This document shows, piece after piece, positions 1 to 50,225 of a stretch of DNA of 50,225 nucleotides. The position numbers and the translations under genes were made by a program. How positions within the stretch are numbered: the stretch's first letter is position 1; every line of letters begins with the position of its first letter. The DNA is from Hymenobacter rubripertinctus (GTDB taxonomy: Bacteria; Bacteroidota; Bacteroidia; Cytophagales; Hymenobacteraceae): positions 1-50,225 of the forward strand of contig NZ_QYCN01000004.1 in NCBI RefSeq assembly GCF_003583925.1, read 5' to 3'. The notes under the pieces are model-generated. The model was not told the origin of the DNA. It made no database searches and saw nothing but the letters and a program-made list of their open reading frames with translations.

Positions 1-123
1 TTGCGCCAAAAGTGCGGCGTGTTGGTGCGCAAGTCCTGCTCGTTTAGCCGGTGCGAGAAAATGCACCATACGCGCATCCAACTCGTCATCGACGAGCACA
101 ACCGTCGGTTAACGCCAACCTGA
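1..123 (+). CDS. C-terminal fragment of an unidentified protein
   Basis: Frame 1 is open from the window edge to a TGA at 121-123, giving about 40 residues that end in DEHNRRLTPT. Three cysteines (spacing C-x7-C-x4-C) followed by a His-His pair could suggest metal binding, but I do not recognise the family. The start lies outside the window. It could also be chance: a short open frame is expected fairly often at this GC content. It reads toward the secreted protein that begins at 206. Confidence 0.4.
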   Translation: MRQKCGVLVRKSCSFSRCEKMHHTRIQLVIDEHNRRLTPT

Positions 124-205
124 ATCACCTCGCATTATACCACCGCCAACGTTCCTTTGTTTCTTTCCCGCTTTCCCATTTCCGCTTCCACTCTTATCCT
201 ACACC

Positions 206-1438
206 ATGCCCCACGCCTACCGCTTCCTGCTGCTGTTCATCATGCTGCTGCCTTTGGTAGCGCCGGCCCAGCAGCTACCGAAAGTGCTGTTTGATGCCGC
301 CCACGCCCAGATGGCGGGCAATGCGGATTGGGTAATTGATGCCGACGTGTACGATTTGCGCGTGGGTACGGGTGGTGCAATGGTGCCGGGCGGCTCGGAG
401 TCGAACCCGCAGCGGTTCCCCACGCCCGACCAAAGCGGTATCACGGCCACTACGCCCGAAACGTACTGGAGCGGGGGCATCTCGGCCTGGGGCGTGGAGC
501 TGGTGAAGCGCGGCTTTCAGGTGGAAACCCTGCCCAACAACGGCCGCCTCACCTACGGCGACGCCACCAACGACCAGGATTTGCGCAACTACGCGGTGTA
601 TGTTGTGAATGAGCCCAACATCCGCTTTACTGCGGCCGAGAAAACGGCTTTGCTGACTTTTGTGCGCGATGGAGGCGGCCTGTTTATGGTATCCGACCAC
701 GTGGTATCGGACCGCAACAACAGCGGCTGGGATTCGCCCCGAATCTGGAACGACCTGCTCACAACTGCCCCCGGTGGCAACCCGTTCGGCTTTACCTTCA
801 ACCTCGATAACCTGGTAGTGAAAACCGCCAACGTGCCGGTGCTGCCCACCGATTCGTTGCTGCACGGCCCTGCGGGCGACGTGCGGAAGATGGAGTTCTA
901 CAACGGGGCCAGCCTCACGCTGCTGCCAACAGCCAACCCCACGGTGCGCGGCGTCATCTACCACCCCACTGCCGACGCTACCGGCACCCAGCAGGCCCTC
1001 ATGGCCTATGCCCGCTACGGCCGCGGCAAAGTAGTGGCCCTGGGCGACTCCTCCCCGCCCGACGACGGAACCGGCGACCCGGGCGACAAACTTTACAATG
1101 GCTGGAGTGCCGAAGCCGACGGCGACCATGCCCGCGTCATCACCAACGCCACCATCTGGCTGGCCGCCCGGCCCGGCACTCCGCTGGCCGCTACGGCCGC
1201 TGCCGGGTTGGCCTTGCGCCTCTTCCCCAACCCCACCACCGGCACGGTCCGGCTTGTTTCCGAAGCCCGGCCTACCCGCGTGATCTGGTACACCCTGCTG
1301 GGTGAGGAGCTTGCGGTTCCCCCGGCGGGGCTGGCCACGGACGCGTATGACTTACGCCTGCTGCCTGCCGGGCTGTATCTGGTGCGCGTGCAGCTGCCCG
1401 ATGGCCGGGTGCTCACGCGCCGGGTGGTGCGGCAGTAG
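206..1438 (+). CDS. Secreted protein with T9SS type A C-terminal sorting domain
   Basis: This is a 410-residue exported protein. Residues 1-21 form a signal peptide (charged start, Leu/Phe/Ile-rich core, Ala-Pro-Ala end). Residues 24-330 form one globular domain that resembles class-I glutamine-amidotransferase-like or DUF4350-type sugar-binding folds (alternating strands, a GGGLFMVSDH segment near residue 155, a GRGKVVALGDSS segment near 275), but I see no convincing catalytic triad. Residues 339-410 are a typical type IX secretion sorting domain: LFPNPTTGTVRL, then LPAGLYLVRV and a basic RRVVRQ end. In known family members this tail directs export through the T9SS and surface anchoring. The exact biochemical role is unknown. 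It stands alone, convergent with the PRC-barrel gene. Confidence 0.85.
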   Translation: MPHAYRFLLLFIMLLPLVAPAQQLPKVLFDAAHAQMAGNADWVIDADVYDLRVGTGGAMVPGGSESNPQRFPTPDQSGITATTPETYWSGGISAWGVELVKRGFQVETLPNNGRLTYGDATNDQDLRNYAVYVVNEPNIRFTAAEKTALLTFVRDGGGLFMVSDHVVSDRNNSGWDSPRIWNDLLTTAPGGNPFGFTFNLDNLVVKTANVPVLPTDSLLHGPAGDVRKMEFYNGASLTLLPTANPTVRGVIYHPTADATGTQQALMAYARYGRGKVVALGDSSPPDDGTGDPGDKLYNGWSAEADGDHARVITNATIWLAARPGTPLAATAAAGLALRLFPNPTTGTVRLVSEARPTRVIWYTLLGEELAVPPAGLATDAYDLRLLPAGLYLVRVQLPDGRVLTRRVVRQ

Positions 1439-1446
1439 TTCGCCTG

Positions 1447-1932
1447 CTACTCCAATCGGCGGCGCTGGTAGAAGGTGGTGCCATCGTAGCCAGGCTGGTT
1501 GTAAAAATCCGGTTCGGCGGCGGCGGGCAGCGGCAGCTTCAACGCCCGCAGCATGGCCTGCTCGTACTCGCGGGTTATCTGAATTTCGGCGTAGGATGGA
1601 TACTCTGTTACCGACTGGTACGTGAGCGAAGGCACGAACACGTTATCCGCGTCTTCATCCAGGGCTGCCACCCCGATGGGCAGCAGGATGTGCCGGTCCC
1701 GCTCGCTGAGGCCCAGAGACGCGTCCAGCTCCACATCCAGGTAGCGAACCTTGAGGGCGTCCACGTCCACGATCAGCTCAACTACCTGCCCGAACTGGCG
1801 GCCGTCGGCCCCGCGCACGGCCCAGCCGCGGATGTCGGGGTTGTCGTCGGCCACTTCGAACTCGGTGAGGTCGCGCAGGCGGCGCAGGTGCAGGCCCTGG
1901 CCGGTAGGAAGGGGGTCGGGAGTAGGTTGCAT
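1447..1932 (-). CDS. PRC-barrel domain protein
   Basis: This is a 161-residue soluble protein. Residues 15-85 match the PRC-barrel fold: a short strand-rich domain with DIRGWAVRGADGRQFGQV followed by VRYLDVELD, as in the photosynthetic reaction-centre H subunit and in bacterial stress-associated PRC proteins. The rest (residues 90-161) is a proline- and tyrosine-rich tail ending in YQRRRLE. No signal peptide or membrane segment is visible. It lies 63 nt downstream of another minus-strand gene and the two may be co-transcribed. The function is unknown; an RNA-binding or general-stress role is only a family-level guess. Confidence 0.75.
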   Translation of the reverse strand: MQPTPDPLPTGQGLHLRRLRDLTEFEVADDNPDIRGWAVRGADGRQFGQVVELIVDVDALKVRYLDVELDASLGLSERDRHILLPIGVAALDEDADNVFVPSLTYQSVTEYPSYAEIQITREYEQAMLRALKLPLPAAAEPDFYNQPGYDGTTFYQRRRLE

Positions 1933-1995
1933 AGGGAAACGGAGCGTTCCGGAGGAGGACTCCGGCTAAGTAAAAAACAAGTAATAAAACCAGGC

Positions 1996-2652
1996 TTACT
2001 GGGCCACGGAGGGCGACTCGAAGGCGCGCAACAGCTCGGCAGCCTGCTGAAAATAGGTACGTAGCGCCTGCTGCTCCGTTGCCGTAGTGGCCCGTCCGCT
2101 CAGGCCGGCGGCCTGGGCGCTCAGCTGGCGGGCCGCCGTTTGCAGCTCCGGATAGCCTTGCTGCTGAATGGCCTGAACTAGGGCCGCCGCTGCCACACAC
2201 CCGGGCCGCAGGCTGGCGGCCGGCTCCTCCAGGCGGCTGGTAGCGCTGGTCAGGTCGTCGCGGCGGGTGCCGATGAAGGGCGTACGCAGGTCGTCCCGGT
2301 CCGTCAGGCTGACCAATGCCGAGGTCAGCAGGCGCAGGCCTTCCCGACCATAATCAGGCCGGGTGGCCTCGGTAGCGGCAAAAGCGGCCAGCACGCCGGC
2401 CGTTACGGGGGCCGTTTCGGCGGCCATATCGTTTAGTGCGTCTTCGGCGGGGCGGGGGCCGGTTTCAGCCCCGCTAAGGCTATCAACGGCCCTCCTGGCC
2501 GGCGGCGGCGGGGTTGGGGGCAGGGTCGGCGGCGCATTGACTTCGGCCCGGAACAGGAAATAGGCTCCCAGGCCCACCACGGCCAGCACCACCAGCAGAA
2601 ACAGCCAGGGGCTGGGCGTATTTTTTTTGCGCTGAATGTTAATATCGGCCAT
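1996..2652 (-). CDS. Membrane-anchored protein of unknown function
   Basis: This is a 218-residue protein I do not recognise. Residues 1-12 are basic (MADINIQRKKN). Residues 15-34 form one transmembrane helix (SPWLFLLVVLAVVGLGAYFL). A proline-rich linker follows (residues 40-55, PPTLPPTPPPPARR), then an Ala/Leu/Gln-rich, probably all-helical domain to the end. The order suggests an inner-membrane anchor with the helical domain in the periplasm. It is upstream of the PRC-barrel gene and divergent from the membrane-protein pair at 2818-5023. Confidence 0.7.
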   Translation of the reverse strand: MADINIQRKKNTPSPWLFLLVVLAVVGLGAYFLFRAEVNAPPTLPPTPPPPARRAVDSLSGAETGPRPAEDALNDMAAETAPVTAGVLAAFAATEATRPDYGREGLRLLTSALVSLTDRDDLRTPFIGTRRDDLTSATSRLEEPAASLRPGCVAAAALVQAIQQQGYPELQTAARQLSAQAAGLSGRATTATEQQALRTYFQQAAELLRAFESPSVAQ

Positions 2653-2817
2653 ATGGAAGCAGAAGGTAGGACAAAGAAGCAGTACGCGCTAGCCTTACGC
2701 GGCCCGGCCAGATTATGATTCGATTCTGCCATATTCCTCGCGCCGGATAGTGCAGCCCGACAGTGCCCGAGAGTTGGTATGTTTAGCTCCTGAACCTATT
2801 GTCTGCTGCTCCGGTCT

Positions 2818-3807
2818 ATGCGCGTATCCTCCTTTATTGCCGAGCTCCGGTTCTGCGGCCTGCTCCTGCCCGAACAGGCCGCTGCCATCGAAGCGCATGA
2901 ACGCACCCGCCCGTTCTCGCTGCACTACGAAATCCGTACCCTGCTCTACCTGGGCATCACCCTGCTCAGCGGCGGACTGGGCGTGTTGCTCTATGAGCAC
3001 CTCGACCACCTCGGGCACGGCGTGGTAGTGGCCCTTATGGCCCTGCTGACGGCCGCCTGCTTCGCCTACGCGGCCCGCCACCGCCGCCCCTTCAGCTGGG
3101 CACAGGTGCCCAGCGCCGGCCTGCTCCCCGACTATCTGCTGCTGCTCGGCTGCCTGCTGTTTCTGGCCCTCGAAGGCTACCTGCAAGCCCAGTACACGCT
3201 TTTCGGCACCCGCTACGGCCTGGCCCTGGTGGTGCCGGCGGTTCTGTTCTTCTACCTGGCTTACCGCCTCGACCACCGGGGCGTACTGTCGATGGGCATT
3301 ACGGCCCTGGCCGCCTGGGCCGGCTTAAGCGTGCAGCCGCTGTCAGTGTTCGAGAATCAGTTGCTGACCGGAGCCGTGAGTCGGGCGGCCATCGGGCTGG
3401 GGGCGGCCTTGCTGGTGTTGGGCTGGCTGAGCGAAACCCGCCGCCGCAAGGCCCACTTCGCCTATACCTACCTGCTGCTGGGCGGCAACCTGCTGCTGGC
3501 CGCCGCCACGGCGGCCATGTTCGGGGAAGTGCTCCGGCCCGCCGGCCTGCTGATCCTACTGATTCTGGCCGTCAGCGCCGGCCTGTTTTGGTACGGGCAG
3601 AAAACGCACTCCCACTTATTTCTGCTATTGGGGACGGCCTACGGCTACGTGGCCTTCACCTTCGGACTGTTTTTGGGTCTTCGTTTTCTGGGGGGCGAAG
3701 ACGTAGTTTTTGGCCTTGCGCTCTACTACTTCGTGGCCTCCACGGCCGCTGCCATCTGGTTTCTCACCCACCTCAAACGGTTAGCCGGCACTGCTGCTCA
3801 TGTTTAA
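2818..3807 (+). CDS. Polytopic membrane protein (DUF2157-like)
   Basis: This is a 329-residue protein. A short soluble N-terminus (residues 1-40, including LLPEQAAAIEAHE) is followed by about nine hydrophobic segments to the C-terminus. The N-terminal helix-turn-helix-like stretch before a multi-helix membrane region resembles DUF2157 proteins, but this is a weak family call. The last bases overlap the next gene: its ATG at 3800 precedes this stop at 3805-3807, so translation is probably coupled. A near-consensus -7 box (TATGTTTA, 2778-2785) sits about 33 nt upstream of the start. Function unknown. Confidence 0.75.
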   Translation: MRVSSFIAELRFCGLLLPEQAAAIEAHERTRPFSLHYEIRTLLYLGITLLSGGLGVLLYEHLDHLGHGVVVALMALLTAACFAYAARHRRPFSWAQVPSAGLLPDYLLLLGCLLFLALEGYLQAQYTLFGTRYGLALVVPAVLFFYLAYRLDHRGVLSMGITALAAWAGLSVQPLSVFENQLLTGAVSRAAIGLGAALLVLGWLSETRRRKAHFAYTYLLLGGNLLLAAATAAMFGEVLRPAGLLILLILAVSAGLFWYGQKTHSHLFLLLGTAYGYVAFTFGLFLGLRFLGGEDVVFGLALYYFVASTAAAIWFLTHLKRLAGTAAHV

Positions 3808-5023
3808 AGCCTATAACTCAGCCTGGCCCCGCCACGAGGCACTTCGCGAGGCTGCCCGGGGCTGGTACCGCGCCGGTCTGTTGCCCTTGCCACAGTTGGA
3901 AGCCATCCGCGCAGCTTATCCGCCCGACTTCTACCGGCCCAACATCTACCTGCGCATCCTGCTGTTTTTGCTGATGACGCTGGGCTACTTCGCGGCGGCC
4001 GGTATGCTGGCCCTGCTGCTATATTCCGTCGCCAACGACCTGAGCGGGGGGCAGATTCGGGAGCAGGCGACTATTGGCGTTGTCTGCCTGCTGAGCGCCT
4101 TGGGCGGGCAGCTACTGTTGAGGCAGCTCATTCGGACCGGCCGCACCTACCGCGCCGGCTCCGACCAGGCCCTGCTCTACATCAGCCTCGGCTTTGCCGC
4201 CGCCGCCATGTATTGCTTCGCTGATCTGCTGACGCCCAACAGCCTGGACCTGCTGGCGCTCAACGGAATCGTGCTGGTTCTGCTGCCGGTACTGCTGCTG
4301 CTGGTACTGGCCCTGATTGCCTACGCAGATGCGCTGGTGGCCATTGCTGCCTATGCAGTGGCCCTGGCCCTGGTAACCGACCTGTTGCTGCGCACTACTT
4401 TCGGCATTTTGTTCGTGCCCTTTGCCGTGATTGGGCTGGCCGTAGGGCTGTACACTCTGGTGCGCTACCTCGTACCGCATACCGACTTCTGGTATTACCA
4501 GACCTGTTTCATAGCCCTCAAAGTAGTCGCCCTGCTTACTTTCTACCTCGGTGGCAACTACTTGGTCGTGCGCGAGGCCAGTGCTGCCATCCGCAACGAA
4601 AGCACTTCCCACCAGATTTCTTTTGCCCTCTTTTTTTACCTGTTCACGGCCCTCATTCCACTGCTCTACATCTACCAAGGCCTGCGCCGCCCCGACCGGG
4701 TCTGGCTCCTGACGGGCCTTGTAACCCTGGCCTTCTCGGGCTACACGGTGCGGTTTTACCACTCAGTGCTGCCCCCCACCGTGGCTAGTGCCCTGCTCGG
4801 CGCCTTGCTGATCGTGCTCATGGCCCTGGCCCTGCGCTACCTGCGCACCCCCCGTCACGGCCTCACCGCCGCCCCCAACGATGCGTCCACTGCCGAACGC
4901 CCGGGCCTCAACCTGGAAGCCCTCATCGTCGCCCAGACGGCCCACGCCCCCCAGGTCCCGGAGCCCGGCTTCCAGTTCGGCGGCGGCCAGTCGGGCGGCG
5001 GCGGCGCGGAGGGGCAGTGGTGA
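3800..5023 (+). CDS. Polytopic membrane protein with Gly-rich C-terminal tail
   Basis: This is a 407-residue protein with a soluble N-terminus (residues 1-50), roughly ten membrane segments, and a long hydrophilic tail. The tail ends in FGGGQSGGGGAEGQW. That Gly-rich, tryptophan-terminated end resembles tails of TPM/DUF2207-type envelope proteins (GGG...GGGGA.G.W). The N-terminus repeats the logic of the upstream gene (an LLPLPQLEAI segment before the first helix), which suggests the two are distant paralogues working together. It overlaps the upstream gene by 8 nt. Function unknown. Confidence 0.75.
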   Translation: MFKAYNSAWPRHEALREAARGWYRAGLLPLPQLEAIRAAYPPDFYRPNIYLRILLFLLMTLGYFAAAGMLALLLYSVANDLSGGQIREQATIGVVCLLSALGGQLLLRQLIRTGRTYRAGSDQALLYISLGFAAAAMYCFADLLTPNSLDLLALNGIVLVLLPVLLLLVLALIAYADALVAIAAYAVALALVTDLLLRTTFGILFVPFAVIGLAVGLYTLVRYLVPHTDFWYYQTCFIALKVVALLTFYLGGNYLVVREASAAIRNESTSHQISFALFFYLFTALIPLLYIYQGLRRPDRVWLLTGLVTLAFSGYTVRFYHSVLPPTVASALLGALLIVLMALALRYLRTPRHGLTAAPNDASTAERPGLNLEALIVAQTAHAPQVPEPGFQFGGGQSGGGGAEGQW

Positions 5024-5098
5024 AGGAGGAACAGGTATTCCGCGCATTCGAGGGCGTTCATCCAGCCTTTTAAGGCGGACCATCATTTTTCCGGCAAA

Positions 5099-5130
5099 AA
5101 GCCCCTGACGTCTGCTGACGTTAGGGGCTT
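5099..5130. terminator. Hairpin terminator downstream of the membrane-protein pair
   Basis: AAGCCCCT (5099-5106) pairs with AGGGGCTT (5123-5130), and the inner ACGT segments extend the stem. An A-run lies on the left side and a TT plus GCTATTT on the right. It sits 75 nt after the plus-strand gene and about 130 nt from the end of the converging cysteine desulfurase gene, so it may serve both strands. Confidence 0.7.
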
Positions 5131-5258
5131 GCTATTTACCCGGGTTTCTTGGCTGCATGAAAACCGGATTAACTACGCTGTCCTACGGGTACTTTGGCTC
5201 TGCCTCACATAACCAAACGGCACCTGCCCCCGCATTCATCACTTCTCTTATTCCCTAC

Positions 5259-6398
5259 TTACGCGGGCACCTTGCGGTACATTTTGGCCAGCTGCTCCAC
5301 GGCGTAGTCCACTTCTTCTGCCGTGTTGTACTTGCTCATCGAGAAGCGGATGGTACCCCGGGTAGGGTCGCAGCCCAGGGCTGTAAGCACGTGGGAGCCG
5401 GCGTTGGCCCCGCTGGTACAAGCCGAGCCGCCCGACACGGATATGTGGTTGATGTCGAGGTTGAAGAGCAGCATTTCGTTCATATCGGAGGAGGGCAGGC
5501 TTACGCTCAGCACCGTGTAGAGGCTCTGGTCGGCCTCGGCGGAAGTGCCATTGAAGTCCACCCCGTCGATTTCGGCGCGCAGCTTCTCCATAAACCGGTT
5601 TTTGAGGGCCTGGATGTGGTGCTGATGATCAGCCATGTCGCGGTAAGCAATTTCGAGGGCCTTCGCCAGGCCCACGATGCCGTACACGTTTTCGGTGCCG
5701 GCTCGCTGGTTGCGCTCCTGGGAGCCGCCGTGGAGCAGCGCGTCCACCATCTGGCCCGAGCGACGGTACAGGAACCCGATTCCTTTCGGACCGTGGAATT
5801 TATGCGCCGAACCCACCAGAAAATCAACCGGCACCTGCTGCACGTCATGGCGGTAGTGGCCCATGGTCTGCACCGTATCGGTATGGAACACGGCTTTGTG
5901 ACGGGCGCATATTTGCCCGATGGCGGCAATGTCGTTGAGGTTGCCAATCTCGTTGTTGGCGTGCATCAGGCTCACAAAAGTGCGCGGGTGCGTAGCCAGC
6001 AGCTCGTCGAGGTGAGCCAGATCCAGGCGGCCGCGCGCATCATGACGCAGGTAGCTGAGCTGCATGCCCTGCTTTTCTAGCGCCTGCATGGTGTGCAGCA
6101 CGGCATGGTGCTCAAGTGGCGAAGTGATGCCGTGTTGCAGCCCCAGGGGGCGCACGCTTCCAAAGGCAGCATAGTTATCGGCCTCCGTCCCGCAGGAGGT
6201 AAACACGATTTCGGCGGGGGCCGCATTGATGAGGTGGGCAATGGTTTTACGGGCATTCTCGAGGGCGGCGCGCACCTGCCGGCCGTGGCCATGAATGCTA
6301 CTGGGGTTGCCGAAGTGATTTTGCAGGAACGGCAGCATGGCGTCCAGCACTTCAGGGTCCAGGGGCGTGGTGGCGGCGTTATCGAAATACACGTTCAT
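5259..6398 (-). CDS. iscS: Cysteine desulfurase (IscS/NifS family)
   Basis: This is a 379-residue PLP enzyme of the aminotransferase class-V fold. It releases sulfur from L-cysteine as an enzyme persulfide for Fe-S clusters and thio-modified tRNA. I start it at the ATG at 6398 (MNVYFDNAATTPLD), the usual N-terminus; an upstream in-frame extension is not family-like. Visible residues: HTDTVQTMG (172-180), the PLP lysine K200 in SAHKFHGPKG, and the catalytic loop SGGSACTSG with C327. No iscU, iscA or regulator is adjacent, so it is a stand-alone sulfur donor here. It could supply any sulfurtransferase pathway; the gene symbol is by family. Confidence 0.93.
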   Translation of the reverse strand: MNVYFDNAATTPLDPEVLDAMLPFLQNHFGNPSSIHGHGRQVRAALENARKTIAHLINAAPAEIVFTSCGTEADNYAAFGSVRPLGLQHGITSPLEHHAVLHTMQALEKQGMQLSYLRHDARGRLDLAHLDELLATHPRTFVSLMHANNEIGNLNDIAAIGQICARHKAVFHTDTVQTMGHYRHDVQQVPVDFLVGSAHKFHGPKGIGFLYRRSGQMVDALLHGGSQERNQRAGTENVYGIVGLAKALEIAYRDMADHQHHIQALKNRFMEKLRAEIDGVDFNGTSAEADQSLYTVLSVSLPSSDMNEMLLFNLDINHISVSGGSACTSGANAGSHVLTALGCDPTRGTIRFSMSKYNTAEEVDYAVEQLAKMYRKVPA

Positions 6399-6495
6399 AA
6401 GTTGCGCGGAAAGGCAGTAACAACCGGCTCGCAAACCGGCCCGAATGATTTCGCCACAAAAATAGCGGTTTCCCGGTGGCGTAACGGCAGGATAA

Positions 6496-6578
6496 TGAAA
6501 TGGTGAGTTGCCATTCAGCTGGCCCTCCCAGTGCTACGTGCACCAACAGGGCTGTCCGAACGGCAACTCACCATTTCA
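6496..6578. repeat. 17-bp inverted repeat between glmM and iscS
   Basis: TGAAATGGTGAGTTGCC at 6496-6512 is repeated exactly in inverse at 6562-6578, with 49 nt between. It lies downstream of glmM and upstream of iscS on the minus strand. No T-tract follows directly, so a simple terminator is not obvious. A transcript reading through would form a long stem here. Confidence 0.75.
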
Positions 6579-6597
6579 CTAACGCACCATTTCGCCG

Positions 6598-7986
6598 CTA
6601 CTGGCTGATGATTTCCTTGATGTCACCAATGATTTTGTTGGCCAGGTGGTCGGCCGTGGCGTTGGAATCCGACTCGGCGTAAATGCGGATAATGGGCTCG
6701 GTATTCGATTTGCGCAGGTGCACCCACTCCTTGTCGAAGTCGATTTTCACGCCGTCAATGGTATTCACCTGCTGCTTGGCGTAGCGCTTCTCCATTTCCA
6801 CCAGCACCAGGTCGGTGTCGATTTCGGGCGTCAATTCAATCTTATTCTTCGAGATGAAGTAACTTGGGTACGAGGCCCGCAGGCGCGTCATGGTGAGGCC
6901 CGTTTTGGCCAGATGGCTCAGAAACAAGGCAATGCCCACCAGCGAGTCGCGGCCATAATGCAGCTCGGGATAAATGATACCGCCGTTGCCTTCGCCGCCA
7001 ATTACGGCGTTGGTTTCCTTCATCTTGTTCACCACATTCACCTCGCCCACGGCGGAAGCGGCGTACTGACCACCGTGCTTTTCGGTCACGTCGCGCAAAG
7101 CCCGCGTGCTGCTCAGGTTGCTCACGGTGTTGCCGCCGCCCAGTTGCTGAAGCACATAATCGGCCACGGCTACCAGGGTGTACTCCTCCCCGAACATGCT
7201 GCCGTCTTCGTTCACCAGGGCCAGGCGGTCCACGTCAGGATCCACTACAATGCCCAGGTCGAAGGAGCCTTTCTCGAGTACCCGGGCAATTTCGCGCAGG
7301 TTTTCGGGTAGCGGCTCGGGGTTGTGGGCGAAGTCCCCGGTTGGGTCGCAGAACAGTTTTTCAATCACCTCCACGCCCAACTGCTCCAGTAGCATCGGCA
7401 CGGCAAAACCGCCGCAGGAGTTCACTGCATCTACCACTACCCGGAAGTTTTTGGCCTGAATAGCAGCTTTGTCGACCAGCGGCAGGGCCAGAATAGCATC
7501 GATGTGCTCTTGCAGGAAGGTGTCGTCGGTGGTGTAGCTGCCCAGCTTGGTCACGGGCGCAAAGTCAAACGACTCGGAGTCGCCCAAAGCCAGCACCTGC
7601 TTGCCATCCTCATCCGAGATGAACTCGCCCTGGTGGTTGAGCAGTTTCAGCGCGTTCCACTGCTTGGGGTTGTGCGAGGCCGTGAGAATAATGCCGCCGC
7701 CGGCTTTTTTGGCCGGCACCGCCATTTCCACGGTCGGCGTGGTGCTCAGGCCCAGATCAATCACATCAATGCCCAGCCCTTGCAAGGTGGCCGTTACCAG
7801 CCGGTTCACCATGTCGCCCGAAAGGCGGGCATCGCGGCCAATGATGATGGTTTTATTCTGCGTTTTTTCCAGTACCCAGGTACCAAAGGCAGCGGCGTAT
7901 TTCACTATGTCAATGGGCGTTAAACCGTCGCCGGCCGCGCCGCCGATAGTGCCTCGGATTCCCGAAATGGATTTAATCAGTGCCAC
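6598..7986 (-). CDS. glmM: Phosphoglucosamine mutase (phosphohexomutase family)
   Basis: This is a 462-residue alpha-D-phosphohexomutase. Landmarks in order: RGTIGG near residue 11, the phosphoserine loop TASHNP with S104, metal-binding DPDVDR (249-254), the sugar-specificity loop GEGNGG (331-336), and the phosphate-binding RKSNTEP (425-431). GlmM converts glucosamine-6-phosphate to glucosamine-1-phosphate for peptidoglycan and lipid A synthesis. The GEGNGG loop fits GlmM, although phosphomannomutase activity cannot be excluded. The only fitting start is GTG at 7986. A perfect -7 box lies 50 nt upstream, leaving a short leader with a small hairpin. Confidence 0.9.
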   Translation of the reverse strand: MALIKSISGIRGTIGGAAGDGLTPIDIVKYAAAFGTWVLEKTQNKTIIIGRDARLSGDMVNRLVTATLQGLGIDVIDLGLSTTPTVEMAVPAKKAGGGIILTASHNPKQWNALKLLNHQGEFISDEDGKQVLALGDSESFDFAPVTKLGSYTTDDTFLQEHIDAILALPLVDKAAIQAKNFRVVVDAVNSCGGFAVPMLLEQLGVEVIEKLFCDPTGDFAHNPEPLPENLREIARVLEKGSFDLGIVVDPDVDRLALVNEDGSMFGEEYTLVAVADYVLQQLGGGNTVSNLSSTRALRDVTEKHGGQYAASAVGEVNVVNKMKETNAVIGGEGNGGIIYPELHYGRDSLVGIALFLSHLAKTGLTMTRLRASYPSYFISKNKIELTPEIDTDLVLVEMEKRYAKQQVNTIDGVKIDFDKEWVHLRKSNTEPIIRIYAESDSNATADHLANKIIGDIKEIISQ

Positions 7987-8009
7987 GTGTGTGCTGCTAA
8001 ATGGTAGGT

Positions 8010-8024
8010 GGGCGAATATCGCCC
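8010..8024 (-). promoter_or_regulatory. Hairpin in the glmM leader
   Basis: GGGCGAATATCGCCC is a 6-bp GC-rich stem with a 3-nt loop. It lies between the predicted glmM transcription start (about 8031) and its GTG start. No ribosome-binding site is visible between it and the start. Whether it regulates is unknown. Confidence 0.45.
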
Positions 8025-8035
8025 GTGAGAGGCCG

Positions 8036-8043
8036 CAAAAGTA
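8036..8043 (-). promoter_or_regulatory. -7 promoter box of glmM
   Basis: On the minus strand this reads TACTTTTG, a perfect match to the Bacteroidota TAnnTTTG element. A TTGG lies just upstream, but not at the ideal -33 distance. Confidence 0.6.
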
Positions 8044-8142
8044 GCCAACTGGCTTAGCTTTCCCTACGAAAGAACCTGCGGCTCCGGATGAGGCAGCCCA
8101 TAATCCTACTCATGTAGGCACAAGGAATGCCGTAAGCCCTTG

Positions 8143-8150
8143 TATATTTG
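8143..8150 (+). promoter_or_regulatory. -7 promoter box of mazG, next to the start codon
   Basis: TATATTTG matches TAnnTTTG exactly and is separated from the mazG ATG (8156) by five bases. Transcription would start at or within a few bases of the ATG. Confidence 0.6.
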
Positions 8151-8155
8151 GCCTG

Positions 8156-8980
8156 ATGGAAAACATTGCTACCACCCGCCGGCAAGAGCAGCTCGGGGCC
8201 TTTGGCCGGCTGCTGGACGTGCTCGACCGCCTGCGGGCCGAGTGCCCCTGGGACCGGAAACAGACCCTGGAAAGCCTGCGTCACCTCACTATCGAGGAAA
8301 CCTACGAGCTCAGTGACGCCATCATTCGCCACGACCTGCCGGACCTCCAGAAAGAGCTGGGCGACGTGCTGTTACACCTGGTTTTCTATGCCAAAATTGC
8401 CAGTGAGCAAGGAGCCTTCGACATTGCCGATGTGCTCAATACCCAGTGCGAAAAGCTGATTTTCCGCCACCCCCACATCTACGGCGACGTGAAAGCAGAA
8501 ACCGAGGAGGAGGTCAAGAAGAACTGGGAACAGCTGAAATTGCGGGAGAAAGGCAACACCTCCGTGCTAGGCGGCGTACCTACCTCACTGCCAGCGCTGG
8601 TAAAAGCGATGCGCATTCAGGAAAAGGCGCGGGGCGCGGGCTTCGATTGGGAAAAGCCCACGCAGGTATGGGAAAAGGTGCAGGAAGAGCTGGCGGAGTT
8701 TGAAGCAGAATTTGCCGACGTTGCTTCTCCCACTTTCAGCCCCGAGCGTATTGCGGCCGAATTCGGAGACGTTTTATTCTCCCTGATCAACTTTGCCCGG
8801 CACGCGGGCATCAACCCGGAAGAAGCCTTGGAGCGGACCAACCGTAAATTCATCCATCGTTTTCAGTACCTTGAAACCCAGGCCGCCCACGATGGCCACC
8901 AACTGCACGACCTGAGCCTGGCCCAAATGGACGCCTATTGGGAACGAGCTAAACAGATTCCGCTGACCGCCGCGAAATAA
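8156..8980 (+). CDS. mazG: Nucleoside triphosphate pyrophosphohydrolase MazG
   Basis: This is a 274-residue protein of the all-alpha NTP pyrophosphatase superfamily, which hydrolyses (d)NTPs to monophosphates and pyrophosphate. It has the usual duplicated architecture. The N-terminal MazG domain carries CPWDRKQT and HLTIEETYELSDAI, with metal-binding acidic residues and the later ELGDVLLHLVF. A second, related domain starts near residue 160 (EKARGAGFDWEK) with EFGDVLFSLINFARH. Length and motifs fit the E. coli-type housekeeping enzyme. It is divergent from glmM, with no toxin-antitoxin genes nearby. Confidence 0.93.
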   Translation: MENIATTRRQEQLGAFGRLLDVLDRLRAECPWDRKQTLESLRHLTIEETYELSDAIIRHDLPDLQKELGDVLLHLVFYAKIASEQGAFDIADVLNTQCEKLIFRHPHIYGDVKAETEEEVKKNWEQLKLREKGNTSVLGGVPTSLPALVKAMRIQEKARGAGFDWEKPTQVWEKVQEELAEFEAEFADVASPTFSPERIAAEFGDVLFSLINFARHAGINPEEALERTNRKFIHRFQYLETQAAHDGHQLHDLSLAQMDAYWERAKQIPLTAAK

Positions 8981-9046
8981 AGTTGATGGAGAAATAGCCT
9001 TTTTTTAAGGCGCGCATAGTTTTAAAGCGTTTAAACGCATTTTTCA

Positions 9047-9079
9047 TTTGGCGGCACTCATGTTTTTTAAGTAGGTTTG
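9047..9079 (+). promoter_or_regulatory. Strong promoter upstream of the exbB cluster
   Basis: TTTG at 9047-9050 and TAGGTTTG at 9072-9079 are separated by 21 bp, which fits the Bacteroidota -33/-7 layout. The predicted start is near 9083, about 180 nt before the exbB ATG. The spacer 8981-9266 otherwise holds only weak T-rich palindromes after mazG and the RNA candidate that follows. Confidence 0.65.
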
Positions 9080-9082
9080 CCA

Positions 9083-9219
9083 AGGATAGGCTGGTCTGCA
9101 CGACAAGTCCTGTACACGAGCAGACCCATGCTTTGCTGACGGACACTCCGGAAGTGTGCGGGTGAACAGGAAACATCGTGCCGGAAAGATTAGCCAGCCC
9201 ATTTTTCATTTTTTTTTTT
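9083..9219 (+). ncRNA. Candidate structured small RNA or leader RNA (6S-like rod)
   Basis: The segment begins at the predicted start of the promoter and ends in a T-tract (9202-9219). Segments pair in nested order: GGCTGG 9089-9094 with CCAGCC 9194-9199, GCACGA 9098-9103 with TCGTGC 9176-9181, CCTGT 9109-9113 with ACAGG 9166-9170, and an apical ACACT/AGTGT hairpin (9143-9157) with loop CCGGA. The ends close on each other and are followed by U's, giving a rod with internal loops like 6S-type RNAs. Alternatives are a 5' leader that attenuates exbB or an unrelated sRNA. I found no riboswitch, SRP or RNase P consensus. The family assignment needs a covariance search. Confidence 0.45.
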
Positions 9220-9266
9220 ACAACACGCTCAACCTTTCACCAACAACCCACTAATTCTCCGGAACA

Positions 9267-10154
9267 ATGGAACAAAAGAATGCCATGAATAAGCCCGCGG
9301 CCCGGCCTGCCGCTGCTGCAGCGCCGAAAGGCGACTCTAGAGGCAGCGGTTCGTCCGCATTTGCCATTATCGCCATTATCGCGGCGTTCATTGTAAGCGT
9401 ACTGATTTTCATCTTCGTACTGGGCGACGGTAGTCACTTCCAGGGCGGTAACAACGAAAACAACCCGCTTTCGGGCGACTATTTCGGGGTGGTGTACAAA
9501 GGGGGTCCGGTAGTACCGGTGCTGATGACCATGTTCCTGCTCGTAGTTATCTTCTCGATTGAGCGTGCACTGACCCTGAGCCGCGCAAAAGGCTCCAAGA
9601 GCATCGAATCCTTCGTGCGTAACATCCGTCAGAAGCTGAACGTGAACGACATCACGGGTGCCATTGCCGCCTGCGACCAGCAGAAAGGCTCGGTAGCCAA
9701 CGTAGTACGCGCCGGCCTGATGAAGTACCAGGAAATGGCACGTGAGCGCCACATGGAGAAAGAGCAGAAAGTACTGGCTATCCAGAAGGAAATCGAGGAA
9801 TCGACGGCATTGGAGCTGCCCATGCTGGAGAAAAACCTCGTGATTATTTCCACGCTGGCTTCCATCGCTACGCTGGTCGGTCTGATCGGTACGGTACTGG
9901 GTATGATCAAGGCCTTCTCGGCACTGGCCCAGGGTGGTGCTCCCGACGCAGTTGGTCTGGCCAACGGTATTTCGGAAGCCCTCATCAACACGGCCCTCGG
10001 TATCACGGGCTCGGCCCTGGCCATCGTGTCGTACAACTTCTTCACCAGCAAGATCGACGAACTGACTTACAGCATTGACGAAGCCGGTTTCAGCATCATT
10101 CAGACCTTCTCGGCCCAGCACGGTGCCACGGACCACTCCAATACTACCGTATAA
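9267..10154 (+). CDS. exbB: ExbB/TolQ/MotA family proton channel protein
   Basis: This is a 295-residue inner-membrane protein. Residues 1-30 are a cytoplasmic Ala/Pro-rich head. Residues 33-53 are TM1, and a periplasmic loop and TM2 (around 88-105) follow. A long cytoplasmic helical region comes next, then the MotA/TolQ/ExbB core (residues 190-270) with LASIATLVGLIGTVLGMIKAF and ALGITGSALAIVSYN. With ExbD it forms the proton-driven motor that energises TonB for uptake across the outer membrane. It opens the cluster exbB-exbD-exbD-tonB. The long N-terminus is larger than in E. coli ExbB but common in Bacteroidota. Confidence 0.92.
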   Translation: MEQKNAMNKPAARPAAAAAPKGDSRGSGSSAFAIIAIIAAFIVSVLIFIFVLGDGSHFQGGNNENNPLSGDYFGVVYKGGPVVPVLMTMFLLVVIFSIERALTLSRAKGSKSIESFVRNIRQKLNVNDITGAIAACDQQKGSVANVVRAGLMKYQEMARERHMEKEQKVLAIQKEIEESTALELPMLEKNLVIISTLASIATLVGLIGTVLGMIKAFSALAQGGAPDAVGLANGISEALINTALGITGSALAIVSYNFFTSKIDELTYSIDEAGFSIIQTFSAQHGATDHSNTTV

Positions 10155-10223
10155 TTTTAGTGCTTACACGCACTAAAGTGTGGAGTTGTTCGTTTCTGAA
10201 TCACGCGTTTAATTACACCAGCA

Positions 10224-10850
10224 ATGCCTAAAGTAAAGCCTCACAGAACATCCCCGTCGTTGGATATGACTCCGATGGTGGATCTGGCCTTTCTGCTGGT
10301 GACTTTCTTCATGCTCACCACCAAATTCGCCCCGGAAGAGGCGGTGGTAGTGGACACGCCTTCTTCTACCTCCGAAATTCGTTTGCCTGAATCGCACGTG
10401 CTCACCGTAGCCATTGACAAGGACAAGCGTATTTTCTTCGGAGTTGGCGACGACGAGATCAAATCTGAGTTGTTACGCACGGTGGGAGCCAAGTACGGTG
10501 TTAGCTTTACGGCCGCGCAGGTACAGGCATTCCGGGGCGTAGGGGCCAGCTTTGGTACTCCCATCGAAAAACTGCCCGCTCTCCTGAATTTGGACAGCGA
10601 GCAGCGGAAGTTGGTTAAGCAGGACGGCATTCCCGCCGACTCGCTCAACAACCAGTTCATCGAATGGGTAGTAGCGGCGCAGTCGCTCAGCCGGAAGCAG
10701 TTCAGCACTCCCGCCTACATTGCCATCAAAGGCGATGGGCAGGCGGATGTACCGACTGTAAAGAAAGTCATCAAACTGATGCAGGAGAAGAACATTAACC
10801 GGTTCAACCTGATTACCGACCTCGAAACTAAACCGGTGGCCGGTAACTAA
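10224..10850 (+). CDS. exbD: ExbD/TolR biopolymer transport protein (first copy)
   Basis: This is a 208-residue single-pass membrane protein. Residues 12-35 hold the diagnostic DMTPMVDLAFLLVTFFML, with the proton-path aspartate in VDLAF. The periplasmic domain is longer than usual: an insertion of about 60 residues (around 85-145) precedes the conserved end TPAYIAIKGDG...VPTVKKVIKLMQEKNINRFNLIT. It lies 69 nt after exbB and 15 nt before the second exbD. It couples proton flow through ExbB to TonB. Confidence 0.92.
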   Translation: MPKVKPHRTSPSLDMTPMVDLAFLLVTFFMLTTKFAPEEAVVVDTPSSTSEIRLPESHVLTVAIDKDKRIFFGVGDDEIKSELLRTVGAKYGVSFTAAQVQAFRGVGASFGTPIEKLPALLNLDSEQRKLVKQDGIPADSLNNQFIEWVVAAQSLSRKQFSTPAYIAIKGDGQADVPTVKKVIKLMQEKNINRFNLITDLETKPVAGN

Positions 10851-10865
10851 TCTCGCACAGACGAC

Positions 10866-11387
10866 ATGGCAGAAATACAACAAAATAGCGGCGGCGGCGG
10901 GAAAGGCGGAAAAAAACGGGCGAAGAAAATGTCGACCAAAATCGACATGACCCCGATGGTAGACTTGGCCTTCCTGCTGCTGACCTTCTTCATGCTCACG
11001 ACCACCTTCAGCAAACCTACCGTGATGCAGGTCACGATGCCGGTGAAGCCGAAGGACGAAACCGAAAAGTCGGAAATTAAGGCGTCCAACGCTTTTACCG
11101 TCCTACTCGGGGAGAACAACAAGATCTATTACTACGATGGTCTGTTGTCGACGGACACCAAGCCGGAATTGAAGTTGTCGGGCTACGATGCCAACGGTAT
11201 CCGCAAGGAGTTGCTGGCGCGCAAGAGCAACCCCAATCTGGTGGTCCTGATCAAGCCGGACGATAAGTCCAACTACAAAAACATGGTCGACATCCTCGAC
11301 GAAATGAACATCACCGACCAGAAGAAATACGCGCTGGTGGACATTTCGAATGCGGATGTGGAACTCATTAAATCTTCTGGATTATGA
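10866..11387 (+). CDS. exbD: ExbD/TolR biopolymer transport protein (second copy)
   Basis: This 173-residue protein is paralogous to the preceding gene. A basic Gly/Lys head (residues 1-20) precedes KIDMTPMVDLAFLLLTFFML, which again carries the proton-path aspartate. The periplasmic domain ends in NYKNMVDILDEMNITDQKKY. Its TGA stop overlaps the tonB start (ATGA at 11384-11387), so translation is coupled. Two ExbD copies after one ExbB are common in this phylum and may allow mixed ExbD dimers. Confidence 0.92.
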   Translation: MAEIQQNSGGGGKGGKKRAKKMSTKIDMTPMVDLAFLLLTFFMLTTTFSKPTVMQVTMPVKPKDETEKSEIKASNAFTVLLGENNKIYYYDGLLSTDTKPELKLSGYDANGIRKELLARKSNPNLVVLIKPDDKSNYKNMVDILDEMNITDQKKYALVDISNADVELIKSSGL

Positions 11388-12214
11388 TGGACAACGCACA
11401 GTTGGCCAGCGCATCTCTCGATGACATAGTCTTCGAGGGGCGCAATAAGGCCTACGGGGCTTACATAATCCGGCGAGTGTACGGCAAGCACGTTACCCGC
11501 GCAGTTCTTATTTCCATCGCCCTGTTTGCTCTCCTGATTGCCTTCCCTTTGGTGGCACGCATGATGAAGAAAGACGACGTGGTGGTGGAGGATAAGATGC
11601 TCAAGGTGAACGAGCTGATGGAAGCCCCGCCGCTGGACAAGGTAGCTCCCCCACCCCCGCCGCCCCCGCCGCCGGAGGCCCCACCACCGCCCCCACCAAA
11701 GCTCACGACCATCAAGTTCACTCCCCCCGTCGTTAAGAAAGACGAAGAGGTGAAGAAGGAAGAAATTCCGGACGTGAAAGAATTGGAGAAGGCAACCGTG
11801 GCAGCCGTCAGCGTTAAGGGCAACACTGACAATCCGGCTGACCTTGCTGGTCTGGAGCCCGGTGAGGGCACTAAGGCAGTAGAAGAAGTCGTCACGAACA
11901 AGCCATACACCTACGTGGAGCAGATGCCGGTATTCCCCGGCGGACAGGAAGCGTTGCTCCAGTACATTGCCAAGAACATCAAGTACCCGGCAATGGCACT
12001 GCGTAACCAGGTGGAAGGCCGTGTCTTCATCAAGTTCGTAGTTGGTCCTGATGGAACCGTTACGAACGTGGAGGTGCAGAAAGGTATTGGTGCCGGTTGC
12101 GACGAAGAGTCGATGCGGGTTATCAAAAGCCTGCCGCGCTTCACGCCTGGTAAGCAGAACGGCCGCGCCGTTTCCGTGTACTACACGGTACCCGTAACCT
12201 TTGCTATCAAGTAA
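11384..12214 (+). CDS. tonB: TonB-type energy transducer
   Basis: This is a 276-residue protein. An N-terminal cytoplasmic segment with DDIVFEGRNKAYGAYIIRR (residues 11-30) is followed by one TM helix (about 43-62). A proline stretch spans the periplasm (around 86-108, runs of up to nine Pro), then comes a charged Lys/Glu linker. The C-terminal TonB domain (residues 175-276) contains YPAMALRNQVEGRVFIKFVV and ends in YYTVPVTFAIK. It carries ExbB/ExbD energy to outer-membrane receptors. ATG at 11384 or 11387 are both possible starts. The gene is translationally coupled to exbD. Confidence 0.92.
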   Translation: MMDNAQLASASLDDIVFEGRNKAYGAYIIRRVYGKHVTRAVLISIALFALLIAFPLVARMMKKDDVVVEDKMLKVNELMEAPPLDKVAPPPPPPPPPEAPPPPPPKLTTIKFTPPVVKKDEEVKKEEIPDVKELEKATVAAVSVKGNTDNPADLAGLEPGEGTKAVEEVVTNKPYTYVEQMPVFPGGQEALLQYIAKNIKYPAMALRNQVEGRVFIKFVVGPDGTVTNVEVQKGIGAGCDEESMRVIKSLPRFTPGKQNGRAVSVYYTVPVTFAIK

Positions 12215-12246
12215 GCTTCCCGGTTACCAACTCATTGGTGCCAGAT

Positions 12247-12284
12247 AAAACCCCGAATCGGACAGCTGTCCGGTTCGGGGTTTT
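12247..12284. terminator. Bidirectional terminator after tonB
   Basis: AAAACCCCGAA pairs with TTCGGGGTTTT around the palindromic core CGGACAGCTGTCCG. The stem is near-perfect and ends in TTTT. It separates the exbB-exbD-exbD-tonB unit from the second tonB-like gene. Confidence 0.9.
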
Positions 12285-12444
12285 GCGTTTTGAGAATTTT
12301 CTAAAAAAAAAACTCATCTACATACTACCCGGGTTATGTTGAGCGTTGAGTAGTTAAGAGCCAGGGGAAGCATTCGTGGGGTTGGCAGTTTGAAAGGCTT
12401 GAGTAGCTGAATTCTTTCATTTTTCACTTAACGCTCTATTCGCC

Positions 12445-13269
12445 ATGGCCACAGCCGCGCACATCTCCGCCCCCTCCCTCGATGACATGGTTTTCGAGGG
12501 CCGCAACAAAGCTTACGGTGCCTACGTCCTGCGCCAGGTTTACGGCCGTCACGTAACCAAAGCAGTAGCCTTGGGCATCACACTCTCCGCCTTGCTAATT
12601 GCTTTGCCGGTTATCGTGCAGCAGGTATGGCCGGCGGCGGCAGTAGTTGTGCCGGCCGTCGTGGATGACACGCTAACGCTCACCCATTTCACGGAGGTGG
12701 AGCCGCAGCCCAAGCAACCCAGCATGAGCAGTGCCACGGCCACGATACGGACCCACACGGCCGAGACGCCGACCAAAGTGGTGCGCGACGAGGACGTGAA
12801 AAAGCCCGACCAACCCGAGATTGAAGCACCAGTAGCAAATGGCCCTTTAGTGCTTGGCGACATCAACCAGGATGGCAACAACGGCAACAGCATGGTGCCG
12901 GCGGCGGGTGGCGGCAATGATACGGCCGCTAATCCGGCCGCTCCGGCCGTTATAAAGCCGTTCGTGCATGTGGAGCAAATGCCCGAGTTTGTGGGTGGCA
13001 ACGGGGCACTGATGAGCTATCTGCAACGCCAGATGAAGTACCCGCCACAGGCCTTGCGGGCGGGTGTGGAGGGAAAGGTGTTCATTTCCTTTACCGTCAA
13101 TACCGACGGCACGATTGACGACGTGGAAGTTCTGAAGGGCCTGGGCTACGGGACCGACGAAGAAGCCAGCCGCGTTATCAGCAAAATGCCCGCCTGGAAG
13201 CCGGGTTACCAGAATCATCATGCAGTGCCCGTGCGCTATACTTTGCCCATCACCTTTAAGTATGAGTAA
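12445..13269 (+). CDS. Second TonB C-terminal domain protein, paralogue of the preceding tonB
   Basis: This is a 274-residue protein with the same plan: LDDMVFEGRNKAYGAYVLRQ (residues 11-30), a TM helix (about 42-62), a periplasmic linker, and a TonB domain (around 173-274) with YPPQALRAGVEGKVFISFTV and a final VPVRYTLPITFKYE. Unlike the first copy it lacks the long proline runs; the linker is Ala/Thr/Pro/Asn mixed with a Gly/Asn-rich stretch. It sits between two terminators and is likely its own transcription unit. It is probably a duplicate with different receptor or load specificity; that is inference. Confidence 0.88.
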   Translation: MATAAHISAPSLDDMVFEGRNKAYGAYVLRQVYGRHVTKAVALGITLSALLIALPVIVQQVWPAAAVVVPAVVDDTLTLTHFTEVEPQPKQPSMSSATATIRTHTAETPTKVVRDEDVKKPDQPEIEAPVANGPLVLGDINQDGNNGNSMVPAAGGGNDTAANPAAPAVIKPFVHVEQMPEFVGGNGALMSYLQRQMKYPPQALRAGVEGKVFISFTVNTDGTIDDVEVLKGLGYGTDEEASRVISKMPAWKPGYQNHHAVPVRYTLPITFKYE

Positions 13270-13315
13270 CCGAATCCGTCGGCTACCTTGCTGACTGCTT
13301 GAGGCTTATGATGAC

Positions 13316-13350
13316 AAAAAACGGCTGGTAGCACAAACCAGCCGTTTTTT
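13316..13350. terminator. Terminator after the second tonB-like gene
   Basis: AAAAAACGGCTGGT (13316-13329) pairs perfectly with ACCAGCCGTTTTTT (13337-13350) around a 7-nt loop. It is a classic intrinsic terminator with an A/T flank, active on either strand. Confidence 0.92.
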
Positions 13351-13464
13351 GCCGTTTTTTACGGTTGCATCCCCCCGTTACTTGTGCTGACGCATCGGGC
13401 TGGCGAACAAAAAGCCGGCAATCTGGCATTCAAAAGAACATCCTGCCTCTTCATTTTTCTACTC

Positions 13465-13719
13465 ATGTCTGACCGCCCTACTACCGACGACCAGCTGGGC
13501 CACCACAGCCAGCCCGGCCTGGTGCGCTACTTCACCCTCATTATGTCGGTGCTGTATATGGTGCTGGGAATTTATTTGTGGTTCGTACCGGCCGGCACTA
13601 TCCGCCTCGCCGAAACGCCCCGCCAACTGCTGGCCGCCATCTTCGTATTTTACGGAATCATTAGATTTGTCAGGACGTACCAGTTACACTTCAGAAAAAA
13701 CCGGGATGATGCACGCTAA
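13465..13719 (+). CDS. Small two-helix membrane protein
   Basis: This is an 84-residue protein of unknown function. I start it at the ATG at 13465 (MSDRPTTDDQ); the upstream in-frame extension looks non-coding. Two hydrophobic helices (about residues 19-42 and 53-70) are joined by a short loop, and the end is basic (HFRKNRDDAR). It overlaps the PstS-like lipoprotein by about 14 nt, so it belongs to that operon. Small membrane proteins at this position appear to be part of the conserved Bacteroidota TonB cluster, but I cannot assign a role. Confidence 0.75.
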   Translation: MSDRPTTDDQLGHHSQPGLVRYFTLIMSVLYMVLGIYLWFVPAGTIRLAETPRQLLAAIFVFYGIIRFVRTYQLHFRKNRDDAR

Positions 13720-14668
13720 TTTCAAGGTGATGGCCAGCCTGCTGCTGATGGCCTTGGGGCTTCTGGGCTGCAACAGCGGCGACAATAACGGACGCGGGCA
13801 GGCCATTGATACCCCCACCAGCGGGACCGTACGCATTGGCGTGGATGAAACGTTCGAGCCCATCCTCAAATCGCAGGTGGATACGTTTCAGAAGCTGTAC
13901 CCGGCCGCTCACCTGCAAACGGTTTTCCAGCCGGAGCGCGACATTATTCAGGCCCTGCTAACCGACAGCATCCGGTTAGCGGTAGTTTCCCGCCCGCTAA
14001 CAACGCAGGAGCAAAATCATTTCAAGCGGCTGAAGATTGAGCCCAAAGCCATTCGCATCGGCGTCGATGGCGTGGCCATTATCCTGCACCCCAGCAACCC
14101 TGACTCATTGCTGACTACCGCGCAACTGCGCGCTATTTTCACGGGGCAGCTCACTCAATGGGGCCAACTTAGCCCGAAGAATACGCTGGGCGAGATTACT
14201 GCCGTATTCGACAACAATAATTCCAGCACGGCCCGCTTCGTGCAGGACTCCATCACCCGCGGCACAGCCCTGGCCAAGGGTATCTTCGCCTCCAAGTCGA
14301 ACCCTGCCCTGCTGGATTACGTTGCTACCCATCCGAATGCTATTGGGGTAATCGGCGTCAACTGGATCAGTGACCGGGACGACGCGGCGGTGCAGAAGTT
14401 CCTCAAGCGGGTCCGGATAGCTGGCATCAGCAGCAAAACCAGCGGCGCTACGGCCGACGACTACTTCCAGCCGTATCAGGCCTATCTCGCGCAGAAAACG
14501 TACCCGCTCCGTCGGGAGCTCTATGTTGTCAGTCGGGAGGCCCGGGCCGGTCTTGGCACCGGTTTTGCATCCTTCGTAGCAGGCAACAAGGGCCAGCTGA
14601 TTATGCTCAAGTCCGGTTTGATGCCTGCCACCGGCCAAGTTCGCCTTATTGAGGTGAAGCCTGACTAA
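13706..14668 (+). CDS. PstS-like phosphate/solute-binding lipoprotein
   Basis: This is a protein of about 320 residues. The start (MMHANFK) overlaps the previous gene and is followed by a lipoprotein signal with lipobox LLGC (Cys near residue 22). The body is a class-II periplasmic binding domain of the PstS type: GTVRIGVDETFEPIL, a SRPLTTQE segment, then LRAIFTGQLTQWGQL (the usual 'IFTG...W' motif) and YPLRRELYVVS. No pstCAB permease is adjacent. In this gene order (TonB, PstS-like, TPR) it is more likely an accessory envelope protein than part of a phosphate ABC importer; that is inference. Confidence 0.85.
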   Translation: MMHANFKVMASLLLMALGLLGCNSGDNNGRGQAIDTPTSGTVRIGVDETFEPILKSQVDTFQKLYPAAHLQTVFQPERDIIQALLTDSIRLAVVSRPLTTQEQNHFKRLKIEPKAIRIGVDGVAIILHPSNPDSLLTTAQLRAIFTGQLTQWGQLSPKNTLGEITAVFDNNNSSTARFVQDSITRGTALAKGIFASKSNPALLDYVATHPNAIGVIGVNWISDRDDAAVQKFLKRVRIAGISSKTSGATADDYFQPYQAYLAQKTYPLRRELYVVSREARAGLGTGFASFVAGNKGQLIMLKSGLMPATGQVRLIEVKPD

Positions 14669-14715
14669 GTGTACTGCCTTTCCCTTTCCACGTACTTTCA
14701 CTAACCTTTTTGCAC

Positions 14716-16341
14716 ATGAACCTTAAGCCCTGGAAGCTCACGCTCCTCGCTGCTTTGTCTGTTTCCGGCTCGGCCGCCCTGGCCCAGACTACGGGGGTCC
14801 AGAAAGCCCTCGAACTGGAACGCTATAATGAAGCCCGCGCCACTCTGCTCAGTCAGGGTCAGTCCAACGAAACCTCGTTTCAGCTCGGACGCCTTTACCA
14901 GATGCGCGAAATGCCGGATTCGGCCGCGTATTATTTCAACCGGATTGCCTTCGATAAGAAGGAGCCTATGACCATGATTGCCGCCGGCCGCGCTGCGCTG
15001 GCGCAAGGCAAGAATGCCGACGCCCAGATTCAGTTTGACAATGCCGTGAAAACGTCGAAGGGCAAAGACCTCGACGTGTATACCATGATTGCCCAGGCTT
15101 ACGCCGAATCCAATATCAAGGACATTGCGAAAGCTCTGGAATATGTGAAGGAAGGGGAAGCCCTGGCGGCCAAGAAAGGCAAAGACGATCCGGCTCTGAT
15201 GATTGCCCGCGGCGACATCTATCAGAAATCCGAATCGGGAGGTGGCGAAGCCATGAACAGCTACGAGCGTGCCACGATGGCCGACCCGAACAACGTGCAG
15301 GCCTTCGTGCGCAAAGGCCAGCTGAACCTGCGGGCCAGGACCTACAACCAGGCCAAGGAGAACTTCGACAAGGCCATCAGCATCGATCCGAACTACGCTC
15401 CTGCCTACAACTCGCTGGCGGAAACCTACTACTTCGCGGGTCGTTACGACGATGCGCTGGCGCAGTTCCAGAAGTACAGCTCCCTAGCCGAAAAGTCGTC
15501 GGATACGATGGCTAAAAACGCTTCTTTCCTGTACCTGACCAAGAAGTACCCGGAGGCGATGGTGGAGATTGACAAAGTACTGGCGCAGGATGCCAGCAAC
15601 CTGACCATGAATCGGCTGAAAGCCTACTCGCTCTACGAGATGGGGCAGAACGATGCCGCTATGGCCGCCATGCAAACCTACATGCAGGTGGCGAAGGCCC
15701 AGGATAAGATGATTACCGAAGACAATGTGTACTACGGTAAGATGCTCATCAAGGGCGGCAAGACGACTGAGGGGGCTACGATGATCGAAGCCGCCATCAA
15801 GGCTGATCCGAAGAAAGCCGCTGATTTGCAGAACGAGTTGGCGCAGGCTTACCTGGCAGCCAAGAACTATCCCAAAGCCATTTCCACGTATCGGTCCCGC
15901 ATGAAGGCTACCGATGGCGGTGAACTGACCGACAAGATATACCTGGCCCGCGCCTACGAGTTGAACGAGCAGTATATGCCCGCCGACAGCCTCTACGGCA
16001 TCATCACGAAGGAGCGCCCCGAGTATATTCCGGGCTACCAGATGCGGGCCCGGGCGAATGCCAACATGGACAAAGACTCCAAGAAAGGCCTCGCCAAGCC
16101 ATACTACGAAGAGTACATCAAGGTGGCCAACGCTTCTGAGTCGCCCGACAAGTACAAGTCGGGGCTGGTGGAAGCCAACAAGTACCTGGGTTACTACTAC
16201 TACCAGCTGGGCGATAAAGCAGCGTCTTTGCCTTACTGGCAGCAGGCGCTGGCCCTGAAGCCCGATGATGAGCAGGCGAAGACGGCAGTTGATGCCATTA
16301 CGCAGCCCGTTAAGAAGGCCCCGGCGGCGCGCCGTAAGTAA
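14716..16341 (+). CDS. Exported tetratricopeptide-repeat protein
   Basis: This is a 541-residue protein with a signal peptide (MNLKPWKLTLLAALSVSGSAALAQ region, cleaved near residue 24). I use the ATG at 14716; a TTG two codons upstream is less likely. The rest is a solenoid of about ten or more TPR-type helix pairs, for example NVQAFVRKGQLNLRARTYNQ, YAPAYNSLAETYYFAGRYD and YLGYYYYQLGDKAASLPYW. A basic tail ends it (KKAPAARRK). It is probably a periplasmic or outer-membrane-associated scaffold. It closes the ExbB-TonB-PstS-like cluster 47 nt after the lipoprotein gene. Confidence 0.88.
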   Translation: MNLKPWKLTLLAALSVSGSAALAQTTGVQKALELERYNEARATLLSQGQSNETSFQLGRLYQMREMPDSAAYYFNRIAFDKKEPMTMIAAGRAALAQGKNADAQIQFDNAVKTSKGKDLDVYTMIAQAYAESNIKDIAKALEYVKEGEALAAKKGKDDPALMIARGDIYQKSESGGGEAMNSYERATMADPNNVQAFVRKGQLNLRARTYNQAKENFDKAISIDPNYAPAYNSLAETYYFAGRYDDALAQFQKYSSLAEKSSDTMAKNASFLYLTKKYPEAMVEIDKVLAQDASNLTMNRLKAYSLYEMGQNDAAMAAMQTYMQVAKAQDKMITEDNVYYGKMLIKGGKTTEGATMIEAAIKADPKKAADLQNELAQAYLAAKNYPKAISTYRSRMKATDGGELTDKIYLARAYELNEQYMPADSLYGIITKERPEYIPGYQMRARANANMDKDSKKGLAKPYYEEYIKVANASESPDKYKSGLVEANKYLGYYYYQLGDKAASLPYWQQALALKPDDEQAKTAVDAITQPVKKAPAARRK

Positions 16342-16365
16342 CCACTTGCCGCACGTCAGTCAGTT

Positions 16366-16407
16366 AACAGAGAAGCCCGCTACCAAGGTAGCGGGCTTCT
16401 CTGTTTT
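16366..16407. terminator. Bidirectional terminator between the TPR gene and rluD
   Basis: A 19-bp perfect stem (16366-16384 with 16387-16405; core GAAGCCCGCTACC) ends in TTTT. It separates the converging TPR gene and rluD. Confidence 0.93.
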
Positions 16408-16426
16408 CTAACGGTCTGGTGCAAGC

Positions 16427-17533
16427 CTAAAGCAGGTTGGCGGCATACTGCTCCCACAAAGCCAGTACGGCCTCAAAATCGGCCGGTAATTCGACTTCGA
16501 ACTGCATGTGCTCCCGGGTAACAGGGTGCTCGAAGCCAAGAGACTTGGCGTGCAGCGCCTGCCGGGGCAGCTGAAGCAGTGCTTTTTCGGCGAAAGTCTT
16601 GTAGGCACCCGTGCGCTGACCGTACACGATTCGGTCGCCGCCGTAAGTAGTATCTCCGAACAGGGGGTGACCGATGTGCTTCATGTGTACCCGAATCTGG
16701 TGGGTGCGGCCGGTTTCCAGATTGCACTGCACCAGCGTAACCTTGCCGAAGGAACGCAGCACTTTATAGTGCGTTACGGCGTGCTTGCCCTGCTCCTCGC
16801 CTTCGGGATATACCGTCTGAATCTTACGGTCCTTGATGCTGCGGCCGATGTTGGTGCTGATGGTACCTTGCATTTCCTTCGGTACACCCCACACCAAGGC
16901 CAGGTAGGTGCGCTCAATGGTATGATGAAAGAACTGATTCGAGAGGTGGGTCATGGCATATTCCGTTTTGCCAATTACCAACAAGCCTGAGGTATCCTTA
17001 TCGATGCGGTGCACGAGGCCGGGGCGCACCTCGCCATTGCGGCCCGTCGGCATGTCTTTCAGATGATGAGTGAGGCCATTGACCAGCGTGCCTTCCCAAT
17101 GGCCGAATGCCGGGTGCACTACTAGGCCAGCCGGCTTGTTCACCAGCAGCAGCTCCGGGTCTTCGTAGCGGATATCCAGATCCATCGGCTCGGGCATCAC
17201 CTTGAACTCGCGGGGTGGCTCGGGCAGCGTGACGGTAATCACGTCGAGGGGTTTAACGCGGTAGTTGGACTTCACCGGCCGGTTGTTCACCTGCACGGCT
17301 TCGGCCTTGATGGCGTTCTGAATGCGCGTCCGGGATGTGTGTTGCAGGCGGTTGAGCAGAAACTTATCCAGCCGCAACAACTCTTGCTTGCGGTTGGCCT
17401 GAATGCGGTGGTGCTCGTACAATTCGTCGCCCCCGTCCTCGTCGTCCAGATCCGCCTGCTCGGGGTCGGGCGCGAGGTTCGCAGACGGCAGGGATTGAGG
17501 AGAATGGGTGCGGGATTCTTCCAGCTCGGCCAT
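16427..17533 (-). CDS. rluD: RluA-family 23S rRNA pseudouridine synthase
   Basis: This is a 368-residue protein. An acidic, probably disordered head (residues 1-40) is followed by an S4 RNA-binding domain (about 52-105, RLDKFLLNRLQHTSRTRIQ) and the pseudouridine synthase domain with HRIDKDTSGL at 175-184; D178 is the catalytic aspartate. The RTHQIRVHM segment near residue 290 is typical of the RluA/C/D group. The S4-plus-synthase order fits RluD (23S helix 69), but RluC-like specificity is possible. It is the last gene of the minus-strand block, separated from ompH by a GC-rich hairpin. Confidence 0.9.
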   Translation of the reverse strand: MAELEESRTHSPQSLPSANLAPDPEQADLDDEDGGDELYEHHRIQANRKQELLRLDKFLLNRLQHTSRTRIQNAIKAEAVQVNNRPVKSNYRVKPLDVITVTLPEPPREFKVMPEPMDLDIRYEDPELLLVNKPAGLVVHPAFGHWEGTLVNGLTHHLKDMPTGRNGEVRPGLVHRIDKDTSGLLVIGKTEYAMTHLSNQFFHHTIERTYLALVWGVPKEMQGTISTNIGRSIKDRKIQTVYPEGEEQGKHAVTHYKVLRSFGKVTLVQCNLETGRTHQIRVHMKHIGHPLFGDTTYGGDRIVYGQRTGAYKTFAEKALLQLPRQALHAKSLGFEHPVTREHMQFEVELPADFEAVLALWEQYAANLL

Positions 17534-17592
17534 ATAGATCAGAAGTTCACAACGCCGGTAGCCCGGAACCGGCAGAAAAGGGCAAATAGCAA

Positions 17593-17616
17593 CAGCCGGG
17601 GCAAAAGCCCCGGCTG
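17593..17616 (-). terminator. GC-rich hairpin between ompH and rluD
   Basis: CAGCCGGGGC pairs with GCCCCGGCTG around a 4-nt loop. Reading on the minus strand, a short T-containing stretch follows. A second small stem, GCCGGT/ACCGGC, lies at 17554-17573. It probably ends or attenuates the bamA-ompH transcript. Confidence 0.6.
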
Positions 17617-17650
17617 CGCAGGTAATTCACAAAGGGAAAAACCGGGAAGG

Positions 17651-18283
17651 TTATTTCTTCGACTTGGTTTTCGTTTTGGTAGCCGTTGGCACGGCCGAAG
17701 GAGCCGGCGTAGCTGGGGTGGTTACTTTCGGAGCGGTAGCGGCGCCGGGCGTAATGCCCATCTTCTTCAAAATCAGGTCCGACACGTCCCCTTCCTTCGG
17801 GCCGTGCAGCAGCACCGGGCTGGCTCCGTCCGAATTCAAAATATAGGTGTAGCCGTTCTCTTCAGCTACGGCATCGATGTTCTGCTGAAGTTTATCGAGG
17901 GCGGGCTTGAGCAAGGTCTGCTGCTTCTGCTGCAACGACGTTTCGGCGTTCTGCTGGAACTCCTGGATGGACTGTTGCAGGTTCTGCAACTCCTTTTGCT
18001 TATCGGCCCGTACCGGGTCGGGCATGGTAGCGGCTCCTTTCTGGAACGCTTCGCCTTTTGCCTGATACTCGTTGTATTTGGTATCGAGCTGATTTTTGAG
18101 CTGAGTGCTGTAATCTTTCAGCTGCGACTCAATCTGCTTGCTCTCGGGCATCTGGCTCAGCACGTATTCCACGCTGGTGTAGCCGATTTTCAGCGGTGCG
18201 GTTTGGGCCAGCGAGGCAGTAGCCGTAGTGAAAGTAAGAGCGGCAGCAGCCAGGGCAACGCGGAATTTGTTCATGGTGGTCAT
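17651..18283 (-). CDS. OmpH/Skp-family periplasmic chaperone (second copy)
   Basis: This is a 210-residue protein. A signal peptide ends near ATASLAQ (start ATG at 18283; an in-frame ATG at 18274 is an alternative). The mature part begins with KIGYTSVEYVLSQMPESKQI, the Skp-type strand, and continues as long coiled helices with heptad-like Gln/Lys/Leu spacing (KQIESQLKDYSTQLKNQLDT). It ends in an Ala/Pro/Thr-rich, Lys-rich tail (TKTKTKSKK). Skp chaperones carry unfolded barrels across the periplasm to the BAM complex. It lies 36 nt after its paralogue and downstream of bamA. Confidence 0.9.
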   Translation of the reverse strand: MTTMNKFRVALAAAALTFTTATASLAQTAPLKIGYTSVEYVLSQMPESKQIESQLKDYSTQLKNQLDTKYNEYQAKGEAFQKGAATMPDPVRADKQKELQNLQQSIQEFQQNAETSLQQKQQTLLKPALDKLQQNIDAVAEENGYTYILNSDGASPVLLHGPKEGDVSDLILKKMGITPGAATAPKVTTPATPAPSAVPTATKTKTKSKK

Positions 18284-18319
18284 CAAAAAGGGAAATGTCA
18301 GAGAGTTAGATACACAAAG

Positions 18320-19000
18320 TTACTTTTTTCGGCTTGCCGGGCGCGCAGCCGGCTTCGCAGGCTGGCGGCCGGGCACCGGCTCATCATCGGCCGTAACATC
18401 ACCAGCGGGAGTTGCCGGCGTAGCTACGGTCTTCACCGCCCCCTTCTGGCCCGGCTGATTGCGCTCCTCCGAGGCCAGGCCCAGCTCTTCCAGCACGAAT
18501 TCCGTGTAGTCGTGTACGGGGTTGGTGTAGAGCATTGTCAGGTCGCCGGCCTTGTCGAATACGATGGCCAGCTGCTTCTTCTTGGCAACCTTCTCAATGG
18601 CCTCAAATACAAGGTCCTGCACCGGCTTGGTGAGTTCTTGGCGTTTTTTGAACAGTTGGCCTTCGTAACCGAAGATTTTGTTGGAGTAGGCCTTGATTTC
18701 CTGCTCCTTAGTCAGGATTTCGTCCTGCCGCTTTTTCTTCATGGTTTCGGTCAGAACGACTTCCTCGGCCTGATAATTCCGATAAAGCTTATCGAGGTCC
18801 TTCTTCTGGCCCTCAATGTCCTGTTGCCAGTTCGTGGAGAGGGTGTTGAGTTCCTGCTGGGCCTGGGTATAGGCCGGCATCTTGCCCATGATAAACTCTG
18901 AGTCAACGTAGCCGAACTTTTGGGCGGCCGCACTCCGTACGCCCATCACGCCCACAAAAAGCACCAGGGCCGCAGCTATTCGCAAAAAAACGTGGTTCAT
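18320..19000 (-). CDS. OmpH/Skp-family periplasmic chaperone (first copy)
   Basis: This is a 226-residue protein from the ATG at 19000 (MNHVFLRIAAALVLFVGVMG); a longer upstream frame runs back into bamA and is not credible. The signal peptide is cleaved near SAAAQ. KFGYVDSEFIMGKMPAYTQA matches the Skp start, a long coiled-coil region follows (QELNTLSTNWQQDIEGQKKD), then a conserved QLAIVFDKAGDLTML strand. The tail is Pro/Ala/Lys-rich. It sits 43 nt after bamA, consistent with co-expression of BamA and its chaperone. Confidence 0.9.
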   Translation of the reverse strand: MNHVFLRIAAALVLFVGVMGVRSAAAQKFGYVDSEFIMGKMPAYTQAQQELNTLSTNWQQDIEGQKKDLDKLYRNYQAEEVVLTETMKKKRQDEILTKEQEIKAYSNKIFGYEGQLFKKRQELTKPVQDLVFEAIEKVAKKKQLAIVFDKAGDLTMLYTNPVHDYTEFVLEELGLASEERNQPGQKGAVKTVATPATPAGDVTADDEPVPGRQPAKPAARPASRKK

Positions 19001-19043
19001 ACCGTAGAAGGAAGTGGCGTGGCGACCTGCTGCGCCGCCGGGC

Positions 19044-21575
19044 TTAGCGGAGCTGCTGACCAATGATAAAGTGGAACATACTCTTCTCCTGCTTCTGCCC
19101 GGGCGACACAATCGGAATCTGGTCGAAACCCCAGCCGTAATCGAAGCCTAGCAAACCGAATGCCGACATGAAAATCCGGGCGCCGATGCCCGCCGAGCGG
19201 TAGAGCTTGTAGGGGTTGTAATTAGTGTATTGCTCGAAGGCATTGCCGGCCTCCGCGAAGCCCAGCACGTACACCGTCGCCGCCGGGTTCAGGCTGACCG
19301 GATAACGCATTTCCATCACAAATTTATTGTACACGACTCCGCCCGCCGAAGCTGTCCGCGAAGCAGGCAGTGATTTCGGGTCGTTCGGGTCGGCGTAACC
19401 GCGCAGGCCCACGAACTCAGTGCCCGCGAGAAAGTTTGAGGAACCGCCGTAGCCCAGTCCCGAGCCGCCCAGCTTAAACCGCTCAAACGGACCGATGGGC
19501 CGACTGCTGTTGTAGCTGCCAATGAAACCAAAGTGAGCCCGTGTATTAAGCACCAGCTTGCCCACAAGGGGCGAGAACCAAGAGGCGTCAAACATCCACT
19601 TGTGGAACTCTACCCATTCTGTCACGTTCGGGTGAGCGCCTGGGAAAACCGAGTACGGCGGCGTCAGGTTCACGCTCAGCGCCAGTGAAGAGCCCCGCCG
19701 CGTGAAGGTGGGGTTATCGATGCTGTTGCGCGAGAGGGTGGTGTTGAACGTGATGTTGGTGGCGTTACCCGTACCGTTTTCGAAGAACGATGTTCCTAAT
19801 CCGGGGTAGTTGTTCAGCTTGTACTGCGTTACCGACAAGGCATTGCTCAGCGTGAAGTAGTCATCGGGCCAGCGCAAGCGGCGGCCCAGGCTCACGCTGG
19901 CCCCGTTGGTTTTGAGGTAGCTGCCGGTACTAGCATCGAAGTTAGTACCGACCCGGTAAATAGTTTTGGTCAGGCTCACCGACAGCGAGTTGGGCTTGCG
20001 CCCGCCCAGCCAGGGCTCCGTGAAAGAGAAGGAGTAAGCCTGATACTGCAAGCCGTTGGCCTGCACGTTCAGGGCCAGGCGCTGACCGTCGCCGGCCGGC
20101 ACGGGCGTCCAGTTACTCAGCTTACCGGCTTTGCGCAGGGAGAAGTTGTTAAACACCAGCCCTACCGTACCGATGAAGCGGGCGTAGCCGCCCCAGCCGC
20201 CCGAGAGCGTAATCTGGTCGGAAGGCTTTTCTTCCACGGTATAGTTGATGTCCACCGTACCATCGGCCTGGTTGGGCACCGGGTTGAGGCCGATTTTCTC
20301 CGGGTCGAAGTAGCCCAGCGTGGCCAGTTCGCGCTGGCTGCGAATCAGGTTTTCGCGGCTGAACTTGTCACCGGGCAGGGTGTACAGGGCGCGCCGCACC
20401 ACGTGGTCGGAGGTTTTGGTATTGCCGGCAATGTTCACATCCTTCACCCGGGCCTGCACGCCCTCAGTCACCCGCATCTCAATATCGATGGAGTCGCCCT
20501 CCACCCGGGTTTCCACGGGCTCAATCTGGAAGAAGAGGTAGCCGTCGTTCATGTAGAGCGAGGTGACATCCTGGCCCGTGGGGTTGTAGTTGAGGCGCTT
20601 GTCCAGCGTTTCCTTGCTGTACACGCTGCCTTCCTTAATGCCCAGCACCGAGGCCAGCGTTTTATCGTCGTAGAGGTAATTACCCTTCCAGCTGATGTTG
20701 CGGAAGTAGTATTTCGGCCCCTCATCCACCCGCACCGTTAGTTTCAGCCCGTCACCCACCCGCGTGAGCGAATCGGACAGAATGGTGGCGTCGCGGTAGC
20801 CTTGGGCGTTATAGAAATCAAGCAATTTCTGCTTGTCATCGACAAATTCCTTGGCCTGGTATTTACCCGAATTGAAGAACTTCGGAAATTTCTTCTCCTT
20901 GGTCTTTTTGAACTTACCCTTCAGCTTTCCATCGGAGAAAGCGGTGTTGCCCTCGAACACAATGTCGTTGATCTTGACCTTGGAGCCCTTGTCCACACTA
21001 ATGGCCAGAATGACGCTGTTCGAGAGCGAGGAGTCAGGCCGCTGGCTGATGTTGACCTTGGTATCGAGGAAGCCTTTGTTGGTGTAGAACTTCCGTACCT
21101 GCGTCCGGGTATTGCTCAGCAGGGCATCGGTCACCACTTTGCCCCGGATGAGTTTGATCTTGTTCTTCAGCTCATCGGCCTGGCCCTTGCTGATGCCCTC
21201 AAACACGAATTTGGAAAGGCGGGGCCGCTCCTTGAGATTAAAATCCAGAAAAATCCGGGTGCCTTCCGTCCGGGCAATGCTCACGCTCACGTCGCCCAGA
21301 ATACCCTGATCCCAGAGCTTGCGGATAGCTTTCCCGATTTCTTCCCCCGGAATGGTGATAGGGTCGCCTACCTTCAGGCCGGTCAGGCCAATGAGGGTGT
21401 TGGGGTCGAGGTAGCGGGCACCGCTGATGGTAATGCCTCCCAGCGTGTAGCGCTGGGACTCCTCACCGGCTACGGCAGGGGCTTGGATCTGTCCCACGGC
21501 TGTGGTGAGCGGGGCTACTCCCAGCGTGAGGGCCAGCGCGGCAACCGGAATAATCTTATGGTAGGAAGAACTCAT
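19044..21575 (-). CDS. bamA: Outer-membrane protein assembly factor BamA
   Basis: This is an 843-residue protein. The signal peptide ends near GVAPLTTAVGQ. Residues 45-460 hold the POTRA domains (YTLGGITISGARYLDPNTLI, KINDIVFEGNTAFSDGKLKG, RVKDVNIAGNTKTSDHVVRR). The rest is a 16-strand barrel with the lid-loop motif FVGLRGYADP near residue 730 and a final aromatic strand ending in FIIGQQLR. It inserts barrel proteins into the outer membrane. It follows uppS after 9 nt and is followed by two skp-like genes, the usual order in this phylum. Confidence 0.95.
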   Translation of the reverse strand: MSSSYHKIIPVAALALTLGVAPLTTAVGQIQAPAVAGEESQRYTLGGITISGARYLDPNTLIGLTGLKVGDPITIPGEEIGKAIRKLWDQGILGDVSVSIARTEGTRIFLDFNLKERPRLSKFVFEGISKGQADELKNKIKLIRGKVVTDALLSNTRTQVRKFYTNKGFLDTKVNISQRPDSSLSNSVILAISVDKGSKVKINDIVFEGNTAFSDGKLKGKFKKTKEKKFPKFFNSGKYQAKEFVDDKQKLLDFYNAQGYRDATILSDSLTRVGDGLKLTVRVDEGPKYYFRNISWKGNYLYDDKTLASVLGIKEGSVYSKETLDKRLNYNPTGQDVTSLYMNDGYLFFQIEPVETRVEGDSIDIEMRVTEGVQARVKDVNIAGNTKTSDHVVRRALYTLPGDKFSRENLIRSQRELATLGYFDPEKIGLNPVPNQADGTVDINYTVEEKPSDQITLSGGWGGYARFIGTVGLVFNNFSLRKAGKLSNWTPVPAGDGQRLALNVQANGLQYQAYSFSFTEPWLGGRKPNSLSVSLTKTIYRVGTNFDASTGSYLKTNGASVSLGRRLRWPDDYFTLSNALSVTQYKLNNYPGLGTSFFENGTGNATNITFNTTLSRNSIDNPTFTRRGSSLALSVNLTPPYSVFPGAHPNVTEWVEFHKWMFDASWFSPLVGKLVLNTRAHFGFIGSYNSSRPIGPFERFKLGGSGLGYGGSSNFLAGTEFVGLRGYADPNDPKSLPASRTASAGGVVYNKFVMEMRYPVSLNPAATVYVLGFAEAGNAFEQYTNYNPYKLYRSAGIGARIFMSAFGLLGFDYGWGFDQIPIVSPGQKQEKSMFHFIIGQQLR

Positions 21576-21584
21576 GTTCGGCGA

Positions 21585-22331
21585 TTACGAAACGGTTAGC
21601 TGCTCACTGGTTTTCCCGAACCGACGCTCGCGCTGCTGATAAGCCCGCAGGGCGTCGTAGAGATGCTCCCGCCGAAAGTCCGGCCACAGCAAATCGGTAA
21701 TAAACAGTTCCGTGTAGGCGAGCTGCCACAATAAAAAGTTACTAATGCGCTGTTCGCCACTGGTCCGAATCAGCAATTCCGGGTCCGGTATCCCAACCGT
21801 CGACAGAAACCCGGCCAGGGTCTGCTCCGTAATCTGCTCGGGCTGCAAACGACCGGCCGCTACTTCAGCCGCCATTCGTTTTGCCGCCTGAGTCAGGTCC
21901 CAGCGGCCGCTGTAACTCAGGGCCAGCACCAGCGTCATCTTAGTGCCGGCCTTAGTCAGTTCCATGGCTTCGGCCAGTTCCTTCTGGCAGGAAGCCGGCA
22001 GGTTTTCAATCTGGCCAATGGCCTGCAAACGAATACTGTTCTTGAGCAGTGTCGGCGTTTCCTTGCGGATGGTATGCACCAGCAGTTGCATCAGGGCCAT
22101 TACTTCGTGCGCGGGGCGGGCCCAGTTCTCAGTAGAAAACGCGTAAAGCGTCAAATACTGAATCCCTGCTTCAGCGGCTGCTTCCACGGTTTCCCGCACG
22201 GCCGTAATGGCGCTCTGGTGGCCGAAAATACGTAAGCCGCCTTTTTGCTTAGCCCACCGGCCATTGCCATCCATGATGATGGCAACGTGGGCGGGAATCT
22301 TCTGGGAATCAATTTCGGACCGAACGGCCAT
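21585..22331 (-). CDS. uppS: Isoprenyl (undecaprenyl) diphosphate synthase
   Basis: This is a 248-residue cis-prenyltransferase. The signature AIIMDGNGRWA is at residues 18-27; D21 is the catalytic aspartate. The later RTSGEQRISNFLLWQ and TELFITDLLWPDF motifs bind isopentenyl diphosphate. It makes the C55 carrier lipid for peptidoglycan and O-antigen units. It starts 9 nt before bamA, so carrier synthesis and BamA are co-transcribed. Length and motifs are normal. Confidence 0.95.
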   Translation of the reverse strand: MAVRSEIDSQKIPAHVAIIMDGNGRWAKQKGGLRIFGHQSAITAVRETVEAAAEAGIQYLTLYAFSTENWARPAHEVMALMQLLVHTIRKETPTLLKNSIRLQAIGQIENLPASCQKELAEAMELTKAGTKMTLVLALSYSGRWDLTQAAKRMAAEVAAGRLQPEQITEQTLAGFLSTVGIPDPELLIRTSGEQRISNFLLWQLAYTELFITDLLWPDFRREHLYDALRAYQQRERRFGKTSEQLTVS

Positions 22332-22417
22332 GGGTACTTTTTGCGTAAAGAGGCCGCAAGTTACGTAAATGGTTGCATTCGCTACCGCCTAATCCCTGCT
22401 CCAATGGCCCGGCAACA

Positions 22418-22456
22418 CCAACGGCCCCCATTATCCTGGATAACGGGGGCCGTTGG
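22418..22456. terminator. Strong hairpin between a DUF6089-type gene and uppS
   Basis: CCAACGGCCCCC (22418-22429) pairs perfectly with GGGGGCCGTTGG (22445-22456), and TTATCC/GGATAA extends the stem inside. There is no clear T-tract on either side. It could be a transcript end or an mRNA-stabilising structure. Confidence 0.6.
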
Positions 22457-22483
22457 TTGGGCGAATCTACCGGCAGACATCTT

Positions 22484-23245
22484 TCAGTCTTTCTTCTTGC
22501 CTTTTTCCTGACTCTTATCCGGGCACCGGATTTTATAGAAAGTATACGAAATACTCAGCCCGTTATAAAAGTACCAATCCTGGTCGTGCGGGTTACCGAG
22601 CAAGTCATTCTGGCCAGTGGCTTTGCCGTCAACATGGTCCAGATTATCCGTAATGGTTTTGCGGGCTCCTGCTTCCAGGCCCAGGTTCCAGTGCTCCGAT
22701 AAGGCATACTTGAAGCCTGCCCCCAGCGGAATTGCCAAGCTAATGACACCGGCCTTTTTATCCAGCGCAGGGTGCGCACTACTGGTAATCCGCGTGTTGG
22801 CATAGAAGCCGGCCAGTCCCACGAAAACGTAAGGGGTGAAATGCACCTTGTCCTTTCGGTTGTGGTAGTCGAAGAAGTTGTATTCCAGCGCTCCGGAAAG
22901 CTCCAATAGGTTACCTTTCAGACTGGCATCCCGATAAGCCGACGAAGGCGGCACGTTACCATTGAGGCCCTTCACATTCCGGTCATCGGCTCGTAGCATG
23001 CCTCCCATTGCCCCTGCCCGCAGTGTGATGGGTGCAGAAAGGTCTTTGCGGTAGAAGGCCGTGAGGGCCGGACGGTTGTTGCGGAACTGATACTTGGGCG
23101 AGAGTTCCCCTTTGTAGACAAGCCCCCCGATGCCCAGACCCACTTCGCTCGTGTTCTGAGCGGTGGCGGCGGTGGCGATAAAAAAAACGCTCCCCACCGG
23201 TAGTAAACCGATAAGGAGCATTTTTGGAAAGCGAGAATTTATCAT
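22484..23245 (-). CDS. DUF6089-type outer-membrane beta-barrel protein
   Basis: This is a 253-residue protein. The signal peptide is cleaved near ATAATAQ. NTSEVGLGIGGLVYKGEL begins an alternating-strand barrel rich in Tyr/Gly, with the family-like FFDYHNRKDKVHFTPYVFVGLAGFY split across residues 130-155 and a WNLGLEAGARKTITDNLD strand. It ends in a Lys-rich tail. DUF6089-type proteins are small outer-membrane barrels of unknown function typical of Bacteroidota. It is 47 nt downstream of its paralogue. Confidence 0.82.
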   Translation of the reverse strand: MINSRFPKMLLIGLLPVGSVFFIATAATAQNTSEVGLGIGGLVYKGELSPKYQFRNNRPALTAFYRKDLSAPITLRAGAMGGMLRADDRNVKGLNGNVPPSSAYRDASLKGNLLELSGALEYNFFDYHNRKDKVHFTPYVFVGLAGFYANTRITSSAHPALDKKAGVISLAIPLGAGFKYALSEHWNLGLEAGARKTITDNLDHVDGKATGQNDLLGNPHDQDWYFYNGLSISYTFYKIRCPDKSQEKGKKKD

Positions 23246-23292
23246 TCGGCTGACTAGCTGTTGAAAAGTAGTACGACAGCCAGACTTGCTGA

Positions 23293-24195
23293 CTACCGGA
23301 ATTTAGGGTTGCGCACCCGTGGAGCAAGGATGTAGTTCACCGAGATGCCCAACGTGGTGTACCAGTCTTTTTCGTTGCTCTTGCCACGCTGACCACCCGC
23401 CTGATTGTTCTCAGTATACGTACCGGGGTATCCGATATTACCGGCACCTGCACCACCTGTGATGGTGTAGCCAAAGTACTTGGCAGCATCAGAAGCCAAA
23501 ACGTTCGGATCAGACACGTAGTTTGTGCTCACATCGTCCAGGTAGTCGGTGAAGGTTTTGCGGAAGCCTAGCTCCAGGCCTACGTCGAAGCTCTTGTTGA
23601 GTTTGTAGCGGGCACCGGCACCAAAGGGAATCACGAATTGGGTCAGCGCATAGCCGGTTGCTTGCCCTTCCGTCTTCAACGGCTGCAAAGCAACAATATT
23701 GCCTTGTTCATCAACTCCCTTCGGGTTGTGATGCATAACGGCGACCCCACCGAACAGGTAAGGCACGAAATCAGGACGCTTAATGTAGTTGTTACGGTTT
23801 TCTACCAGATCAAACATACCGACTGCCGCGAACTCCAGAATATCGTTCCGGAAATTCATGTTGCGGTTGAAGCGGTATTTCGCTTCCGGATCACTCTGGT
23901 CGGCGGCTTTGGCGTCGTCACCGGTAATACGGCCGTAAGAAAGGGAGGCGCGGCCGGAAAGGCGGGGAGCAAAACGACGGGTAAAGGTCAGGCCTACGTT
24001 GGGGCGGGTAGCGCCGGCGCGGAAGCTGGGAATGCTCGGCTTGGGGGTGATGTCGCCAAAGTAGTTCATGGCGTTCAGCGTTACTCCAACCGAGTTATAC
24101 TGCTTGCGCTTGCTGAACTGCTGGGCATTTGCCTCCGACGCTACCAGCGCGAGAACCAGCAGCAGGGTCAACGTGTGGGTGAAGAATTGCTTCAT
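23293..24195 (-). CDS. DUF6089-type outer-membrane beta-barrel protein (paralogue)
   Basis: This is a 300-residue protein with a signal peptide ending near ASEANAQ. It has the same strand pattern as the next gene: SVGVTLNAMNYFGDITPKPS, RPNVGLTFTRRFAPRLSGRA, DFVPYLFGGVAVMHHNPKG, SFDVGLELGFRKTFTDYLDD. It is longer by two loop insertions. A perfect -7 box about 75 nt upstream suggests that this gene starts a transcript covering both barrels. The function is unknown; a structural or gliding-associated envelope role is a guess. Confidence 0.82.
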   Translation of the reverse strand: MKQFFTHTLTLLLVLALVASEANAQQFSKRKQYNSVGVTLNAMNYFGDITPKPSIPSFRAGATRPNVGLTFTRRFAPRLSGRASLSYGRITGDDAKAADQSDPEAKYRFNRNMNFRNDILEFAAVGMFDLVENRNNYIKRPDFVPYLFGGVAVMHHNPKGVDEQGNIVALQPLKTEGQATGYALTQFVIPFGAGARYKLNKSFDVGLELGFRKTFTDYLDDVSTNYVSDPNVLASDAAKYFGYTITGGAGAGNIGYPGTYTENNQAGGQRGKSNEKDWYTTLGISVNYILAPRVRNPKFR

Positions 24196-24233
24196 ATTAA
24201 GCGGAAAATTAGGGATATCAGGCTGAAAAACTC

Positions 24234-24262
24234 ACTGAGAGACGAACACATACGTTCTCAGT
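24234..24262 (-). promoter_or_regulatory. Leader hairpin upstream of the DUF6089-type genes
   Basis: ACTGAGA and TCTCAGT pair, extended by ACG/CGT with one bulge. It lies between the predicted transcription start (about 24264) and the ATG at 24195, so it would form at the very 5' end of the mRNA. Confidence 0.45.
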
Positions 24263-24268
24263 CAGGGA

Positions 24269-24276
24269 CAAAAGTA
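24269..24276 (-). promoter_or_regulatory. -7 promoter box of the DUF6089-type pair
   Basis: On the minus strand it reads TACTTTTG, a perfect TAnnTTTG. No clear TTG was found at the -33 distance. Confidence 0.55.
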
Positions 24277-24322
24277 GGCGATGCCGAGAACTTAAAAAAT
24301 AAATCGTTGAAAAACACTCGGT

Positions 24323-25216
24323 TTAAACCGGGATTCCGGCCGGGTTCCGCCGGTCGAGTCCCCAATTTAACTTGCTACGCAAGGTACTCAAGAAGTTAAC
24401 ATGATTTAGTTTCACCAGACGGGCATTGAAGTTTTCTCGGCGAACAGCAATCTGAATTCCGGCTTCTACGGTCCGGGAGCGGGAATCGAGGGAGAGCAAA
24501 AAATTATTGCTCCGGCCTTCAATTTCAAAAGAAATTACGCTCCGGTCGGACACAATGAGGGGCCGGACATTCAGATTGTGAGGGCATACGGGGGCAATGA
24601 TAAAATTGTTCGTTTGCGGCAGCATCACAGGGCCACCGCAACTGAGCGAGTAGCCCGTCGAGCCGGTGGGCGTGGAAACAATCAGGCCATCGGCCCAATA
24701 GGAGTTCAGGTACTCGCCATCAATGTAGGTGTGCACCACAATCATGGAGGAGGTGTCGCGCTTGAGGATACTGAACTCGTTGAGGCCGAAGTTGACGTCG
24801 CCAAACGTGTCCGGGTCAGTATCTACCCGAATCAGGCTGCGGTCTTCCAGCACAAAGTGGCCCTTGAACAAGGCATCAATGGCCTGGGCTATTTTGTCGG
24901 GGGAAATGGTGGCCAGGAAGCCGAGGCGGCCGGTATTGATGCCCAGAATAGGGATTTGCAGTTCGCCGACATAGGTAACCGTGTCGAGCAGGGTGCCGTC
25001 GCCGCCGATACTGAGCACGAAGCGGTTACCCTCCAGCGAGTCCTGACGGGTGAACGTGGTAATGCCCTCGGGCAGCGTTATATGCTGACTCAGGTACTCG
25101 TGAAACGAATCGACGATGGTGACTTCTGCCTGACGGCGTACCAGATCATCCATCATTTCCTGGATGAAAGCTGCCTGATTTTCGTCGAAGGGCTTACCCA
25201 GAATGGCTATTTTCAT
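24323..25216 (-). CDS. nadK: NAD kinase
   Basis: This is a 297-residue enzyme that phosphorylates NAD to NADP. The defining GGDG motif is at residues 71-74 (VLSIGGDGTLLDTV). ILGINTGRLGFLA, the NE pair in NFGLNEFSIL, and TPTGSTGYSLSCGGP follow in normal order. It lies 36 nt after the barrel gene at 25253 and is the last of a CBS protein-barrel-nadK unit. The coding strand, length and motifs are all ordinary. Confidence 0.95.
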   Translation of the reverse strand: MKIAILGKPFDENQAAFIQEMMDDLVRRQAEVTIVDSFHEYLSQHITLPEGITTFTRQDSLEGNRFVLSIGGDGTLLDTVTYVGELQIPILGINTGRLGFLATISPDKIAQAIDALFKGHFVLEDRSLIRVDTDPDTFGDVNFGLNEFSILKRDTSSMIVVHTYIDGEYLNSYWADGLIVSTPTGSTGYSLSCGGPVMLPQTNNFIIAPVCPHNLNVRPLIVSDRSVISFEIEGRSNNFLLSLDSRSRTVEAGIQIAVRRENFNARLVKLNHVNFLSTLRSKLNWGLDRRNPAGIPV

Positions 25217-25252
25217 AACAAAAGCTTAACTCAGCATCCCTGGGCCAGGGCC

Positions 25253-26725
25253 TCAGATGGGAAACTGGGTACGGAAGAAGAAGCCGCCCTGCTGCTCCCG
25301 GTTGCGGGCGTACTCCAGGGTAAACACCCAATCGTAGTACGTGACCAGGTGCAGGGCGACCCCGGCGGAGGCAAGCAACCGGTTGGGCAGTTGGTTGGCA
25401 ACCGGCACCGACCGTTGGCGCACGTAGCCTACGTCGGCAAAGGTATTTAAATAAAAGACCAGCGGGATGGTGTTGAAACGAGTACTGGGCACGCCGTTGA
25501 GGCGCAGCTTGCCCAGATCGAGGAGCCGGTAAGTGAGGCCCTGTTGCAGCAGGCCCAGGTGGCGGCCGTCCACTACGTAAGCATCATACCCGCGCACCAG
25601 CACCTCGTAGCCCAATGCCCGGCGGTCGGGATAGGCCAGGGCGCGGGCCACGCGAAACTGGCCGGTGGCCCCCACGGCATAGTAGAACGGGCCACCCAGC
25701 GCCACGTAGCGGCTGTAGCGGGCACGGACCGTAAGATTATCAGGGGTGCGGTTACCCAGGAAGGCACGGTAGCTGACGGCCAGTTGGGCATACTGGCCGG
25801 TGAGCGGGTAGGCGAAGGTGTTGCGCTGGTTGAGCGTATTCACGAAGCTGAACTCCAGGTATTCGCGCCGGGAACCGTTGAGGAAGTAGTTCGGATTGTA
25901 GTACAGGACTGAATCGGACACCCGCTCGTAGTGGTAGGCGGCATCTAAGGAGGCCAGAAACTGCACCGTGCGCCGCCATCGAAGCCCAACGGTAGCGTAC
26001 TGGCGCTCAATCGGGAAGGCATCCTCCTGACGCAGGTTGCGCAGCCGGTCGTTTACAGTAGCATAGTCGAGGGCGTGGCTGCGGTAGTATGAATAGCCGG
26101 CCCCAAAGCCTACGCGGCGGCGGCGGCCGTAGCCGGGGGCCTCATAGAAAAGCTCATACTTGCGGTTGAAACCCAGCTGGAGGTTGCCCAGCAGCTGCTC
26201 GTTGCGGCCCCGGAAGTTGCGCCGGACCACGTGCAGCCCATAATCCACGCGCTGCCACCGGTCGGGGCGGTCGAGCCAGGAGCGGAAGTTGCGGTCGGCG
26301 AGGGAGAAGATGGGAATGGGAAAGGTGTACCAGCGCTCCTGAACACTATAGAGCAACGTGAGCTCCCCTTCGCGGCACACGGCCTGCACCAGCACCTGAT
26401 GAAAGAGCTGGAGGTTGAAGAGGCGGCGGCGGTTGGCTTCGAGCCGACGGCCGAGGGTGGCAGCCGTCAGGGAGTCGCCTTCCCGAAAATCGAGTTCGGC
26501 GCGCAGCACCACTTCCCTGCTTACGCTGTTGCCCACGAACAGCAGCCGTCCGACCCGCAGCGTGGCATACCCGGGGCATTGGGCCTGCACGAGGCTATCG
26601 GGGCCGGTGGCGCGGAGCGTATCGGGCAGCGGGGTGGGCGGCGTTTCCAGCCGGAGCGCGCGCGTGGGCGAAGCAGCCGGGGCAGGCAGGCAACTCAGCA
26701 GGAACGCGAGAATAGTTAGCAGCAC
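25253..26725 (-). CDS. BamA/TamA-like outer-membrane protein with one POTRA domain
   Basis: This is a 490-residue protein that starts at GTG (26725), preceded by a GAGGGGAG ribosome-binding site and only 12 nt after the CBS gene stop. The signal peptide ends near residue 18. One POTRA-like domain (about 50-130, VGRLLFVGNSVSREVVLRAE, then QVLVQAVCREGELTLLYSVQE) precedes a barrel rich in Tyr/Arg strands with no canonical GLRGY motif; GYEVLVRGYDAYVVDG near residue 385 may be its counterpart. It looks like a reduced member of the Omp85 superfamily; the cargo is unknown. Confidence 0.78.
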   Translation of the reverse strand: MLLTILAFLLSCLPAPAASPTRALRLETPPTPLPDTLRATGPDSLVQAQCPGYATLRVGRLLFVGNSVSREVVLRAELDFREGDSLTAATLGRRLEANRRRLFNLQLFHQVLVQAVCREGELTLLYSVQERWYTFPIPIFSLADRNFRSWLDRPDRWQRVDYGLHVVRRNFRGRNEQLLGNLQLGFNRKYELFYEAPGYGRRRRVGFGAGYSYYRSHALDYATVNDRLRNLRQEDAFPIERQYATVGLRWRRTVQFLASLDAAYHYERVSDSVLYYNPNYFLNGSRREYLEFSFVNTLNQRNTFAYPLTGQYAQLAVSYRAFLGNRTPDNLTVRARYSRYVALGGPFYYAVGATGQFRVARALAYPDRRALGYEVLVRGYDAYVVDGRHLGLLQQGLTYRLLDLGKLRLNGVPSTRFNTIPLVFYLNTFADVGYVRQRSVPVANQLPNRLLASAGVALHLVTYYDWVFTLEYARNREQQGGFFFRTQFPI

Positions 26726-26737
26726 TCCCCTCGGGGC

Positions 26738-27415
26738 TCAGACGTTGAGGTAGCGCAGCAAGGCATCGTAGCGCTGCTGCTCGTCCTCGCTGGGCTCCCC
26801 GGCCCCGCTGAACTGGGCCGTGATGGAGTAGCCGAAGCGTTCCAGCGTGGCAATAATGCGGGCAATATTGGGCGTATTGAGCTTCAGGGTGAGCCGGATA
26901 CGGTAGGGGTCGTGCTCATCCTGGGCCACGTGGGCGCTCATGATCTTGGCATTGTTCTCCTCCACGTAACGACTGATCTGGGTCAGGGAGTAGTCGCGCT
27001 CCTCCATGGCCAGCACAAGGATACCCTGCTGCCCCGAGGCAACGGGCACCCGCCCGAAGGCAGCCAGCGTATCGCTCACCGTTACCACCCCCAGGTACTC
27101 ATGCTGGTCGTCGAGGACCGGCACGAGCTGGATTTTGTTCTGCACGGCCAGCTCGATGATGTTGTAGAAATGCTGGTCGTGCTGCACGTGCACGTCGGCG
27201 AAGCCCAGTTGCAGGCTGCCCAGCAGACCGTCGGTACCCTCCTGATCAATCAGATCCGATTCTGTTATCAGGCCGCGGTAGAGGCGGTTTTCGAGCACGG
27301 GCAGCTGGCCCACGTGGAATTCTTCCAGCCAGCGGGCAGCCTTCTCCATGGAGTCCGTGACCTTCAGCGGGGGGACCAGCTGATTCAGTAAATCTTCGGC
27401 GAGGATAGAATTCAT
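26738..27415 (-). CDS. CBS-pair domain protein with ACT-like C-terminus
   Basis: This is a 225-residue soluble protein. I start it at the ATG at 27415 (MNSILAEDLL); an upstream frame lacks similarity. A CBS pair spans residues 15-135 (VTDSMEKAARWLEEFHVGQL and KIQLVPVLDDQHEYLGVVT). The C-terminal part (about 140-215, RIRLTLKLNTPNIARIIATL) resembles an ACT-type ligand-binding domain. Such proteins sense adenosyl nucleotides or amino acids. It leads the CBS-barrel-nadK unit and may act in regulating it; that is inference. Confidence 0.82.
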   Translation of the reverse strand: MNSILAEDLLNQLVPPLKVTDSMEKAARWLEEFHVGQLPVLENRLYRGLITESDLIDQEGTDGLLGSLQLGFADVHVQHDQHFYNIIELAVQNKIQLVPVLDDQHEYLGVVTVSDTLAAFGRVPVASGQQGILVLAMEERDYSLTQISRYVEENNAKIMSAHVAQDEHDPYRIRLTLKLNTPNIARIIATLERFGYSITAQFSGAGEPSEDEQQRYDALLRYLNV

Positions 27416-27555
27416 CGGAGAACGGGCAGAAAGCGGAACGGGAAGCGAATGGCGGAGCCGTATAAGTCGTGGTTCCACCGAAAGTTTTACGCAGACAGGT
27501 AGTAGAGTAGCCGAACCGGGCGAATAGTTGCACCCGCTCCCGAGGGGCGTCGTCG

Positions 27556-28332
27556 CTAGGAAGCCACGAGTTCAGGGGTTTGAGCCAGAAACTGGCTCAG
27601 CAAGGCGTTGAACTCCCGGGGGCGCTCCATCATGGGAGCGTGCCCGCAATGGTCGAGGAAGCGGAGCTCGGAGTGGGGCAGCAGCCGGTGAAACTCGTGG
27701 GCCACCACCGGCGGGGTAATGGTATCGTTGAGGCCCCAGACCAGCAGCGTTGGCACCCGGATTTTGCCGAGTTCCTTGGCCAGGTTGTGGCGCTGGGCCG
27801 AACGGGCAATGCTGATAATGCGCAGGCATTTGGCATTGGAGTTCGTGACGCTGAAGACCTCATCGACCAGTTCCTTGGTAGCCATGGCCGGGTTGTAGAA
27901 GGTGTAGGCCACGCGCTCCTGCACAAAGCCGTAGTTACCCCGCTTGGGAAACGAGCCGCCCATGCCGTCCTCGAACAGGCCGCTGCTACCGGTGAGCACC
28001 AGCCGCGACACGCGGGTGGGATTCTGGAGCGTGTACACCAGCGCAATGTGGCCGCCCAGGGAGTTGCCCAGCACCGCACAGGGCTCCGACAAACCGATTT
28101 CAGCCATAAACTCCTCCACAAAGCTCACCAGCCCGGGCACTCCGGCCTTGAGCAGGGGCATCTCATAAATCGGGAGCAGCGGGATAATAACGCGGTAGCG
28201 GGGACTGAATTCGGCCACCACATCTTCCCAGTTGCTGAGGGCCCCGAACAGGCCATGCAACAGCAGGAGCACCTCACCGGTGCCTTCCTCTACGTATTGA
28301 AAATCGTTCTTCTCCTTGATCTGCAACGCCAT
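27556..28332 (-). CDS. Alpha/beta hydrolase
   Basis: This is a 258-residue protein; the ATG at 28332 gives the family start, while the longer open frame upstream runs antisense-like through pabA. The oxyanion-loop HGLFGALSNW is at 26-35, the nucleophile elbow GNSLGG at 89-94 with S91, an acid around VWGLNDTITPP, and the histidine in LDHCGHAPMMERP near the end. The triad is complete, so it is probably an active esterase or lyase-type hydrolase. The substrate is unknown. It lies 11 nt after the amidotransferase gene, so the two are co-transcribed. Confidence 0.88.
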   Translation of the reverse strand: MALQIKEKNDFQYVEEGTGEVLLLLHGLFGALSNWEDVVAEFSPRYRVIIPLLPIYEMPLLKAGVPGLVSFVEEFMAEIGLSEPCAVLGNSLGGHIALVYTLQNPTRVSRLVLTGSSGLFEDGMGGSFPKRGNYGFVQERVAYTFYNPAMATKELVDEVFSVTNSNAKCLRIISIARSAQRHNLAKELGKIRVPTLLVWGLNDTITPPVVAHEFHRLLPHSELRFLDHCGHAPMMERPREFNALLSQFLAQTPELVAS

Positions 28333-28343
28333 CTTCGCTAAAA

Positions 28344-28958
28344 CTAAACCGACCCCGAGGGAGCTACCGGGGCGGTGTATGCAATGATACAACTCTTGAC
28401 CCAATTGCCGAGCAGCGCCAATCCGTGGGGCGTGAGCAGGGCTTCGGGGTGAAACTGGACCCCGTGCAGGGGCAGCGTCCGGTGGCGCAGGGCCATCAGC
28501 TCCGGGGCACGGCCATCGGTGGTAAAGGCCAGCGCCGCCAGCGCCGGCGGCAGCGGCCCCAGCACCAACGAATGGTAGCGCGTAACCGGCATACGGGCCG
28601 GCAAATTCTGCCACAGCACGTCTGGCACGGCCCAGGCTATTTCCGACACTTTGCCGTGCATGGGCCGCTGCCCGCGCCCGACTTCGGCCCCGAAAAACTG
28701 GCCCAGCGCCTGGTGCCCCAGGCATACGCCCAGCATGGGCACCCGGGCGTGAAACTCCCGGATAACGGCCAGCAGGTTGCCCGCCGCCGCCGGCGTGCCC
28801 GGCCCCGGTGAGAGCACCACGGCCTGGGGAGCCAGAGCCCGCAGCTCGGCCAGGGAGGCATTGTTGCGGCGCACCACTACCTCGCACCCCAGCTGCCGGA
28901 AGTAATCCTGCAGGTTGTAAGTGAACGAATCGAAGTTGTCGAGCAGCAGCAGACGCAT
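28344..28958 (-). CDS. pabA: Anthranilate/aminodeoxychorismate synthase glutamine amidotransferase
   Basis: This is a 204-residue class-I glutamine amidotransferase. LLLDNFDSFTYNLQDYF (4-20) and LSPGPGTP (49-56) are typical. The nucleophile C79 is in GVCLGHQALGQFFG, and the His-Glu pair is in GVQFHPEALLTPHG. It would pass ammonia to a chorismate-binding partner (TrpE or PabB). No partner gene is nearby, so trpG versus pabA cannot be decided; the symbol is a best guess. It is followed closely by the hydrolase gene. Confidence 0.87.
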   Translation of the reverse strand: MRLLLLDNFDSFTYNLQDYFRQLGCEVVVRRNNASLAELRALAPQAVVLSPGPGTPAAAGNLLAVIREFHARVPMLGVCLGHQALGQFFGAEVGRGQRPMHGKVSEIAWAVPDVLWQNLPARMPVTRYHSLVLGPLPPALAALAFTTDGRAPELMALRHRTLPLHGVQFHPEALLTPHGLALLGNWVKSCIIAYTAPVAPSGSV

Positions 28959-29059
28959 GGGTTTCGTGCTTTGTGCCTAGTGGTTGGTGCTGGGGCAGGA
29001 AGGGGCAGGAATTTGATTGAACGACCTACGCACTATCCACAAAGCACGAAGCGCTACAC

Positions 29060-29581
29060 TTAGAAAACCTCCCGTACCCGGGCCAGCAGGGTGCTGGCGA
29101 AGGGCAGCACGATACCCACGACACTGAGGGCCAGCGGCGTGGCCTGGCGCACGTAGGGCAACACCTGCGAATCGGCCACGAGGCGGGGCGAAATCAGCGG
29201 GAAGTCTGCCGATTCGAGGCCGTAGAGCAGCAGGCTCAGGCCCAGCACCCATTTAAGCAGCCCGCTGATGGCCCCGCCCAGATTGTCGAGAAAGCCCAGC
29301 GGCGTGAGGTGCACCGCCTTGCGGATGACACCGCTGAGCAGGTGCACGCCCCAGGCAATAACCGCGAAAACCAGCACAAACGACACCAGCGGCAGCATCC
29401 CGAAGGCCTGGCCCACGTAGTGGCGCACCAGCGGAACGGCATCATGGAACAGGGCCAGCCCACCCACCACGCCCAGCACGAAGGCCAGCAGCGTAGCCAC
29501 CTCCACCACCAGCCCGCGCCGGTATCCCTGCACCGCCCCGACTCCCAGCAGAAACAGCAGGAAAATATCGAAAGTGGTCAT
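29060..29581 (-). CDS. cvpA: CvpA-family inner-membrane protein
   Basis: This is a 173-residue protein with four membrane helices (about 3-20, 26-46, 62-85, 100-125). The family signature is GVGAVQGYRRGLVVEVATLL at 13-32, and LTPLGFLDNLGGAISGLLKW comes later. CvpA proteins are associated with envelope homeostasis and colicin V export in enterobacteria; the mechanism is not settled. It lies 39 nt after the YqeY-type gene and about 100 nt before pabA. Confidence 0.88.
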   Translation of the reverse strand: MTTFDIFLLFLLGVGAVQGYRRGLVVEVATLLAFVLGVVGGLALFHDAVPLVRHYVGQAFGMLPLVSFVLVFAVIAWGVHLLSGVIRKAVHLTPLGFLDNLGGAISGLLKWVLGLSLLLYGLESADFPLISPRLVADSQVLPYVRQATPLALSVVGIVLPFASTLLARVREVF

Positions 29582-29620
29582 GAGAAACTGGGTTGAGTGA
29601 AGCCCGGGGAAGTGGAAAAC

Positions 29621-30085
29621 TTAGATATTGGTATTGTTGAGCAGGTTATTAACGGTCTGGGAAATCAGGCGGCCGTCGGCCAGGCCGGCCAGTTCGCGGG
29701 CCGCAACGCCCATCACCTTGCCCAGGTCCGACGGGCCGGTAGCGCCCACGCGCTGGATGATGTGGACCAGTTTTTCCACCAGATCGGCTTCCGTGAGTTG
29801 CTGAGGCAAATACTCCTCAATAATGGCCAGCTCGTTGAGCTCCACTTCTTCGAGGTCGGAGCGAAACTGTTTGTTGTAGGTTTCGGCGGCCTCCCGGCGC
29901 TGCTTGGCCTGCTTGGTCAGCAGCTTCATTTCGGCATCCGGAGCCAGGGCTGCGCCGTGCTGACCTTCGGCCGTTTCGGCCAGCAAAATCTGGGACTTAA
30001 TGCTGCGCAGGGTGGTCAGGCGCAGCTTGTCCTTGGCCAGCATGGCTTTCTTGATATCGGCGTCGATGGTTTCTTTGAGAGACAT
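29621..30085 (-). CDS. GatB/YqeY domain protein
   Basis: This is a 154-residue protein, all helical, matching the stand-alone YqeY family: MSLKETIDADIKKAMLAKDK, RLTTLRSIKSQI, then the tail domain YLPQQLTEADLVEKLVHII. The fold is shared with the C-terminal domain of GatB, the tRNA amidotransferase subunit. The role is unknown; tRNA binding is a family-level inference. Its upstream region holds the heptamer array described below. Confidence 0.9.
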   Translation of the reverse strand: MSLKETIDADIKKAMLAKDKLRLTTLRSIKSQILLAETAEGQHGAALAPDAEMKLLTKQAKQRREAAETYNKQFRSDLEEVELNELAIIEEYLPQQLTEADLVEKLVHIIQRVGATGPSDLGKVMGVAARELAGLADGRLISQTVNNLLNNTNI

Positions 30086-30111
30086 AGGGCAGGGGGGAAA
30101 GGAGTTATTGG

Positions 30112-30185
30112 GCTGTTAGCTGTTAGCTGTTAGCTGTTAGCTGTTAGCTGTTAGCTGTTAGCTGTTAGCTGTTAGCTGTTAGCTG
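30112..30185. repeat. Tandem heptamer GCTGTTA, about 10.6 copies
   Basis: The 74 nt from 30112 to 30185 are perfect repeats of GCTGTTA, followed 11 nt later by an inverted copy (AGCTAACAGCT, 30197-30207). It occupies the upstream spacer of the YqeY-type gene and is intergenic. The number of copies could vary between strains. Confidence 0.97.
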
Positions 30186-30251
30186 AAGGAACGAAAGCTA
30201 ACAGCTCATGGGCAAAATCGAACGGCTGAAATTTATGCCGCAGGGGCAAAA

Positions 30252-31307
30252 TTACGCCTTATTCCCGGATGCCGGGCCGCTGGCTACCGGGGCGTACTGC
30301 GCCAGCGACGCCTGGAAGACCTGCGGGTTATCAAGGTAGAGGGCCAGCCGCCGTACCTGCTGGGGGAACCCGTAGGGGCCGCGGGCCATGTGCGGCTCGT
30401 GCAGCGTGAGCAGCAGGTTGGGCGGAGTGAGCAGCAGCCGGGCCGCATTCACGAGGCCCGGCGCGGCGGGCGGCACGTCGGGAATGAGGACGCTGGCGGC
30501 CACGGCGGCGGCAGGCAGGCGCAGTTCCCACAAAAAACCCACCCGCACCACCAGCTCCCCGGCCTCGGTGAGGCGCACCGGCCGCAGCCGCACGGCCCGC
30601 AGGTGGGCCAGCAGCAGCAGCAGCCCGTAGGCGTGCAGGCCCGCCCCCACCAGCGCCGCGATGGGGCTCCAGCGCACCAGCAGCACATGCGCCACGCCCA
30701 TTTCCACCACCGACAGCAACCCCACCGTGCCCAGGTAGGCCGTGAAGGCCGAGTCGCGGTAGGCGGTAAAGACCTGGTCGGCGGGGCGGATTTCGGGCCG
30801 GGCACGCCAGCTGAGCAGGGCGTAGTAGAACAGGCTGATTTCGCTCACCAACGGCGTGAGGGGCCGGCCGAAAACAGACTGAAAGGCAGTTTGCAGGTTG
30901 GCTACCACATCGGGGGTTTCCTCGGCCGCCACCCGGTAGGCCCGGCGCAGGCGGCGCAGATTCAGCAAAGCCAGCGTGAGCATGAGGGCCTCCACGGCCA
31001 CCAGGCTGTGTTTGGCCCAGTGCACGTAGGTTTGCTGGGGCGGCGGCAGCAGCCAGAACGCCAGGGCCACGGCCGCCGTGAAGGCTGCCGCCACCGTGCT
31101 CACGGGCAGGCGGCAGGGCCGCACCACCAGCCAGTAGAACAGCCCCGGCAGTAGCACCAGCAGATCGAAGCTGACGGCGGCGGGCAGGGCGGGCCGGAAG
31201 GTAAAATCGGACCGCTGAATCACGAGGAATTCAGCCCCGACAAAGGCCACTAGCAGCAGGGCAAACCCGAGCAGCGGGCGGTAACGAACGAGCGGTGCGG
31301 CAGTCAT
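30252..31307 (-). CDS. Integral membrane protein of unknown function
   Basis: This is a 351-residue protein from the ATG at 31307 ([20 protein letters not shown]); the open frame upstream overlaps pdxJ on the opposite strand and is rejected. About nine membrane helices are visible, with a soluble loop rich in Arg and Glu near residues 110-175 ([20 protein letters not shown]) and a C-terminal segment (residues 270-350) with [20 protein letters not shown]. No family is recognised. It is divergent from pdxJ across an 81-bp spacer. Confidence 0.75.
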
Positions 31308-31388
31308 CGGCTTCAACTTAAACGGCCCCGGGCTGTTCGGGCTGCGTATCTTTACGACACGTCCTTTCCCTTCAGCCCGCCCCCAGGT

Positions 31389-32120
31389 ATGACGAAGCTT
31401 AGCGTAAACATAAATAAAATAGCCACCCTGCGGAACGCCCGCGGCCACAACCGCCCCAATTTGCTGCAAGCGGCCCGCGACATTGAGCGGTTCGGAGCCC
31501 AGGGCATTACGGTGCACCCCCGCCCCGATGAGCGCCACATCCGCTACCAGGACGTGCGCGACCTGAAAGCGGTGGTGAGCACGGAGCTCAACGTGGAGGG
31601 CAACCCGACGCCCGATTTCCTGGACCTCGTGCGCGAAGTGCGGCCCGAGCAGGTGACGCTGGTGCCCGACGCGCCCGACGCCATTACCTCCAACGCCGGC
31701 TGGAACACCGTGCAGCACCAGGACTACCTGCGCAGCATTGTGGCCGACCTGAAAAGCCTCGGCTGCCGCGTGAGCATTTTCCTCGACCCCGTGCCCGAGC
31801 TGGTACAGGCCGCCGCCACTACCGGCACCGACCGCATCGAGCTCTACACCGAAGACTACGCCCGCCACTACCACGCCGGCCCCGAAGCGGCCCTGCGCCC
31901 CTACCGCGAGGCGGCCGCAGTGGCCCGGCAGCTGGGCCTGGGCCTGAACGCCGGCCACGACCTCGACCTCGATAACCTGGCCTATATGCACCACAACTTA
32001 CCCGGCTTGCAGGAAGTCAGCATCGGCCACGCCCTGGTCTGCGACGCGCTGTACCTGGGCCTGGAAAACACCGTGCAGCTGTACCGGCGCTGCCTTTCAG
32101 GACTTAAAAGTGAAAAGTGA
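31389..32120 (+). CDS. pdxJ: Pyridoxine 5'-phosphate synthase
   Basis: This is a 243-residue TIM-barrel enzyme. It condenses 1-deoxyxylulose-5-phosphate with 3-amino-2-oxopropyl phosphate to make pyridoxine phosphate in the DXP-dependent vitamin B6 route. Signature segments are [20 protein letters not shown] at 4-23, [18 protein letters not shown] and [15 protein letters not shown] -7-like TATCTTTA lies at 31347-31354. The stop codon falls inside a short heptamer repeat (32106-32126). Confidence 0.95.
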
Positions 32121-32126
32121 AAAATG
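32106..32126. repeat. Heptamer AAAAGTG, three copies, at the pdxJ stop
   Basis: AAAAGTG at 32106-32112 and 32113-32119, then AAAAATG at 32120-32126. The pdxJ TGA stop (32118-32120) spans the second and third units, so the last residues of PdxJ are encoded by the repeat. Confidence 0.8.
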
Positions 32127-32160
32127 GACGTTCTACCAGCTTATTTTACTCTTCACCAAT

Positions 32161-32187
32161 CATCCTGAAAAATCATTTTTCAGGATG
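32161..32187 (+). terminator. Hairpin between pdxJ and mnmH
   Basis: CATCCTGAAAAA pairs with TTTTTCAGGATG around a 3-nt loop. It resembles a terminator whose A/T part is inside the stem. There is no long T-run after it, so it may only partly stop transcription. Confidence 0.55.
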
Positions 32188-32212
32188 AGCTTCTAATCTT
32201 TAATTCCTCAAA

Positions 32213-33244
32213 ATGCCCCGTCTTTCCCTGCCTGATTTCCTGCAACACCCCGCCGACGTACCGATTCTGGATGTGCGCGCGCCGGTGGAATACGCGCAGG
32301 GGCACTTGCCGGGGGCGGTCAGCTTTCCGCTGTTTACGGATGAGGAGCGGGCGCGCATCGGCACCACCTACAAGCAGCAAAGCCCGGACAAAGCCGTGCT
32401 GCTGGGCCTCGATTTTTTCGGCCCGCGCATGAGCACCATGGTGAAAGCGGCCCGCAAGCTGGCCCCGCATAAGCGCGTGCGGGTGCACTGCTGGCGGGGC
32501 GGCATGCGCTCCGGGGCGGTATTGTGGCTGCTGGAGCTGGCGGGCTTCGAGGTGCAGCTGCTCGACCACGGCTACAAGGACTACCGCCGCTGGGCGCTGG
32601 CCGAATTCGACCAGCCCCGCCCGCTGTGGGTGCTGGGCGGCCTTACCGGCTCGGGCAAAACCGACGTACTGCACGCGCTGGCCGCCCAACAGCAGCCCAT
32701 GCTGGATCTGGAAGGACTGGCCGCCCACAAGGGTTCGGCTTTCGGCAGCATCGGCCAGCCCGAGCAGCCTACTCAAGAGCAGTTCGAGAACGAGCTGGCC
32801 CTGCTGATGGCCGCTTCGCCCACCGAAACGCCCGTTTGGATCGAGGACGAAAGCCGGAGCATCGGGCGCATCTCGGTGCCGGGCGGACTGTTCGAGCAGA
32901 TGCGGACGGCCCCGTTGGTGGTGCTGGAGATTCCGCGCCAGGTGCGGGTGCGCAAGCTGGCCGACGAGTACGGCCGCGAAGACCCGGCCGCGCTGGCCGC
33001 TTCCATTCTGCGCATCCGCAAGCGCCTGGGCGGCTTGGCTACCACCGAAGCGCTAACCGCCATCGGCAACGCCGACATGGAAAAAATGGTGAGCCTCGTG
33101 CTCGATTACTACGATAAAACCTATTCCCACGGCCTCGAAGACCGGCCGTTCGTATCCGTTCCTTCCGACACCTGCGACCCGGCCGTGAATGCCGAGCTGG
33201 TGCTGCGGGCGGCGCGCAAAGCATTTTCCGCCGCCGTACGTTGA
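32213..33244 (+). CDS. mnmH: tRNA 2-selenouridine synthase MnmH
   Basis: This is a 343-residue protein with two domains. An N-terminal rhodanese-like domain (1-125) has the active C93 in [13 protein letters not shown]-loop domain has GLTGSGKT at 143-150. MnmH replaces sulfur of 2-thiouridine at the tRNA wobble base with selenium from selenophosphate, by way of a geranylated intermediate in known cases. It is followed 64 nt later by selD, which makes selenophosphate, so substrate supply and user sit together. All key residues are present. Confidence 0.94.
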
Positions 33245-33248
33245 ACCG

Positions 33249-33287
33249 CTCCGCGAACCTCCGCGCCTACCTCCGCGCTCCTCTGCG
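33249..33287. repeat. Iterated CTCCGCG motif between mnmH and selD
   Basis: CTCCGCG occurs at 33249, 33259 and 33271, and a variant CTCTGCG at 33281, spaced 10-12 nt. It fills most of the 64-nt spacer between mnmH and selD. Confidence 0.75.
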
Positions 33288-33308
33288 GGAACCCTCACTC
33301 CGAACAAG

Positions 33309-34355
33309 ATGAACGAAACCGACCAAATCCGCCTCACCCAATACAGCCACGGCGCGGGCTGCGGCTGCAAAATCGCGCCCAAGGTGCTCGACCAGATTCT
33401 GCACACCAGCCTGCCCCAGCCCACTCACGACAAGCTGCTGGTGGGCAACGCCTCCCGCGACGATGCGGCCGTGTACGACATTGGCGGCGGACAGGCCATC
33501 ATCAGCACCACCGACTTTTTCATGCCCATCGTGGACGACGCCTACGATTTCGGGCGTATTGCCTCAGCCAACGCCATTTCCGACGTGTACGCCATGGGCG
33601 GGCGGCCCGTGATGGCCATTGCCGTGCTGGGCTGGCCCATTGATAAACTCTCGCCCGAAGTGGCCCGCCGCGTGATTGAGGGCAGCCGCAGCATCTGCGC
33701 CGAGGCGGGCATTCCGCTGGCCGGCGGCCACAGCATCGACTCGCCGGAGCCCATTTTCGGGCTGGCCGTTACGGGGCTGCTCGACATCAAGAACCTCAAG
33801 CAGAACGACACCGCCACCGCCGGCTGCGAGCTGTACCTGACCAAACCCCTGGGCGTGGGTATGCTGACGACGGCCCAGAAAAAGGGTATTCTGCGCCCCG
33901 AAGACGAGCAGCTGGCCCCCCGGAGCATGATGATGCTGAATAAAATCGGGACGGAACTCGGTCCCTTGGCCGCCGTGCGGGCCATGACCGACGTAACGGG
34001 TTTCGGGCTGCTGGGTCACCTCTCAGAAGTGTGTGAGGGCAGCAACCTGACCGCCGAAATCGAATTCGGCAGAGTGCCGCTTATTCCGGAAGCCGCGCCT
34101 TACTACGCCCAGAAGTCGATTCCCGGCGGCACGGTGCGCAACTGGGACTCCTACGGCCACAAAATAGGGCCGGTAACCGACGAGCAGCGCGCCTGGCTCT
34201 GCGACCCGCAGACCTCCGGCGGTTTGCTCGTGTGCGTAGACCCCGCCGGCCGTGCGGCCGTGCGGGCCGTGTTCGAGCAGCACGGCCTGGCCCTGGAGCC
34301 CTTCGGCACGCTGCGGGCGCACGCGGCCGACGAGCCCTGGATTCTGGTTCGCTAA
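33309..34355 (+). CDS. selD: Selenide, water dikinase (selenophosphate synthase)
   Basis: This is a 348-residue enzyme of the PurM fold that makes selenophosphate from selenide and ATP. I start at the ATG at 33309; a longer frame runs back through mnmH. The N-terminal catalytic motif [12 protein letters not shown] gives C18, C20 and K21; this is the cysteine form, with no in-frame TGA that could code selenocysteine. [20 protein letters not shown] and [18 protein letters not shown] are typical. Its only visible user here is mnmH; selA and selB are not in the window. A GC-rich terminator follows. Confidence 0.95.
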
Positions 34356-34381
34356 CGCATTTTCTTAACCGACCCCGTGAC

Positions 34382-34426
34382 AGGCGGCGGACCCGGCAGC
34401 ACAGCCAGGCCCGCCGCCTTCTTTTG
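34382..34426 (+). terminator. Terminator after selD overlapping the next promoter
   Basis: AGGCGGCGG (34382-34390) pairs with CCGCCGCCT (34411-34419), followed by TCTTTTG. The T-run coincides with the TTCTTTTG box (34419-34426) of the next gene, so the end of the selD mRNA and the start of the following one share the same bases. Confidence 0.6.
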
Positions 34427-34431
34427 TGCCC

Positions 34432-35025
34432 ATGAAGCTTCTCTCCTTTCTGCGCCCCTTGCTGGAGGCCGCCGCCCTGGTGGCCGCCGTCGTGCTGGGC
34501 CTACGGCTGCTTACCGGCCTGTTTAGCCGCAAAACCTACGTGTACCGGCTGGCCTTCGGGCGGCAACTGCGGCTGCTGTTCTGGCCGCTGCTGTGCCTGG
34601 GCGTGGGCCTGCCGTTTCTGGGCGCGTTCTTCTACGCCGGCACGCTGGCGGTGCACGAGCAGCTGCTGCTCACGGCGCTGGCGGCCGTGATACTGGGGTT
34701 TTCGGCCCCCGCTTTTTTCCTGCATCTGCGCTACTACGCCCGCAACCTGCACACCACATTGGTTTTCGACCCGAAACAGAACCGGCTGGAAGTGTATGAG
34801 CAGGGCCACCACTTTCCGTTCGGCAAGCGCGACCTGGCCCGGGTTGAGCGCGTAACCTGCGCCTCAGACCGCTTATTCTGGAGCTCCTACAGTTATCTGC
34901 GCCTGCATCTGCGCAGTGGCGAAGTCCTGCTGCTGACTTCGTTGCTGACTGATCTGGAACCGGTGGCGGAATTTCTGCGCAATACGCCCCTGGAGCAGCG
35001 CCGTGAATGGTTCTGCTGGGCATGA
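34432..35025 (+). CDS. Small membrane protein of unknown function
   Basis: This is a 197-residue protein. The ATG at 34432 is five bases after a TTCTTTTG promoter-like box; a GTG two codons upstream is possible. There are three hydrophobic segments (about 8-30, 45-70, 80-100). A basic soluble C-terminal half follows (VFDPKQNRLEVYEQGHHFPF, KRDLARVERVTCASDRLFWS). The folding of the second half resembles PH-like bacterial domains, but this is a weak inference. No family was recognised. Confidence 0.65.
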   Translation: MKLLSFLRPLLEAAALVAAVVLGLRLLTGLFSRKTYVYRLAFGRQLRLLFWPLLCLGVGLPFLGAFFYAGTLAVHEQLLLTALAAVILGFSAPAFFLHLRYYARNLHTTLVFDPKQNRLEVYEQGHHFPFGKRDLARVERVTCASDRLFWSSYSYLRLHLRSGEVLLLTSLLTDLEPVAEFLRNTPLEQRREWFCWA

Positions 35026-35196
35026 GCCTCATCCATCAATGAAGCATCCAGATCAACCAACTATTTCACTCGTTTAACCGCCCGAACAACCCGATTAATA
35101 CCAGTTGGCAAATCCTATATTTACTGGTTACACTTTCGTCCGACTGTGTCCCGTTACGGCGCGACATTTGGCAGGCCTCATATCCACTTATTGCCG

Positions 35197-37095
35197 ATGC
35201 GGGGCTTCGTTTTCTTTCTGGTGTTGCTGGGCAGTTTGCTGGGCATTGAGGCGGCCGGGGCCGTTTCGGTGCCGGAACTGCTTCGGCAGCTCCAGACCCA
35301 GCCCCGCGACACTGGCCGCGTCCGGCGGCTGAATGCCCTCTGCTACGAGCTGCACGATAATGCCCCGGCCCAGGCGCTGCCCTACGGGGAGCAAAGCGTG
35401 GATCTGGCCCGCCAGCTACAGGACCGCACCGGTCTGCTCCAGGCCCTGCTGACGCTGGCCAGCTGTTACGCCAACCTGGCCGATAGCCCTTACGCGCTGC
35501 GCCTGCAACAGGAAGCCCTGCTCCTGGCCCGACAGCTGCGCTCCAATGATGGCCTGGTGCGCAGCTACGCGGGCATGGGCGGCGTGTACCACGAACGCAA
35601 CGATACGGTGGCCGCCCTGCGCCACTACCGCCAGGCCCTGGCCTTGGCGTATCAGCCCGGAGTGCAAACCCGCACCCAGCTCCTGCTGTTCGGCAACCTG
35701 GGCAATCTGTATTTCTACATAGGCAACCAAAGCCAGGGCCTGCTCTTCACCCGGCGCGCCTTGCAGCTGGCCCGCCGCAACGGGGATGTGGTCGGCGAAT
35801 CGCTGTACCTGGCCGACCTGGGCTCTTTCTATATGCGCATGAACCAGCTCAGTACGGCGGAAGGGTTGCTGCGTAAAGCCGTGAGCCTGGTAAAGCCGCT
35901 GCAAAATCAGCGCTTTGAGGCGGGCCACCTCGAGTTGCTGGCCACCACCCTGCTGCTGCGCAATGAGCTGGATGAGGCAGAAGAACTGACCCGGCGGGCC
36001 CTGTGGCTGTCGCGCCGCATTGGCTACAAGGAGCGGGTGCTGGATGCGTACAATCTGCTGGCCGAAATCAGCGCCAGCCGCCAGCAGTTTGAGCAGGCGT
36101 ACTCCTGGCAAAGCATGTTCCGGGAGCTGAACGACAGCCTCAACAACCGCGCCCGCCTGCAAACCCTCATGGCCCTGCAAACCCGCTACGAAACGGCCGA
36201 CAAGGAGCAGCAGATTCGCCGGCTTACCGACCGGGAGGGTGTGATGCAGGAACACAATCGGACCCTGCTGGGCGGTATTGCGGCGCTGCTGCTGGGCCTG
36301 GGCGGCATGGCGTTCCTCTACACCAAGCTGCGCCGCAGCCGGCAGGCGCTGGCCAGCAACCACGAGGCCCTGGGCGAGGCCACCCAGAAGCTGCGGCAGC
36401 TGGCCGCTTCTAAAGACCGGCTCTATGCCATCGTAGCCCACGATTTACGAGGACCCGTCACCTCGTTTGCCAGCGTGACGGAGTTGATTGGGTTTTACCT
36501 TAAACAAGGCGACGAAGCCGGACTGCGCCGCCTGCCGGAGCTGGTCCGGCAGGCGGCGCAGCAACTCAACCACCTGCTCGACAACCTGCTGAACTGGGCC
36601 GTGAGCCAGACCGGGGAGCTGGCCTTTATCCCCCAGAACCTGCGGCTAGCAGACCTCTGCGACGAAATCGTTCACCTCCACGCCAACGCCGCCGAGGCCA
36701 AGCAGATTACGCTCGACCTCATTTGCCCCCCTACCCTGACTGCCTGGGCCGATGAACACATGACCTTGACGGTACTGCGCAACTTGCTGGGCAACGCGCT
36801 CAAGTTCACGCCCGTTGGGGGCACCATCCGGCTGCTGGCGGAGCCGACGGCGGGCAATATGATTGCCCTCAGCGTAGAAGACAACGGCCAGGGTATGGCA
36901 CCCGCCCAGATTGCGGCCCTGCTTTCTTCGGAAGCACCGCCGTTGCGGGGGCCTCGCTCTGGCACCGGCCTGGGCCTGCTCCTGTGCCGGGCCTTTGTCA
37001 GCCGCCAATCCGGTACTATCAGCATCGAGAGCACGCCTGCGCACGGTACCACCGTGCGCGTGTGCCTGCCCGCCGCTACAGTGAGTAGTGAGTAG
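35197..37095 (+). CDS. TPR-containing sensor histidine kinase
   Basis: This is a 632-residue protein from the ATG at 35197, whose first 20 residues form a signal peptide (MRGFVFFLVLLGSLLGIEAA). A GTG at 35146 is a less likely start. Residues 40-330 are about seven TPR-type helical pairs. One TM helix follows (about 358-378), then a coiled coil and the kinase core: H415 in VAHDLRGPVTSF, N-box LGNALKFTPVGG, VEDNGQGM and GTGLGLLLC. This layout is typical of Bacteroidota sensors that read periplasmic signals through TPRs. No response regulator is adjacent. Confidence 0.9.
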   Translation: MRGFVFFLVLLGSLLGIEAAGAVSVPELLRQLQTQPRDTGRVRRLNALCYELHDNAPAQALPYGEQSVDLARQLQDRTGLLQALLTLASCYANLADSPYALRLQQEALLLARQLRSNDGLVRSYAGMGGVYHERNDTVAALRHYRQALALAYQPGVQTRTQLLLFGNLGNLYFYIGNQSQGLLFTRRALQLARRNGDVVGESLYLADLGSFYMRMNQLSTAEGLLRKAVSLVKPLQNQRFEAGHLELLATTLLLRNELDEAEELTRRALWLSRRIGYKERVLDAYNLLAEISASRQQFEQAYSWQSMFRELNDSLNNRARLQTLMALQTRYETADKEQQIRRLTDREGVMQEHNRTLLGGIAALLLGLGGMAFLYTKLRRSRQALASNHEALGEATQKLRQLAASKDRLYAIVAHDLRGPVTSFASVTELIGFYLKQGDEAGLRRLPELVRQAAQQLNHLLDNLLNWAVSQTGELAFIPQNLRLADLCDEIVHLHANAAEAKQITLDLICPPTLTAWADEHMTLTVLRNLLGNALKFTPVGGTIRLLAEPTAGNMIALSVEDNGQGMAPAQIAALLSSEAPPLRGPRSGTGLGLLLCRAFVSRQSGTISIESTPAHGTTVRVCLPAATVSSE

Positions 37096-37106
37096 TGAGT
37101 AGTGAG
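37081..37106. repeat. Heptamer GTGAGTA, 3.7 copies, across the kinase stop codon
   Basis: GTGAGTA repeats at 37081, 37088 and 37095, plus a partial fourth. The kinase TAG stop (37093-37095) is inside it, so its last residues VSSE come from the repeat. Gain or loss of one unit would change the reading frame. Confidence 0.9.
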
Positions 37107-37142
37107 GCAATACGGAAGCCAGCGGCTCCGGCGGCCTTTCGT

Positions 37143-37150
37143 TACTTTTG
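37143..37150 (+). promoter_or_regulatory. -7 promoter box of the hydrolase gene
   Basis: TACTTTTG, a perfect TAnnTTTG, seven bases before the ATG at 37158. Predicts a leaderless or almost leaderless mRNA. Confidence 0.55.
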
Positions 37151-37157
37151 CCCTACT

Positions 37158-37937
37158 ATGCTGCAATTACACTTCCGCGAACTGGGGCAGGGTGCTCCGC
37201 TGGTTATTCTGCACGGCCTGTTTGGTACCCTTGATAACTGGCAGACGCTGGCCCGGCGCTGGGCCGAGGCCGGCCACCGCGTTATTTCGGCCGATCTGCG
37301 CAACCACGGCCGCTCGCCCCACTCGCCCGAGCACACCTACGCGGCCATGGCCGAAGACGTACTGGGCCTGTTCAACCAGCTTGGTCTGGGGCCTGATACC
37401 ACGCTACTCGGCCACAGCATGGGCGGCAAAGCCGCCATGCGCTTCGCCCTCGACTACCCTGGGCGCCTGGGCAAGCTCATCGTGGTTGATATTGCACCCC
37501 GGGCCTCCGATATGCGCCATCAGGATGCGATTCTGGATGGCCTGAACGCCGTGGATTTCACGCGCTGCGACGGCCGGCAGGCCGCCGACGAGGCGCTGGC
37601 CCGCCATATTTCCAGCTTCGGGGTGCGGCAGTTCCTGCTCAAAAACCTGTACCGCCAAGACGATAACTCGTTTGCCTGGCGCATCAACCTGCCGGTGCTC
37701 ACGGCCGAAATGCCGGCCATCGGCGTCGAAATCATAGGCACCCAACCCTTCCTCAAGCCCGCCCTGTTCATCAACGGCGGCCTGTCCGACTACATCGATG
37801 CGGAAGACAAGCTGCACGGCATCCCGGCCCTGTTCCCCAACTCGCAGGTAGCCACCATCCTCGATGCCGGCCACTGGGTACACTCCGAAAAGCCCGACGA
37901 GGTTTTCGGGCTGGTGCAGGCCTTCGTGGGGCAGTAA
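37158..37937 (+). CDS. Alpha/beta hydrolase (YbfF-like esterase)
   Basis: This is a 259-residue protein from the ATG at 37158; the frame opens earlier at a GTG inside the heptamer repeat, which is not credible as a start. It has HGLFGTLDNWQ (19-29), a nucleophile elbow GHSMGG with S87, RNHGRSPHS near 48, an acid in the FINGGLSDYID region, and a histidine in ILDAGHWVHSEKPDE. The pattern fits YbfF-type acyl-ester hydrolases. The substrate is unknown. It is followed by a palindromic element. Confidence 0.88.
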   Translation: MLQLHFRELGQGAPLVILHGLFGTLDNWQTLARRWAEAGHRVISADLRNHGRSPHSPEHTYAAMAEDVLGLFNQLGLGPDTTLLGHSMGGKAAMRFALDYPGRLGKLIVVDIAPRASDMRHQDAILDGLNAVDFTRCDGRQAADEALARHISSFGVRQFLLKNLYRQDDNSFAWRINLPVLTAEMPAIGVEIIGTQPFLKPALFINGGLSDYIDAEDKLHGIPALFPNSQVATILDAGHWVHSEKPDEVFGLVQAFVGQ

Positions 37938-37950
37938 GGGGCGGTAAATT

Positions 37951-38033
37951 CTGTCATTCTGAACGAAGCAAAGGACCTTGCAACACCGGTCAGCCAAGTG
38001 GTTCAAGGTCCTTCGCTTCGCTCAGCAGGACAG
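37951..38033. repeat. Long inverted repeat with 30-nt arms
   Basis: Left arm 37951-37980 and right arm 38004-38033 are inverted copies matching at 26 of 30 positions, with a 23-nt loop. The arms start CTGTCATTCTGA and contain CGAAGC...AAGGACCTTG. No gene is inside. It lies between the hydrolase and the methyltransferase genes and is related to the element at 45937-46055. Confidence 0.92.
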
Positions 38034-38098
38034 GGCCACACTAGTTTCCCCGCCCACTCCCTCATGCACCGAGTCACTCATTCCCTCATTCGTACCCC

Positions 38099-38806
38099 AT
38101 GTCCGGCACGCTTTACCTGATTCCTACCATTCTGGCCGACGATACGGAGGCGCAGACGCTGCCGCCCCAGGTGGCGGCGCGGGTGGCGGTCCTCTCGTAC
38201 TTTCTGGTCGAAAACGCCCGTACGGCCCGGCGCTTCATCAAGCGGGTGGCCCCGGAGCACGTCATCGAGCAGCTGAAAATCAGCGTGATTGACAAGGACA
38301 GCACCGAGGCCCAGGTGCAGGCGGCCCTGCAACCCGTGCTGAGTGGCCAGGATGCGGGCGTGATTTCGGAGGCCGGCTGCCCCGGCATTGCCGATCCGGG
38401 AGCCGAATTAGCCCGTCGCGCCCACCAGCTGGGCATCCGGGTGGTGCCGCTGGTGGGGCCGTCGTCGCTGCTGCTGGCCCTGATGGCCTCGGGCATGAAC
38501 GGGCAGAGCTTCGCGTTTCACGGCTATTTGCCCATTGAGCGCGGCCCCCGGCTGGCGGCCCTCAAGAAGCTGGAGCAGCAGGCGTTGCAACTGCACCAGA
38601 CCCAGCTGTTCATCGAAACGCCCTACCGCAACCTGCCGTTGCTGGAAGATTTGCTCGCCGGCCTGCACCCCGGCACCCGCCTGTGCGTGGCGGCCAGCCT
38701 CACGGCCGAAAACGAGTTCATCGTCACCGACACCGTGGCCGGCTGGAAAAAGCGCCCCCGCCCCGACATCCACAAGCAGCCCGCCGTCTTCCTGATCGGG
38801 CAGTAG
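38099..38806 (+). CDS. RsmI-like tetrapyrrole-methylase-family SAM methyltransferase
   Basis: This is a 235-residue protein. LYLIPTILADD opens it. SEAGCPGIADPGAELARRAHQ, then VPLVGPSSLLLALMASGM and FIETPYRNLPLLEDLL are the motifs of the tetrapyrrole methylase/RsmI superfamily, which includes the 16S rRNA C1402 2'-O-methyltransferase. It is shorter than E. coli RsmI (about 286) and lacks its C-terminal extension, so the rRNA target is inferred, not shown. It converges on feoB, and its TAG stop forms one end of a palindrome. Confidence 0.85.
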   Translation: MSGTLYLIPTILADDTEAQTLPPQVAARVAVLSYFLVENARTARRFIKRVAPEHVIEQLKISVIDKDSTEAQVQAALQPVLSGQDAGVISEAGCPGIADPGAELARRAHQLGIRVVPLVGPSSLLLALMASGMNGQSFAFHGYLPIERGPRLAALKKLEQQALQLHQTQLFIETPYRNLPLLEDLLAGLHPGTRLCVAASLTAENEFIVTDTVAGWKKRPRPDIHKQPAVFLIGQ

Positions 38807-38887
38807 GGGCGGGGCTTGTCCCCGCCCGCCACTCAACGATTTACACGTCGTCCGTTCAACGGCGGGCGGGAGCAAGCCCCGCCCCTA
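38804..38887. repeat. Inverted repeat whose ends are the two facing stop codons
   Basis: Left arm 38804-38830 begins with TAG, the stop of the methyltransferase. Right arm 38861-38887 ends with CTA, the complement of the feoB TAG stop. The 27-nt arms match at 25 positions (GGGGCGGGGCTTG core). The spacer is 30 nt. Confidence 0.93.
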
Positions 38888-41068
38888 TTTCATGAACTGG
38901 TACACGGCCAGCGAGGCGAAATAGGCCAGGCCGGTCATGTAAACGAGCTGGAGGATGGGCCATTTCCAGCCCTTGGTTTCGCGGTAGGTGGCGGCCAGCG
39001 TGCTCATGCACTGCATGGCGAATACGTAGAACACGAGCAGCGAGAAGGCCCGCGCCGGCGTGAAGAAGGGCTGGCCATAAATGTCCTTCTCGGCGGCCAG
39101 CTTCTGCTGCACCGTCAGCTCGTCGGCGCCCTGGCCCACACTGTAAATCGTGCTCATCGTGCCCACGAACACCTCCCGGGCGGCGAAGGAAGTTATCAGC
39201 GAGATGCCGATTTTCCAGTCGAAGCCCAACGGACGGATGGCCGGCTCCAGCACGTGGCCGAACACGCCGGCGTAGGAGTTTTCGAGGCGTTCGGAAGCCA
39301 CCCGGGCCTCGGTTTGTTCGGGGCTCAGGTTCTGGGCGGCGGCGGCAGTGCGGGCCTGGGTTTCCACGCGCTCCAGGCGGCCGGGCGGGCCGTAGGTGGC
39401 CAGCACCCACAGGATGATGGAGATGGCCAGAATCACCTTACCGGCCTGAAAAACGAAGGCTTTCACTTTCTCCAGAATAGTCAGGCCCACGTTTTTCCAG
39501 CGCGGCCAGCGGTACACCGGAAACTCCATGATGAAGTAGCTCCGCTCCCGGGTCTTGAGCAGCAGTTTCATGGCCCAGGCCGAGAGAATGGCCGCAAAAA
39601 AGCCCAGCAGATACAGCCCCATCAGGGCAAAGCCGCGCAGGTTGAACAAACCCAGCACCGGCTCGTCGGGCACTACCAAGCCAATGAGCACGGTATACAC
39701 CGGAATCCGGGCCGAGCACGACATGAGCGGGGTCACGAAGATGGTGATGAGCCGGTCTTTGCGATTTTCGATGGTGCGGGCGCTCATGATGGCCGGCACG
39801 GCGCAGGCCACGCCCGAAATCAGGGGCACAATGCTCTTGCCATTGAGCCCGAAGCGCCGCATAATGCGGTCCATCATGAACGTGACGCGGGCCATGTAGC
39901 CGGTTTCCTCGAGCACCGCAATAAAGGCAAAGAGCAAGGCAATCTGGGGAATGAAAATCAGCACCCCGCCCAAACCCGCCAGCACGCCCTCGGTGAGCAG
40001 ATTAATCAGCGGGCCGTCGAAATTGGTCTGGATCAGACTATTGATCCAGGCCACGCCCTGGTCGATGAGCTCCATGGGGTAGCTGGCCCAGGCAAAAACG
40101 GCCTGGAACATCATGAACAGCACCCCAAAGAAAATAGCGTAGCCCCAGATGCGGTGGGTGAGCACCTTGTCGAGGCGGTTGCTGTAGGGCTCGTTTTTTT
40201 CGGTGCGCGTTACGGTCACGCAGTTCAGCAGCACCTCGTTGATGCGGCCGTAGCGGGCAATGGTTTCCTGGGCCTGGCGGGCGGTGGGCCGGAAATCGTA
40301 CTGCTCGGTCAGTTCCTGCACGTAGGCCCGCTCGTCGGGCGTCAGGAAGCTGATGTGGCGGTACTGGTGGGCGTAGTGCAGCGCCAGGTAGTCGTTGTGC
40401 AGGTTGAAGTAGTAGCGGATCTGCCGGATCATGGGCAGCAGCTCTTCCTCGGGCTCGTAAAAACCCACCGTGGGCGCGCCGAGCGTCTGGGCCATCAGGA
40501 TTTTGAGGGCCGCGATGCCCACGCCCTTGCGGGCGTTCATGGGCACCACGGGCACGCCCAGCTCCTGCTGCAGCGCGGCCACATCAATGTGCACGCCGTG
40601 CTGGTCGGCCGTGTCCATCATGTTGAGGGCCAAGATGGTGGGCAGGCCCATGTCGGCCAGCTGGCTGAACAGCAGCAGGTTGCGGCGCAGGTTGCTGGCG
40701 TCCACCGTTACCACCACAAAATCGGGGTATTGGGCGCTGGTCTGGTCGTAGAACAGGTCGGTAATCACCTTCTCGTCGAGGCTCTTGGGGTAGAGCGAGT
40801 AGGTGCCGGGCAGGTCGATGATTTCGGCCCGCAGCTGGGGCGTGAGCTGACTAATACCCGATTTGCGGTCCACCGTCACGCCCGGAAAATTGCCCACTTT
40901 CTGGTTGAGGCCCGTGAGCTGGTTGAACAGCGACGACTTGCCCGAGTTGGGGTTGCCCACCAGCGCAATGCGCGTAAGCGGGCCGGGGTGGCGCAGGGCG
41001 GCCGCTTCCAGCCGGCTGGCCGATCTGGCTGCCCCGGCCCGGCCCGTTATTGCTGGCTCACCGTTCAT
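38885..41068 (-). CDS. feoB: Ferrous iron transporter FeoB
   Basis: This is a 727-residue protein. The N-terminal GTPase domain has GNPNSGKS (39-46) and the switch VGNFPGVTVDRKSG, DLPGTYSL, and NMMD. A helical GDI-like region follows, then the membrane domain with about eight to ten helices and the Gate motifs, for example ISGVACAVPAIMSARTIENR and the later SFAAREVFVGTMSTIY. It imports Fe2+ across the inner membrane. It lies 11 nt after feoA and converges with the methyltransferase gene. Confidence 0.95.
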   Translation of the reverse strand: MNGEPAITGRAGAARSASRLEAAALRHPGPLTRIALVGNPNSGKSSLFNQLTGLNQKVGNFPGVTVDRKSGISQLTPQLRAEIIDLPGTYSLYPKSLDEKVITDLFYDQTSAQYPDFVVVTVDASNLRRNLLLFSQLADMGLPTILALNMMDTADQHGVHIDVAALQQELGVPVVPMNARKGVGIAALKILMAQTLGAPTVGFYEPEEELLPMIRQIRYYFNLHNDYLALHYAHQYRHISFLTPDERAYVQELTEQYDFRPTARQAQETIARYGRINEVLLNCVTVTRTEKNEPYSNRLDKVLTHRIWGYAIFFGVLFMMFQAVFAWASYPMELIDQGVAWINSLIQTNFDGPLINLLTEGVLAGLGGVLIFIPQIALLFAFIAVLEETGYMARVTFMMDRIMRRFGLNGKSIVPLISGVACAVPAIMSARTIENRKDRLITIFVTPLMSCSARIPVYTVLIGLVVPDEPVLGLFNLRGFALMGLYLLGFFAAILSAWAMKLLLKTRERSYFIMEFPVYRWPRWKNVGLTILEKVKAFVFQAGKVILAISIILWVLATYGPPGRLERVETQARTAAAAQNLSPEQTEARVASERLENSYAGVFGHVLEPAIRPLGFDWKIGISLITSFAAREVFVGTMSTIYSVGQGADELTVQQKLAAEKDIYGQPFFTPARAFSLLVFYVFAMQCMSTLAATYRETKGWKWPILQLVYMTGLAYFASLAVYQFMK

Positions 41069-41079
41069 CGACGCGGAAA

Positions 41080-41346
41080 TTACTTCAGAAGAATCGTGGC
41101 CGCCTCGCTTACCCGCAGCGAAAGGGTGTAGTCGGCCATATCGCCCACCACCAGCGTGATGGGGCAGCCCAGCGGGGCGCGGCTGTTAAGGCGGACCTGG
41201 GTGCCGGGGATGCAGCCCATCTCCAGCAGCTTCAGCGCCATCTCGGGGTCTTCGAGGCAACAAATCGTGCCCGACTCGCCCAGATGGAGGTCTTTTACGC
41301 TGCGGCGGTCGGCTGGCGAAGAGGCTAGAGAGAGACGGTCAGACAC
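41080..41346 (-). CDS. feoA: FeoA iron-transport accessory protein
   Basis: This is an 88-residue SH3-like protein. LEMGCIPGTQVRLNSRAPLG followed by a PITLVVGDMADYTLSLRVSE segment is the classic FeoA domain. FeoA works with the FeoB GTPase part in the cytoplasm. A strong promoter lies immediately upstream (-7 box 41378-41385), with no recognised Fur operator. It leads the feoA-feoB operon. Confidence 0.93.
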   Translation of the reverse strand: MSDRLSLASSPADRRSVKDLHLGESGTICCLEDPEMALKLLEMGCIPGTQVRLNSRAPLGCPITLVVGDMADYTLSLRVSEAATILLK

Positions 41347-41377
41347 AGGCGGGAGGGCTATTTAGATTCACTACAAA

Positions 41378-41409
41378 CAAAGGTACCACCCTTTTATGTT
41401 TCGGCCAAA
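41378..41409 (-). promoter_or_regulatory. Promoter of feoA-feoB
   Basis: On the minus strand TTTG (41406-41409) and TACCTTTG (41378-41385) are separated by 20 bp, a full match to the Bacteroidota -33/-7 layout. Confidence 0.75.
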
Positions 41410-41534
41410 ACCGGCCTGTTCTTACCCGGCTCCTCTGGCTGGGTTCTAAGTAGCTGAGCTATAATTATTCCGAAGACGAATTGCACTACTATAAATATTC
41501 TGAGCAACCTTGCGTTTGATGCTCCTTTTCCTCG

Positions 41535-41542
41535 TAATTTTG
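41535..41542 (+). promoter_or_regulatory. -7 promoter box of the secreted carboxypeptidase-regulatory-like gene
   Basis: TAATTTTG, a perfect TAnnTTTG, 25 bases before the ATG at 41568. TTG at 41510-41512 is 22 bp upstream and may be the -33 element. Confidence 0.55.
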
Positions 41543-41567
41543 ACTGATAACACTAGTCTGACTACCT

Positions 41568-42464
41568 ATGGTCCAACGCGTACTTTCCTTCCTTTTTCTG
41601 GCCCTGGCTTTGCCACTGCTGAGCGTTGCTCAGGACGCCAAAATGACCGGCCGCATCGTCGATGATAAGACGAAGGAACCTATTCCGTTCGCTTCTATCG
41701 GCCTCAAGGGCGAACAGACCGGTGCCCTTACCAACGAGTATGGGTTCTTCCAGATGGCTATGCCCCAGAAGAACCCCGAGGATTCGCTCATCATCATGGC
41801 CCTGGGCTACTTCCGCAAGGCAGTACTGGTCAAGCCCGGGCTCAAGGTGCAGGACATGATTATTGAGGTGCCCAAGCGCGCCATTGCTCTGGGGGAGGTA
41901 AAAGTTCAGGGGGGCAAGGTGAAGGATCTGGCGTTGGGCTCCAAGTCGAATACCCCCGGTGAAGGCATGATTCAGGGCATGCCCGGCAGTCAGTACGCCT
42001 TCTTCGTGAAAAACGATAAGGGCAAGAACCTGGGCAATGTGCGCTCCGTGTCGTTCTACATCGGCGAAAACGGTTTCCCCCGGGAGCCGTTCCGCGTCCG
42101 CCTCTACAAGGCCGACGGCAACTACAACTCACCCAACACCGACCTGCTGACCGAGAACATCGTGGTATCGGCCCCGAAGGGCGGCGAGTGGTACACCATC
42201 GACCTGACGGAATACAACATCGAAGCGCCCAAAGAAGGCTTCTTCGTGGCCATGGAGTGGATTGTGAGCGGCGACAACTTCTACACCACCAACTTCATGG
42301 ACAACTACACGCCCTACGGCCAGATCCTGCGTCCGACCTTCGAATTCAAGGAAGCCCGGACCTGGAACTACACCATGGGCCGGGGCTGGAGCCTGATCAC
42401 GCTCGCCAACAACGGCATGCGCTACAACGCCATGATCCGGGCCGAGGTCGACCAGATCAAATAA
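41568..42464 (+). CDS. Secreted protein with carboxypeptidase-regulatory-like domain
   Basis: This is a 298-residue protein. The signal peptide ends near LLSVAQ. DAKMTGRIVDDKTKEPIPFA and GALTNEYGFFQMAMP (about 20-80) match the CarboxypepD_reg-like fold that Bacteroidota use as an N-terminal plug extension or in small surface proteins. The remainder is a beta-rich domain (VRSVSFYIGENGFPREPFRV, then FFVAMEWIVSGDNFYTTNF) without a recognised family. No TonB-dependent barrel follows. It converges on the OmpA-type lipoprotein gene through a palindrome. Confidence 0.85.
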   Translation: MVQRVLSFLFLALALPLLSVAQDAKMTGRIVDDKTKEPIPFASIGLKGEQTGALTNEYGFFQMAMPQKNPEDSLIIMALGYFRKAVLVKPGLKVQDMIIEVPKRAIALGEVKVQGGKVKDLALGSKSNTPGEGMIQGMPGSQYAFFVKNDKGKNLGNVRSVSFYIGENGFPREPFRVRLYKADGNYNSPNTDLLTENIVVSAPKGGEWYTIDLTEYNIEAPKEGFFVAMEWIVSGDNFYTTNFMDNYTPYGQILRPTFEFKEARTWNYTMGRGWSLITLANNGMRYNAMIRAEVDQIK

Positions 42465-42692
42465 ATCACAGATGGTGCAGATGCTACAGATGAAAAGGAT
42501 TCGTTTCTAAGCAGATTCGTTTTTTTAAGTGAAGCAATACATCAGCCCATAAAAAAGCAGCCTGTTTCTGTTTCCGAACAGGCTGCTTTTTTATGGGCTG
42601 ATGCGCTATGAAGTAGCTGTATGAAATTTAGTTAAGCCTTACGTCTGCACCCTTTTCATCTGCAGCATCTGCACCATCTGTGATTTATTTGA
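42457..42692. repeat. 42-bp inverted repeat enclosing a terminator and both facing stop codons
   Basis: Left arm 42457-42498 and right arm 42651-42692 are inverted copies with a single mismatch. Each arm includes the last codons and the TAA stop of the gene on its side (both end AAA TAA) and three CAGATG units. Between the arms is the 27-bp terminator stem. Confidence 0.95.
42540..42603. terminator. Bidirectional 27-bp terminator
   Basis: 42540-42566 pairs perfectly with 42577-42603 around a 10-nt loop, including AAAAAAGCAGCCTGTT and its complement. The A/T block inside the stem serves both strands. Confidence 0.92.
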
Positions 42693-43302
42693 GCACGGCG
42701 ATTTCGACGCGGCGGTTTTGCTGGCGGCCGGCGGGCGTGGCGTTGGTGGCCACGGGGTTCTTCTCACCCATCGACTCAATGCTGATCATATCAGCCTGCA
42801 TCATGCCGTTGCTAATCATCCAGTCTTTCACAGCGGTTGCCCGCTCACGGGCCAGGTCCATATTATAGTCCTTCGAGCCACGCGCGTCGGCGAAGCCCAG
42901 CACGCGCACCTGCTTGCCGCGGTAGCGCCGGGCAATGGAGGCACTGATTTCCGACAGCGCCCGGGTAGCCGAGGGCTTGATAACGGCTTTATCGGTATCG
43001 AACAAGACTTCCTCATCAATGCCGTAGATATTCAGCCGCTCACCTTCCCGCACCGTAATTTCGGGCAGGTCGATTTCTTCCAGCTTGGTATCGGCAAAAT
43101 TGTCTTTGGTTACGTCGAAGGCGTCCTCGGTGGCGTTGGCGGCCGAGTTAACCAGGCCCTCGGCCGAGCGGCCGTTGTCGAATACCACGGCCGTGTCGGC
43201 AGTGGCTTCCCCGGCTTCATTCTTTTCAGAAGGATTTTTGAGGTCGGAGCACGAGGCCAGCAGTGCAACAGCCGCCAGGGCAGGAAGGAATATCTTTTTC
43301 AT
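42685..43302 (-). CDS. OmpA-family peptidoglycan-binding lipoprotein
   Basis: This is a 205-residue protein. The signal peptide ends with lipobox LLASC (Cys near 18), so it is lipid-anchored. A linker rich in Ala/Asp/Glu (residues 20-85) leads to the OmpA C-terminal domain (about 95-205) with VLFDTDKAVIKPSATRALSE, VLGFADARGSKDYNMDLARE, the motif RATAVKDWMISNG, and QNRRVEIAVLK. It tethers the outer membrane to peptidoglycan. Its stop codon lies in the right arm of the palindrome. Confidence 0.92.
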   Translation of the reverse strand: MKKIFLPALAAVALLASCSDLKNPSEKNEAGEATADTAVVFDNGRSAEGLVNSAANATEDAFDVTKDNFADTKLEEIDLPEITVREGERLNIYGIDEEVLFDTDKAVIKPSATRALSEISASIARRYRGKQVRVLGFADARGSKDYNMDLARERATAVKDWMISNGMMQADMISIESMGEKNPVATNATPAGRQQNRRVEIAVLK

Positions 43303-43377
43303 AAGGAAGGGAGAGTTGGGTGAGGTTTCGCTTACGGTGGCAGCGACCAGATGTTTTGCGAAGCTCCTGGCAGTCGG

Positions 43378-45891
43378 CTACTCGGCCACGAATACCCGCT
43401 TCACCCGCTCACTCACATTGGTCAGCAACTCGTAGGAAATAGTACCGATGCGGGCGGCCAGGTCCGTGAGGGTCAGCCCGGCTCCGAATACAACAGCTCC
43501 GTCGCCCGCCTGGGCACCGGCAATGTGCGTGACGTCAACCATGCACATATCCATGCACACGCTGCCCACCACCGGGGCGCGCTGCCCCCGGATGAGCACC
43601 TCCCCCACCCCGTTGCCGAAGCGCCGGTCGTAGCCGTCGGCGTACCCGATGGCCAGCGTGGCGATGCGCCGGTCGTGGGCGGTGGCTTCGCCCCGGCGGC
43701 CGTAGCCCACGGTGTGGCCGGCGGGCAGGGTTTTCACCTGGGAAATGGTGGTGCGCAGGGTGCTCACGGGCCGCAGGGCATCGGGCTCCTGCCCGCTGGC
43801 GTCTACCCCGTAGAGGCCGATGCCGAGGCGCACCATGTCAGGCTGAGCCTGTGGGAAGCGCACAATGCCGGCCGTATTGAGGGCGTGCTTGAGGATGGGG
43901 TAGCCCAGGGCCCATTCCAGCAGGGGCGTCATGCGGGCGAAGGCGGCCAGCTGGCCCCGCGAAAAGGCGTCGTGGCCGGCTTCGTCGGCGCTGGCCAGGT
44001 GGGTAAGGGCGCTGGCCACGCGCAGGTGGGCGGCGTTGGCGTGCAGCAACGCCCCCAACTCGGGCACGTCTTCCTCCCCGAAGCCCAGGCGGCGCATGCC
44101 GGTATCGAGCTTGAGGTGAACGGGCGGCATGGCGGCGCGGCGGGCGGCGGCCAGGTAGTCGTGGAGGCGCTCGAAGGAGTAGATTTCCGGCTCCAGGTGG
44201 TACTGGCGCAGCACCTCGAAGGAGTCGGGGGCCGGGTTCATCACCATAATGGGCAGGCTGATGCCGTGCTGGCGCAGGTCCACGCCCTCGTCGGCGTAGG
44301 CCACGGCCAGGTAATCGACGCGGTGAAACTGGAGCAGGTTGGCTACTTCGGCCGAGCCGCTGCCGTAGGCGAAGGCCTTCACCATCACCATCAGCTTCAC
44401 GCCGGGCAGCAGGCGGCGGCGGTAAAAGTTGAGGTTGTGCACCAGCGCATCCAGGTTCACTTCCAGCACCGTGCCGTGAATTTTCTGCTGAAATGCCGCC
44501 ACAATCCGCTCGAAGCCGTAGCGGCGGGCTCCCTTCACCAGCAGCAGCTCCTGGCGGAACTGCTCGGGCCGGAAAGCTGCCAGGAAAGCTTCCGTATCGG
44601 GATAGAACGCCGTTTCCAGCCCCGCGAATACGTCCTGGTGGCCGCTGATTTCGGGGCCGATGCCGATCAGGCGGACCACGCCGGCGGCGGGCAGCAGGGC
44701 CGCCACCCGGGCGTAGAGCTCGGCCCCGCCCAGGCCCGATTCGAGCACGTCGGAGAGGATGAGGGTGCGGCGCAGGCGGCGGGTCTGACGGGCCAGGGCA
44801 TCGAGGGCGAGGCGCAGACCGGCCAGGTCGTTGTTGTAGGTGTCGTCGAGGACGTAGCAGTCGTGTAGGGCCTGTTTCATTTCCAGGCGCATGGCCACGG
44901 GCTGGAGCCGGTCGAGGCGGCGCTGGATTTCGGCGGGCTCCACCTGCCGCCAGAGTAGCACCACGAGACCGTGGAGGGCGTTTTCCACCGAGGGCGCATC
45001 GGCAAACGGCAGGGTGAAGGTGTATTCCTCGGGTTGCGGATGGGCCTGCTCCACGCGCACCACGGTGCGGTCGGCGGAGGCTTCTTCGCCCCGCACGAGC
45101 CAGTGGGCCTCGCCGGCGGCGTAGCGGCGGGTTTCGCGGGTCCAGGCTGCCAGGCGGGTCCGCGCGGGGCGGAGCTGACGGCAGGCGGCGGCGTGAATCA
45201 GGGCGTGGTCGGCGCAGTAGAACAGGGTGTCCACTTCCTCGAAGAGCCGCATTTTCTCCGCCACCTTTTCTTCGGGGGAGGCAAACCCGGCGTCGTGGGC
45301 GGTGCCCAGGTTGGTAAACAGGCCCAGCGTGGGCTGAATGACGCGGGCCAGACGGGCCATTTCGCCGGGCTCCGAAATGCCAGCCTCAAAAATGCCGAGC
45401 GTGTGCTGAGCGGTGAGCTCCCACACGCTCAGGGGCACGCCCACCTGGGAATTATAGGAGCGTGGGCTCTTGCAAATCAGCTCATCGGGGCTCAACAGTT
45501 GGGCCAGCCACTCCTTCACGATGGTTTTGCCATTCGAGCCCGTGATGCCGAACACGGGCAGCTTGAACCGCTGCCGGTGGTGGGCCGCCAGCGTTTGCAG
45601 GGCCGCCAGCGCCTCGGGCACCACCACGAACCCCGCCGCCGGGTAAGCCGCGAGGCCGCCGGGCAGCTCCGCCCCGGCTTCCACCACAAACTGCCGCACC
45701 CCGGCCCGGTACAGCTCGGGCAGATAGCGGTGACCGTCGTGCTGAGGGCCGCGCAACGCAAAAAACAGGCTGTCGGCCGGCGTTTCGATGCGGCGGCTGT
45801 CCAGCAGCAGGCGCTGGATGGGCGGGGCGGCGGCCGGGAGTTGCAGCAGGGAGCCCCCGGTGAGGGCGGGCAGGTCGGGGAACTGAAGCAT
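43378..45891 (-). CDS. murF-alr: Fused MurF ligase and alanine racemase
   Basis: This is an 837-residue bifunctional enzyme from the ATG at 45891; a TTG two codons upstream is less likely. The N-terminal half is MurF (UDP-MurNAc-tripeptide:D-Ala-D-Ala ligase): ITGSNGKTIVKE with the P-loop at 116-123, and LDDTYNNDLAGLRLALDALA. The C-terminal half (about 466-837) is alanine racemase: VMVKAFAYGSG with the PLP lysine, LDTGMRRLGF, a VGYGRRGEA segment and GSVCMDMCMVDVT. The two activities make D-Ala and attach D-Ala-D-Ala. Such fusions are common in Bacteroidota. Confidence 0.94.
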   Translation of the reverse strand: MLQFPDLPALTGGSLLQLPAAAPPIQRLLLDSRRIETPADSLFFALRGPQHDGHRYLPELYRAGVRQFVVEAGAELPGGLAAYPAAGFVVVPEALAALQTLAAHHRQRFKLPVFGITGSNGKTIVKEWLAQLLSPDELICKSPRSYNSQVGVPLSVWELTAQHTLGIFEAGISEPGEMARLARVIQPTLGLFTNLGTAHDAGFASPEEKVAEKMRLFEEVDTLFYCADHALIHAAACRQLRPARTRLAAWTRETRRYAAGEAHWLVRGEEASADRTVVRVEQAHPQPEEYTFTLPFADAPSVENALHGLVVLLWRQVEPAEIQRRLDRLQPVAMRLEMKQALHDCYVLDDTYNNDLAGLRLALDALARQTRRLRRTLILSDVLESGLGGAELYARVAALLPAAGVVRLIGIGPEISGHQDVFAGLETAFYPDTEAFLAAFRPEQFRQELLLVKGARRYGFERIVAAFQQKIHGTVLEVNLDALVHNLNFYRRRLLPGVKLMVMVKAFAYGSGSAEVANLLQFHRVDYLAVAYADEGVDLRQHGISLPIMVMNPAPDSFEVLRQYHLEPEIYSFERLHDYLAAARRAAMPPVHLKLDTGMRRLGFGEEDVPELGALLHANAAHLRVASALTHLASADEAGHDAFSRGQLAAFARMTPLLEWALGYPILKHALNTAGIVRFPQAQPDMVRLGIGLYGVDASGQEPDALRPVSTLRTTISQVKTLPAGHTVGYGRRGEATAHDRRIATLAIGYADGYDRRFGNGVGEVLIRGQRAPVVGSVCMDMCMVDVTHIAGAQAGDGAVVFGAGLTLTDLAARIGTISYELLTNVSERVKRVFVAE

Positions 45892-45894
45892 GGG

Positions 45895-45902
45895 CAAAGG
45901 TA
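45895..45902 (-). promoter_or_regulatory. -7 promoter box of murF-alr
   Basis: On the minus strand TACCTTTG, three bases before the ATG at 45891. The 16-nt segment around it is repeated in inverse at the rarD promoter. Confidence 0.65.
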
Positions 45903-45908
45903 GCGCGG

Positions 45909-45936
45909 GTTGGTGGTTGGTGGTTGGTGGTTGTTA
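45909..45936. repeat. Heptamer GTTGGTG, three copies plus a degenerate fourth
   Basis: GTTGGTG at 45909, 45916 and 45923, then GTTGTTA at 45930. It lies in the left flank of the 38-bp palindrome; the right flank carries complementary CCAACC-type repeats (46054-46104). Confidence 0.85.
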
Positions 45937-46055
45937 GGAGAAGAACTGTCATCCTGAGCGAAGCGAAGGACCTTATTACGCTGGAATGGCCGTACCAACG
46001 ACTCGTGCTCACGTGACAAGGTCCTTCGCTTCGCTCAGGATGACAGTTCTTCTCC
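45937..46055. repeat. Perfect 38-bp inverted repeat
   Basis: Left arm 45937-45974 and right arm 46018-46055 are exact inverted copies with a 43-nt loop. The arm contains ACTGTCATCCTGAGCGAAGC. It is flanked on both sides by further complementary repeats, and the whole intergenic region forms a nested palindrome. Confidence 0.97.
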
Positions 46056-46112
46056 CAACCAAGCAACCAACCAACCAACCCACCACCAACCCACCACCAA
46101 CCCGCCCCGCGC

Positions 46113-46120
46113 TACCTTTG
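46113..46120 (+). promoter_or_regulatory. -7 promoter box of the EamA/RarD gene
   Basis: TACCTTTG, six bases before the ATG at 46127. Together with its flank (46106-46121) it is the inverse of the murF-alr promoter segment. Confidence 0.65.
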
Positions 46121-46126
46121 CGGCCC

Positions 46127-47071
46127 ATGAAACTTTCGCGTCATCATCTGGCGGCCCTGGCAGCCTTCGTCATCTGGGGGTTCTTCCCGATTCCGCTGCG
46201 CTGGCTGGCCGGGTACGCCAGCGGCCAGATTCTGCTGTTCCGGGTGCTGATTTCCCTGCTGCTGCTGCTGCTGCTGCTCCTGCACGCGGTAGCCCGGCGG
46301 GCTACCGTGCGGGCAGCCTGGGCTAAATGGCGCGCCGCCCCCCGCCCCGAACGGCGGCAGGTGGTGCTCTGGACGCTGCTGGGCGGGGTGCTGCTGACCG
46401 CCAACTGGCTGCTGTTCATCTACGTGGTGAACCAGGTGAGCGTGCAGGCGGGCTCGTTCGCCTACCTCATCTGCCCCATCCTCACGGCCCTGCTGGGCTT
46501 CGTGGTGCTAGGCGAAAAGCTGCGGCCCAACCAGTGGCTGGCCATCGGGCTGAGCGCGCTGAGCTGCACGCTGCTGGGTTCCGGCGGCGGCCGGGCGCTG
46601 GTGCTGAGCCTGGTAGTAGCCTTCACCTACGCCGCCTACCTCATCAGCCAGCGCCGCCTCCAGGGCTACGACCGGCTGGTGCTCCTGACCGTGCAACTCA
46701 CCCTGGCGGCCCTGCTGATTGTGCCGCTGGCCGGCCGCCTGGGCGCCCAGCCCCTGGCCGGGCTGCACGATGCCCGCCTGCTGGCCGTAGCGGCCCTGCT
46801 GAGCGTGGCTTTTACGGTGGTACCGCTGTTTCTGAACCTGTACGCCCTCAACGCCCTGCCCTCGGGCACGGTGGGCATCTTCATGTACATCAACCCGCTG
46901 CTGAGCTTTTTGCTGGCCTTTCTGTACTTCGGGGAACGCGCTACCGGGATGCAGCTCACGGCCTACGGACTGATTTTCCTCTCGATTGGCCTCTATAATT
47001 TCCGGCCGGCGCGGCCGCAACTGCCGGGGCCGGTGGGCGGCGTGGGCGAGCCGCCCACCGCGCTTAGTTGA
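46127..47071 (+). CDS. EamA/RarD-family transporter
   Basis: This is a 314-residue protein starting at the ATG at 46127, next to its promoter box. Ten membrane helices are visible in two EamA repeats: LAALAAFVIWGFFPIPLRWL opens the first, and GVLLTANWLLFIYVVNQVSV then AFTYAAYLISQRRLQGYDR follow. INPLLSFLLAFLYFGERATG closes the second. The N-terminus FVIWGFFPI and the fold fit the RarD type, chloramphenicol-sensitive in name only. The exported metabolite is unknown. It is divergent from murF-alr. Confidence 0.87.
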   Translation: MKLSRHHLAALAAFVIWGFFPIPLRWLAGYASGQILLFRVLISLLLLLLLLLHAVARRATVRAAWAKWRAAPRPERRQVVLWTLLGGVLLTANWLLFIYVVNQVSVQAGSFAYLICPILTALLGFVVLGEKLRPNQWLAIGLSALSCTLLGSGGGRALVLSLVVAFTYAAYLISQRRLQGYDRLVLLTVQLTLAALLIVPLAGRLGAQPLAGLHDARLLAVAALLSVAFTVVPLFLNLYALNALPSGTVGIFMYINPLLSFLLAFLYFGERATGMQLTAYGLIFLSIGLYNFRPARPQLPGPVGGVGEPPTALS

Positions 47072-47167
47072 TTCGGGCGACGCAACAGGCAACATTATCT
47101 TACCTTCGGGGCTCCCCGGCGGCGGTTTTCCGGCCTCCGGAACCCAATCCGACTTTCAATAAGCCGA

Positions 47168-49774
47168 ATGACCACTTCTCCCCGTCAGGCCGCTGCGCCG
47201 CTGTGGCGGCGGGTGCTGCCGCACCTGCTGGCCGTGTTGTTTTTCCTGGTGCTGGCCGCCGTGTACTTCTCGCCCATCCTGTTCGATGGCAAAACCCTGG
47301 CCCAGCACGACATCGTGCAGTTCAACGGCGGAGCCCACGAGGCCGCCCAGCTGCGCGAAGCCACCGGCGAGGAGGCGCTCTGGACCAACTCCATGTTCTC
47401 GGGCATGCCCACCTACCTGATCAGTACCCGCTTCCCCGGCGACCTGAGCCAGTACCTGCACAAGCTGTTCACCATCGGGCTGCCGGCGGTGGTGGCCAAT
47501 CTGTTTCTGGCCCTGGTCTGCGGCTACGCCCTGTGCGTGGCCCTGGGCCTTTCGCCGCTGGTGAGCGTGGTAGGGGCGGTGGCCCTGGGCTTCACGAGCT
47601 ATAACCTGATTATTCTGGCGGCCGGCCACAACACCAAAAGCCTGGCCCTGGCCTACGCGCCGCTGGTGCTGGCGGGTTTGCTGGTGGCGTTCCGGCGCAA
47701 CAAATGGCTGGGGGCCGCCCTGTTTGCCCTGGGCCTGACGATGAACGTGCGCTCCAACCACCTCCAGATAACCTATTACCTGCTGCTGCTGGTGCTGGTG
47801 TTTGGGGTGGTGGAGCTGGTGTTTGCGGTCCGCGAGAAGCGTTTGCCCGACTTTTTCACCCGCACGGCCCTGCTGGGCGTGGCCGCGTTGCTGGCGGTGG
47901 GCGTGAGCTTCGGCCGCCTTTACACTACCCTCGAATACAGCAAGTACAGTATCCGGGGCAAGTCGGAGCTGAAAACGCCGGCCCCGGCGGCTCCCGGCCA
48001 GGTCCAGGACCCGGTGGAGGAAGGCTCCGGCCTCAACCGCGAGTACGCCTTCAGCTACAGCTACGGCATCGGCGAAACGGCCACCCTGCTCGTACCCAAC
48101 TTCTACGGCGGTGCTTCGCAGATGAAGCTGAGCGACAACTCGGAAACGGCCAAGGCCCTCACGGCCGCCGGCGTGCCCCCCGCCCAGCTCTCCGATTACC
48201 TGGCCCAGATGCCCACGTATTGGGGCGACCAGCCCATTACCAGCGGGCCGGTGTACGTGGGCGCGGTGGTGTTCCTGCTCTTCGTGCTGGGCCTGCTGGT
48301 GGCCGACCGCCGCACCCGCATCTGGCTGCTGACGGGCACGCTGCTCTCCATCGTGCTGGCCTGGGGCAAGAACTTCGACACATTTAACTACCTGGTGTTC
48401 GACTATTTCCCGGGCTACAACAAGTTCCGGGCGGTGAGCATGGCCCTCGTCATTGCCCAGCTGGCTATGCCGGTGCTGGCGGTACTGGCCCTGGCCCGCG
48501 TGCTGCGCGGCCGCCCCGGCCAGCCTGGCGAGCCGGCCACCGCCGTCAGCACCCACCCGAGCCTGGCCGCCCTGACCGGCCGGCCCGCCGATACCGTGGA
48601 CACGGCTTACCTCAAAAAGCAGTTGCTCCGGGCTCTGGCGGCTACGGCCGGATTGTGCGCGCTGGCTTTCCTGGCGGGTTTGGTAGCCGATTTCGCCGCG
48701 CCCATTGATGCCCAGCTGCAACAGCAGGGCTTCCCGCTGGATGCACTGCGGGCCGACCGTGCCTCGATGCTCCGCTCCGACGTGTTCCGGTCGTTGCTGT
48801 TCGTGGCCCTGGCGGCCGGGGTGCTGTGGTTCTTCTTGCAGCGCAAGCTCTCGGCCGGCATGGCCGCCGCGCTGGTGGGCCTGCTCACGCTCGTGGATTT
48901 GTGGGGCGTGGATAAGCGCTACCTCAACGATGGCAACTTCCAGCAGGAAACCGTGGCCGAGCAGTTCGTAGCCTCCCCCGCCGACCAGCAGATTTTGCAG
49001 GACAAGGACCTGAGCTACCGGGTGCTGAACCTGCAAAACCCCTTCAACGAAGCCCAGACCTCTTATTTCCACAAGAGCATTGGCGGCTACCACGGCGCCA
49101 AGCTGCGCCGCTACCAGGATCTGATTGAGCGGCAGATGTCGCCCCAGCTCCAGCGCATCTACTCCGAGAGCCGGCCCGATGCGGCCCCGGTGCTCAACAT
49201 GCTCAATACCCGCTACCTCATCACGCCGGCCTCGGAAAAGCAGCCCCAGCAGGCCGTGCGCAACCCCGGTGCCCTGGGCAACGCCTGGTACGTGGCCCGG
49301 GTGCAGCCCGTGCAGAACCCCGACGAGGAAATCAAGGCTGTCGGCACCCTCGACCCCGCCACGACGGCCGTGGTGGACGTGGCCAAGTTCCCGCTGCCCC
49401 AGACCGAGTACGGCACTGAGGGCTCCACCATCGCCCTCACCAAGTACTCGCCCAACGCCCTCACCTACCGCACCACGGCGGCTCAGGCAGGCCTGGTGGT
49501 GTTCTCGGAAATCTATTACGCCGACGGCTGGCAGGCATTTATCGACGGGAAAGAGGCACCCCATCTGCGGGCCGACTACGTGCTGCGGGCCTTGCAGGTG
49601 CCGGCCGGCAGCCACACCATCGAGTTCAAGTTTGAGCCCGCCCAGTATGCCCTCGGCAACACGGTTTCGCTGGTGTCGTCCGTCCTGCTGGTGGTGGCTT
49701 TGCTGGCGGGCCTTTACTACGCCTACCGCCACCGCCCCGAGCCCCACACCATTTCCGATACCCTGCTGGCCTGA
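47168..49774 (+). CDS. YfhO-family polytopic membrane protein
   Basis: This is an 868-residue protein of the YfhO type. About 12 to 14 membrane helices fill residues 15-560 (VLPHLLAVLFFLVLAAVYFS, then FLALVCGYALCVALGLSPLV). YFSPILFDGKTLAQHDIVQF and GMPTYLISTRFPGDL are characteristic early loops. A large extracytoplasmic beta domain follows (about 600-830, YADGWQAFIDGKEAPHLRAD), and a final helix near 835-855. Family members are linked to cell-envelope glycosylation in Gram-positives; here the role is unknown. It is followed by a long palindrome. Confidence 0.9.
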   Translation: MTTSPRQAAAPLWRRVLPHLLAVLFFLVLAAVYFSPILFDGKTLAQHDIVQFNGGAHEAAQLREATGEEALWTNSMFSGMPTYLISTRFPGDLSQYLHKLFTIGLPAVVANLFLALVCGYALCVALGLSPLVSVVGAVALGFTSYNLIILAAGHNTKSLALAYAPLVLAGLLVAFRRNKWLGAALFALGLTMNVRSNHLQITYYLLLLVLVFGVVELVFAVREKRLPDFFTRTALLGVAALLAVGVSFGRLYTTLEYSKYSIRGKSELKTPAPAAPGQVQDPVEEGSGLNREYAFSYSYGIGETATLLVPNFYGGASQMKLSDNSETAKALTAAGVPPAQLSDYLAQMPTYWGDQPITSGPVYVGAVVFLLFVLGLLVADRRTRIWLLTGTLLSIVLAWGKNFDTFNYLVFDYFPGYNKFRAVSMALVIAQLAMPVLAVLALARVLRGRPGQPGEPATAVSTHPSLAALTGRPADTVDTAYLKKQLLRALAATAGLCALAFLAGLVADFAAPIDAQLQQQGFPLDALRADRASMLRSDVFRSLLFVALAAGVLWFFLQRKLSAGMAAALVGLLTLVDLWGVDKRYLNDGNFQQETVAEQFVASPADQQILQDKDLSYRVLNLQNPFNEAQTSYFHKSIGGYHGAKLRRYQDLIERQMSPQLQRIYSESRPDAAPVLNMLNTRYLITPASEKQPQQAVRNPGALGNAWYVARVQPVQNPDEEIKAVGTLDPATTAVVDVAKFPLPQTEYGTEGSTIALTKYSPNALTYRTTAAQAGLVVFSEIYYADGWQAFIDGKEAPHLRADYVLRALQVPAGSHTIEFKFEPAQYALGNTVSLVSSVLLVVALLAGLYYAYRHRPEPHTISDTLLA

Positions 49775-49776
49775 GA

Positions 49777-49947
49777 CTGTCATTCCGACGAAGGAGGAAT
49801 CTGGGGCAGACTGTGAATAGCATTAGGCAGAGGACTTACACCAAAGCGGGTAGCAGTCATTTCACACCCTATTTCAGAGTGGGAATAGAATGGTGTAAGT
49901 CATTGAGCAATAAATTAGGCCGGATTCCTCCTTCGTCGGAATGACAG
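49777..49947. repeat. Nested palindrome with 25-bp perfect outer arms
   Basis: Outer arms 49777-49801 and 49923-49947 are exact inverted copies (CTGTCATTCCGACGAAGG...). Inside, GACTTACACCA (49833-49843) pairs with TGGTGTAAGTC (49891-49901), and a CTATTTC/GGAATAG stem sits at the centre. The right outer arm contains the ATG of the next gene. Confidence 0.95.
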
Positions 49948-50225
49948 CTTCTACCCTCACCATTTCACTGCTCGAAGAGCGCAACGGCGTGCGGTTGCTA
50001 CTGGCCCGCGACGACCTGACCCACCCCGAGCTGCCGGGCAACAAATGGCGCAAGCTCCGGTACAATTTGCTGGAGGCCGACCGCCTGGGCCACGATACGC
50101 TGCTCACGTTTAGCGGGGCCTACTCCAACCACCTGGCGGCCGTGGCGGCGGCCGGCCGACTCACCGGCCGCCGCACGGTGGGCGTAGTGCGCGGCGAGGA
50201 GCTGGCTCACCGCCCCCTCAACCCC
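49941..50225 (+). CDS. D-cysteine desulfhydrase/ACC deaminase-like PLP protein (5' part)
   Basis: About 95 residues are visible before the window ends. MTASTLTISLLEERNGVRLL is followed by LARDDLTHPELPGNKWRKL, the canonical PLP-lysine region of the ACC deaminase/D-cysteine desulfhydrase family. TFSGAYSNHLAAVAAAGRLT then carries the nucleophile loop. The substrate (ACC or D-cysteine) cannot be told from this part. The ATG at 49941 lies inside the right arm of the palindrome, so the element supplies the start codon. The gene continues beyond the window. Confidence 0.85.
   Translation, partial: MTASTLTISLLEERNGVRLLLARDDLTHPELPGNKWRKLRYNLLEADRLGHDTLLTFSGAYSNHLAAVAAAGRLTGRRTVGVVRGEELAHRPLNP

Follow-up and report, generated by a model that had tools for sequence, protein, structure and literature searches.

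Locus-specific mirrored flanks around intergenic palindromes in Hymenobacter and their possible origin by template switching at a dispersed repeat

Background

The intergenic region that separates the divergent genes murF-alr and rarD of Hymenobacter rubripertinctus forms a nested palindrome, at whose core two copies of a dispersed REP-like element, here termed REP1, stand head to head. Comparison of the sequences suggests that its outer arms were probably made mirror images of each other in place, by arm-to-arm copying through template switching at the hairpin. What is new in this work is that locus-specific flanks mirror each other at many loci in two genomes, and that the arms change jointly between sister species. 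The two genomes are that of H. rubripertinctus (G000) and that of its sister H. piscis NST-14 (G054), the closest relative found; other G numbers denote further Hymenobacter genomes. The window is the whole stretch of 50,225 nucleotides that was analysed, and positions refer to it.

Hairpins created and maintained by template switching, with paired multi-base changes, are described by Monttinen and Loytynoja (2022, PMC8794818). For short dispersed palindromes, the description of CGTC-tagged REPs by Di Nocera et al. (2013, PMC3733652) provides a point of comparison: these elements occur mostly as head-to-head dimers, their CGTC end is often changed to TGTC or CCTC, the stem is 8-9 bp with the first two pairs almost always AT, the loop is 4-5 nt and the short tail is mostly CCA. 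Four families are distinguished there, with no flanking RAYT gene and with flanking DNA called diverse. Direct repeats of the heptamer TAACTGA are described from Beggiatoaceae, Cyanobacteria and five Bacteroidetes (MacGregor 2015, PMC4679880).

Results

The nested palindrome between murF-alr and rarD

The locus comprises the following features, given as coordinates, strand where there is one, and description.

43378..45891, minus strand: murF-alr fusion gene, ATG at 45891, matches to the Mur_ligase_M, Ala_racemase_N and Ala_racemase_C domains
45894..45909: outer left arm GCAAAGGTAGCGCGGG, 16 bp, a perfect match to the outer right arm
45895..45902, minus strand: TACCTTTG box on the murF-alr side, 3 nt before the murF-alr ATG
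45908..45935: left GTTGG-type tandem tract, a locus-specific mirrored arm
45937..45974: left perfect 38-bp arm, which includes the REP1 core and 12 nt beyond the core
45949..45970, plus strand: left REP1 core TCATCCTGAGCGAAGCGAAGGA
45975..46017: spacer of the head-to-head REP1 pair, its ends partly complementary
46018..46055: right perfect 38-bp arm, pairing with 45937..45974
46022..46043, minus strand: right REP1 core, reverse complement of TCATCCTGAGCGAAGCGAAGGA
46055..46104: right CCAAC-type tandem tract, gapped inverted counterpart of the left GTTGG-type tract
46106..46121: outer right arm, exact reverse complement of GCAAAGGTAGCGCGGG
46113..46120, plus strand: TACCTTTG box on the rarD side, 6 nt before the rarD ATG
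46127..47071, plus strand: rarD-like EamA transporter gene, ATG at 46127, EamA domain match of 95.3 bits

The name rarD comes from a sequence-only reading of this DNA, which had described the whole region at 45894-46121 as one nested palindrome. The palindrome is real and its nested inverted repeats agree with the description in that reading, including the exact inverse recurrence of the 16-bp outer arm, a TACCTTTG box in each outer arm and the perfect 38-bp inverted repeat. We take the TACCTTTG boxes to be -7 promoter boxes. The GTTGG repeats said to face CCAAC repeats are likewise present, with 88% complementarity between 45905-45930 and 46080-46105, but the arms are unequal and their alignment needs gaps. 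The inner arms (45933-45980 and 46012-46059) are 94% complementary and enclose the perfect 38-bp pair. Folded as single-stranded DNA, the region reaches -92.9 kcal/mol, whereas shuffled sequences average -31.85 (sd 3.46).

The mirrored arms extend as far as both boxes. The box plus one base makes up 9 of the 16 outer-arm bases, and facing boxes or close variants are present in every aligned version of this gap, so that only about 7 bases represent extra symmetry. In the sister genome, exact inverted 16-mers at this span are no rarity (337 pairs in 2.0 Mb, every position counted).

The facing promoters across Hymenobacter

The gap was aligned in 49 versions, the window's own (L073) included, from 50 loci (L073-L122); L093 was excluded because the murF match is absent from its stretch. 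Both facing boxes occur in 49 of 49 versions under a pattern that admits TACCTTTG and close variants and was chosen after the sequences had been inspected, and both sides read exactly TACCTTTG in 31. Among the 49 aligned versions, only that of G000 contains a REP1 pair. It follows that the two promoters are not copies of each other, and in the alignment the facing predicted promoters predate the REP1 pair. The suggestion that the promoters had been mirrored through inverted duplication is consequently not supported. Shared regulation of murF-alr and rarD, which in the sequence-only reading would be forced by the mirrored promoters, is a conjecture.

Inverted duplication of one promoter into two is indeed hardly credible, even though two features of G000 and G054 are of the kind it would produce. 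Upstream of the boxes there are 7 matching bases in G000 and 9 in G054, against a cross-locus mean of 0.8 (the own-locus mean over all 49 versions is 1.3), and the distance from the rarD box to the aligned start falls to 6 nt in these two genomes only, compared with 17-32 nt in the other 47. Apart from the boxes common to all versions, the bases that follow the rarD box speak against duplication. These are CGGC in G000, which is the commonest reading on the rarD side (15/49) and is found on none of the 49 murF sides, and we therefore read the short leader as a deletion and not as a copied promoter; G054 reads CGAGG at this point. Loss of about 21 nt from the rarD leader explains the 6-nt distance. 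The aligned rarD start is TTG or GTG in many of the other 47 versions, and both murF-alr and rarD may be leaderless.

The motif TTG at -33, presumably a promoter element, was found at a spacing of 17-23 on only 2 murF sides and 5 rarD sides, out of 49 each. We rejected the idea that the palindrome had erased this element, as these counts leave little to lose.

Independent promoters with unrelated flanks, which the sequence-only reading had named as counter-evidence to its proposal, are what most relatives possess; the sister G054, however, carries a similar outer mirror (GCAAAGGTAGCGCGGGGC, at least 18 bp) and GTTGG-type mirrored tracts around a different REP family (TCATTCCGAGCG...) at the same place. 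An inverted match that none of 100 shuffles reached was found in 8 of the 44 gap intervals long enough for testing, and the clearest mirrored gaps include those of G000, G054, G021 and G041. The G110 gap has mirrored tracts of another unit, at a level reached by 1 of 100 shuffles.

REP1, the dispersed element at the core

In G000, a search at up to 2 mismatches finds 54 copies of the 22-mer REP1 core in each orientation, and none for the reversed control. At the loci around the matches listed for these copies, at least 49 head-to-head pairs are formed by cores with up to 5 mismatches (an early count of 50 became 49 when the scanning core was altered), and the spacers measure 32-68 bp among the pairs listed. 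As a degenerate exact pattern, REP1 is present in 84 of 120 Hymenobacter genomes. The G000 consensus reads aaaagaactg beyond the core, and ccttatcacg is the consensus 3' of it. The 40-nt stretch left of the REP1 pair is richer in G+T than the right one at 38 of 49 loci (including L001, L003 and L013), so that the arms of REP1 pairs are G/T-rich at 5' and A/C-rich at 3'. The window contains another, more divergent REP1 pair at 37954-38030, and its G054 ortholog appears by eye to be a shorter, different hairpin.

The G000 genome has two Y1_Tnp matches. Allowing up to 6 mismatches, neither has a REP1 core within about 1.5 kb; on C71, a REP1 pair is about 2.2 kb distant. A RAYT as the mover of REP1 was rejected, neither match having an adjacent core.

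Mirrored flanks around REP1 pairs

The left flank of each REP1 pair was compared with the reverse complement of its own right flank and scored against mismatched loci, with the 99th percentile as threshold. The own-locus score in G000 is 13.7, against 6.3 for mismatched loci, and 20 of 49 pairs exceed the threshold; the corresponding values are 15.1 against 6.4 (23/73) in G054 and 13.9 against 6.6 (3/16) in G003. Identity over the 10 nt outside the core is 0.78 in G000, where the permutation maximum is 0.55, and 0.72 in G054, where it is 0.51. Outside the core, the two arms share a non-consensus base 116 times in G000 (permutation mean 36, maximum 57) and 184 times in G054 (mean 70, maximum 97).

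Little or no mirroring surrounds the REP1 pairs of G012 (2/22 above the 99th percentile), G110 (1/15), G091 (0/18) and G038 (1/20). The repeat alone is thus not the cause, and REP1 pairs as a sufficient cause of mirrored flanks were rejected on the evidence of these four genomes. Strong in some genomes and near absent in others, the trait is lineage-dependent.

This distribution also bears on whether short-read assembly, or library fold-back at hairpins, has produced the mirror arms as an artefact. With read type judged from contig number only, the mirroring genomes G000 (146 contigs), G054 (60) and G003 (60) differ from G012, G110, G091 and G038 (1-4 contigs) as an artefact would predict. Long arms are found in few-contig assemblies too: at another locus the one-contig G048 carries paired arms of 57 nt with a single mismatch, G061 (5 contigs) has a perfect 35-nt arm pair, and mirrored GGTGAAATGGTGAG arms are also present in G005, G014, G109 and G110 (3-4 contigs). 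An artefact, which the sequence-only reading had named as a way in which its palindrome might fall, is weakened by the G048 arm pair in particular and we regard it as very improbable.

The mirrored units differ from locus to locus in G000 and G054 (GTTGTCA, GTGAATGA, GTGAGAA, AGCTAAC, GTTGG and others). As exact matches in about 2.0 of the 4.9 Mb of G054, 5 of 6 mirrored arms or inserts tested are confined to a single palindrome, their own; when up to 2 mismatches are allowed in the same sequence, there are 9 matches to the L063 arm and 3 to the L067 arm. Two mirrored tract types were found by pattern search in 30 of 120 genomes (GGTGAAATGGTGAG arms) and in 7 of 120 (some matches overlapping within one tract), with reversed controls at 0.

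This recurrence of the GGTGAAATGGTGAG arms, with related centres among the matches listed, the dispersal of REP1 pairs and the core variants common to both arms are in keeping with a mobile unit comprising the entire palindrome, inserted with its arms. The confinement of most tested arms to one palindrome, as exact matches, is not, and among the matches listed the 228-bp stretch was matched mostly over the repeat pair, at about its positions 48-158. As the REP1 pair is also in none of the other aligned gap versions, insertion as one unit is distinctly improbable.

Further palindromes were noted in the window. At 42457-42692, a REP-less palindrome with arms TCAAATAAATCACAGATG... lies between convergent genes, and the G054 region that matches it by coordinates (L133:4840-5025) has the same outer TCAAATAAATCAC arms around inner tracts that are different yet mirrored. 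An inverted pair of another REP family (TCATTCCGACGAAGGAGGAATCT) is located at 49777-49947. The palindrome at 6496-6578 has TGAAATGGTGAGTTG arms, to which the GGTGAAATGGTGAG arms are similar.

Joint change of arms between sister species

A G054 ortholog that carries both gene flanks was available for 24 of the 49 G000 pairs (about 2.0 Mb of G054); this is a non-random sample, in which some G054 stretches were placed around G054 REP1 matches. A scan detected the REP1 pair in both genomes at 12 of the 24 orthologous loci. By eye, both arms of the REP1 pair in the L053 ortholog carry an insert, the L030 and L041 orthologs have no palindrome, and other orthologs, such as those of L045, L064, L066, L069 and L039, have palindromes that are unrelated, partial or shortened; at the first four of these, the sister has an unrelated palindrome at the same place. 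The L001 ortholog carries another REP family. The L039 ortholog (L244), CCAGAACGGTCATCCTGAGCGGAGCGAAGCATGACCGTTCTGG, is a collapsed palindrome that looks like a REP1 pair without its centre.

Fourteen loci with a REP pair anchored in both genomes were compared, 12 by scan and L053 and L001 by hand. Within 10 nt outside the core, 19 columns at 7 loci changed in concert in both arms, against 3 at 2 loci that followed orthology; 22 columns were single changes, 7 multiple and 89 unchanged. L063 contributes 6 of the 19 concerted columns, and there a 2-nt shift in both arms inflates the ungapped count. Concerted change is exemplified by L024, with arms ATGTCGGG/CCCGACAT against ATGCCGGG/CCCGGCAT, and further by L057, L063 and L067, the arms of the last two being replaced on both sides. 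Paired multi-base changes in both arms between relatives, such as template switching is described to produce, are therefore found at these loci.

Wider comparisons speak against this. Over 25 nt at the 14 loci, within-genome similarity (15.5) is not significantly greater than between-genome similarity (12.6; Wilcoxon p = 0.11), and over 50-nt flanks at 12 loci, coding sequence included, orthologous columns (57) outnumber concerted ones (27).

In the 2.0 Mb of G054, the L053-ortholog insert has 6 occurrences, distributed over both strands and consistent with three palindromes. Some dimers thus spread as units, which makes agreement inside the core weaker evidence. Its presence in both REP arms had been considered as proof of conversion and was dropped, as the insert is found elsewhere too.

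Gene context and selection on transcripts

The main rival to template switching is selection on transcripts that keeps the arms complementary through compensatory mutations, the palindromes serving as bidirectional terminators or RNA-stabilising hairpins. Crude frame calls place 22 of the 49 G000 REP1 pairs between convergent genes, 22 between co-directional and 3 between divergent genes, with 2 uncalled, and the strand exiting the hairpin reads cagttctttt in the G000 consensus. A survey of 2.05 Mb, mostly from G054, yielded 366 intergenic palindromes with a score cut-off of our own choosing and a home-made ORF caller. Those without a REP label and with called context number 77 convergent, 111 co-directional and 27 divergent, against 233, 493 and 198 among all gaps of at least 60 bp; the REP labels are short strings, and some REP-bearing palindromes are classed with the others. 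Selection for RNA hairpins or terminators may act on the many REP1 copies between convergent genes.

Several observations fit this explanation poorly. The palindrome at 45894-46121 is divergent, and a terminator there is needless for either gene. REP1 pairs are not depleted in divergent gaps of the surveyed sequence, which hold 11 of the 50 pairs whose context was called; the crude G000 calls, however, give only 3 of 49. The mirrored tandem tracts at one locus are unlike between sister species. Arms of 40-60 nt are, moreover, far longer than termination requires. As the general explanation of the arms, selection on transcripts is in our judgement rather unlikely, and it suits this divergent locus poorly.

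Discussion

Template switching would act here through a series of steps. The REP1 pair, situated between older facing predicted promoters, would form a hairpin or cruciform at the replication fork; the replicating strand would switch template across the hairpin and write one flank onto the other side; repeated switching would correct and lengthen the arms, and their growth would halt where changes hit a gene. Such a process explains the locus-specific arms, their joint change, the persistence of symmetry despite sequence turnover and the inverted tandem tracts. The idea of gene conversion put forward in the sequence-only reading survives in part: copying between arms fits the data at this locus and at many loci of two genomes, but not as the source of the promoters.

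Compared with REPINs, which are inverted REP pairs that form dispersed units, REP1 pairs are alike in their arrangement. REPIN/RAYT systems have a GTAG-type tag and a RAYT neighbourhood, neither of which was found for REP1.

The CGTC-tagged REPs share more with REP1 in their published description (PMC3733652), both being short palindromic intergenic elements in head-to-head pairs, some with spacers that have complementary ends, and both without a flanking RAYT. An end of the CGTC/TGTC type is present in REP1, reading TGTCATCC in the window copy and CGTCATCC in other copies, and the pairs counted above are head-to-head dimers. The stem, loop and tail, compared by description, fall outside the four CGTC families of that account: ATCCT pairs with AGGAT only in copies that end in GGATC, while the window copy ends in GGACC; the interior GAGCGAAGCGA is not a loop of 4-5 nt; and the core is followed by its own consensus in place of a CCA tail. 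Locus-specific mirrored flanks outside the pair are seen here and do not figure in the description given for CGTC-tagged REPs (PMC3733652).

The hairpins attributed to template switching in PMC8794818 resemble ours, as we interpret them, in that reverse-complement copying extends stems and alters several paired bases together. That account concerns RNA genes, whereas in the present case the DNA is intergenic, the loci number dozens in two genomes and involve dispersed repeats and tandem tracts, and the arms reach up to promoter-like boxes. The TAACTGA tracts, as described in PMC4679880, are likewise intergenic tandem heptamer tracts that include some Bacteroidetes; they consist of one heptamer, nearly always in direct orientation, whereas many units occur here and are inverted across a hairpin. 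In the open-licence literature, we found no work on bacterial inverted repeats with template switching or on intergenic palindromic repeats of Hymenobacter.

We tentatively propose a wider reading, which we hold to be possible although short of probable, that in some Hymenobacter lineages each intergenic hairpin is a copying device that continually writes one flank, inverted, onto the other. Palindromes would then grow outward, swap sequence between species while keeping symmetry, and in the end overwrite the edges of promoters, with the sequence itself being disposable and the symmetry alone inherited. If template switching is indeed at work, it has left a natural record in these genomes, with palindrome arms renewed together between close species at dozens of loci, and the rate, tract length and limits of template switching would become measurable outside a reporter gene. 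Arm covariation, which is commonly taken to prove a functional RNA stem, could then come from copying alone, and palindrome growth could extend to promoters. Many other REP1 copies, lying between convergent genes, could also end transcription.
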